Virus record (IMG/VR): IMGVR_UViG_3300038326_000410
Span: 1 to 34,104 of that record
Length of the DNA: 34,104 bases
Source: a virus
Strand: one strand, 5' to 3'
The translations under genes were made by a program, and so were the position numbers. Numbering within the stretch: the first letter of the stretch is position 1; every line of letters begins with the position of its first letter. Below, piece by piece: positions 1-34,104 of the stretch. Below the pieces are notes generated by a model. It ran no database searches and was not told where the DNA came from. It was given only the letters and a program-made list of their open reading frames with translations.

Positions 1-231
1 CGCGACCTCGCCTCTCGGCGGGCGCACCGTGGGCGAGGGGTCGAAGTCTCCCGGGATTACGGGGCCGGGCTGGACGCTGTCCGCCTGGGTGCGGAAGGCG
101 AGCAGTTCGCGCATGAGGTCGACGCGTTCGGCCTCCCACTCGGTGGCCTCCTGCATGTGCTCGCGGGCGAGGTAGCGCAGCTCGTCGGCGTGGGCGGCCT
201 GTAGGTCGGAGAGGGCATCGACGAAGCTCAT
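1..231 (-). CDS. Hypothetical protein, N-terminal part, cut by left edge
   Basis: An open frame of 77 codons runs from an ATG at 229-231 off the left edge with no stop. A GGGAG ribosome site lies six bases upstream of the ATG, which supports this start. The visible protein begins MSFVDALSDLQAAHADELRY and is charged and probably helical for its first 55 residues, then turns rich in proline and glycine. It resembles no family I can name. It points away from the plus-strand operon that begins at 396, so the 164 bases between them should hold divergent promoters. The helical start could be a coiled coil, but that is inference. Confidence 0.7.
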   Translation of the reverse strand, partial: MSFVDALSDLQAAHADELRYLAREHMQEATEWEAERVDLMRELLAFRTQADSVQPGPVIPGDFDPSPTVRPPRGEVA

Positions 232-318
232 AGGCGGCTCCCTGGCGTCTGGACTCCGGGGAGCCTATCGCGCGGCGTTGTCCGCGTACAGGCGCCCCAA
301 AGAAACGACAAAGCAATG

Positions 319-347
319 TTGACAGGGTGGGCGGCCGTGCTTACTCT
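319..347 (+). promoter_or_regulatory. Sigma-70-like promoter for the small-gene operon
   Basis: A perfect TTGACA (319-324) is followed after 17 bases by TACTCT (342-347), which keeps the three most conserved -10 positions (T1, A2, T6). Transcription would begin near 354, about 40 bases before the first ATG at 396. The rest of the gap 232-395 holds no open frame I would call. A similar site (TTGACA, 18 bases, TAGCCT) lies on the minus strand at 32813-32842. Confidence 0.6.
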
Positions 348-395
348 AAAGACGTGGCCGGTGCTCCCCGCTGCCGGCACCGATGAGGAGGAAGC

Positions 396-590
396 ATGCA
401 CCCCGTCGACTTCAACGCCGCGCTCGACGCCCTCAACCGCGGAGCCTTCGTGGTCCTGGCCGAGCCCCCGGGGGTCGCCGCTGAGTTCGTGCGACTCCGC
501 GCGGCGGTCCCCGACTACCACAGCCTGCCCGCGCTCTACCTTGCGGCCGCCCGACGCGTGGCCCGGCGCCCTGAGAAGGACAATGCCTGA
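396..590 (+). CDS. Small hypothetical protein, first gene of plus-strand operon
   Basis: This 64-residue protein starts at an ATG preceded by an AGGAGG ribosome site (386-391, four bases from the start), one of the best in the window. It sits about 40 bases downstream of the promoter-like site at 319-347, so it is the first gene of the operon. The sequence is alanine- and arginine-rich and largely helical, with no cysteine cluster and no signal peptide. I do not recognise it. Its stop overlaps the next gene by eight bases, which suggests coupled translation. Confidence 0.7.
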   Translation: MHPVDFNAALDALNRGAFVVLAEPPGVAAEFVRLRAAVPDYHSLPALYLAAARRVARRPEKDNA

Positions 591-783
591 AACCAGAACC
601 TTCCCCACCTGCTGCACGTCGGCCCTCTGCGGCCGCATCGAGTGCGGCGGGTGCCCAAACAAGCCGGCCCTCGACGCCTTCAAGGCGTGGAAGGTCGAGA
701 CGAACGCGACCGTCGCGGACCCGATCTGGAGTCGCAACGTCTGGGTCGCAACCATCGCCGAGCCACGAAAGGCCACGTCATGA
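583..783 (+). CDS. Small cysteine-rich protein
   Basis: A 66-residue protein starts at the ATG at 583, inside the end of the previous gene, with GAGAAGGA just upstream. Cysteines fall at residues 10, 11, 16, 21 and 24, so the N-terminal third could bind a metal. The remainder is short and tryptophan-containing. The same frame stays open upstream to an ATG at 316, but that start has no ribosome site and would cover the first gene. The stop overlaps the next start by four bases (ATGA). No family is recognised. Confidence 0.68.
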   Translation: MPETRTFPTCCTSALCGRIECGGCPNKPALDAFKAWKVETNATVADPIWSRNVWVATIAEPRKATS

Positions 784-1676
784 GCAAGCCCGACCGCGAA
801 TTCCGGTACGCCCCCGGCCTCGTCGACTGCTGGCGGTGCAACGGGACGGGTACCTACCCGTCGAGCCTCTACAACGGGGTCTGCTTCAAGTGCGACGGCC
901 ACAGGAAGCAGGAGCGCGCCCGAGTGCTCACCTTCCGTGAGGACGTGAGCGAGGAGCGGCGCGAGGAGATTCGCGCGGCCGAAGATGCCCGCCTCGCGAA
1001 GGCCCGCAACGCCCGGCGCGACAAGAAGCACGAAGCGAACATGGCGCGACTCCGCGACAACCGCGCCGGCCTGGAGGCTGGCGATCCCGAGATGGCCGAA
1101 GCCTTCGAGGTGATGGACCACTGGAACGAAGCCGTCGAGGACTGGCACGAGGCTCGCCAGGAGTGGCGCCGCGAACAGGACCTTGACCACCCCCTGGACT
1201 ACATCGACGCGAAGGATGGCCCGCAGCTCGACTTGCCGCGGCCGGCGAACCTGCTCTTGAGCGTCGCCGGGAAGGCGATCAACTACGCGAAGGTCAGCGC
1301 CAAGCAACGCAACCTCTTGCTCTCCCTGGTCAAGCAGATCACCGACGACGCCCGCAAGCGCGCGGAGGAGGCCGCGACGGCCCGCCCGGTCCCCAACGGC
1401 CGACAGGTGGTCGAGGGCGAGGTCCTCACCGTCGACTACCGGGACAGCTACTACGGGGGCGCATGGAAGATGCTCGTCAAGTGCGACGGCTACAAGCTCT
1501 GGGGCACGGTCCCCAACGCGTTGCGTGACGACAACCTCGACCTCCCCCCCCGCGGGACCCTGGTTCGCTTCACGGCGACCCTGGAGCGCAGCGGCGACGA
1601 CGAAAACTTCGGATTCTACAAGCGCCCGTCAAAGGCGGTGCGCGTCACCAGCGAGGAGCCAGCGAATGCAGCCTGA
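780..1676 (+). CDS. Zinc-knuckle protein with OB-like C-terminal domain
   Basis: A 298-residue protein starts at the ATG of an ATGA overlap with the previous gene. Near the N-terminus a DnaJ-type zinc knuckle is seen: C17-x2-C20-N-G-T-G and C35-x2-C38-D-G. A long, highly charged helical stretch follows (about residues 45-135). The C-terminal part (about 195-290) has a beta-rich pattern, with a conserved-looking GEVLTVDYRDSYYGG start, a WGTVPNAL core and an FGFYKRPSKAV end. I recall similar C-terminal segments in phage proteins of unknown function. An OB-fold that binds nucleic acid is inference. It is the largest gene of the operon. The frame extends upstream to 642, but that would overlap the previous gene without a ribosome site. 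Confidence 0.75.
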   Translation: MSKPDREFRYAPGLVDCWRCNGTGTYPSSLYNGVCFKCDGHRKQERARVLTFREDVSEERREEIRAAEDARLAKARNARRDKKHEANMARLRDNRAGLEAGDPEMAEAFEVMDHWNEAVEDWHEARQEWRREQDLDHPLDYIDAKDGPQLDLPRPANLLLSVAGKAINYAKVSAKQRNLLLSLVKQITDDARKRAEEAATARPVPNGRQVVEGEVLTVDYRDSYYGGAWKMLVKCDGYKLWGTVPNALRDDNLDLPPRGTLVRFTATLERSGDDENFGFYKRPSKAVRVTSEEPANAA

Positions 1677-1824
1677 GATGACCTACACCTGCGAGGGGCC
1701 GGTCCGCGGCGGGTGCGGCGTCAAGCACCGGACCCTGGGAGCCGCCGAGCGGCATTGCCAACAGGACGCCCGCGACGTCAAGGCCAGTCACGGGCGGAGC
1801 GCCTACAGCGACCGGGCGTCGTGA
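1666..1824 (+). CDS. Small zinc-finger-like protein
   Basis: A 52-residue protein starts at the ATG at 1666, seven bases after an AGGAG site at 1654-1658, and overlaps the previous gene by 11 bases. A second ATG at 1678 would give 48 residues. Cys9, Cys17, His21, His30 and Cys31 are spaced so that a small zinc site is possible. The frame ends in a GTGA overlap with the next gene. No family assignment is possible. Confidence 0.6.
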   Translation: MQPEMTYTCEGPVRGGCGVKHRTLGAAERHCQQDARDVKASHGRSAYSDRAS

Positions 1825-2306
1825 AAGCAAAGGTCTTCGTGGGTCGCCCCGGGTGGAGCATCCCCCGGCCGGAGGACTGCGCCGCGAGCATCCCCACGCC
1901 GCGGGGCTCGCGCCAGTGCAGCAACCGCGGCAAGCACGGCCCATGCGTCGATGGTCACAGGTGGTGCAAGACCCACGCGCCGGAGGATGTCCTCGCGGTC
2001 GAGCGGGTCACCCTCTACCGGGCGTCCGTCGACAGCAAGGTCCGGGTCACCCCGGTCGTCCTGGTCGTGTCCCCGAAGACATACAAGATGTCGGACGGGA
2101 CGACGCTCAAGCGGGCACCGATCGACGCCACTGGAGACCCGGACAGCCGGTGGGCTCAGGGGCGGTGGGGGCCGACGGCGGCGATCGCCCTTGAGCGTCT
2201 CGTCGCCGCGCACGAGGGCAAAGTCCGCTCCGCGGAGCTGCGCGTTCACCTGACCCAGGGTGTCCTCGACCTCGTCAAGGCCGCCCTGGCGGAGGAGGCG
2301 TCGTGA
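1821..2306 (+). CDS. Hypothetical protein with N-terminal Cys/His cluster
   Basis: A 161-residue protein starts at GTG 1821 in a GTGA overlap with the preceding stop. Residues 20-52 hold C20, C33, C42, H46, C49 and H52, in a C-x8-C-x3-H-x2-C-x2-H arrangement around GPCVDGHRWCKTHAP, which looks like a zinc site. The C-terminal two thirds alternate beta strands and then helices. No enzyme motif is seen. It is the fourth cysteine-rich product in this short operon. The next gene again starts in a four-base overlap. Function unknown. Confidence 0.65.
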   Translation: MKAKVFVGRPGWSIPRPEDCAASIPTPRGSRQCSNRGKHGPCVDGHRWCKTHAPEDVLAVERVTLYRASVDSKVRVTPVVLVVSPKTYKMSDGTTLKRAPIDATGDPDSRWAQGRWGPTAAIALERLVAAHEGKVRSAELRVHLTQGVLDLVKAALAEEAS

Positions 2307-2563
2307 TCTACCTCTGCGACGTCCCGCGCCGCCGCATGCTGTTTGCCGGGAGCGCAGCTCGACTCCGGTCGCAAGTGGCGGATCGCCGCATCACCGACGG
2401 GTCGGGCCATACCGTCTCCCCAGGCGCGCACGACGCGATCGGGGTGGCCCTCGCCGCCATCCTGGCAGGTGACGGCCCAACCCTCTCAATCACCCAACGC
2501 ATCATCATCACCAACACGGCCACCGCGGTCCCGCCCGGTTGCTGGACGGAGCCCGCAACATGA
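2303..2563 (+). CDS. Small hypothetical protein
   Basis: An 86-residue protein starts at GTG 2303 in a GTGA overlap, with GGAGGAGG just upstream inside the previous gene (about 2290-2297). It begins MIYLCDVPRRRMLFAGSAAR and has alternating hydrophobic segments but no clear membrane span. No known domain is visible. Its stop overlaps the next start by four bases (ATGA at 2560). Because other frames are open here too, the overlaps and the ribosome site are the main support. Confidence 0.6.
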   Translation: MIYLCDVPRRRMLFAGSAARLRSQVADRRITDGSGHTVSPGAHDAIGVALAAILAGDGPTLSITQRIIITNTATAVPPGCWTEPAT

Positions 2564-2913
2564 CGACGACGACAACGGAGCAAGCCTGCGCCGACCTCAG
2601 AAACGGCCTCACCCTGGCCCTGGCGGCCAACCGCGTCGGCGGGACAGGGCCGGTGACTATGGGGGCTCTTGCCGAAATCGTCGGCGTGACCTCCGGCTCC
2701 CTGGCGGGGTATCTGAGCGGCCGACGGGGCGAGCCGGAGGATTGGGGCTCCCAACGCCGGGCGACGCCCTGCAGGCTCACCCTGGCCCGCGTTGCGGCGG
2801 CTCTCGCGACGGGGACGCCGGACGGGGACTACGAGGATCTTACCGGCGCCCTGACGGGCGGCTCGGCCGAGGAAATCATCCAGGCCCTGGCGGTGGCGGC
2901 GGGCAGGTTGTGA
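2560..2913 (+). CDS. Possible helix-turn-helix protein, last gene of operon
   Basis: A 117-residue protein starts at the ATG of an ATGA overlap at 2560. The same frame reaches an ATG at 2539, but the overlap pattern favours 2560. Residues 32-54, including TMGALAEIVGVTSGSLAGYL, have the spacing of a helix-turn-helix (alanine in the first helix, glycine in the turn, then a polar second helix). A second helical region with RLTLARVAAALA follows. This would fit a small DNA-binding regulator, possibly of this operon, but that is inference. The gene ends 36 bases before the end of the convergent tail fibre gene. Confidence 0.55.
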   Translation: MTTTTTEQACADLRNGLTLALAANRVGGTGPVTMGALAEIVGVTSGSLAGYLSGRRGEPEDWGSQRRATPCRLTLARVAAALATGTPDGDYEDLTGALTGGSAEEIIQALAVAAGRL

Positions 2914-2949
2914 GCGGCGACGACTGGCTATTTCACCCTGCGCGGCTAG

Positions 2950-5277
2950 TTACCACTCGACCGTCACGCTGATTTCGTACTTGTCGACGCCGACGCCGAC
3001 GCCCCACATGAGGTTGCCGACGGCGATCCCGTTGGTGCCGGTGCCCGAGCCGCACATGGGTACCAGCGTGAAGCCATTGGCGACCTTGTCGAGGACCTGA
3101 ACGCTGAATTGGTAACTCGCGCTCGACACGATCTTCGCGGCCGTGATGTCGGTCGAGATGGTCGCGGTGATCCTGTAGTCGGCGTCATCCATCCCGACGA
3201 TCACGGCGAAGCTGTGGCCGTTGTTGTGCGCCGGACCGACGAGCCCGGTGTAGTTGACGACTGACGACCCAGCTCCCGCGTAGGAGAGGGTGACGACCGG
3301 CACGGACGCGTCGTTCGAGTCCGCGGTCCCGTCGACCTGGATCAAGATCGTGCGCTTGCGGAAGTGGGACGCCTCGACGATCGGGTTGTTGACCGTGTCG
3401 GTCGACTCGGGGCCGATCTGGAACTTGCCGAAGTGGGGGTAGATATCGGAACGCGGCTCAGGCCGACCGGCAATCTCAGCGCCGTCCGCGAAGACCACGC
3501 GGTTCCCGTCGCGCTCCAGGCGGGGCTCAGTGGAGGGGACGTTGTCCGACTCCCCCGAGTTGGGGCCGTCACGGAAGACCAGGGCGCCGGCCGCGGCTCG
3601 CCGGACGTAGATGTCTCCGATGTTCTGGGCGGCCCCATCCCAATAGACCGGGATCATCGCCCAGGTCGACGTGTGGACGAGCAACCCACCGTCGAGGTTG
3701 GCGCCTCCGACGATCCGCCCGCTCCGGGTGACGAGCGCACGCCCCGAGACCACGCCCGACACGCCGACGGCACCGTCTCGCCAGGGCGCGCCGGCCTCCG
3801 CCGAGAACGGGTCGAGCGCGGAGCCCTCGCCGCCAGGGACGGGGACGACGTGGTTCAGCGGTGCGATGGCACCGACGTTGATCACGTCCCCGTTGAGGTT
3901 GCTCTCGTACTTGCCGCCGATGATGGCGACGCTCCCCAGGTTGCCGCCTTCGATGCCCCACTTCAGGGCATTGAACGTGCAGTCGATGAGCGTCACGTCG
4001 GCCGCTGCGGTGAGCTGTAGGCCCTTAGTGAGGCTGCCCGCACCGCTCCCGATCCACACACACCGCTCGAAGACGTAGCGGCCCGCCGCGTCGATCTTCA
4101 CCAGGGCCGTCAGCGGGTCGTGGCCGTTCGCGTCGAACGTGCAGCCGCGAAAGGTGATCTCGTCGGTGGCGTTGTTCAGGCGAACCATCTCGGTCACCTC
4201 GTCCGTGCCGACGTCGAAGACAAAGCCCTCGATGACACCGTCGAAGCCCGCGCCGGCGCCTCCGAGCGTCAGGAACAGCGGGTTGGACCCGGCGGTCCTG
4301 CGGAAGTGGCCGCCGGACATCTCCCGAGGATGGCCGCCGCCCGCGGCGACAGAGCCCGGCGTGGTGTCGAGGTCGAACCGCGGCCGAATGCGGGCCGTGG
4401 TCGGGACGAAGTGGACCCGGGCGCGCTCGTCGCCGGCGGCCCCAGGCACCGTCAGGACCCCCGTCACGTCGAGCGCCGAAGGCGCCGTCCACTCGGTGTG
4501 AACACGCGTCGCGTCGCCGCCGGCATCGCCGACCGTGATGGTGTCGGACGCAGCTCGGACGTTCTCGCCGAAGGTCGGGGCCGGGTACCACAGACGGCCG
4601 CCCAACTCCTCCAGGCGCTTGAGCACCGCCAGGGCGTGCCCGCGGACGTCTTGCACGCCGTTCACGCTGCGGTCCGCGTCGCGGCTGAACGCGGGGACCG
4701 TGTAGGTCGACCCGTCCGCCTGCCCCTCGAAGAACAGGTCGCGCTTGTCGGTCAGGTCAGCGATTTCGAGGTCGCCGCCGTCGATGTGGACCTCCAACAA
4801 CTTGATCCACGGATCGGGTTGGTCAGGGTCGGTGCCGTTGAGCGTCGTAGACAGCGCCCAACCAGCGACGTCCCGCGTGGTCGTGAGCGCGACCCCCTCG
4901 ACGCCCGACAGGTCCAGCAGATGCACCCGGTTGCGCGACTCCCCTTTCGTGTACGTGAAGCGGAGCCAGACGGTCCACTCGCCGTTGTTGAAGCCGGTGA
5001 AGTCGATAACTCCGGTCGTGTCGCCTTCGCCAGCTCCCGTCAACTCGCCGAGGACAGCGACACCGTCGACGGTCTCGCCCGTGATGGCCGAGCCCCTGGT
5101 GATCTTGATCTGCTTCGGCTGGGTTTGGAGGGCTGCTGTGAACTCGGCCAGGACCGCCTTGGTCCCGAACATGGTCCGCACGATGCGGCGGAACTCGCCG
5201 ACCGGGAGGTCGTGGAGCGCGTGCGCGTCGGGCTTGTCGACGCGCTCGGCCCCGAGCGGGAAAATGACCTTGTTCAC
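2950..5277 (-). CDS. Tail fibre or tailspike with beta-helix
   Basis: A 775-residue protein starts at GTG 5277 in a GTGA overlap with the upstream gene. Residues 1-45 (MNKVIFPLGAERVDKPDAHA onward) look like a conserved baseplate attachment segment. A beta region follows to about 195. Residues 340-470 show repeated short strands with phrases such as EITFRGCTFDANGHD and VTLIDCTFNALKWG, spaced about 25 residues apart. That is the pattern of a right-handed parallel beta-helix like those in tailspikes and polysaccharide lyases. The last 150 residues form another beta-rich region, probably a tip. As last gene of the late series it is the likely host-recognition protein. I cannot say whether it has enzyme activity. 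Confidence 0.8.
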   Translation of the reverse strand: MNKVIFPLGAERVDKPDAHALHDLPVGEFRRIVRTMFGTKAVLAEFTAALQTQPKQIKITRGSAITGETVDGVAVLGELTGAGEGDTTGVIDFTGFNNGEWTVWLRFTYTKGESRNRVHLLDLSGVEGVALTTTRDVAGWALSTTLNGTDPDQPDPWIKLLEVHIDGGDLEIADLTDKRDLFFEGQADGSTYTVPAFSRDADRSVNGVQDVRGHALAVLKRLEELGGRLWYPAPTFGENVRAASDTITVGDAGGDATRVHTEWTAPSALDVTGVLTVPGAAGDERARVHFVPTTARIRPRFDLDTTPGSVAAGGGHPREMSGGHFRRTAGSNPLFLTLGGAGAGFDGVIEGFVFDVGTDEVTEMVRLNNATDEITFRGCTFDANGHDPLTALVKIDAAGRYVFERCVWIGSGAGSLTKGLQLTAAADVTLIDCTFNALKWGIEGGNLGSVAIIGGKYESNLNGDVINVGAIAPLNHVVPVPGGEGSALDPFSAEAGAPWRDGAVGVSGVVSGRALVTRSGRIVGGANLDGGLLVHTSTWAMIPVYWDGAAQNIGDIYVRRAAAGALVFRDGPNSGESDNVPSTEPRLERDGNRVVFADGAEIAGRPEPRSDIYPHFGKFQIGPESTDTVNNPIVEASHFRKRTILIQVDGTADSNDASVPVVTLSYAGAGSSVVNYTGLVGPAHNNGHSFAVIVGMDDADYRITATISTDITAAKIVSSASYQFSVQVLDKVANGFTLVPMCGSGTGTNGIAVGNLMWGVGVGVDKYEISVTVEW

Positions 5278-6590
5278 GACCAGACTCCAACTTCTCGCAG
5301 CTCAGGGATCACGCCCGCCACGGTGAGCGCAGACAGCCAGTCCGCGATGAACTCCAGCCGCCCGCCCAGATAGAAAGGATACCTCACGTTGTAGCCGGTG
5401 ATGACGTCGCCGACGAGGATGGGCTCCGGGTTGCGGATGCCCACGTCTGTCATCAGCTCTGCCGTGGCCGGTCCGGCGGCCTCTCCAGGGATGCCCGTGG
5501 TGGGCGCGACGCCCGGGGTGAAGATCGCCCCGTAGTCCACGATCACGGCCGGAGGGCCAGCGGGGAGCGGCGTATCAAGCGTGATTATCTTGCCGGCGAA
5601 GTTGTTATCCGACGCGTAGTTCGTGCCCTGGCGGCGCGTGTCGGTCGCCAACCAGACGCCAAGCACCTGCCGGATGTCGTGGCTGACTGTCACATGCGTC
5701 GTGTCGTCGGGCAGGGTCACGGTCTCGTCGCCGTTCAGGTAGCCGTATCCGGTCGGCCCCTCCGTCGGCGCGGTTCGGATCAACACCCAGACCGTGTTGT
5801 TGATGTGTTGCGGCTCGATGACCTCGAACGGGAGCACGACGAAGGTGACGGCGCCGTCCGCGAGGTCATTGCTGCGCCAGTGCGGCGACCCCCGCGGCTC
5901 CAGGGCCAGCGTCGAGCCGTCGACCGACACCTTGCGGATGCGGCACAGCCGGGTGACGCCCCCCGCGGTGACCTCGACCGGGAGCCTGCGCATGCCCGGC
6001 GAGAAGGTCCCGGCGGCGGCCACTACATCCCGAGAGGCGACGTTGCCGGACCCCGTCAACTGGTAGTCGAGCAGGATCGCGCGGAGGAACGCGTGGATCG
6101 AGTCGCGGGACCCTTTGGCCGGCATCCACCCGAGCGTTCGGATGAGCCCCCGGTAAACCGTGTCGCTGGCGCCCTGGATGCGCCCCACGCCGTAGTTCCG
6201 GCCAACGCTGGACAGGAACCGCCCGTCGGCTTTGTCGGCGTACAGGTCGTCCCTGGCGCGCTCCAGGGCGCTATGTCCGCCCCCCTCCAGGGAGACCAGA
6301 TCCCCGCGGCGGTACGTCGTGCGCACGAACGGGTCGCGGGTGCAGCTCTGGAATTGGCCGTCGATGGCCGTCGCGTACGGGATGCGTTCGCCGTTGATCC
6401 AGATGATCCCGGCGCCGGCGGGGGCACCAAGCGTCGTCTCGACGTGCGCGAGCACGGCCGCGGCGGCCGGCGTGCCGTGCCCGGCCGGCGGCAAGTCCTG
6501 CGCGAGGCGCGTCTGCCACGTCCCGTTGAGACCGTCGAGGGCCTCCCCGATGCCGGATGTCACGGCTTCGCCTGGGTCGTAGATGCTCAC
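5274..6590 (-). CDS. Baseplate wedge protein, tail protein I-like
   Basis: A 438-residue protein starts at the ATG of an ATGA overlap at 6590. Residues 107-172 contain a segment, LYADKADGRFLSSVGRNYGV then TVYRGLIRTLGW, with the look of tail protein I and related wedge proteins. In those, a helix holding a LGRNLGV-like phrase precedes a yR.li helix. The rest is beta-rich and ends in a short hydrophobic segment. Its place between the minor structural genes and the tail fibre fits a part that joins the fibre to the baseplate, as protein I or T4 gp7-type wedges do. The match is by pattern and position only. A fibre connector of another type is possible. Confidence 0.55.
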   Translation of the reverse strand: MSIYDPGEAVTSGIGEALDGLNGTWQTRLAQDLPPAGHGTPAAAAVLAHVETTLGAPAGAGIIWINGERIPYATAIDGQFQSCTRDPFVRTTYRRGDLVSLEGGGHSALERARDDLYADKADGRFLSSVGRNYGVGRIQGASDTVYRGLIRTLGWMPAKGSRDSIHAFLRAILLDYQLTGSGNVASRDVVAAAGTFSPGMRRLPVEVTAGGVTRLCRIRKVSVDGSTLALEPRGSPHWRSNDLADGAVTFVVLPFEVIEPQHINNTVWVLIRTAPTEGPTGYGYLNGDETVTLPDDTTHVTVSHDIRQVLGVWLATDTRRQGTNYASDNNFAGKIITLDTPLPAGPPAVIVDYGAIFTPGVAPTTGIPGEAAGPATAELMTDVGIRNPEPILVGDVITGYNVRYPFYLGGRLEFIADWLSALTVAGVIPELREVGVWS

Positions 6591-7198
6591 GGGTCAAACA
6601 CCGGCCCATCGTCCGGGCACCCCGGACCGCGCAGCGCCCCATAGCTCGACTTCGGCATGTGGCGCCGCATCGCGTACTCACCCGCCCGCCTGGGGCGCCT
6701 CTCGACGTGGATGACGTCGGCCAGCGTGTAGCTCGCCCACGGCGCCGTCAACACGAGGTCGTGGTCACCCGTCGCGAGCCCCGCCGGCGTCACGAAGCGC
6801 AGCTTGCGATCCGCGAGCGGGTTGTGTTCGCCGCTGTTGGGGTGCGGATTCGCCGGACCGGTCGGGAGGATCCGGTACCCCTGGCCGGGCACGCCGGAGA
6901 AGCACCGGACGCCGCCGCAGCTCACGAAGAAGTCGCCGTCGAGCGCGCCGTAGAAGGTGATGGAGAGGCGCACGCCACCGTCGTCGTGGATGGCCGTCAC
7001 CGGGAAGATCGGGACGGAGAGGAACTCCCCACCGAAGTGCTCGCCGAAGTGGTCCCCGAAGCCGCCAGGGTGCGGCGGGGGCTCGGCGCCGGGTGCGCCG
7101 GGCGCCGTCCATTGCCAAGCCGCACCGAGCCCCTGGGCCGCGCCTCCTTCTGAGAAGCGACCTCGACCCAGGATCGCGAGGGCGAGGGCGCGACTCAA
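6587..7198 (-). CDS. Hypothetical tail structural protein with TTG start
   Basis: A 203-residue protein opens at TTG 7198, three bases after the stop of the previous gene, with AAGG eight bases upstream. No nearby in-frame ATG or GTG has a better site. The N-terminal 60 residues are rich in glycine, proline and histidine (GGFGDHFGEHFGGEFL), followed by a beta-rich region and an arginine-rich end. I do not recognise a family. The context, between a fibre-like minor protein and the wedge candidate, implies a baseplate or fibre role. The stop overlaps the next gene by four bases. Confidence 0.6.
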   Translation of the reverse strand: MSRALALAILGRGRFSEGGAAQGLGAAWQWTAPGAPGAEPPPHPGGFGDHFGEHFGGEFLSVPIFPVTAIHDDGGVRLSITFYGALDGDFFVSCGGVRCFSGVPGQGYRILPTGPANPHPNSGEHNPLADRKLRFVTPAGLATGDHDLVLTAPWASYTLADVIHVERRPRRAGEYAMRRHMPKSSYGALRGPGCPDDGPVFDP

Positions 7199-7201
7199 GG
7201 G

Positions 7202-8107
7202 CTAGACCTTCTTCGACTTGGACAGGTCGAGGTTCGTTGCGTTGTAGGTGTTCACGACGCTGAAGGTCGCGAGCGGGTCGTTGCCCGTCTCCACGTCCGC
7301 GTCGTTCTTGTGGAGCGTGATCGTGATCGCCGTCGGGAGGTCCCCGTCGAACGCGGTCGGGTCCACCCGCGCACGGAAGCCGGCGAGGCCCGCCGCCATC
7401 TGCACAATGAGGCCGAAGCTGTCGGCGAGGACGTGGTCCGAGCCCAGTTCGTCCCAGACCTTCGGGATCAGCGCCGCGACTGCCGCGACCCCAGTGAGGC
7501 CCTCGGCCTCGAAGTACAGGTGGTCACCGACCGTGTCCGCGGACGGGGTCCCGATCGGGAGGTCGACGACGGCCTGGGGGACACCGGCGATGTCCGTCGG
7601 GAGGTTCCCGGCGTCCAGCTCCGCGAGCCGAACCTCCAGCAACACGGCAATGATGCGCTCAAGCGCGTCCGCCGGCGTGCCGCCGGTGATGGCGGCACCG
7701 AGCAGGGCCGTAGGCACACCCGCGACGTCGGTCGGGAGGTTCGCCGGGTCCAACTCCGCGAGGCGCGTCTCCGTGATGGCGTCGAGGTTGGCCGCCCTGG
7801 TCGACGTGATCGCGTAGTCCTCGGGCCGCACGGTGAAGCTCACCCGGCGCGAGCCGCTCATCGCGCCGTCGGGGCCGCGCACGCTGGTCGTACTCGCGGT
7901 GAAGTCCACCGTCGCGATGATGACCTCCGTCGTCGAGATGACGGCGGAGTACCAGCCAGGAGCGTTGCTTGCGCCCACCTCTGCGATCGTGGGGGAGCCG
8001 GCGCCTGGGGCGCCGTCCACATCGGTCCGCCATGTGTCGACGACAGGCGTGAGGCCGGTCACGCCGGCGCCGGCGCTGTCCGCCGCGAAAAACAGGTAGC
8101 GGGCCAT
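7202..8107 (-). CDS. Minor tail protein with internal short repeat
   Basis: A 301-residue protein starts at ATG 8107, with GGAG nine bases upstream, three bases after the preceding stop. Residues 1-100 are beta-rich and resemble the N-terminal domain of baseplate upper or fibre-base proteins. Two copies of a 23-residue segment follow at 114-136 and 159-181 (TRLAELDPANLPTDVAGVP and VRLAELDAGNLPTDIAGVP), a style I recall from the stalks of phage tail proteins. The C-terminal domain is mixed and ends in a lysine-rich tail. It probably belongs to the baseplate periphery or to the fibre base. Exact role unknown. Confidence 0.6.
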   Translation of the reverse strand: MARYLFFAADSAGAGVTGLTPVVDTWRTDVDGAPGAGSPTIAEVGASNAPGWYSAVISTTEVIIATVDFTASTTSVRGPDGAMSGSRRVSFTVRPEDYAITSTRAANLDAITETRLAELDPANLPTDVAGVPTALLGAAITGGTPADALERIIAVLLEVRLAELDAGNLPTDIAGVPQAVVDLPIGTPSADTVGDHLYFEAEGLTGVAAVAALIPKVWDELGSDHVLADSFGLIVQMAAGLAGFRARVDPTAFDGDLPTAITITLHKNDADVETGNDPLATFSVVNTYNATNLDLSKSKKV

Positions 8108-8110
8108 CGG

Positions 8111-8560
8111 CTACGGCTCCAGTGCTGCGATACGGGTTTCATAGTCCTTCAACTTCGCCTCGGTCGCGTGCCAAGCCTGTTGAAGTTGCCGGGAGACGCT
8201 CCGTTGCGTCTGGGCTGGCACCTCGAACCCCATGAACTCGGTGGGGCAAGTCACATGCTGGAAAGCGGACGACGGCATCGTACGAATGTTCGTATCGCTC
8301 ATCTCCGCGGCGGAGTCGGTCACTTGCAGACTGAAGAGGTACGTGCCCGGCTTGTCGGCCGTCAGCGTCGGTTGCGACACCGCAGGGTCTGACAACTCGG
8401 CCGTGCTCCCCTCGGGCACCTGGACCAGGGTCCAGGCGTAGGCCGTGATGGTCCGCGGAGAGTCGGCCGTTGACGAGGTGCCGTCGAGCTGGACGAGCTT
8501 CGGGAGCTGGGCAAACGGCACCTCGATTTCGGCGCCGCAGACTGCGACTGGAACGGCCAT
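8111..8560 (-). CDS. PKD/Ig-like tail protein with C-terminal coiled coil
   Basis: A 149-residue protein starts at ATG 8560, with GGGGAG three bases upstream. Residues 12-85 follow a PKD-type beta-sandwich pattern: LVQLDGTSS, then ITAYAWTLVQVPEGSTAEL, a QPTLTADKPGTYLFSLQVTD segment and a final strand. PKD-like domains often bind carbohydrate or protein partners on cell surfaces. Residues 112-148 (QRSVSRQLQQAWHATEAKLK onward) are helical with heptad spacing and could form a trimeric coiled coil. Lying just after baseplate J, it is probably an accessory baseplate or fibre protein. The domain call is by pattern. Confidence 0.65.
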   Translation of the reverse strand: MAVPVAVCGAEIEVPFAQLPKLVQLDGTSSTADSPRTITAYAWTLVQVPEGSTAELSDPAVSQPTLTADKPGTYLFSLQVTDSAAEMSDTNIRTMPSSAFQHVTCPTEFMGFEVPAQTQRSVSRQLQQAWHATEAKLKDYETRIAALEP

Positions 8561-8570
8561 GCTCTCCCCT

Positions 8571-9971
8571 TTATCGGATCACGAGGTTCGCGCCGATGAC
8601 TCGGGCGACCTCATTGTAGGCGATGGCGACATCACCCGCGGGCTGTTCGAGGATGAAGTTGAACATGCCCGGTACGCCCATCGCGCGCTCGATGGCTTCC
8701 GACCTGATGAATGGCGCCCCGACGTCGAGCCCGTTGGCGTAGTCGCCGACCCGGCGCTTGGCCTCTGCGACGGCCTCCGCGCGGTTCGCGTTGTCGTTGG
8801 ACACGACGTGGCCCTCGATCACGAATTGGCGCACGGTCGCCGGCGTCACCCCGACGTTGACCCCTGCAGCTCTCCAGGTCGGGTAGTTGATCGGATCGTC
8901 GGGGTCGCCGTCGATCAACCGTTGCGCCTCGCGAACGAGACCGGCGTAGGCGACGTACCCGCCCCAGACGAGGTCCTCGCCGGCGGCAAGGCCGGTCGGG
9001 AAGACGTCGGGGTGTAGCCACACGAACCCGCGCCCCCTCAACAGGACGTAGTCGACGTTCTCCACCAACACGCGCGCCAGGGGGGCCGCCGTGGAGTGGG
9101 TGAGGATGACGTTGCCGCGCATCGGTCGCGATGGCAGGTAGAACTCGCTCTCGCCGCCGGTGGCCTTGGCGACCGGATCCACGAAGCGGCCCGCCGCGAC
9201 GTTGAATGTCTGCGACACCGTGCCGGCGCCGTCGTCGACGTAGACGATGACCTCGCCGCGGTTGATCGGGTCCTCCCAGGCGCGCGCCGCGGTGATGCGG
9301 CGGCCGCCGACCAGGGCGGACTTCGCCCGCTCCGCGAGCGCCTCGGGGATGCACCGGGACAGGCTGCGGATGTGCGCGCGGATCCGTTGCCGGAACGGGT
9401 CATCCTTCTCGCCGTCGCGACCCGACGTGAACGGCTCCGGGTTCGTGACGGAGACCACAGTGGGAAGCCCCGTGACGATGATCGAGACGTCCCCGACTGC
9501 AGCGTCTCCGGCCAAGCCCGGGTTGACCGCCAGGGCCGGGATCTCCCCGACGCCGACCGACCGCTGAGACTGGGTCGACCCGACCGTGATCTTCCCCGCC
9601 TCGGTCGATTCGTAGAGTTGCCCGTCAAGCGCCCGCGCGACGGTCCCGACCGGGATGGGTATCTCTACGCCCGCGATGGTCGGAACGGCCCACTGGAGGT
9701 ATCCGGTCGCCCGCGATGCCCCTCGCCGGCCGAGGCCGTCGGGGATAATCTCGTTGGCGCGGCGGTCGAGGTCCTCCCCCGTCGCGCCGTCGATGCTGAA
9801 CGCTTCGAGCAGGGTCGCGATGTCGAGGTAGGCGCCCTCAAGCTCGACGGCGACGGCGCCGAACACCTGCATCATCGGTGAGGCCGGGGAGAGGTCCGTC
9901 AGCGTCGAGCGCGCGACGGCCCGGTTGACCATTCGCCGCTGTAGTTCCGCGGCGTCGACGATGCGGAACAT
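8571..9971 (-). CDS. Baseplate J-like protein
   Basis: A 466-residue protein starts at ATG 9971 with a one-base overlap (TGATG) with the upstream stop. The layout is that of the baseplate J/gp47 (T4 gp6-like) family: a helical N-terminus with GEDLDRRANEI, a beta region with IPIPVGTVARA, and then the family mark GRDGEKDDPFRQRIRAHIRS near residues 188-207, which corresponds to the usual GG.D.E.D..fR.Ri stretch. Copies of this protein form the wedge ring of the baseplate around the hub. It sits directly after the LysM-gp25 fusion, as gpJ normally follows gpW/gp25. Length is usual for the larger members of the family. Confidence 0.9.
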   Translation of the reverse strand: MFRIVDAAELQRRMVNRAVARSTLTDLSPASPMMQVFGAVAVELEGAYLDIATLLEAFSIDGATGEDLDRRANEIIPDGLGRRGASRATGYLQWAVPTIAGVEIPIPVGTVARALDGQLYESTEAGKITVGSTQSQRSVGVGEIPALAVNPGLAGDAAVGDVSIIVTGLPTVVSVTNPEPFTSGRDGEKDDPFRQRIRAHIRSLSRCIPEALAERAKSALVGGRRITAARAWEDPINRGEVIVYVDDGAGTVSQTFNVAAGRFVDPVAKATGGESEFYLPSRPMRGNVILTHSTAAPLARVLVENVDYVLLRGRGFVWLHPDVFPTGLAAGEDLVWGGYVAYAGLVREAQRLIDGDPDDPINYPTWRAAGVNVGVTPATVRQFVIEGHVVSNDNANRAEAVAEAKRRVGDYANGLDVGAPFIRSEAIERAMGVPGMFNFILEQPAGDVAIAYNEVARVIGANLVIR

Positions 9972-11731
9972 CAGACCCTCCGACTCACTAGGACCGGGCC
10001 GCCGAGTGCTCGCGGCTGCAACGTCAGGACGGCAGAGAGCGAGTCTCCGCCCTCGACCAGATCCACATCTACCACGCGGCCGGTACGCGGGTCCTGTAGC
10101 GCGGCGCGTCGGGCCGACACCGCGACGGCCTCGGGCATGCCTGCGCCGTTCTTCTCGCCGACCGGCCGGAGCATCCCAGACCGCGGGTAGACCGTGTTCT
10201 CACCCAACTCTGTCAGGAACAGGACGCGCTCTACGTTCTGGATGTAGGCGTCCATCCCTGAGACATAGACGAAGTCGTCGCCGGCGGCGTTGACCTCGAA
10301 CCCGCCGACGTCGGTGAGCTTCAACGTGGTGCCGAGCACCTCCCGCTCAAGGTTCGCGATGTCCCGCTCGATGGTCGTCGTCTGGCCGCCATCGCCCAGG
10401 GTCGGCAACAAGAGGCTCTGCCCGGGGCGGACAGTCCGCCCCATGCCGGTCGGGCTGATGTAGGGGGCGCGCAAGTCATTGAGGCTCGCGAGGTCGACCC
10501 ACGCGGCCGGATCGCCAACCTCGTTGATGGCGATCGAGCGCAACGTGTCGCCGTGGAGGACCACGTACTCGCGGACCCCGCCCCAACTGCGCGACCGGCC
10601 GTAGCCGCGGGGCCGGAGCCGTCGCGCGGCCGACCCTGGCTGAACCCGTGCCCCGAGCTGCAGAGAGCCGTCGCCGCTGGCCTCCAGGGCCGTAAGCGAC
10701 TGCTCGCCACTGGATAGGCGGCGGCGGTCCCGTTGCGCGCTGTCCAGATCGCGTCGCCATAGGGACGCCTCGATGATCGCCGCGTCGAGCGCGCGCTCGC
10801 AGTCGCGGGAGCTGCGCAACATGGCGCCTGCCATTGACTGGGTGTGGAGGCCGGGCGCCCACGGGACTCGTTGCAACTGCCCGTCCTCGTCGAGCCCCAT
10901 GACACCCAGGATCAAGGTGATGAGGTTGCCGACGGCGTCTCGCGCCTCCTCGACGAGCCGCCGGGGCGCGCGGACCAACCCCTGAGCCGCCCGCACGACG
11001 CCCTGGATGGCCCCTGCGGCCTCGTTCACGGCGGCGATGGTCTGGCGGACCGGCTGGACGAACGTCGCGTCCACCTCGCCCAGGAACGCCTCGGCGTCAG
11101 CGATATAGCCCACCACGCTGAGTATCGCGCCGTTGATCGCATCGGCCACGTCCCGAATCTTGCCGAAGAGGCCGGAGACGCCTTTGACGTCGAGCGCGTC
11201 GACGTCGAGGACCGCGGTGAACTCCAACTCGTAGGGGTAGTGGAGGCGGTGTTGGCCCGACGACCGGTCCTCGGCCATCTCCGTCGGGAGAATCAACCAG
11301 TGCCGCCCGCCGCGGAAGTCGTGGAACACCATCGCCCAGCGAGTGCTCGCGTCGGGGTTGCGCTTCGTCGCCCAGTAGAAGTCGAACCACTTCCGAAGCT
11401 CCTTGTGCAGTTCGTTGCCGTCGGCGTAGGTCAGGCCGCTTTGCGGGTTCAGGGGGTCGTCGCTCTCCAGCCGCCAGCCGCGTTTGTGCTCCAGGCCGGT
11501 CGTGCCGCTGATCGTGATGTCGTGCAGGACCACACCGGACTCTTCCAACGCGACGCCGCCTGCGAGCTGGCTGACCTGTGCGCCGGGCCGGGTCTTGATA
11601 CTGATCCGCTCCGGGTTGATCGGGAAGTTCCACACGCGGTTCGCACCGCGGCCCGAGCCGTCGAGCGCCACCAACTCGAAGGCGTAGGTGAGCCTGAATC
11701 GGCTCGGCCTCTCGATGGGGTTGACGGCCAC
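9971..11731 (-). CDS. Baseplate protein, LysM (gp53-like) fused to gp25-like domain
   Basis: A 586-residue protein starts at GTG 11731, overlapping the spike stop by one base (TAGTG). Residues 1-180 form a beta-rich N-terminal domain with INPERISIKTRPG. Residues 200-345 are helical. Residues 388-443 form a LysM domain (YVVLHGDTLRSIAINEVGD, then a VRPGQSLLLP end), as in T4 gp53-like baseplate proteins and contractile injection systems. Residues 470-585 look like a gpW/gp25 wedge domain, with YIQNVERVLFLTELGENTVY matching the usual i..AI..iL.T..GEr. stretch. No separate gp25 gene exists in the window and baseplate J follows at once, so the fusion stands where gp25 would be. The LysM call is firm. 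The gp25 call is by pattern and position. Confidence 0.8.
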   Translation of the reverse strand: MAVNPIERPSRFRLTYAFELVALDGSGRGANRVWNFPINPERISIKTRPGAQVSQLAGGVALEESGVVLHDITISGTTGLEHKRGWRLESDDPLNPQSGLTYADGNELHKELRKWFDFYWATKRNPDASTRWAMVFHDFRGGRHWLILPTEMAEDRSSGQHRLHYPYELEFTAVLDVDALDVKGVSGLFGKIRDVADAINGAILSVVGYIADAEAFLGEVDATFVQPVRQTIAAVNEAAGAIQGVVRAAQGLVRAPRRLVEEARDAVGNLITLILGVMGLDEDGQLQRVPWAPGLHTQSMAGAMLRSSRDCERALDAAIIEASLWRRDLDSAQRDRRRLSSGEQSLTALEASGDGSLQLGARVQPGSAARRLRPRGYGRSRSWGGVREYVVLHGDTLRSIAINEVGDPAAWVDLASLNDLRAPYISPTGMGRTVRPGQSLLLPTLGDGGQTTTIERDIANLEREVLGTTLKLTDVGGFEVNAAGDDFVYVSGMDAYIQNVERVLFLTELGENTVYPRSGMLRPVGEKNGAGMPEAVAVSARRAALQDPRTGRVVDVDLVEGGDSLSAVLTLQPRALGGPVLVSRRV

Positions 11732-12699
11732 TATGAGCCCCTGATCTGGCTGGACGCTGTCGCGATGGTACCAAGCGCGAGCGCCGGCGGCGCGTCCGCG
11801 TCACCGGGGACCGGCTCCTCGGGGACGACGGGGAGCCCTACAAGCGGGCCGCCCTGGTCGTTCACCCACGTCGCGATCGTCGCCAGGGCCGCGACCGTGC
11901 TTCTGACGAACGCGTTGAAGTTGGGGCTCCCCGCCGAGGTGATGGCGACCGCGTCTGCGAGGCGCGCGAGCGGTCGGTTGCCCGCGAGCAGATCGACTTG
12001 CGGCACCCCGTCGACCACCGTGACGCGGAACCGACGCACCCCGCCCTGGCGGATGATGATCGGCTGGCCCTCGCGGACGTTGACGTCGAGCAGGCCGCCG
12101 CCGGCCGCCTGGACGCCGTCCTCGGCAGTTCCAGCTCGCGTCGCGTCGACGGTCACGTTCCCCTGCTCGTCGATGGCGCAGATCGTCCCGACGTGCGCCA
12201 CGTCCCGGCGCCACCCCTTGACCTCCTCGCCGGCCGTCCCGTCTGCGGCCGGGTCGGGCGCCACACTCGGGCCGGCGCCGTGCGTTCGAGTCGACCGGGG
12301 GTGGTCAACGCAACCGAGCACGATCGGGGCGCCGGCCTGACCGGCGATGAAGCCGACCAGGACCCACTCGCCGTCCACTTGCTCGGGGTCGACCGCGAGC
12401 GCGCCTTCGCTGGCCTCCCAGGCGAGCGGTTGGCCGTCCAGGGTCTTCGTGCCGGGCCGCGGGTGCCACCGGGAGCCGGAGCGGACACCGAGCCCGTGAT
12501 AGGTCAGCGGGACCCGGTACAGCGGGTCACCGTTGAGCGTGAGTATGTCCACCGTGAGCGCCCCCGGCCGGTGCCGGTCTGCCGGGACCTCGTCGGCGTA
12601 GTGGACGGCCATCACGACGCCCTTCGCCAACGGCATTGCGGCGCGGTAGCCGCCGTAGCGTATGAGGTTCTCGGGGACGGGCGGTTGGAAGGCCCACAT
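11731..12699 (-). CDS. Baseplate spike protein, gpV-like
   Basis: A 322-residue protein starts at ATG 12699 directly after the hub stop. Residues 28-135 form an OB-fold-like domain, ending in EWVLVGFIAGQAGAPIVLGC, the mark of gpV/gp5 N-terminal domains (a strand, glycines, then pviLG). The following region (160-235) has repeating beta segments such as CAIDEQGNVTVDA and LDVNVREGQPIIIRQGG, suited to a trimeric spike shaft, and the last 60 residues are helical and then proline-rich. In this family the trimer sits under the hub and pierces the outer membrane or cell surface. No lysozyme domain is seen. The place between hub and LysM protein is canonical. Confidence 0.85.
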   Translation of the reverse strand: MWAFQPPVPENLIRYGGYRAAMPLAKGVVMAVHYADEVPADRHRPGALTVDILTLNGDPLYRVPLTYHGLGVRSGSRWHPRPGTKTLDGQPLAWEASEGALAVDPEQVDGEWVLVGFIAGQAGAPIVLGCVDHPRSTRTHGAGPSVAPDPAADGTAGEEVKGWRRDVAHVGTICAIDEQGNVTVDATRAGTAEDGVQAAGGGLLDVNVREGQPIIIRQGGVRRFRVTVVDGVPQVDLLAGNRPLARLADAVAITSAGSPNFNAFVRSTVAALATIATWVNDQGGPLVGLPVVPEEPVPGDADAPPALALGTIATASSQIRGS

Positions 12700-14430
12700 C
12701 TATACGGGCCTTTCGCCAGGGGGCCACGTCGTCAGCGGAGCGCCCGCCGTTCCGCTCGGGTCGGACGTCTCAACCAGACCCGGCGGCGTTGCCGAAACCC
12801 CGCCCAAAATGTCCCTCATTCCTCGCGTGGCCGACATCGTCGTCACCGCCGCGTCCTTGCCGTCGTCGGACCTCGACCATGAATGGCTGACGCCCTCGCA
12901 ATAGTAGTATTCGACATACGCGCCCTTGGCCCGCGCGACGTTTATGCGCTCACCGACCCGCACCCCTGGATACATGTGAGTCGTCGCGAAGCTCCCCCCC
13001 ATGTGCTCGTGCGCCCTCGCGGACCAGTCCGCGAGCTGGCGGCTCCACAGGTAGTACGTCCCCATCCCGATCCCGTCGGTCGGCATGTACTTTGAGACGT
13101 CCTCCTGTCGTCGCCATCCGACCGTCCTGGCGCTGCGGCCGTCCTCCCTCGCGATGATCGGCAGTCGGCCCTGCCCTGCAGCTCCGAGCGCCAGCGTGTA
13201 CGGGCTCGCCCCGTAGCTCTCGTGCGGCAAGCACAGGAAGAAGTTCTTCCGGTGCTCGTCCGACGTCATCACGGAGTCGTGGTTGAATTGGCGCTCGTCG
13301 AACGTCGTGACCGGCAACCCGCGCCAGCGGGCAACGCCGGACGGCCGATCCGGTATGTACGCGTAGCCCAGGTTGGTCGTGTCCACGCGAGCCCACGACG
13401 GAAAGGGCTTCGGCCGAAGACAGACGGCGAGGTCCCACGGGAAGTCTCCGGCGTCGAGCGCGGTCATCGGGCGGCGGTAGTCGTCCGGGGTCATCGGCCG
13501 TTGGCCGAACTCTGCCGGGAGGAGGTCGCACCAGAACTCGTTGAATGCCGGGTTGGCCCACTCGTGCAGGTAGTCCCAAAGCGGCGACCTGGGGAGCCCG
13601 GCCATCACCTCTTGAATCACCGCGCGGCCGTCGGTGGGCTCCACCTTGAACCTGAGCAAGTCGCCCAGGGGGGCTCCCGCCCACCCCGCCGGGAGGTCGG
13701 GCGGCTTTGGCACCGGGAAGATCGGCGGAGTCTCCCACGCCGGCGTTGCGCCCGACTGGTACGGGGTGCCGTTGACGTCAGTCTGCCGCCAGTGCCCGAG
13801 GAAGAACAACGCGAGCGGTTGGACGATGTCGGACGGGGAGATCCCGAAGCTCTGCCCCGGAGCTGGGACGCTCTGCTCGCCGCCCAACTGATCCCAGATG
13901 CGCGTCATCTTCCCGATCGTCTTGTAGAAGGCTCCGTCAGCGAGCACGGCGTCCATGCCTTCAGGCGCCTTGAACTGCGGCAGGGAGATTATCTCGTGAA
14001 CCTCCAACGGATAGCCGTGGTCGCCTCCGCTGATGACCCATATCTCGCTGTCCTGCAGGCCCTGCCGCGTACGGTGGATCCCCTTAACCGGGCCGATCAT
14101 CAGCGGGTAGGTGTGCCGGTCGATGCGGATCGCGATCATCGCCCAGTCACCAGCGGTGATCCGGTCGAACCAGTCGTGGTGCTCGTCCGCGACGACGTAG
14201 TTGGCGCCCGACGCGAGGCCGCGGCCGATGGCGCGCGCCTTGACTGTCACCTCCCAGGTCCCCGACTCCCACCGCTTATCCGTCTCTAGTTGGTTGCAGT
14301 AGGGGGAGAGGTCAATGACCTCGCCGCCGTGCGTGAAGACGTGGACGACCGGCTCGTAGAGGTGCGACTTGTTCACCCAGACGTCGGGAGTCAGGCCCCC
14401 GATGGAGTCCGACGCTGGCTCTAGGCCCAT
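12700..14430 (-). CDS. Baseplate hub protein
   Basis: A 576-residue protein starts at ATG 14430 in a one-base overlap (TGATG) with the tape measure stop. The frame stays open upstream to 14592, but that part is antisense-like and covers the tape measure end. The first 150 residues are beta-rich (WEVTVKARAIGRGLASGANY, then DWFDRITAGDWAMIAIRIDR), like the ring domain of gp27/gpD hubs that caps the tube. The last 110 residues include YVEYYYCEGVSHSWS and a closing MSATRGM phrase, typical of hub C-terminal strands. A central proline-rich insert (about 235-300) is unusual. No protease or lysozyme motif is visible. The hub binds the spike, encoded next. Confidence 0.75.
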   Translation of the reverse strand: MGLEPASDSIGGLTPDVWVNKSHLYEPVVHVFTHGGEVIDLSPYCNQLETDKRWESGTWEVTVKARAIGRGLASGANYVVADEHHDWFDRITAGDWAMIAIRIDRHTYPLMIGPVKGIHRTRQGLQDSEIWVISGGDHGYPLEVHEIISLPQFKAPEGMDAVLADGAFYKTIGKMTRIWDQLGGEQSVPAPGQSFGISPSDIVQPLALFFLGHWRQTDVNGTPYQSGATPAWETPPIFPVPKPPDLPAGWAGAPLGDLLRFKVEPTDGRAVIQEVMAGLPRSPLWDYLHEWANPAFNEFWCDLLPAEFGQRPMTPDDYRRPMTALDAGDFPWDLAVCLRPKPFPSWARVDTTNLGYAYIPDRPSGVARWRGLPVTTFDERQFNHDSVMTSDEHRKNFFLCLPHESYGASPYTLALGAAGQGRLPIIAREDGRSARTVGWRRQEDVSKYMPTDGIGMGTYYLWSRQLADWSARAHEHMGGSFATTHMYPGVRVGERINVARAKGAYVEYYYCEGVSHSWSRSDDGKDAAVTTMSATRGMRDILGGVSATPPGLVETSDPSGTAGAPLTTWPPGERPV

Positions 14431-16130
14431 CAAGGTTTTGCCCCGCTCTTGCCGCTTCGGCCCGTCCCCGGCGGGACCCCGCCGCCACCCACGCCGCCGG
14501 TGGCCGTCGTCGTTTTGGTCTTTGTTTTGCCGCCCGGCTTTGTGTGGGTCGGCTTGGCCGGGGTCGGCTTCTTCTGCCCGAAGATGGCCCACAGGGCCTT
14601 CGCCGCGCCGGCCATGTCGCCCTTCCCCATCGCCTCGATCGCCTTGATCATCCCGTTGACTCCGGGCAACACGAGCTTTCCGACGATCATGTTCTTCGTC
14701 GTCGCCATCGCCACGTCGAGCGTCTGGATGGCGCCGAGGTGATCGGACACCGTGTCGACGTCCATCCCGGTTATGCGCGCCTTCGTCTTCGCGAGGGACC
14801 GCTGTTGGCCGGAAATCCGCCTACCAACCGTGCCCTTCATCCCCGCCATCCCCTTCGTCAACGGGTCGCCGTCGAAGCCTCTCTCACCGACCAGGAGGGC
14901 CATAATCTCGTTCCCGTGCATCTGCGGAAACGCCTTGCGGAGCATCGCCCAGGCGTAGCCGATGCCGCCGCCCGCGCCCTTGGCTCGGTTGAGGACGCCG
15001 CCCATCAGCTTCTTCTGCATCCCCGGGAATTGGCCGATGTTCTCCATCATAAATTGCCGGTCGAAGTGGTCCGAGTTCGGCATCAGGTCGCCCATGATGT
15101 CGTGGAGCATCGCCTCCGCCATAGGCGACCCTTGCCCCTTCCCGGTCCCTGCGATCGAGTCCAGCCAGCGGCCACTGGCCCTCACGCCCCCCAGGCCCTT
15201 GAACACCTGCGAAAGGTTGACCTTCCCGTGCGAGGCGCCGCCCGCCTGGAGGAAGGTCTCGGAGAGGGTCGCGAGCGAGTCCGAGGTGATCGCAAGGCCC
15301 TGCTCGGCCATCTTGCCGGTGTAGCTCGCAATCTCGCTCAGGTACTTGCCCATCATCACGCCGCCGACGGCGCCGCTGCTCTTGGCCTGCGCCATCGCAA
15401 GGTTGAGGGCGTACTTCTCTTCGCCGGCGCCTCCACCCTCGATCCCGCCGCCCGCGCGGAATTGACCAAGGAAGCCGCCCATTGTCCCGGTGTCGATGCC
15501 GAACGCCTCACCGGCCCGCAAGTATTGCCTTTGGACTTCGCCGCTCTTGAGCCCGCCCCCCCACCCGGCGCCGAGTAGCTGCTTCTGTCGTTGGTACGTC
15601 TCGGCCGGATCCCACCCCAGGCCCGCCCCCATGGAGCGGAGGTTGGGCGCGTAGCCATCGGCCGACGCGGCGCGCAAGTCGCCGCGCCCCTTCTCCATCG
15701 CGAGGTAGCTCGCCTTCATGCCGTGCAGGCCCATCAGGCTACCGGCCAGCGCCCCGCCGACCATCGGACCAATGATCGGCACCGCTTTGATGAGCGACGA
15801 GAGCATGCCCAGGCCGGGGGCCTGATTCATCGACCTGTGAAGCGCCCCGACGGCCCGCCCGGTGTGCGTGTTCTTGAGCTTGTCTTCGCCCCACCGCTGC
15901 GTCCGGGCGATTACGCCGCCGTTCTTGTCGGTGCCGCCGCCGCCGCCGCCGCCACCACCCCCGCCGCCGCCACCACCCCCGCCGCCACCGCCACCGGTGA
16001 ACTGGCCCTGAGCGTTCCTGCCCTGGCCCGCGTTGGCGACCTGAGCCCCGAACCGGTCGAGCTTTGGCCCGGCGCGGTCGAGTTCCGACGTGTCGACTTT
16101 GATCTTGATCGCGGTTTCGTGCTGGCTCAC
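14430..16130 (-). CDS. Tail tape measure protein
   Basis: A 566-residue protein starts at GTG 16130 in a GTGA overlap with the second chaperone frame. The first 35 residues (AIKIKVDTSELDRAGPKLDR) have the usual tape measure opening. Residues 46-66 are 21 consecutive glycines. A hydrophobic stretch, LIKAVPIIGPMVGGALAGSL, fits the membrane segment common in tape measures. The C-terminal 50 residues are low-complexity and rich in Lys, Thr, Pro and Gly. By the usual relation of about 1.5 angstrom of tail per residue, the tail would be near 80 nm, an inference that ignores the flexible ends. It is short for a contractile phage. Confidence 0.85.
   Translation of the reverse strand: MSQHETAIKIKVDTSELDRAGPKLDRFGAQVANAGQGRNAQGQFTGGGGGGGGGGGGGGGGGGGGGTDKNGGVIARTQRWGEDKLKNTHTGRAVGALHRSMNQAPGLGMLSSLIKAVPIIGPMVGGALAGSLMGLHGMKASYLAMEKGRGDLRAASADGYAPNLRSMGAGLGWDPAETYQRQKQLLGAGWGGGLKSGEVQRQYLRAGEAFGIDTGTMGGFLGQFRAGGGIEGGGAGEEKYALNLAMAQAKSSGAVGGVMMGKYLSEIASYTGKMAEQGLAITSDSLATLSETFLQAGGASHGKVNLSQVFKGLGGVRASGRWLDSIAGTGKGQGSPMAEAMLHDIMGDLMPNSDHFDRQFMMENIGQFPGMQKKLMGGVLNRAKGAGGGIGYAWAMLRKAFPQMHGNEIMALLVGERGFDGDPLTKGMAGMKGTVGRRISGQQRSLAKTKARITGMDVDTVSDHLGAIQTLDVAMATTKNMIVGKLVLPGVNGMIKAIEAMGKGDMAGAAKALWAIFGQKKPTPAKPTHTKPGGKTKTKTTTATGGVGGGGVPPGTGRSGKSGAKP
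15933..15995 (-). repeat. GGN codon run encoding 21 glycines in the tape measure
   Basis: Twenty-one consecutive GGN codons (GGC, GGT and GGG mixed) encode residues 46-66 of the tape measure protein. The mixed codons argue against a simple sequencing slip and suggest that the glycine run is maintained as a protein feature, perhaps a flexible linker. Confidence 0.9.
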
Positions 16131-16438
16131 CGGTTGGCCTCCGCGAATGGGTCGAGCCCGCTTGCCTCAAGGGCGCGCAGTCTCGCCAGGACGGGATCGT
16201 ACCGCTCGCGCGCCCCGTCGGCCATACCGCGGACTAACTCCTCGAAGCTGGAGCCGTCGTCCCTGACGCGCTCCGCGATGATCTGGTGGGCGTACTCGTT
16301 GGACGCGTGCGACGGCCAGGGGAGCCCCACCCAGAGCGGATTGCCTTCAGCCGGCTGACTCCACCGGCGCTCCCACGCCAACATCGTCCGACCCTCCGGC
16401 GACTCCACTTGTGACAAAGCTCTCGCCGCGATGTTCAC
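16127..16438 (-). CDS. Tail assembly chaperone, second frame (T-like)
   Basis: This 103-codon frame overlaps the end of the first chaperone frame by 92 bases and lies one base forward of it (+1, equal to -2). It has a possible GTG start at 16438 but no ribosome site near it. The frame is also open upstream of the GTG to about 16485, which suits entry by ribosomal frameshifting. The product is helical and tryptophan-rich at first (WERRWSQPAEGNPLWVGLPW). In many long-tailed phages such a pair between tube and tape measure makes the short and long chaperone that coat the tape measure. It ends in GTGA with the tape measure start. Confidence 0.7.
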   Translation of the reverse strand: MNIAARALSQVESPEGRTMLAWERRWSQPAEGNPLWVGLPWPSHASNEYAHQIIAERVRDDGSSFEELVRGMADGARERYDPVLARLRALEASGLDPFAEANR

Positions 16439-16868
16439 ATCGGTCGCGAAATCGGCGCTCGTACTTCGCGACCTCCTCGAAGATTTGGTTCAACAGGGTC
16501 GGATCGATCTTGCCGAAGTCGTTGATCCAGTCGGGCCGAGGCCGCGCGATCGTCGCCTCCAGGTAGCAGACCCGCCGCAACATCTCGTCGGTCATCGGAT
16601 CGACGCCGACCGGGACGTGCGCCCACCTGGGGCCACCGCGGAAGATCGCCATCTTCGCGTAGTCTTCCGTCCCGGGGACGCCGTACATGAGCGCAGCCTT
16701 GCGCTCGGTGCCGTCGCCCTCGATGTAGTCGATGAGGATCCCCGTCTGCCGAGGAACGAAGGGCCTGACCTCGACGACCACCGGATCGCGCATGGCCTCG
16801 TCGGCCTCGCGCATGGCCTCTTCGGCCGAGATGGGGGTCTGGTCTGCGTCTGTCTGGTCTGGCTGCAT
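16347..16868 (-). CDS. Tail assembly chaperone, first frame (G-like)
   Basis: A 173-residue protein starts at ATG 16868, with GGGAG seven bases upstream inside a hairpin. The protein is acidic and begins MQPDQTDADQTPISAEEAMR. A beta core follows, then a helical end (LLNQIFEEVAKYERRF). Its role is inferred from place: between the tail tube and tape measure, where phages encode a G-type chaperone, and from the overlapping downstream frame. Its own last 30 codons (after about residue 143) would be replaced in the frameshifted product. Sequence similarity alone would not have named it. Confidence 0.72.
   Translation of the reverse strand: MQPDQTDADQTPISAEEAMREADEAMRDPVVVEVRPFVPRQTGILIDYIEGDGTERKAALMYGVPGTEDYAKMAIFRGGPRWAHVPVGVDPMTDEMLRRVCYLEATIARPRPDWINDFGKIDPTLLNQIFEEVAKYERRFRDRCEHRGESFVTSGVAGGSDDVGVGAPVESAG
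16448..16451 (-). other. Candidate +1 frameshift site in the chaperone pair
   Basis: In the first chaperone frame the codon TTT (16451-16449) is followed by C. A +1 slip would place TTC under the same phenylalanine tRNA and bring the ribosome into the second frame, which is open here and stays open through the second chaperone frame. A second possible place is GGG followed by T in the overlap (about 16388-16391). Neither has been tested and I see no clear stimulating structure. Confidence 0.35.
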
Positions 16869-16871
16869 TGC

Positions 16872-16896
16872 TGGCTCCCGCTGGTTGCGGGCGCCA
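16872..16896 (-). promoter_or_regulatory. Hairpin covering the ribosome site of the first chaperone
   Basis: The 42-base gap between tube and chaperone genes holds TGGC, one mismatch, CCCGC, a five-base loop, GCGGG, one mismatch, GCCA. This gives a stem of nine pairs around 16872-16896. The GCGGG arm contains the GGGAG ribosome site of the chaperone start at 16868, so the folded form should hold back translation. That would fit a need for far less chaperone than tube protein. No U-run follows, so a strong terminator is unlikely. Confidence 0.6.
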
Positions 16897-16910
16897 CGCT
16901 ATCACAGGCG

Positions 16911-17354
16911 CTATGCGACCCCGCGGTGATCGCGGACTCGGATCGCCGGACCGGAGATGTTGTTGACCGTCAACTGCCGCTTCGCGACGTTCCAGGTGTC
17001 GGAGCCGACGCGCGCGCCCTCGATCGTCCACTCGGCCTGATCCTCGGGACGGTCCTTGACCTCGATGACCAGGGCGGGGTGCGTGAGCACCGTCTGGACG
17101 CTCGGTGAGAGCCCGAGCTGCTTCATGCTGCGACTGACGACGTGGACGAGCACCGCCGACCAGTTGCAGTTGTAGGCCGTGGGGACGTGCTCCTCGACCT
17201 CGATGTTGTCGAGGACGTCGACCGGGGTCCATTCCCACGTCTCGGTCGCGGTGACATTTTGACAATATCCCACCATCGAGCCGTCGATGGTGAGGTACGC
17301 ACGCGCCCCGTGGTGAACTTGGTTGCGGGGCAACCCGGCGTTAGCTCCGGCCAT
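16911..17354 (-). CDS. Tail tube protein
   Basis: A 147-residue protein starts at ATG 17354 with AGGAG eight bases upstream, 11 bases after the sheath stop. The length fits myophage tube proteins (about 140-175 residues). The sequence is beta-rich, with RAYLTIDGSMVGYCQNVTAT opening the sandwich and a C-terminal strand near GPAIRVRDHRGVA. Strand 2 of such proteins makes the ring contacts. The place right after the sheath and before the chaperones is canonical. No other candidate for the tube exists in the window. The assignment rests on length, fold pattern and place rather than a single motif. Confidence 0.8.
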   Translation of the reverse strand: MAGANAGLPRNQVHHGARAYLTIDGSMVGYCQNVTATETWEWTPVDVLDNIEVEEHVPTAYNCNWSAVLVHVVSRSMKQLGLSPSVQTVLTHPALVIEVKDRPEDQAEWTIEGARVGSDTWNVAKRQLTVNNISGPAIRVRDHRGVA

Positions 17355-17365
17355 TTCTCAGGCTC

Positions 17366-19870
17366 CTACAGGCGCAGAGACAGGCGTTGAGCGAACGCCT
17401 GCACACCGATGAAGTTCAGGGGCTCGATGGGCTCGACCTCGTAGCTCAGATCGAAGGCGTCGCCCAGGTCGTCGACGACGACCGACTCGGGGTTGAAGGA
17501 CTTGATTTCGCCGTCGTCGATCTGGCGCTGCAGCTCGTAGATCGCGAGCGACCGGACGGAGCTTGTCAGTCCGTCGAAGTTCTTGGCGCCGATCTTCGGC
17601 CGGAGCGCCCGCCGCATGTTGAACACGGAGTCGTCGAGCGACTCGTTCGTGCTCTGCTCGGTGAAGAACGGGTTGTCGTCGTCGCGGTAGGTCGTGACGC
17701 CACGCACCAGGGTCCGCCCCTGGAAGATGACGGCGCCCGCGGCGACCAACTCCTCGGCGTCCGCAACGGGGTCGATGCCCGCGTTGTAGACGAAGCGCAG
17801 CGCGTTGAAGACCTTGTCGGTCATCGGCGTGGCGGTCGGCGAACCGCAGACGCCAGCGGCCATGAGCACCGCGGCGCCCCACGCCTTGATCGTCTGCTCG
17901 TCTCCGGCGTCGTTGTAGATGACCGGCTGTGCGGGTGTCGCTTGGCAACCGCGATGATTGAGCGCGGCGATCGCGTCCTTCACCCCGGCCTTGTCCAGCG
18001 ACGACGCGAGCCCGACGAACCACATGCGCTCGTGCTTGCCGTCCAGGTCGCGGAGGTCGGCCGGAGCCAGGGCGTGGACGGGTGCGGAGTCCGAGAGGGC
18101 TACCGTCGCCATGCGCGAAGGCTTGAACGCCTCGTCGCCCATGCTGAGTGCCTTCGCGGCCGCGATCCCAGCTCGCCAATGGTCCATCGTGGTCGTGCCG
18201 TCGGCGCCGCCACTGAGGTACACGCGGGACGCGGTCGGGCTCGGTGCCCCTCCAGCTCCCGCGAGCGAGACGGCGGTTGCCAACTTCGAGAAGTCGACGA
18301 CGTGCTTCGCGACGTCGGCGAGCACGGCGGCGAAGAGGACCTCGGCACCGGCCTTGATCTCCTGGCTCGCGCTGTCGAGCGAGGCCACCAGATAGGCGCT
18401 GTCCCGCTTGTTGGTCGCGGTCACACCTGGAAGCCCGTTGAGGAACGACACCGCGTCGCGCAGCTTCGGGCGCTTGGCGATCGTGATGTCCGCGCCGGTG
18501 CCCGCGATGTCCAGGGTCCGGCCCGCGGTGATGGCGCCAATCTCGATTTGCGACACCGACACGAAGTCGGCCGTCGACAACGTGGCCGCGGCCGTGGGCG
18601 CGATGTACTCGGCGACCGCCGAGCCGTCCCGAGCGATGCCGCGCACCACCATGAACTCACCGCCAGCCGCGGCGGAGAGCGAGTGCGTGATCTTCCCGTC
18701 GAAGAACATCGTGTCGGGTTGCCAGAGGCCGTCCGAGACGTTGATGCCCGCCTTGTTGGTCCCGGCGGCCATTGAGAAGCCGGCCGTGTCGTCGCTGTCC
18801 TGGCGCACGCTGACGGTGCCCGCGTGAGCGGCCATCACCTCGGCGCTGAGTACCTTCGCGAAGGTCAGTAGCCCGTCGACCTCGGTGACGCCGTTGAGCG
18901 CGATGACCTCGCTGATTGCGTTGCCCTCGGCGCTGCGCCCCTTCACCAGGACGTTGATCCCGGTGTCGGCCGCGTCGGTGCTGATGACGTTCAAGATCCC
19001 GGTGATGCCGGCGAGGAGCGTCGCGGGGACCGTGAAGACGTCGTTGTCACTCGTCGCGCTGCGGACCGTGATGATCCCGGCCGTCGCGCCATCCACGCGG
19101 ACGGCGGTGACCTTGTCGAACGCGACCGCGCCGGCGACCACGCCCGCGCCGGCGAGGCTGATGACCTCGGACGCCGGGGTGTCGCCCGCGGTGGTCCCGT
19201 AGACTGTGACCTTCTGGAAGTCGTCGTAGGCGGCGGCTGAGAAGACCTCGACCAACTCCCCGGCGACGTCCTGGGCACCGTCCCAGGGGACCGCGACGAT
19301 CGACTGCGTGTAGTTGAGCTTGAGGCCGGTGTCCGCCTTCACCAGGGCCATCGCCCCGGCTTCTCCGACGTACCGGGCGCCCAACGCGGCATCGCCGCCG
19401 ACGTCGTCCCAACTCTCGGTTTTCTCGTCGAGGGTGACGGTGACCTTGCGGCCCTTCGCCGTCCCCAGGGCGATGTCGACCCCGATCCGGTTGGCGAAGT
19501 CGCCCCAGTCCCGCGACGTGACCGTGAGCACGTCTCCGCCGCCGTCGCCGAAGCTCGCGGCCGCCTTCAGGGCGGGGTTGGTCTTGTAGGTGAAAACGAA
19601 CGGCGGTCGGCCCGGGATGCCCGAGTCTCGCGCCGGATCGAACGCCATCAGGGCCGCGGTGCGCAAGTCCCCATCTCGGAACTCTTTGCGGATGCTCGCG
19701 GGCCGCGTCCAACTCTTGAGCACGCCCGGCTCACCGCCGACGCCCTCCCCGATGAGCAGGAGGATCTTTGCCCCAGGGGAGCCCAGAGGGACCCCAACCG
19801 GGGTCACCTCGGAGAAAACGCCCGGAAGCCGAGTGCGGCCTTGCGGGGTGAGAAACGACGACGCCGGCAT
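17366..19870 (-). CDS. Tail sheath protein with three inserted beta modules
   Basis: An 834-residue protein starts at ATG 19870, eight bases after AGGAG. An open frame continues upstream to 20302 but runs through the previous gene. The opening, RTRLPGVFSEVTPVGVPLGS, and the C-terminal half (DAVSFLNGLPGVTATNKRDSA through to RPKIGAKNFDGLTSSVRSLA) follow the sheath pattern, with the C-terminal arm that links rings. Sheaths are usually 350-660 residues, so this one is long. The extra length is explained by three similar beta modules, about 218-288, 289-375 and 385-467. Contraction of the sheath drives the tube through the cell surface. The modules would decorate its outside, by analogy. Confidence 0.88.
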   Translation of the reverse strand: MPASSFLTPQGRTRLPGVFSEVTPVGVPLGSPGAKILLLIGEGVGGEPGVLKSWTRPASIRKEFRDGDLRTAALMAFDPARDSGIPGRPPFVFTYKTNPALKAAASFGDGGGDVLTVTSRDWGDFANRIGVDIALGTAKGRKVTVTLDEKTESWDDVGGDAALGARYVGEAGAMALVKADTGLKLNYTQSIVAVPWDGAQDVAGELVEVFSAAAYDDFQKVTVYGTTAGDTPASEVISLAGAGVVAGAVAFDKVTAVRVDGATAGIITVRSATSDNDVFTVPATLLAGITGILNVISTDAADTGINVLVKGRSAEGNAISEVIALNGVTEVDGLLTFAKVLSAEVMAAHAGTVSVRQDSDDTAGFSMAAGTNKAGINVSDGLWQPDTMFFDGKITHSLSAAAGGEFMVVRGIARDGSAVAEYIAPTAAATLSTADFVSVSQIEIGAITAGRTLDIAGTGADITIAKRPKLRDAVSFLNGLPGVTATNKRDSAYLVASLDSASQEIKAGAEVLFAAVLADVAKHVVDFSKLATAVSLAGAGGAPSPTASRVYLSGGADGTTTMDHWRAGIAAAKALSMGDEAFKPSRMATVALSDSAPVHALAPADLRDLDGKHERMWFVGLASSLDKAGVKDAIAALNHRGCQATPAQPVIYNDAGDEQTIKAWGAAVLMAAGVCGSPTATPMTDKVFNALRFVYNAGIDPVADAEELVAAGAVIFQGRTLVRGVTTYRDDDNPFFTEQSTNESLDDSVFNMRRALRPKIGAKNFDGLTSSVRSLAIYELQRQIDDGEIKSFNPESVVVDDLGDAFDLSYEVEPIEPLNFIGVQAFAQRLSLRL
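18470..19219 (-). repeat. Three tandem beta modules in the sheath gene
   Basis: The insert codes for three diverged copies of a 70-90 residue unit: module 1 at 19007-19219 (SEVISLAGAGVV ... GIITVRSATSDNDVFTV), module 2 at 18746-19006 (SEVIALNGVTEV ... GTVSVRQDSDDTAGFSM) and module 3 at 18470-18718 (AEYIAPTAAATL ... RTLDIAGTGADITI). Each has the order: a strand with VxG, a strand with EVI, a strand with FxKV, and a strand of TVxVR type. The similarity is visible at protein level, and weaker in the third copy. Confidence 0.6.
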
Positions 19871-19881
19871 CGCGGGCTCTC

Positions 19882-20559
19882 CTACGTCCTCTCGCCCGTC
19901 ACACGGCCTTGATGGCCGAGTACGAGCGCGGTGGTGTTGGCAGCGTAAAGTTCTCGCGACGGAGCTGGCATCGGCAAAGCGACGGAGACGATGCCTCCGA
20001 ACGACCATTGCTGGCGCCGAAGGTAACACGTCTCGGGCAAGAGTCGCGGATCTGGCGCAATCTCGCCGCCGGTCTCGAAGCGGGGGTCGATCAAGATCGT
20101 GCGTTGCATCCACTCGATGTGAGCGATCATCGCGTAGTTGACCCAGTGGTACAGGTAGAGCGTGAGGTTCGGGTTGTCGCTGTAGACGATGACGTCGATC
20201 GACTGGCGCCGGACCTCGCCCCGGATGCCCAGCTCCATCTCCATCCCGAGGTACTCGTCCTCGGTCCGCTCGCTCGCCAGGGTGAGCCCGATCACCGGCC
20301 AACTCCTCGTGTCGCGCTCGTAGCCGTACCGGATGTTGAACGGCCGGGCGGCCATGAATTGGCGGACGTTCGTGCGCTCCGTCTCGTCGACGAAGCAGAG
20401 GAGCCAGTCCCAGTGCCGCGGGTCAATCTCGAATTGCCGCCGGGCGTTCTCCAGGGCGGCGTACACGATGCGCTCCGAGAACGCGTAGTTCTCGGTGACG
20501 ACCCCGTCGAGAGGCCCGTCGCCCGGGACTACGGCCCCTTCGTCGAGTCGGTCAGTCAC
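19882..20559 (-). CDS. Tail terminator candidate
   Basis: A 225-residue protein starts at GTG 20559 in a GTGA overlap. It has a helical start (TENYAFSERIVYAALENARR) and mixed alpha-beta content, with aromatic strands such as SIDVIVYSDNPNLTLYLYHW. A place directly before the sheath is typical of the tail terminator or T4 gp15-like protein that caps the finished tail and binds the head. I do not recognise a specific family, so the call is by place. Another neck protein is possible. The length is a little longer than most terminators (130-270 residues). Confidence 0.5.
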   Translation of the reverse strand: MTDRLDEGAVVPGDGPLDGVVTENYAFSERIVYAALENARRQFEIDPRHWDWLLCFVDETERTNVRQFMAARPFNIRYGYERDTRSWPVIGLTLASERTEDEYLGMEMELGIRGEVRRQSIDVIVYSDNPNLTLYLYHWVNYAMIAHIEWMQRTILIDPRFETGGEIAPDPRLLPETCYLRRQQWSFGGIVSVALPMPAPSRELYAANTTALVLGHQGRVTGERT

Positions 20560-21404
20560 CGGTCACCTGCAGGGCCGAAGAGTTGGCCGGACTGTAGCAG
20601 GGAGCCGATGTACTGGTTGACCTTTGCGAATAGGTCTCGGGCCTCGAATCCGGGGTGCATCCAATTCTGCCCGCCGGAGTCCGAGTGCATCGACTTCGGG
20701 TCCTGCGAGATGGTGCGGAAGGTCGTGAAGTTGGAGCCCGTCGCCGCGCTGTAGGTCTTCTCGTTGCGGACCATCCCGTCGAACACGTCGGTGACGTGCC
20801 GCGGCCGCAGAAGGGGCGCGAGGCCCGCGTCCAGGCGTTGCCCCCAGGCCGTGCGCTTGCCCGGGTGCGTGTAGCTCGGTTGAAGGTTCTGAGCCATATC
20901 GAAGACGGTCTTGCCGATCTTGTTGGCGTGGCGCCGGCCCAACTCCCGCTTGTGCGCCCGGCTCGTCAGCCGCGCCCCCTCCTTCGTGAATTGCGACCCC
21001 ATCGGCGGGCCGCCCCCGCCGCTCCCGCCAGGGGCGCCGTGCGACATCGGGATCGAGCGGTACATGAACCCCTCGGCGTTGACCTTGACCCCCTCCGGGT
21101 TCTTGCCCGGTAGGTGCGTCTTGCGCATATCCCAGGGGGGCGAGCCGTTCTCAAGCAACGTCGCGATGCCCTCGCCCAACGGCAACTCACCAATGACCCG
21201 CCAGTGCCCCTCGAAGCGGACCTTCGGCTCCCCGACGGCCTCGATGTACTTCGAGGCCGTCCCGTGCAACTCGCGCCGGGCCAGTCGGACCAACTCCCCG
21301 CGCGCAATGTCGAGGACCTGATTGACGCGCATCTCGATCGACTCGCGCCCGAACCCGTCGAGGTCGAACACGAACGACAGCCGCTTCGGGTCGATTTCAG
21401 ACAA
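20556..21404 (-). CDS. HK97 gp10-like tail completion candidate, TTG start
   Basis: A 282-residue protein starts at TTG 21404, seven bases after GGAG, overlapping the previous gene by eight bases. The first 90 residues contain a helix with FGRESIEMRVNQVLDIARGE, then WRVIGELPLGEGIATLLENG, and later MHPGFEARDLFAKVNQYIGS. In HK97 gp10 and related proteins a helix-strand core ends with an HPG-type phrase, so a tail completion role is suggested. A loop of glycine and proline (about 123-135) divides the protein. It lies in the neck block. The similarity is faint, and a head-tail joining role is inferred mainly from place. Confidence 0.5.
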   Translation of the reverse strand: MSEIDPKRLSFVFDLDGFGRESIEMRVNQVLDIARGELVRLARRELHGTASKYIEAVGEPKVRFEGHWRVIGELPLGEGIATLLENGSPPWDMRKTHLPGKNPEGVKVNAEGFMYRSIPMSHGAPGGSGGGGPPMGSQFTKEGARLTSRAHKRELGRRHANKIGKTVFDMAQNLQPSYTHPGKRTAWGQRLDAGLAPLLRPRHVTDVFDGMVRNEKTYSAATGSNFTTFRTISQDPKSMHSDSGGQNWMHPGFEARDLFAKVNQYIGSLLQSGQLFGPAGDR

Positions 21405-21738
21405 AGGCCGGCTCCGCCGCGAGGATCGCGTCCTCCAAGATAGCGGCCGCCTCGTCCGGCTCCATGAGGACCAGCTCGTCGCAGAGCGCCAGGAGCACCG
21501 CTACAGGGACCTTTCGCCAAGCGCGGTCATTGGTTGCGTGCATGTAGAAGGCGCCCGCGGCCGCCGCCCTGGACCCGCCCACGGTCGTTACCAGGGAGGG
21601 CCACAACTCGCGCACGTCGCGAAGGCGGGCCTGAGCCCTGCGCCGCCGGCGGAATTGGGTGCATGAGCGGCGGCGGGGGTGCTTGAGAGACCAGCGTAAC
21701 GCCGCGATCGTCTCTCTCAGCGGCCACCGGAGCCTCAC
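21397..21738 (-). CDS. Small arginine-rich neck-region protein
   Basis: A 113-residue protein starts at GTG 21738 in a GTGA overlap with the preceding stop. An ATG further upstream at 21822 is in the previous gene and is not needed. The first 45 residues are strongly basic, with runs of arginine (HPRRRSCTQFRRRRRAQARL), and the last 60 are helical and acidic (AVLLALCDELVLMEPDEAAA). The basic half could contact DNA or a nucleic-acid-filled head, but this is inference. No ribosome site is obvious, so translation is probably coupled. Family unknown. Confidence 0.6.
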   Translation of the reverse strand: MRLRWPLRETIAALRWSLKHPRRRSCTQFRRRRRAQARLRDVRELWPSLVTTVGGSRAAAAGAFYMHATNDRAWRKVPVAVLLALCDELVLMEPDEAAAILEDAILAAEPAFV

Positions 21739-22640
21739 GGAGGATCGGCGGGGGGCGCGTCGGCCTCGTCGTAGTTCGCTTGAGCGACGACGTCGCGCCG
21801 GTGCTCCAACTTCGCCATGCACGAGACCGGGCCGGCGTCGTGCGAGCGGAGCGGGGCTTTCGACTCGGTGTGATGCGTCCGCATGGAGTAGGGGAAGGTC
21901 ACCACGAGGTAGCTCGGGTGGTGGTAGTAGAGCATCGCGTAGCGGCCGCCATTCCGAGCCGTCGCAGACGTCGCCGCCGCGGGCGCCGTCCCCCTCTGGT
22001 CGCCTTTGTGCCAGTTGATGTGCCCGGCCGCGGTCACGTCGAAGTCGACGCCCGCCTGGAGGACCCGGCCCGGCTTCCGGTCGGCGGTCATGGTCCGAAG
22101 TCGGATGACGCCGATCGACACGTTCTTCAGGACGGTCTGCCCGAGCCCGTTGGACGTGCGGAGCTGGTCGGTGATGTGCGCGACAGGGAAGGTCGGCCGG
22201 TCGTCGCTGCCGACGATGCCGCGTTGCATCCCCTCGGTGTACGAGATGACGTTCTCCGTCACGACGAAGCGGTCGCAGTTGTTGGGCCGGTGGACGCCCT
22301 CCAGGGTGATCGACGCCGACCCAAAGGCCCAGTCGCCGAGCGCCTCCAGAATGTCGACGTTGAACTCCAGCCGATCGACGATCGCGCGCACCTCGATCGG
22401 GTTGAAATACTCCCAGCCGGACCCGCCGCAGACGCCGCAGATCGGGTCGGGGCTCGCGAACTGAGCGTCAGCGGAGCAGGGGCACCGCGACGCCTGCTCC
22501 CATTGCAGCCGCTCGCCGTGCCGCTGCAGCGTCTGCCGGAACTCCTCCGAGTCGAAGCTGTTGTCGCTTGAGTCCTTCTTCGCCCGCCTGGGGACGGCGC
22601 GAAGCGGGTAGCCCGACGCGTCAATGGGGCTGCCGGCCAC
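21735..22640 (-). CDS. Neck-region structural protein with zinc knuckle
   Basis: A 301-residue protein starts at GTG 22640, three bases after the previous stop. Cys53-x-Cys55 and Cys68-x2-Cys71-G-G-S-G make a knuckle like that in DnaJ, near the N-terminus. The rest is beta-rich with VVTENVISYTEGMQRGIVGS and ends in a proline-rich tail. Its place after the connector fusion and before the gp10-like protein fits a stopper or adaptor of the neck. A zinc knuckle in such a protein is not a usual feature I can match. Function by place only. Confidence 0.55.
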   Translation of the reverse strand: MAGSPIDASGYPLRAVPRRAKKDSSDNSFDSEEFRQTLQRHGERLQWEQASRCPCSADAQFASPDPICGVCGGSGWEYFNPIEVRAIVDRLEFNVDILEALGDWAFGSASITLEGVHRPNNCDRFVVTENVISYTEGMQRGIVGSDDRPTFPVAHITDQLRTSNGLGQTVLKNVSIGVIRLRTMTADRKPGRVLQAGVDFDVTAAGHINWHKGDQRGTAPAAATSATARNGGRYAMLYYHHPSYLVVTFPYSMRTHHTESKAPLRSHDAGPVSCMAKLEHRRDVVAQANYDEADAPPADPP

Positions 22641-22643
22641 CGG

Positions 22644-24056
22644 CTACCCCTGGCCCAGGCTCACACCGTGGTGCTGGCGGCGCAGGTTCGGCAGTAGGGT
22701 CTTGAGCTGCTTCTCGTACTGCAGGATGAGCGCCCCGTGTCCCGCGTTGGTCGCGCTCGACGTGGTGCTCACCGACTGCGACAGGCCGCCGATTGAGATG
22801 GACTTCGAGGCGATACCCGAGCCCAGGATCATCTCACCGGCGATGTTCAGAATCTCGATGGCCGCCTTCAGGGCGATCGCCTTCTGGATCCGGCCGGGCA
22901 CGTTGCCGGGCTCGTAGCCAGCTCGGTAGGTGACCTCGAAGAGGCCGGGCCACCAGTCGGCGATCCCGCGCCGGATGATCGGCAGGAGCGCGCCGCTGTT
23001 GCCGCCATTCAGGACCATGAATTGTTCGAGGGTTCCCTGCTCGGGCACGAGGTTGAATTGCCCGTAGTCCTTGTTGACGATGACCACCCAGGACACGGGG
23101 AAGTCGAGCACGTAGGCGCTCGTGTTGTAGCGCGCACGGACCTTCGTGACCGACTGCAGCGGCACGCGGTCGAGGGTGAACCACCCGAACGACCCGTAGT
23201 GGTCCATGCGGTAGTCGTACCGCTCGTCCTCGTACAGTTTCGCCGCCAGGATGACGTCGATTTCGGCGCTTATCTCGTCAGTCGCCTCGCGGATCGCCTC
23301 CTCGTAGGTCGCGAGGTCGTACGCCACCCCCTGGTTGTCGCGGAGGTCCGCGCCCTTCAACTCGTGCCGCTTCAGCCGCTCGACGCTCACGAGTAGGTCG
23401 CCGGCTCCGACGACCTTCGCCACGACCTGGGTGAACGCCCGGGTGACCTCCGGCCCGTGGAAGCCTTTGAAGTACCACCGGTCGCGCAGCGTCATCGCCT
23501 CGCCGATGGCGACCGGCGTCAAGACGCGATACGTGCCGTCGCCCAGGCTCTCGATGTCCGCGGCGCCGATCTGGAAGAGAAGCGTGTTCGTGTCGGCGTT
23601 GGTGATCTCCACCATGCGCAGCTCTGCCGGCTCGAACGGGGTTCCGTCTGGCAGGACGAAACGGACCTTGAACTCCACCGCGTTCCCGATGTCGATCGAT
23701 CCCCGCCCCAGGGGCACGACTGCGAACCCCGCAAGGTGCGTCATGTCGACGGTGTCGACCCGAATGGACGACTGCATGTGGACGGCTTGGCCGAGGTGCC
23801 GCACCTCCACCGCGTAGTTGCCGACCTCCAGAGGGACGAACGACACGAAGTAGCGGCCGGCGTTCGGCGCGCCCAGCTCCGCGACGGTGGCCGCGGCCTG
23901 AATCTCCGTGCCTATGACCGCGACGGCGCCGTCCTTCAACACCAGGACGACGACGTTCGCGGCCTCGCCATCGACCAGGGTCATTTGGTCGGCCTCGAAC
24001 AGCGGGATCGGCCCCAGGGTCAGCGTCTGCCCGATGATGCCGCGTGCGTCAGCCAT
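22644..24056 (-). CDS. Head-tail connector with N-terminal Ig-like domains
   Basis: A 470-residue protein starts at ATG 24056, overlapping the previous gene by eight bases. Residues 1-210 are beta-sandwich-like in two parts (up to about 105 and 110-210, with IDIGNAVEFKVRFVLPDGTP). From about 225 the protein is like a gp6/gp15-type connector: helix DLATYEEAIREATDEISAEI, then DRVPLQSVTKVRARY, and later YRAGYEPGNVPGRIQKAIAL, with a helical end. Connectors form a dodecameric ring under the portal and are normally 100-200 residues. The extra N-terminal part would face outward as a collar decoration, by inference. It opens the neck block. Confidence 0.65.
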   Translation of the reverse strand: MADARGIIGQTLTLGPIPLFEADQMTLVDGEAANVVVLVLKDGAVAVIGTEIQAAATVAELGAPNAGRYFVSFVPLEVGNYAVEVRHLGQAVHMQSSIRVDTVDMTHLAGFAVVPLGRGSIDIGNAVEFKVRFVLPDGTPFEPAELRMVEITNADTNTLLFQIGAADIESLGDGTYRVLTPVAIGEAMTLRDRWYFKGFHGPEVTRAFTQVVAKVVGAGDLLVSVERLKRHELKGADLRDNQGVAYDLATYEEAIREATDEISAEIDVILAAKLYEDERYDYRMDHYGSFGWFTLDRVPLQSVTKVRARYNTSAYVLDFPVSWVVIVNKDYGQFNLVPEQGTLEQFMVLNGGNSGALLPIIRRGIADWWPGLFEVTYRAGYEPGNVPGRIQKAIALKAAIEILNIAGEMILGSGIASKSISIGGLSQSVSTTSSATNAGHGALILQYEKQLKTLLPNLRRQHHGVSLGQG

Positions 24057-24450
24057 GCTCCGGCTCCGGTGGGGCCGTGTTGGCCTTCCTCTTCTTCTGG
24101 CCCTTCTGGCCCGTCCCGCCCTTGCGGACGCCGAGCAAGACGTTGCCGGTCGGCGAGAGCGCGCTCTCTGGCACCCGGGCGTCCAACACGAGGCGCAATG
24201 CCGTCATCGTTAACAGCTCGTGGTTGTCGACGTCGGGCACCTCGGATTGATTGCATTCGAGCAGCGCCTGGAAGCCCTCGTCGAGGGTCGCTGTGAGGAC
24301 TTCAATGCGCCTACCGTCGACCTCGTTGCACTCCTGCCCGCCCCTCGTGAGGAAGCCGAGCCGGATGAGCGCCCACATGGCCGAGCCCATGCCAACGGGA
24401 TAGGAGACGCGCTCGTCGCCACTCTTGCCGTTCTTCGTTGGGGCTGGCAC
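24049..24450 (-). CDS. Small hypothetical protein, probably leaderless
   Basis: A 133-residue protein starts at GTG 24450. No ribosome site lies upstream. Instead, TATAAT (24457-24462) ends six bases before the GTG, so the transcript would begin at or next to the first base of the gene. The product has a helical middle (GMGSAMWALIRLGFLTRGGQ and LLTMTALRLVLDA) and a basic, glycine-lysine-rich tail (VRKGGTGQKGQKKRKANTA). No family is recognised. It is the first gene after the head block and overlaps the connector by eight bases, so it probably starts the neck transcription unit. Confidence 0.65.
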   Translation of the reverse strand: MPAPTKNGKSGDERVSYPVGMGSAMWALIRLGFLTRGGQECNEVDGRRIEVLTATLDEGFQALLECNQSEVPDVDNHELLTMTALRLVLDARVPESALSPTGNVLLGVRKGGTGQKGQKKRKANTAPPEPEHG

Positions 24451-24462
24451 GCGGTCATTATA
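24450..24462 (-). promoter_or_regulatory. TATAAT-type leaderless promoter
   Basis: A perfect -10 hexamer TATAAT (24462-24457) stands six bases before the GTG start at 24450, so the RNA should begin at the start codon. The region 17 bases upstream holds no good -35 (GTGGCG), which is common for leaderless starts in GC-rich bacteria. It follows a terminator-like hairpin after the 861-residue gene, so this is a boundary between two late transcription units. Confidence 0.6.
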
Positions 24463-24507
24463 GGCCCAGGGGAGCCGAGCGCCACGACGGCGTCGAAAGA
24501 GGAGAAG

Positions 24508-24557
24508 TGCGGGGCTCGGCCAGCGGTCCGGGTGGGCGGCCCGCCAGGAGCCCCGCA
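24508..24557 (-). terminator. Terminator-like hairpin after the head fibre gene
   Basis: Arms TGCGGGGCTC (24508-24517) and GAGCCCCGCA (24548-24557) are perfect inverted repeats of 10 bases around a GC-rich 30-base loop. It begins eight bases after the stop of the 861-residue gene. On the minus strand it is followed by CTTCTCCTCTTTC, which is pyrimidine-rich but not a run of T, so efficiency is uncertain. Confidence 0.55.
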
Positions 24558-24564
24558 GGGGGGC

Positions 24565-27150
24565 CTACGGGTTCTCGATCGGGTCGTCCATGTCGACGAT
24601 GATCCGCACCGACGACGCGCTGGAGGCGACACCGGTCAGGACGCGCCCCACGCGCATCCGGTAGGTCCCGCTGGCGCTCGGGCGGTTCGCGAAGTTGACC
24701 ACCGACGACGCGGAGTCGAAGAGGTAGACCTTCTCGCCCGCGGTGAGCGCGAAGCCGGTCTCCTTCGTCACGGTGCAGGCGCCGCCGTTGCCGACCACCC
24801 GGGTTCCGTCGTAGCAGCCGATCGCCTTCAGGCAAGAATCGGCCGAGTCGGCCAGCGCCGGGCTGATCGTGATGTCGCCGCTCAGGTACGCGATGTCCCC
24901 GGCGTTGATCGAGTTGGCCTCGGTGAGGCCGGAGATGCCCTCGGTGCGGGCGTGGTTGAGGTTGACGTCGCCGTCGAGGACCACGACACCGGCGACGTTG
25001 CCGACCGTGATGGTCCGCGCACCCAGGGTGCCGATGTTGATCGCCTGTGCGATCGCGTCGGCGCCAATGCTGATGGCGCCCGCGGACGATTCGATCGCGA
25101 TGGCGCCCGTCGCGTCGATCTGCACCGACCCGCCGACGTCCAGGTCGAAGAAGGTCGAGGCGTTGTTCCACGACATCGTGACGTCGTCGACCGCACCCAG
25201 GCTGAGAACGATGTCGTCCCCGAGCTGCATGTTGCCGCCGCTGATGAGCACCTCGCCGGCGTCGGAGGTGATGCCGCCGGACGCCGTGATCGCCGAGTTC
25301 GTGTCGATGGTGCCGAAGCCGGGGGCGATGGAGCCCGAGGCTAGGGCACCGACGGTCACGAGGTTCGTGATGGTCGTCTGGCTCGTGTTGGCGGCGTCGA
25401 GGGTCAGCGCGCCGGTGCTCGCCAGGGTGGCGTCGCCGGAAATGGCCTTGTTGTCCCAAGAGTCGGTGCCGTCGTAGATCGCGACGTGGCCGCCGCTGAG
25501 CGCGGCGATCGTCGTGTCGGTCAACCCGGAGAACGAGGAGACGTGCGACTTCCCGTCGACATACGCCTTGATGCTCTCCGAGGTCGCGATGGTCGTCGCC
25601 GAGGCGGTCCCCATCGTGTCGTCGTCGATGGCGCCGGTGAACCCGATGCCGCCGAAGGTGAACAACGAGCCGTTGGCGAGGATCACGTCGACATCGTCGA
25701 AGGTCGCCGAGTTGGCGCCGTAGTCGAGGGTCAAGTTCGACCCGGCGTCCGCACTGAACCAGACGACGTCGCCGCCGTTGGTGTCGTTGGTGCCGAAGTG
25801 AACGGCGCCCGTGTCGGCGACGCCCCACTGGACGTGAAAGTTGGTTCCGTTGAACTCCATCTTCAGGTCGGATCCGGTCCCGAAGAGAATCTCCGTGTTG
25901 TCGTTCAACGCGATCGAGCCGAAGCCCGCCGCGATGGAGCCGGCCGCCAGGGCGCCGACCTCGACCACATTCGCGAGCGTCGTCAGGTTCGTGTTCGCCG
26001 CCGCCAGGGTGACCGCGCCGGTGGCCGCCAGGGTGGCGTCACCGGACATGGCCCTGTTGTCCCAAGAGTCGGTGCCGTCGTAGACGAGGAAGTCGCCGCC
26101 GCCGACCGTCGCGATCGTCGTGTCGGTCAGGCCGGAGAGCGTGGTCGCCACAGCCGAGACCTGGGTGTCGACATACGCCTTGATCGACTGTTGCGTCGCC
26201 AGGGCCGTCGCCGAGGCGGTCCCCATCGTGTCCTCATCGAGGATGGCCGTCACGGTCGCGCCGGAGTTCAGCGTCAGGTCGCCGCCCGTGCTGATGACCA
26301 CGCTACCGGTGAAGGTCGCGCCGCTCACGTCGACCAGCTCGTTGAAGGCCATGTTGGTCGCGCTGGAGTCGGTGGTGCCACCGTCCGACACCTCCCAGGC
26401 GCCAGCGGAGGTCAGGCGCATGACGCCGACCCGCACGACGACGAGGGTGCAGCCGGTGTCGGTGGTGCTGGTGAACTGGTTCGCCAGGAAGTCCTGCTGA
26501 GTCCCCGTGGTCCCGATGCCAGCGACCGTGATCGTGTCGGCGGCGACGCCGAGGCACTCATACAGGCCGTTGTTGCCGGGGTCGGCGGCGCCGCTGATGG
26601 AGAAGATGTCTCCCGCCGCGATGCCGGCTGCGGTGACTCCGCCCGACGCGACGGTCACGGTCGGGTTGCTGGTCGCGGCGACGCCGGCGACGAACACGCC
26701 CGCGCCGGTGGTGGTCGTCCCGGTGGCCTCCGGGTTGTAGATGACGGTGAATCCGCCTCCGACCGCCGCGTCCGCACTGTAGCCGGCGTTCAGGTCGACG
26801 TAGTTGTCGGCGATCAACACCTTCTCGGCGTCGATCTGCTGCGCGCTGCCGCCGATGATGATGTTGCCGGCGATGTTGACGTCGCCCGCGAAGGTCACCG
26901 TCTTCGACGCGATGCCGATGGAGTGATCGCCGCCAGTCTTCAGGACCGCGACGGCCGCAGAGGCGTTGGCGTTCCAGATCGTCAGGTCACCGTCGCCCGC
27001 GTCAGGGACGTGGAGCCCCTTCACCTTGGCGTTGGCGAACATGATGCCCTCGCCGGTCTCGTCGACTCCGCTCTGACTGACGGCGCCAATGAACTTGCGG
27101 GTCTCTCCCGAGAGGTCCGCTACGAGAATGGGGGTAGTTGTGAAGGCCAT
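24565..27150 (-). CDS. Large fibre-like structural protein with duplicated module
   Basis: An 861-residue protein starts at ATG 27150 with AGGAG about nine bases upstream. It is rich in Thr, Ala, Gly and Asp and built of short beta strands, like phage fibres. Residues 305-413 and 509-615 are two copies of one unit, each with DTMGTASAT, IKAYVD, SGLTDTTIA, YDGTDSWDN and SGDATLA phrases. The C-terminal 110 residues form a beta domain (ALTAGEKVYLFDSASSVVNF) like that at the end of other virion decoration proteins. It lies in the head block, 3.9 kb after the capsid gene and well before the tail genes, so a head fibre or collar whisker is more likely than a tail fibre. The role is inferred. Confidence 0.65.
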   Translation of the reverse strand: MAFTTTPILVADLSGETRKFIGAVSQSGVDETGEGIMFANAKVKGLHVPDAGDGDLTIWNANASAAVAVLKTGGDHSIGIASKTVTFAGDVNIAGNIIIGGSAQQIDAEKVLIADNYVDLNAGYSADAAVGGGFTVIYNPEATGTTTTGAGVFVAGVAATSNPTVTVASGGVTAAGIAAGDIFSISGAADPGNNGLYECLGVAADTITVAGIGTTGTQQDFLANQFTSTTDTGCTLVVVRVGVMRLTSAGAWEVSDGGTTDSSATNMAFNELVDVSGATFTGSVVISTGGDLTLNSGATVTAILDEDTMGTASATALATQQSIKAYVDTQVSAVATTLSGLTDTTIATVGGGDFLVYDGTDSWDNRAMSGDATLAATGAVTLAAANTNLTTLANVVEVGALAAGSIAAGFGSIALNDNTEILFGTGSDLKMEFNGTNFHVQWGVADTGAVHFGTNDTNGGDVVWFSADAGSNLTLDYGANSATFDDVDVILANGSLFTFGGIGFTGAIDDDTMGTASATTIATSESIKAYVDGKSHVSSFSGLTDTTIAALSGGHVAIYDGTDSWDNKAISGDATLASTGALTLDAANTSQTTITNLVTVGALASGSIAPGFGTIDTNSAITASGGITSDAGEVLISGGNMQLGDDIVLSLGAVDDVTMSWNNASTFFDLDVGGSVQIDATGAIAIESSAGAISIGADAIAQAINIGTLGARTITVGNVAGVVVLDGDVNLNHARTEGISGLTEANSINAGDIAYLSGDITISPALADSADSCLKAIGCYDGTRVVGNGGACTVTKETGFALTAGEKVYLFDSASSVVNFANRPSASGTYRMRVGRVLTGVASSASSVRIIVDMDDPIENP
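25306..25626 (-). repeat. Second copy of fibre module
   Basis: Codons 509-615 of the 861-residue gene repeat codons 305-413 with conservative changes (for example DFLVYDGTDSWDNRAMSGDA against HVAIYDGTDSWDNKAISGDA). The copies are 612 bases apart, and runs of identical bases remain, for instance around 25453-25477 and 26056-26082. Confidence 0.8.
25912..26238 (-). repeat. First copy of fibre module
   Basis: Codons 305-413 of the 861-residue gene, matching codons 509-615. The partner copy lies at 25306-25626. The retained DNA identity suggests a fairly recent duplication or ongoing exchange between the copies. Confidence 0.8.
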
Positions 27151-27218
27151 CGGCCGATGCTCCTGCGCGCAAATGTAGTAGTTCCCGGTGTCTTGCGGCG
27201 GAGCTGGCGGGGCCTACC

Positions 27219-27716
27219 CTACTCGACGCCCTCAAGACCGTCGAGGTCGTCGTCGATGACGAGCGCTTCACTCTTGTCGACCTCGGCTTCGTCCGCCCTT
27301 GCGAGCAGAGTCTTGAGGAAGTCGTCGACCTCGGGCAATTCGAGCGGCTCCAGACTGGCATGCAGCTCGCGCGCCTCACGCAGGAGGTCGACCGTCTTCT
27401 CGGCGACCTCGTGCCGGATGCGCTTGCCGGCCCCGAGCCGGACGAGGTTGTCCCGCTTCTGGTCGAGCTTCGTGTGGATGGCGTTCAACTTCTGGACCAC
27501 CTCGCCTGTCGCCTTGGCGCGGACGACCGTCATCGCCTTGTAGGCTTCGTCGCAGCGGTTGATCCAGGCGTTGTGCGTGGCGGCGCGCTCCTGCCCCTCG
27601 GCCGCCAGGGCGTCGGAGGTGTCGATCAACAGGTTGATCGCGCGGTCGTGGGCGGCGCTGCCCGGCCCGGTCTTCGGTGTCCGCGGCTGGCGCTTCTTCT
27701 GGTCGGCGTTTCCCAT
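27219..27716 (-). CDS. Helical, charged head-region protein
   Basis: A 165-residue protein starts at ATG 27716 with GAGAGGA four bases upstream. It is predominantly helical and charged, with a basic N-terminus (DQKKRQPRTPKTGPG) and an acidic end (VIDDDLDGLEGVE). The middle has heptad-like spacing and may be a coiled coil. I do not recognise it. It lies in the capsid-side block and could be an internal head protein or assembly factor, which is inference. Confidence 0.65.
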   Translation of the reverse strand: MGNADQKKRQPRTPKTGPGSAAHDRAINLLIDTSDALAAEGQERAATHNAWINRCDEAYKAMTVVRAKATGEVVQKLNAIHTKLDQKRDNLVRLGAGKRIRHEVAEKTVDLLREARELHASLEPLELPEVDDFLKTLLARADEAEVDKSEALVIDDDLDGLEGVE

Positions 27717-27746
27717 GATGTCCTCTCGCGTCGTGGTCTAGCGTCT

Positions 27747-28097
27747 CTAGTCGACTCGGCGGGCGCCGTCGAGGCCGCCCTTGAGCTGCTGATAGGTCTT
27801 CTCCAGGGCGCGAAGCGTCCCGGTCGCATAGAAGTCGTCGAACTCCGACGGCGAGATGCACTTGCGGTCGCCGTTGGTCGGGACGAGGTCCGCAGCAACC
27901 CGCAGCCGCGACGTGAGCGCGTCGGGCTTGTAGGAGGTCATATCCAGGCGAACCCAGCGGAGCCGGCGGGCCTGGATGATTTCGAGCCGCTTGGCGCCGG
28001 CGATCATCAGCGTCGCCGCGGCGAGCAGATTCGGCACCCGCCAAATCGGCTTCTCGACGGTGCTCTCTGGATCAATCTCTGTGGGCGGGAGGGCCAT
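27747..28097 (-). CDS. Hypothetical head-region protein
   Basis: A 116-residue protein starts at ATG 28097, directly after the preceding stop (28098). A GGTGAT lies close upstream, overlapping that stop. A hydrophobic helix (VPNLLAAATLMIAGAKRLEI) is followed by an RRLRWVRLDM segment and a helical end. Such proteins between capsid and connector genes are often small structural or connector components. No family is recognised. Confidence 0.6.
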   Translation of the reverse strand: MALPPTEIDPESTVEKPIWRVPNLLAAATLMIAGAKRLEIIQARRLRWVRLDMTSYKPDALTSRLRVAADLVPTNGDRKCISPSEFDDFYATGTLRALEKTYQQLKGGLDGARRVD

Positions 28098-28571
28098 CTA
28101 GATCACCGTCGGCTCGTCGAGGTAGACGTTGACCCGGGTGGCGCTGCGTGCGCGCCCGAGCGGGATGCGGGACTTCCCGACGGGCCGGGTCTGGCTCACC
28201 GCCCCCGCGGAGGCGCCCACGAAGACTGTACCGCCGTCTACGAGGCCGGCGAAGCCGTCGACGTCACCCCCGTTGACCAGAACGGCGTTGCCGGCCTCCA
28301 CCAGGGCGCAGATGCCGTCCGCGTGCCCGTGGACGTCGACGTCGCAGGGCACCGCGATACCGGCGACCACTACCGCGGCGTCACGGGCTGCGAGCCCCCC
28401 GCCAGCGGTGATCACCTCAGCGTTGCCGGACGTCGCGAGCCAGCGCGAGCCGTTCCAGGTGAACGTCATATCGGCGCCGCTGTGTAGGACCGTCCGCCCG
28501 TTGGTCGGCGTCAGGGGGAAGCTCGCGACGGTGTCGATGCCGGACGCCGAGTGGTTCAGGGAGGAGAACAC
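28098..28571 (-). CDS. Beta-rich capsid decoration candidate
   Basis: A 157-residue protein starts at GTG 28571, nine bases after the previous stop. Only a GAGG at the previous stop serves as a ribosome site, so the start is uncertain. It is beta-rich, and the second half reads as GGDVDGFAGLVDGGTVFVGA, then RIPLGRARSATRVNVYLDEP, a pattern I recall in the beta-barrel ends of phage decoration and fibre proteins. Lying two genes downstream of the capsid gene, it is a good candidate for a decoration protein. The assignment is by pattern and place. Confidence 0.55.
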   Translation of the reverse strand: MFSSLNHSASGIDTVASFPLTPTNGRTVLHSGADMTFTWNGSRWLATSGNAEVITAGGGLAARDAAVVVAGIAVPCDVDVHGHADGICALVEAGNAVLVNGGDVDGFAGLVDGGTVFVGASAGAVSQTRPVGKSRIPLGRARSATRVNVYLDEPTVI

Positions 28572-28580
28572 GCGCGCGGC

Positions 28581-29081
28581 CTAGACCTCGCCGCCGGCGT
28601 AGATGTCCACGTTGCCGACTCCGCCGGTCAACGCCGTCACCTGGAGCTTCACCGTGCGGTAGCTGGTCCCCTCGATGCGGGCCTCCGTCAGGGGGGCGAT
28701 CGTGATCGCTGTCCCCAGCTTCGCGTACACGCCGTCACCGACCAGGACCCACGGTTGCACGTCGATCGACGTGCGCGAGCCCCCGACGGCGTTCTTCCAG
28801 AAGAGACGCACGGCGCCGGCCCATTCGAGCCGTGAGGCGACCGTCGCCGCCTCGCTCGCGTCGACGGCCGCGACGGCCTCGCGGGGGTTCAGCCACGCGT
28901 TCTCCTCGTCGGTCGTGTTGTCGAACACGTCCGAGATTCGATAGGTCGGCCGGAGTTGGTGGACGCCCGTGACGAGCGCGTCCGAGCCGCGCGAGAGGGC
29001 TCGCGCAAGCGCGCCGTCGGCGTCGCTTCGCTGTTGACGACGGCTGATTCGGTTGAGCGCCTGTGCTGCTGAGACTGCCAC
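28581..29081 (-). CDS. Beta-rich virion protein, role unknown
   Basis: A 166-residue protein starts at GTG 29081 with a GGGGG-type ribosome site upstream. A helical basic N-terminus (QALNRISRRQQRSDADGALA) precedes beta strands with VQPWVLVGDGVYAKLGTAIT and a final GGVGNVDIYAGGEV strand, similar in style to head and fibre decoration proteins. The two neighbours form a head-side block, so a structural role is likely. I cannot name the family. Confidence 0.6.
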   Translation of the reverse strand: MAVSAAQALNRISRRQQRSDADGALARALSRGSDALVTGVHQLRPTYRISDVFDNTTDEENAWLNPREAVAAVDASEAATVASRLEWAGAVRLFWKNAVGGSRTSIDVQPWVLVGDGVYAKLGTAITIAPLTEARIEGTSYRTVKLQVTALTGGVGNVDIYAGGEV

Positions 29082-29091
29082 GGTCTACCCC

Positions 29092-29451
29092 CTACGGCTT
29101 GGCCGGCGGCTTCTTTCGCCGCCGGCGCTTCGGAGCCTCCGGGGCCTTCGCCTCGGGGGCTGGTTCAGGCTCGGGCTCGGGCTCTGGCGCTGGCTCAGGC
29201 TCGGGCTCGGGCGCTGGCTCGGGTGCTGGCGCTGGCTCAGGGGGAGGCGGCTCGGGTGCCGCCTTGGGCGGCTTCGCGCGACCGATAGCCCGGAAGCTAC
29301 CGCCGGCGATGATCCGCTTCGCCTCGTCCGCCGTGAGGCCGGAGATGACCCCGTCCTCGTCGACGTCGAAGCACCTTCCGAGGGCGCGATAGACACGGTC
29401 CTCGGGGAGGTTGTTGGCGGCCTGTGGGGACCGCACGCGGTGGTCGGCCAC
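29092..29451 (-). CDS. Small protein with Pro-Glu linker and basic tail
   Basis: A 119-residue protein starts at GTG 29451, five bases after GAGGAGG. Residues 1-60 hold a short helical domain with DVDEDGVISGLTADE at 29-43. The DxDxDG start resembles a calcium-binding loop, but the usual Glu at loop position 12 is missing. Residues 61-107 are a run of Pro, Glu and Ala, and the last dozen residues are basic (KRRRRKKPPAKP). It lies directly after the capsid gene. A spacer that joins two partners, such as capsid and DNA or scaffold, is conceivable. No family is recognised. Confidence 0.65.
   Translation of the reverse strand: MADHRVRSPQAANNLPEDRVYRALGRCFDVDEDGVISGLTADEAKRIIAGGSFRAIGRAKPPKAAPEPPPPEPAPAPEPAPEPEPEPAPEPEPEPEPAPEAKAPEAPKRRRRKKPPAKP
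29159..29255 (-). repeat. Tandem hexamer-like repeat for Pro-Glu linker
   Basis: On the plus strand this stretch reads as imperfect repeats of GGCTCG and GGCGCT, encoding the Pro-Glu-Ala linker of the gene at 29092-29451. Such a tract can change length by slippage. Confidence 0.75.
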
Positions 29452-29470
29452 GGTGGCCTCCTCTCAGGGT

Positions 29471-29491
29471 GCGCCCCGGGAGCCGGGGCGC
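29471..29491 (-). promoter_or_regulatory. Perfect hairpin after the capsid gene
   Basis: GCGCCCCGG, a GAG loop (three bases), then CCGGGGCGC form a perfect nine-pair stem in the 59-base gap between capsid stop and next start. No T-run follows on the minus strand; GAGAGGAGG, the next gene's ribosome site, is close by. It could be a processing or stability element or a partial terminator that sets more capsid than downstream protein. Confidence 0.6.
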
Positions 29492-29510
29492 GCTGGCGTC
29501 AGGTGGGCGG

Positions 29511-31025
29511 CTAGATGTGGAGCTGCGGGGCGCTCTGGTCACCCGGGACCACGATCTTCTCCAGGCCGGACTCGGGCTTCACATTCTTGATCAAGACGTG
29601 CTGCCGCGGGGTGCCGATCTTGAGGGCGACGAACAGGAGCAGCGCCCAGCGGAACGAGGTGTCCAGGTTCCCCAGGGGGAAGTTGAACATCGGCAGGAGT
29701 TGCATCATCTCGATGCTCTCCTTCCGGTTCGTCACGATGAACATCTCCGAGGTCCCCGGGAGGTCCTCGTTGAGGTCGATGATGACGAGGTTCGCGCCGT
29801 TGGCCGGAGCGCCTAGCTCCTTGATGAGCGTCGCCTCCGATGCGGTGGTGACGCCGGCCTCGGTCCGGTAGAGCAGGAAGCCGGTGGCCGACTGCAGGCT
29901 GTTCGGGACCGCGCCGTCCTTGACGGTGAGGCGGATGTCCTTGCCGGCCTCGGTCGCGATCGTGTTGGTCGCCACCGGGGCGGAGACGCCCGCCTCGTTG
30001 ATGGCCGCGACCTGATACTTCACGTCCCCGATGGGACGGCCGGCGCCGACGCCGAACTTCGAGGTCGTGTCCACGTTTGGCGCGGGCTGCGCCACGATGA
30101 TCGGAGACACGGGACGCCGACTCGCGTCGGGACCCTCACCCAGAGGGGACGCCTTCGGAGACTCCTCGATCACCAGCGGGTGCTTGATGATGTTGACGTT
30201 CTCGCCCTCGTTGTTGTGGTCGAAGCCCATCTCCGAGAGGCGGTAGTTGGGGTGGAACCGGTCACCGAGCATCGAGCGCATGCGGCCGGCGTAGAGCTGG
30301 CGCAACGTCTTGTGCATCCGCGGGGAGCAGAAGAGGTCGGTCGGGTGACCCCAATTCGGCTTCTCGCAGGCGATCTCCATCGCCTCGTCGATCAGGGCCT
30401 CGGTCGGGGTCTGTCCGGCGGCGTCGAGCACCAGTCCCTCACGCTCCATGATCGGCTTGAGGCCGTCGAACGCGTAGGGGTTGATCGAGTTGTCGCCGTA
30501 GAACATCGCGAACTCGGCTGCTTCGAGCAGTTCGAGCGAGCCGTCCGCATTCTGCTTTTTTACGGCTCCGCCAGGAACGATGTTCTTGACGAGGCGCGCC
30601 TGGATCGGGAGTCGGCGGACCGACCCCAGGTAGCGCATCTTGAGTTGCTCCAGCGAGAACGTGCTGTCCGACTCGGGCGGCAATCCGCCCTCCCGGTGGA
30701 ACAGGAACCGCCGTCCGGCCGAGCCGGGCGAGTGGTGCCGCACGAACTGGTGGACGGTGCTCCACGCCTTGCCCTTGGAGACCTTGTTGAAGCCCAGGAT
30801 GTGCTTCGAGTTGAACGCCGTGTTGTGCAACACGTCGTCCAGGTCCTGGGGCACGGTCGCCATGAGCTTGCCCGGGGTGAGGTCACCCGGGGCCGCGGGG
30901 AACACGTCCCCGACTGACATCGCCTTCAGGAGGTCGCCGACCCCCTGAAAACCGAGCAGTTCCGCGAGGACTCCCCCCACGTCACCGCCGCCGGCGAAGG
31001 CTCCGTCTCCGATTCCGTCGAACAT
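29511..31025 (-). CDS. Major capsid protein with inserted beta domain
   Basis: A 504-residue protein starts at ATG 31025 eight bases after AAGGAG. Residues 50-290 and 426-504 look like the parts of an HK97-fold capsid: LPIQARLVKNIVPGGAVKKQ, ACEKPNWGHPTDLFCSPRMH, and the C-terminal strand EMFIVTNRKESIEMMQLLPM with TSFRWALLLFVALKI. It resembles the SU10-type group most, by my reading. Between them, residues about 303-425 form an added domain (IGDVKYQVAAINEAGVSAPV, then FLLYRTEAG) with the pattern of a fibronectin III or Ig fold. It follows the scaffold-like gene, as usual. Such added domains can stabilise a capsid or decorate it. Confidence 0.85.
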   Translation of the reverse strand: MFDGIGDGAFAGGGDVGGVLAELLGFQGVGDLLKAMSVGDVFPAAPGDLTPGKLMATVPQDLDDVLHNTAFNSKHILGFNKVSKGKAWSTVHQFVRHHSPGSAGRRFLFHREGGLPPESDSTFSLEQLKMRYLGSVRRLPIQARLVKNIVPGGAVKKQNADGSLELLEAAEFAMFYGDNSINPYAFDGLKPIMEREGLVLDAAGQTPTEALIDEAMEIACEKPNWGHPTDLFCSPRMHKTLRQLYAGRMRSMLGDRFHPNYRLSEMGFDHNNEGENVNIIKHPLVIEESPKASPLGEGPDASRRPVSPIIVAQPAPNVDTTSKFGVGAGRPIGDVKYQVAAINEAGVSAPVATNTIATEAGKDIRLTVKDGAVPNSLQSATGFLLYRTEAGVTTASEATLIKELGAPANGANLVIIDLNEDLPGTSEMFIVTNRKESIEMMQLLPMFNFPLGNLDTSFRWALLLFVALKIGTPRQHVLIKNVKPESGLEKIVVPGDQSAPQLHI

Positions 31026-31079
31026 GATGTTCGCTCCTTTTCGTTCGCGCCCGTGGGCGGTGATCTGTTCGCTTGCTGA

Positions 31080-31877
31080 CTAGCCGTTCGCGGCGAGCAA
31101 CTTTCGTGCGGGGTTGAGGTCCATGTGCGTCAACGCGTCGAGCGCGTTGTTGATCTTGCCCAACATCGGCCGTTCGCTCGGGTCGAGGCCCTCGCGCCGA
31201 TCGCGGAGCGACTTGCGCAACTCCTGCGCCTCCTCGCCCACGGACCGGCCGCTCGGACCGGGCTGCGGGACGGGCTCGTCGGAGGGGCCGGCGAAGCTCT
31301 TGGCGAGGGCCGCGGCCTGGACCGTGTCGGTCGCGCCGACCGTGCCGGCGCCGAGGCCCGAGAGGGTCTCCTTCAGCGCGTCGATCGACTTCGACAGGCG
31401 GTCGTTGGAGTCGGTGACCGACTTCAGCAAGTCACCCTGCGCGCCGAAGCCCTGGGCGACAGCCTCGGCCGCCTGGGCGGCCCAGGCTGCGACGTCGCCG
31501 TTGCGCTCCAACGCGGACTCGATGCCCGACGCGAGGGACTTCACGAAGTCGCCGGCGTCGACCGCGGCCGCGGCCTCGACCTCGGGGCGGCCGCTGATGT
31601 CGTTGCGGATGTCGTCGACGGTCGCCGCGGGCGCGTTCTCGACGTCGCTGAACGGCTCGATGTCGTCGAGGGCCTTCTCCAGAGCCTCAAGGTCGAACAT
31701 CTCGCCCTGGCTGGACTTGCCGAGGGGCATGTCCGGTTGGGCGCCGTTGCCGTCACCCATGCTGTTGAGCGCGTCGGCCGCGTCGTCGTCGCCGTCGTCA
31801 CGCATCTTGCGCAACGCGTCGAGCGCCTCGGCGTCGCCGCCCTTTGCCATCTTCGTCAGGTACGGAAGCGCGGACAT
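31080..31877 (-). CDS. Scaffold-like protein
   Basis: A 265-residue protein starts at ATG 31877 five bases after AGGAGG. It is acidic, rich in Ala, Asp, Glu, Ser and Leu, and mostly helical, with a heptad-like region around residues 125-175 (DSNDRLSKSIDALKETLSGL). The C-terminal end is basic and helical (NNALDALTHMDLNPARKLLA), as in the capsid-binding ends of scaffolds. It lies between protease and capsid genes, where phages often encode scaffold. There is no defining motif, so the call is by place and composition. Confidence 0.65.
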   Translation of the reverse strand: MSALPYLTKMAKGGDAEALDALRKMRDDGDDDAADALNSMGDGNGAQPDMPLGKSSQGEMFDLEALEKALDDIEPFSDVENAPAATVDDIRNDISGRPEVEAAAAVDAGDFVKSLASGIESALERNGDVAAWAAQAAEAVAQGFGAQGDLLKSVTDSNDRLSKSIDALKETLSGLGAGTVGATDTVQAAALAKSFAGPSDEPVPQPGPSGRSVGEEAQELRKSLRDRREGLDPSERPMLGKINNALDALTHMDLNPARKLLAANG

Positions 31878-31886
31878 CGAATCCTC

Positions 31887-32711
31887 CTAAGCCTGCGCCT
31901 GCAGAAGCAGCGCGCGGAGCTGGTGAATGTTCAGGTCGGGACGGCGGCGCAGCGCGTGCATCGCGGCTTGAGCCTTCGTCAGGGTCCGGTTACCGGGGCG
32001 TGCGCCCGCGGCGTCGCGTGCTGCCCCGGTGTCCCAGGTCTTGCGGAACGTGTCCCAGTCGAACGGCGCTCCGTTGAAGAACTGGACGTGGTCCTCGTTG
32101 TCGCCTTCGAGGTCGAAGGGCACCACGGGGGCCAGAGACGCGACGGTCGCACCGGGAGTCGCGAGCCCGTAGCCGACCGTCATGGCCTTCTGCAGGGTGT
32201 CGAGCGACTTGTGGAGCAGTTCCATCTTCGTCTGGGTGTTCACCGGGCAGCGGGTCAGGGCGAGCTGCGAGACGATGGACCGGGCCACCCGCTTCCCGCG
32301 CGGACCGGACCGCTGAAGGATCTTGCCCTCGACGCTGAAGCCGTAGCCGCGCCCCAGGCGCCGCATCGATCGCGCGTTCGCGGCGATCTTCCGGTTCTGC
32401 GGGGTGTCGAAGAGGACGCCCTCGACGGCCGTGGCGCGGACCTTGTCGATGGTCACCGGCTCGGCCTTCGTGATGAGGCCCAGCTCGTCACCGGTCGTCT
32501 TGCTGTGGTTGTCGTTGAGCCAGCCGCGCGCCAGGAGGGGGGCGTAGTCCATGCCGCCCTGGTCGACCGTGTCGCCTTGGAGGTCCTCGTGCTCGGTCGA
32601 CATAATCCCGCGGAAGCGCAGACGTTGCCCATCGGGCGCGTCAGCCTTCTCGATGATCTCGACCGGCATCCAATCGTGGATGACTTCGAGGGCGGGGACC
32701 GGTTGGCTCAC
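31887..32711 (-). CDS. Prohead protease
   Basis: A 274-residue protein starts at GTG 32711, with TGGAG four bases upstream. Residues 40-75 contain the segment LQGDTVDQGGMDYAPLLARG then WLNDNHSK, where His69 should be the catalytic histidine. Residues 121-130 hold RGYGFSVEGK, with Ser126 the nucleophile, then SQLALTRCPVN, matching the hydrophobic strand before VxxPxN in this family. These fit the S78-type (HK97 family) prohead protease, which removes scaffold during maturation. The C-terminal 90 residues are longer than usual and may carry a targeting role. The third catalytic residue cannot be placed with certainty. Confidence 0.82.
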   Translation of the reverse strand: MSQPVPALEVIHDWMPVEIIEKADAPDGQRLRFRGIMSTEHEDLQGDTVDQGGMDYAPLLARGWLNDNHSKTTGDELGLITKAEPVTIDKVRATAVEGVLFDTPQNRKIAANARSMRRLGRGYGFSVEGKILQRSGPRGKRVARSIVSQLALTRCPVNTQTKMELLHKSLDTLQKAMTVGYGLATPGATVASLAPVVPFDLEGDNEDHVQFFNGAPFDWDTFRKTWDTGAARDAAGARPGNRTLTKAQAAMHALRRRPDLNIHQLRALLLQAQA

Positions 32712-32738
32712 AAAACTCCAGGGCCAAAACGCAGAAAA

Positions 32739-32766
32739 GGCGCCGCGGGGTTTCCCCCAGGGCGCC
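32739..32766 (-). terminator. Rho-independent-like terminator or leader hairpin
   Basis: On the minus strand GGCGCC, CTGGGG, GAAA, CCCCGC, GGCGCC form a stem of at least ten pairs with a stable tetraloop, then TTTTCTGCGTTTT (32738-32726). It lies 28 bases before the protease start and about 40 bases after the promoter-like site at 32813-32842. It could end the right-hand unit or act as an attenuator in the leader of the protease unit. Confidence 0.7.
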
Positions 32767-32812
32767 TCTCATATAGGCCACGGTTGGTGTCGCTATCGCG
32801 TCTGTGCGGCCA

Positions 32813-32842
32813 AGGCTACGGCCGGAGCCGCTCGCCTGTCAA
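32813..32842 (-). promoter_or_regulatory. Sigma-70-like promoter before the head genes
   Basis: TTGACA (32842-32837) and TAGCCT (32818-32813), 18 bases apart, resemble the site at 319-347. RNA would begin near 32806. The gap 32712-32883 holds no open frame I would call; it contains this site and the hairpin at 32739-32766. Confidence 0.5.
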
Positions 32843-32883
32843 TCCGGTTTGCCCTCCTCGGTGAGGCGGGAAGGTGAAAAGGT

Positions 32884-33105
32884 TCATGGGGTCGCTCCAA
32901 AGACCAGGGTGAGATCGACGCCGATCGCCGTCAGGCTGCCGGCGCCGGTGAAGGGCTTGCGGGTGTCGAGGATCACCTCTGTGCGCCCGTCCTCAAGCTC
33001 GGTGCGAGATGTGACCCGCACCGAGTACCGGCCGGGCCAGTCGGCCGTGTAGTCCTGGGCGTACCCCAGGCACGCGGCCATCAGCGTTTCGTCGGTCAAC
33101 TTCAC
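32884..33105 (-). CDS. Small hypothetical protein
   Basis: A 73-residue protein starts at GTG 33105 in a GTGA overlap, seven bases after AAGGAGG. The longer frame upstream is a shadow of the preceding gene. It begins MKLTDETLMAACLGYAQDYT and shows alternating beta strands (RYSVRVTSRTELEDGRTEVI), ending in LTLVFGATP. No domain is recognised. It is the last gene before the promoter and hairpin that precede the protease. Confidence 0.65.
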   Translation of the reverse strand: MKLTDETLMAACLGYAQDYTADWPGRYSVRVTSRTELEDGRTEVILDTRKPFTGAGSLTAIGVDLTLVFGATP

Positions 33106-33542
33106 GCCGCCGCCTCCTTCCAGTGGGGTCGCACTTCCAGGGCAAAGCTCACGCCGTCCGTGTCCTCGGCCAACTCCGCTGCCCACCCGGGCGAGCAGCT
33201 CATGTGCCGCCCGGTCGAGGTGGCGCACGTCCCCTCGGCGTTGACCACCGGCCGGCTGAAGTTGCCGCGCAGCTCGGGCAGGCCCCAACCGCGAGCGACC
33301 AGTATGGTCGGGCTGTAGTACGTCATGATCCCGCGCACGCGGCGTCCGCCTTTGGGGATGTAGTCGTAGCCAGAGACCGCACCAGGGCGCCAACCCATGT
33401 CGTCCGGGCGCCGGTCGACCGCACTGTGACGGCCCTCGATCTTTTTCCACCCGAACCCGCCTCCGCCGGTCGTGTAGATCGTGACCTTCTCGCCGGGCAC
33501 CAATTCCGCCCCGCTCGTCTTCTCGTTGTCGTACTCGCGCAT
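33102..33542 (-). CDS. Hypothetical protein, glycine-rich N-terminus
   Basis: A 146-residue protein starts at ATG 33542, two bases after the previous stop, with GAGGAG just upstream. The frame runs further upstream, but that part lies inside other genes. It opens with EKVTIYTTGGGGFGWKKIEG, then beta-rich segments such as DDMGWRPGAVSGYDYIPKGG. A cysteine pair occurs late (Cys105 and Cys116 by my count). No family is recognised. It is part of the small-gene block to the right of the head genes. Confidence 0.65.
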   Translation of the reverse strand: MREYDNEKTSGAELVPGEKVTIYTTGGGGFGWKKIEGRHSAVDRRPDDMGWRPGAVSGYDYIPKGGRRVRGIMTYYSPTILVARGWGLPELRGNFSRPVVNAEGTCATSTGRHMSCSPGWAAELAEDTDGVSFALEVRPHWKEAAA

Positions 33543-33544
33543 TG

Positions 33545-33931
33545 CTAGCTCCTCATGTTCCACCAGACGGCACCGCCGCTGGTCTGTTGGACTTTGTAGC
33601 GGCGGACGTCTGCGAAGGAGTCCCAGTCCCCCACCGTGATGATCACGCCCTCTCGCGGGGCGTCGTCGGTGACGTACTCGTCGACCGCGTGCGTCGCCGG
33701 CTTCTCCTCGTGCTCGATGCACTCCAGAACGGCGATGCGCCGGCCGGCGGCGTACCGCTGGTAGACGTCCCCGTCTGACCAGACCTCGACGTCCGCCGTC
33801 GTGAACGTCTCCCAGGCCCCAGCGCAGGTGAGCACGTTGAAGCGGCGGATGAGCGCGCCCGGGTCCGCGAGCGCCTCGGCGGTCTCGAACCCGTGGATCG
33901 GCTCCAGGTGATTGACCAGTTTCATCGTCAT
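33545..33931 (-). CDS. Hypothetical protein
   Basis: A 128-residue protein starts at ATG 33931 in an ATGA overlap with the previous gene. A second ATG two codons on (33925) is an alternative start. The sequence begins MTMKLVNHLEPIHGFETAEA and is beta-rich with TADVEVWSDGDVYQRYAAGR and an acidic middle. No recognised domain. Role unknown. Confidence 0.65.
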   Translation of the reverse strand: MTMKLVNHLEPIHGFETAEALADPGALIRRFNVLTCAGAWETFTTADVEVWSDGDVYQRYAAGRRIAVLECIEHEEKPATHAVDEYVTDDAPREGVIITVGDWDSFADVRRYKVQQTSGGAVWWNMRS

Positions 33932-34104
33932 CGTAGGTACTCCGCCAGCTTGCCGCCCAGGGCGTCACGGGCATCGAATTCGTAGTAGGACTCGCCCTCG
34001 ACCCATCCGCGGCCGCTGCAGGTGTTGCAGCTCTCGTCCGGGTCGGCGATGTCGCCGTCTTCGTCGGTCGCGGTCGGCGCGACGCCGGCCCCCTCACACT
34101 CCCA
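33928..34104 (-). CDS. C-terminal part of zinc-knuckle protein, cut by right edge
   Basis: The window's right edge cuts this gene; 58 codons and the stop are visible. The visible part starts WECEGAG and later has ESCNTCSGRGWVEGESYYEF. The pattern CEGAG and C-x2-C-S-G-R-G is that of a DnaJ-type zinc knuckle, with the first cysteine of the first pair probably just outside the window. The rest ends in AEYLR before the ATGA overlap. The product may resemble the N-terminal knuckle of the 298-residue protein at 780-1676. Confidence 0.65.
   Translation of the reverse strand, partial: WECEGAGVAPTATDEDGDIADPDESCNTCSGRGWVEGESYYEFDARDALGGKLAEYLR

Follow-up and report, generated by a model that had tools for sequence, protein, structure and literature searches.

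The window, that is, the whole stretch of 34,104 nucleotides analyzed here, comes from a viral record that is itself a 34-kb fragment. It contains an open reading frame of 586 amino acids with a GTG start (9971..11731, minus strand) that encodes, from the N to the C terminus, a tail-tube initiator domain, a helical region, a linker, a LysM domain and a gp25 domain. The next gene (8571..9971, minus strand) encodes the baseplate J or BW2 wedge protein (PF04865, E 4e-16; phrog_6, E 2.8e-38). Its start and the stop of the fusion gene overlap by one base on the same strand, which confirms the placement of the C-terminal part directly before baseplate J in the initial annotation. The gene preceding the fusion (11731..12699, minus strand, 322 aa) is a hub or spike candidate with a weak match to SPO1 gp12.2, and the one before that (12700..14592, minus strand) is a hub candidate for which no PDB match was found. 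Homologues of both stand in the same order in the related loci L113, L102, L068, L142, L119 and L053, and the whole order of two hub candidates, fusion and baseplate J is common to L113, L102, L068 and L142. As read, the second hub candidate (630 aa) overlaps a probable tape measure gene (14430-16130, minus strand, 566 aa, with a poly-glycine stretch); translation probably begins instead at the ATG at 14430, which would make the protein 576 aa long (MGLEPASD...).

Directly after baseplate J lies a gene for a 149-aa protein with a PKD domain (8111-8560, minus strand; PF22352, E 4e-12). The tail sheath is encoded at 17366-20302 (minus strand, 978 aa; phrog_279, E 4e-32), with residues 176-969 matching positions 32-480 of the 489 in the phrog_279 profile; this reading frame has a large extra segment, and its N-terminal start is doubtful. 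A major capsid protein of the SPO1/PHB04 type is found at 29511-31025 (minus strand; phrog_752, E 2e-56), with 28% identity to that of Bordetella phage PHB04. The head and tail modules thus both point to a distant kinship with Herelleviridae and PHB04.

The C-terminal part of the fusion protein consists of a LysM domain of the gp53/BW4 type (residues 385-447; 10391..10579, minus strand) followed by a gp25 or sheath-initiator (BW1) domain (residues 455-575; 10007..10369, minus strand), which includes the stretch YIQNVERVLFLTELGENTVY (residues 495-514). In a PHROG scan the baseplate family phrog_975 matched residues 387-570 (E 4e-17), and the alignments with phrog_975 and with chain 9euf_L both begin at residue 387. 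A profile built only from other phages in which LysM-gp25 is a protein of its own matched residues 385-575 with E 6.4e-31 and 93.4 bits, against a best score of 7.3 bits among 1000 shuffles of the fusion protein. SPO1 gp14.1, which passes the PF10934 sheath-initiator cut-off and matches LysM and PF04965 weakly, is 35% identical to this part (E 7e-23). When the LysM-gp25 family profile was compared with PDB, the best match was ORF61 of Staphylococcus phage 812 (9euf_L, E 7e-52), followed by T4 gp25 and then by the sheath initiators of pyocin, diffocin, Afp9 and Pvc9.

The predicted structures agree with these assignments. In the AF2 model of the whole chain, the LysM domain has a pLDDT of mostly 80-94 for residues 381-440 and lower beyond, and a separate model of residues 446-586 (141 residues; pLDDT 87.4, pTM 0.78) superimposes on the crystal structure of T4 gp25 (5iw9_A) at 1.9 Å over 100 columns. 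The latter model also matched E217 gp34 (8env_H, TMt 0.77), 812 ORF61 (9euf_L) and the diffocin and Pam3 initiators; non-gp25 folds were not matched well. On the fusion protein, a divergent gp25 copy, the Pfam profiles PF04965, PF10934 and LysM all stayed below threshold, and in the fused relatives L119 and L018 PF10934 scored 5e-5 and 9e-6, likewise under its cut-off. Since the curated Pfam cut-offs are not reached, the gp25 assignment is based on family profiles and fold. The initial annotation had recognized a gp25 domain behind LysM and had proposed to verify it by fold and by PF04965: profile, alignment and predicted fold agree on the domain, so that the proposed check is passed, with PF04965 itself staying below threshold.

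Gp25 proteins carry an EPR motif. At the corresponding position of the fusion protein, before the last beta hairpin, the alignment places DPR (residues 546-548; 10088..10096, minus strand), which aligns with the DPR of SPO1 gp14.1; the aspartate and the arginine of this site are almost invariant in alignment A5. A second match to gp25 or a sheath initiator was not found within the 34-kb record, in agreement with the initial annotation, which had noted no separate gp25 gene in the window. Like the members of phrog_975, the fusion protein carries LysM and gp25 in that order on one chain; it departs from their size (about 200-250 residues with no further domain) with its 586 residues and its N-terminal tube initiator.

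The tail-tube initiator domain occupies residues 16-176 (11204..11686, minus strand). PF23980 (putative phage tail tube initiator) matched residues 22-174 with E 5.7e-6 and 26.6 bits, 0.4 bits under its cut-off of 27, and reached E 0.01 or better in 30 of the 46 rows of alignment A4. In addition, phrog_1011 matched residues 28-176 in the PHROG scan, SPO1 gp13.1 matched the N-terminal part with E 4.7e-10, and a profile of separate tube initiators matched the fusion protein with E 1.7e-16 and 46.6 bits (best of 1000 shuffles, 6.4 bits). Foldseek related the tube part to 812 ORF59 (9euf_M, E 7e-6) and also to Mu gp43, Milano and the AFP/PVC initiators. The initial annotation had taken the LysM part for the tube-end protein; that function belongs instead to this separate N-terminal domain.

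Between the two ends lie a helical region (residues 188-340; 10712..11170, minus strand), with AF2 helices at 188-217, 222-248, 254-278, 297-326 and 329-340, and a linker (residues 341-384; 10580..10711, minus strand) that is arginine-rich and predicted to be disordered (pLDDT <50 for residues 340-379). The length of the linker varies among relatives. By analogy with the baseplate centrepiece proteins of Milano and pyocin, the helical region is likely the counterpart of their wedge-joining helical domain.

For the whole chain, the AF2 model has a pLDDT of 75 and a pTM of 0.38; the tube-like, LysM and gp25 domains are confident, and because of the low pTM their mutual arrangement is left unpredicted. 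The best PDB matches of this model were 812 ORF61 and ORF59, followed by Mu gp43, Milano and the contractile injection system (CIS) tube initiators. The two best PDB matches of the family profile (A4) lie side by side, ORF59 at profile positions 24-249 and ORF61 at 288-474, so that centrepiece, BW4 and BW1 are united in this one gene; what is said here of the phage 812 baseplate (9euf) follows the PDB titles and chain lists. We therefore consider it highly probable that one gene here encodes a tube initiator, a LysM glue domain and a gp25 sheath initiator, as if the tube-initiator and LysM-gp25 genes that stand side by side in other phages had been united, with the baseplate role proposed below. 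Domain layout, homology, the folds of the individual domains, recurrence and gene order are results; assembly, copy number and what becomes of the linker are inferred. What sets this gene apart is that its fusion has three parts and places tube and sheath initiators on one chain; each pairwise fusion is already known. A description of such a three-part fusion was not found in open PMC papers.

In the baseplate, six copies of the protein would be located between hub and wedges. The N-terminal domains would make up a hexameric ring at the base of the tube, from which the tube polymerises; helices and LysM domain would hold adjacent wedges together, and the gp25 domains would offer the sheath its first handshake by accepting the arms of the first sheath ring. 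The fusion would impose a fixed 1:1:1 copy number, with tube and sheath starting at the same place. In both Milano and pyocin, wedges are joined through the helical domain of the centrepiece (PMC10811340). In phage A-1(L), wedge helices, two sheath initiators and one tube initiator surround one LysM domain (PMC10966104). Parts that are fused here would thus be neighbours in space.

The tube of a contractile tail slides out of its sheath, with the tube initiator on one side of the sliding surface and the sheath initiator on the other. In most other phages these parts are made as two or three proteins; here the two sliding parts of a sliding machine are joined. On contraction the tube would be driven out, with gp25 staying with the sheath, and the joining segment (about residues 177-384) would have to be cleaved before or at firing, unfolded or pulled free. 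In pyocin the moving tube extrudes the centrepiece on contraction (PMC10811340). For phage 812, ORF61 is present in the PDB entry for the post-contraction baseplate (9eui), and the only entries listing ORF59 are 9euf, 9eug, 9euh, 9tic and 9tid. Taken together, the extrusion in pyocin and these entries imply that a fused chain would have to yield within residues 177-384. A chain carrying both initiators would need cutting or unfolding as an inherent step, or else restrict the distance that the tube end can travel, and the fate of the centrepiece at firing becomes testable in a natural variant.

As to how the chain gives way, one version of the three-part explanation, concerned only with the fate of the chain, is that the fusion is a precursor whose linker is cut by a phage or host protease, so that the virion holds a separate tube initiator and a LysM-gp25 protein. 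There is precedent in Alg7 of AlgoCIS, a tube initiator-LysM protein that is cleaved in its linker, between the tube domain and LysM (PMC8894135), and whose LysM domain is still visible in the post-firing baseplate (PMC13314943); the arginine-rich linker, predicted to be disordered, also fits. For Milano, however, PMC10811340 takes the corresponding connection of tube and helical domains to be present, and we regard cleavage of the precursor as quite possible, if short of probable. We also propose, tentatively, that the mature virion keeps the chain intact, with tube and sheath covalently joined at six places and the linker serving as a tether or fuse that breaks or unfolds for firing. By simple arithmetic (about 3.5 Å per residue), 45 disordered residues could span about 150 Å, and residues 177-384, if unfolded, about 700 Å. 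At 1.5 Å of tail length per tape measure residue, the probable tape measure here (about 566 residues) points to a tail near 850 Å long, with the tube travelling a few hundred Å.

The C-terminal pair has close counterparts. In the Milano, PVC and AFP particles, BW4 (LysM) is the C-terminal domain of the baseplate centrepiece, and in SPO1-like phages it is fused to BW1 (gp25), as in A511 gp102 (PMC10811340). The SPO1-like (Herelleviridae) proteins of phrog_975, such as SPO1 gp14.1, A511 gp102 and 812 ORF61, likewise have LysM followed by gp25 and are encoded directly before baseplate J, but they are only 200-250 aa long, compared with 586 aa here, and their tube initiator is encoded by its own gene (SPO1 gp13.1, 812 ORF59). 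In SPO1 another gene stands between gp13.1 and gp14.1, whereas here both parts are on one chain. Another reading, proposed in the initial annotation, is that the gene is a two-part fusion of LysM and gp25, unusual in that the two are normally separate, with LysM as the tube-end protein. LysM and gp25 do share one chain, but this combination is ordinary in SPO1-like phages, having been published for A511 gp102 and solved in 812 ORF61, and with the tube-end function in a separate N-terminal domain the two-part reading is very improbable. The rarity of the LysM-gp25 pair was thus rejected.

The chain up to and including LysM resembles a different set of proteins. Milano gp25, Mu gp43, Afp7, Pvc7 and Alg7 combine a tube domain, a helical or linker part and LysM in one chain and were matched by Foldseek, but in all of them gp25 (BW1) is a separate protein. 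PHB04 and Touem01 have the same parts in the same order, directly adjoining and with about the same total length, but as two proteins, a tube initiator of 385 residues and a LysM-gp25 protein of 205 residues, whose genes overlap by 4 bases. The locus can be seen as an example of baseplate gene merging, from separate to overlapping to fused genes. One isolate, Myxococcus phage Mx1, carries the fusion: both profiles match its protein, and 93% of a fused relative is covered (E 2e-106). This protein (WNM70261.1) unites a tube initiator with LysM and gp25 in a single chain of 806 aa, longer than the one studied here, and has additional segments both within the tube part and from LysM to gp25; it is annotated only as a baseplate assembly protein, and its adjoining genes include no annotated baseplate J.

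For a wider survey, loci were collected with a degenerate DNA pattern that was checked on the window, yielding at least 119 viral stretches and 19 genome stretches; these counts do not measure frequency. Single queries with the fusion protein or its sheath found no relatives in viral contigs, plasmids gave one weak match, and the diverse alignments A1 and A2 were too poorly conserved for scanning. When the separate-protein profiles were run on 141 loci, both matched within one open reading frame in at least 34, a few of them near-copies; with filters off, at least 43 reading frames carried both. The fusion is present in many unrelated contigs and in a Planctomycetota genome bin. In the phylogenetic tree the window, a long branch, groups with the fused loci L119, L103, L142, L113, L053, L102, L116 and L068 (SH-aLRT 93, below the starred level). 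A single clade of all fused rows was not rejected (p-AU 0.54), and the tree is indecisive on a single origin.

This recurrence also bears on a further alternative, namely that an error of sequencing or assembly turned two genes into one: a single indel could merge genes of the PHB04 type, since their 4-base overlap involves two different frames, but codon-position GC keeps to one frame across the entire reading frame (9971-11731; third position 75-95%), the joining segment with its helices and linker is also present in relatives, and the same fusion occurs in unrelated contigs, the Planctomycetota bin and Mx1, which leaves such an error a negligible prospect. Assembly error was rejected on the basis of recurrence and codon bias.

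Other arrangements were seen among the collected loci. L016, L026, L042, L051, L055, L076, L077, L090 and similar loci encode a LysM-gp25 protein with an N-terminal extension of 250 residues that has no tube-initiator match; in these, a separate tube-initiator gene stands just upstream. In L044 (585-1964) and L115 (465-1886), on the minus strand, the LysM-gp25 proteins are 459 and 473 aa long, with the family-profile match spread over the whole length, suggesting that each may contain a large insertion.
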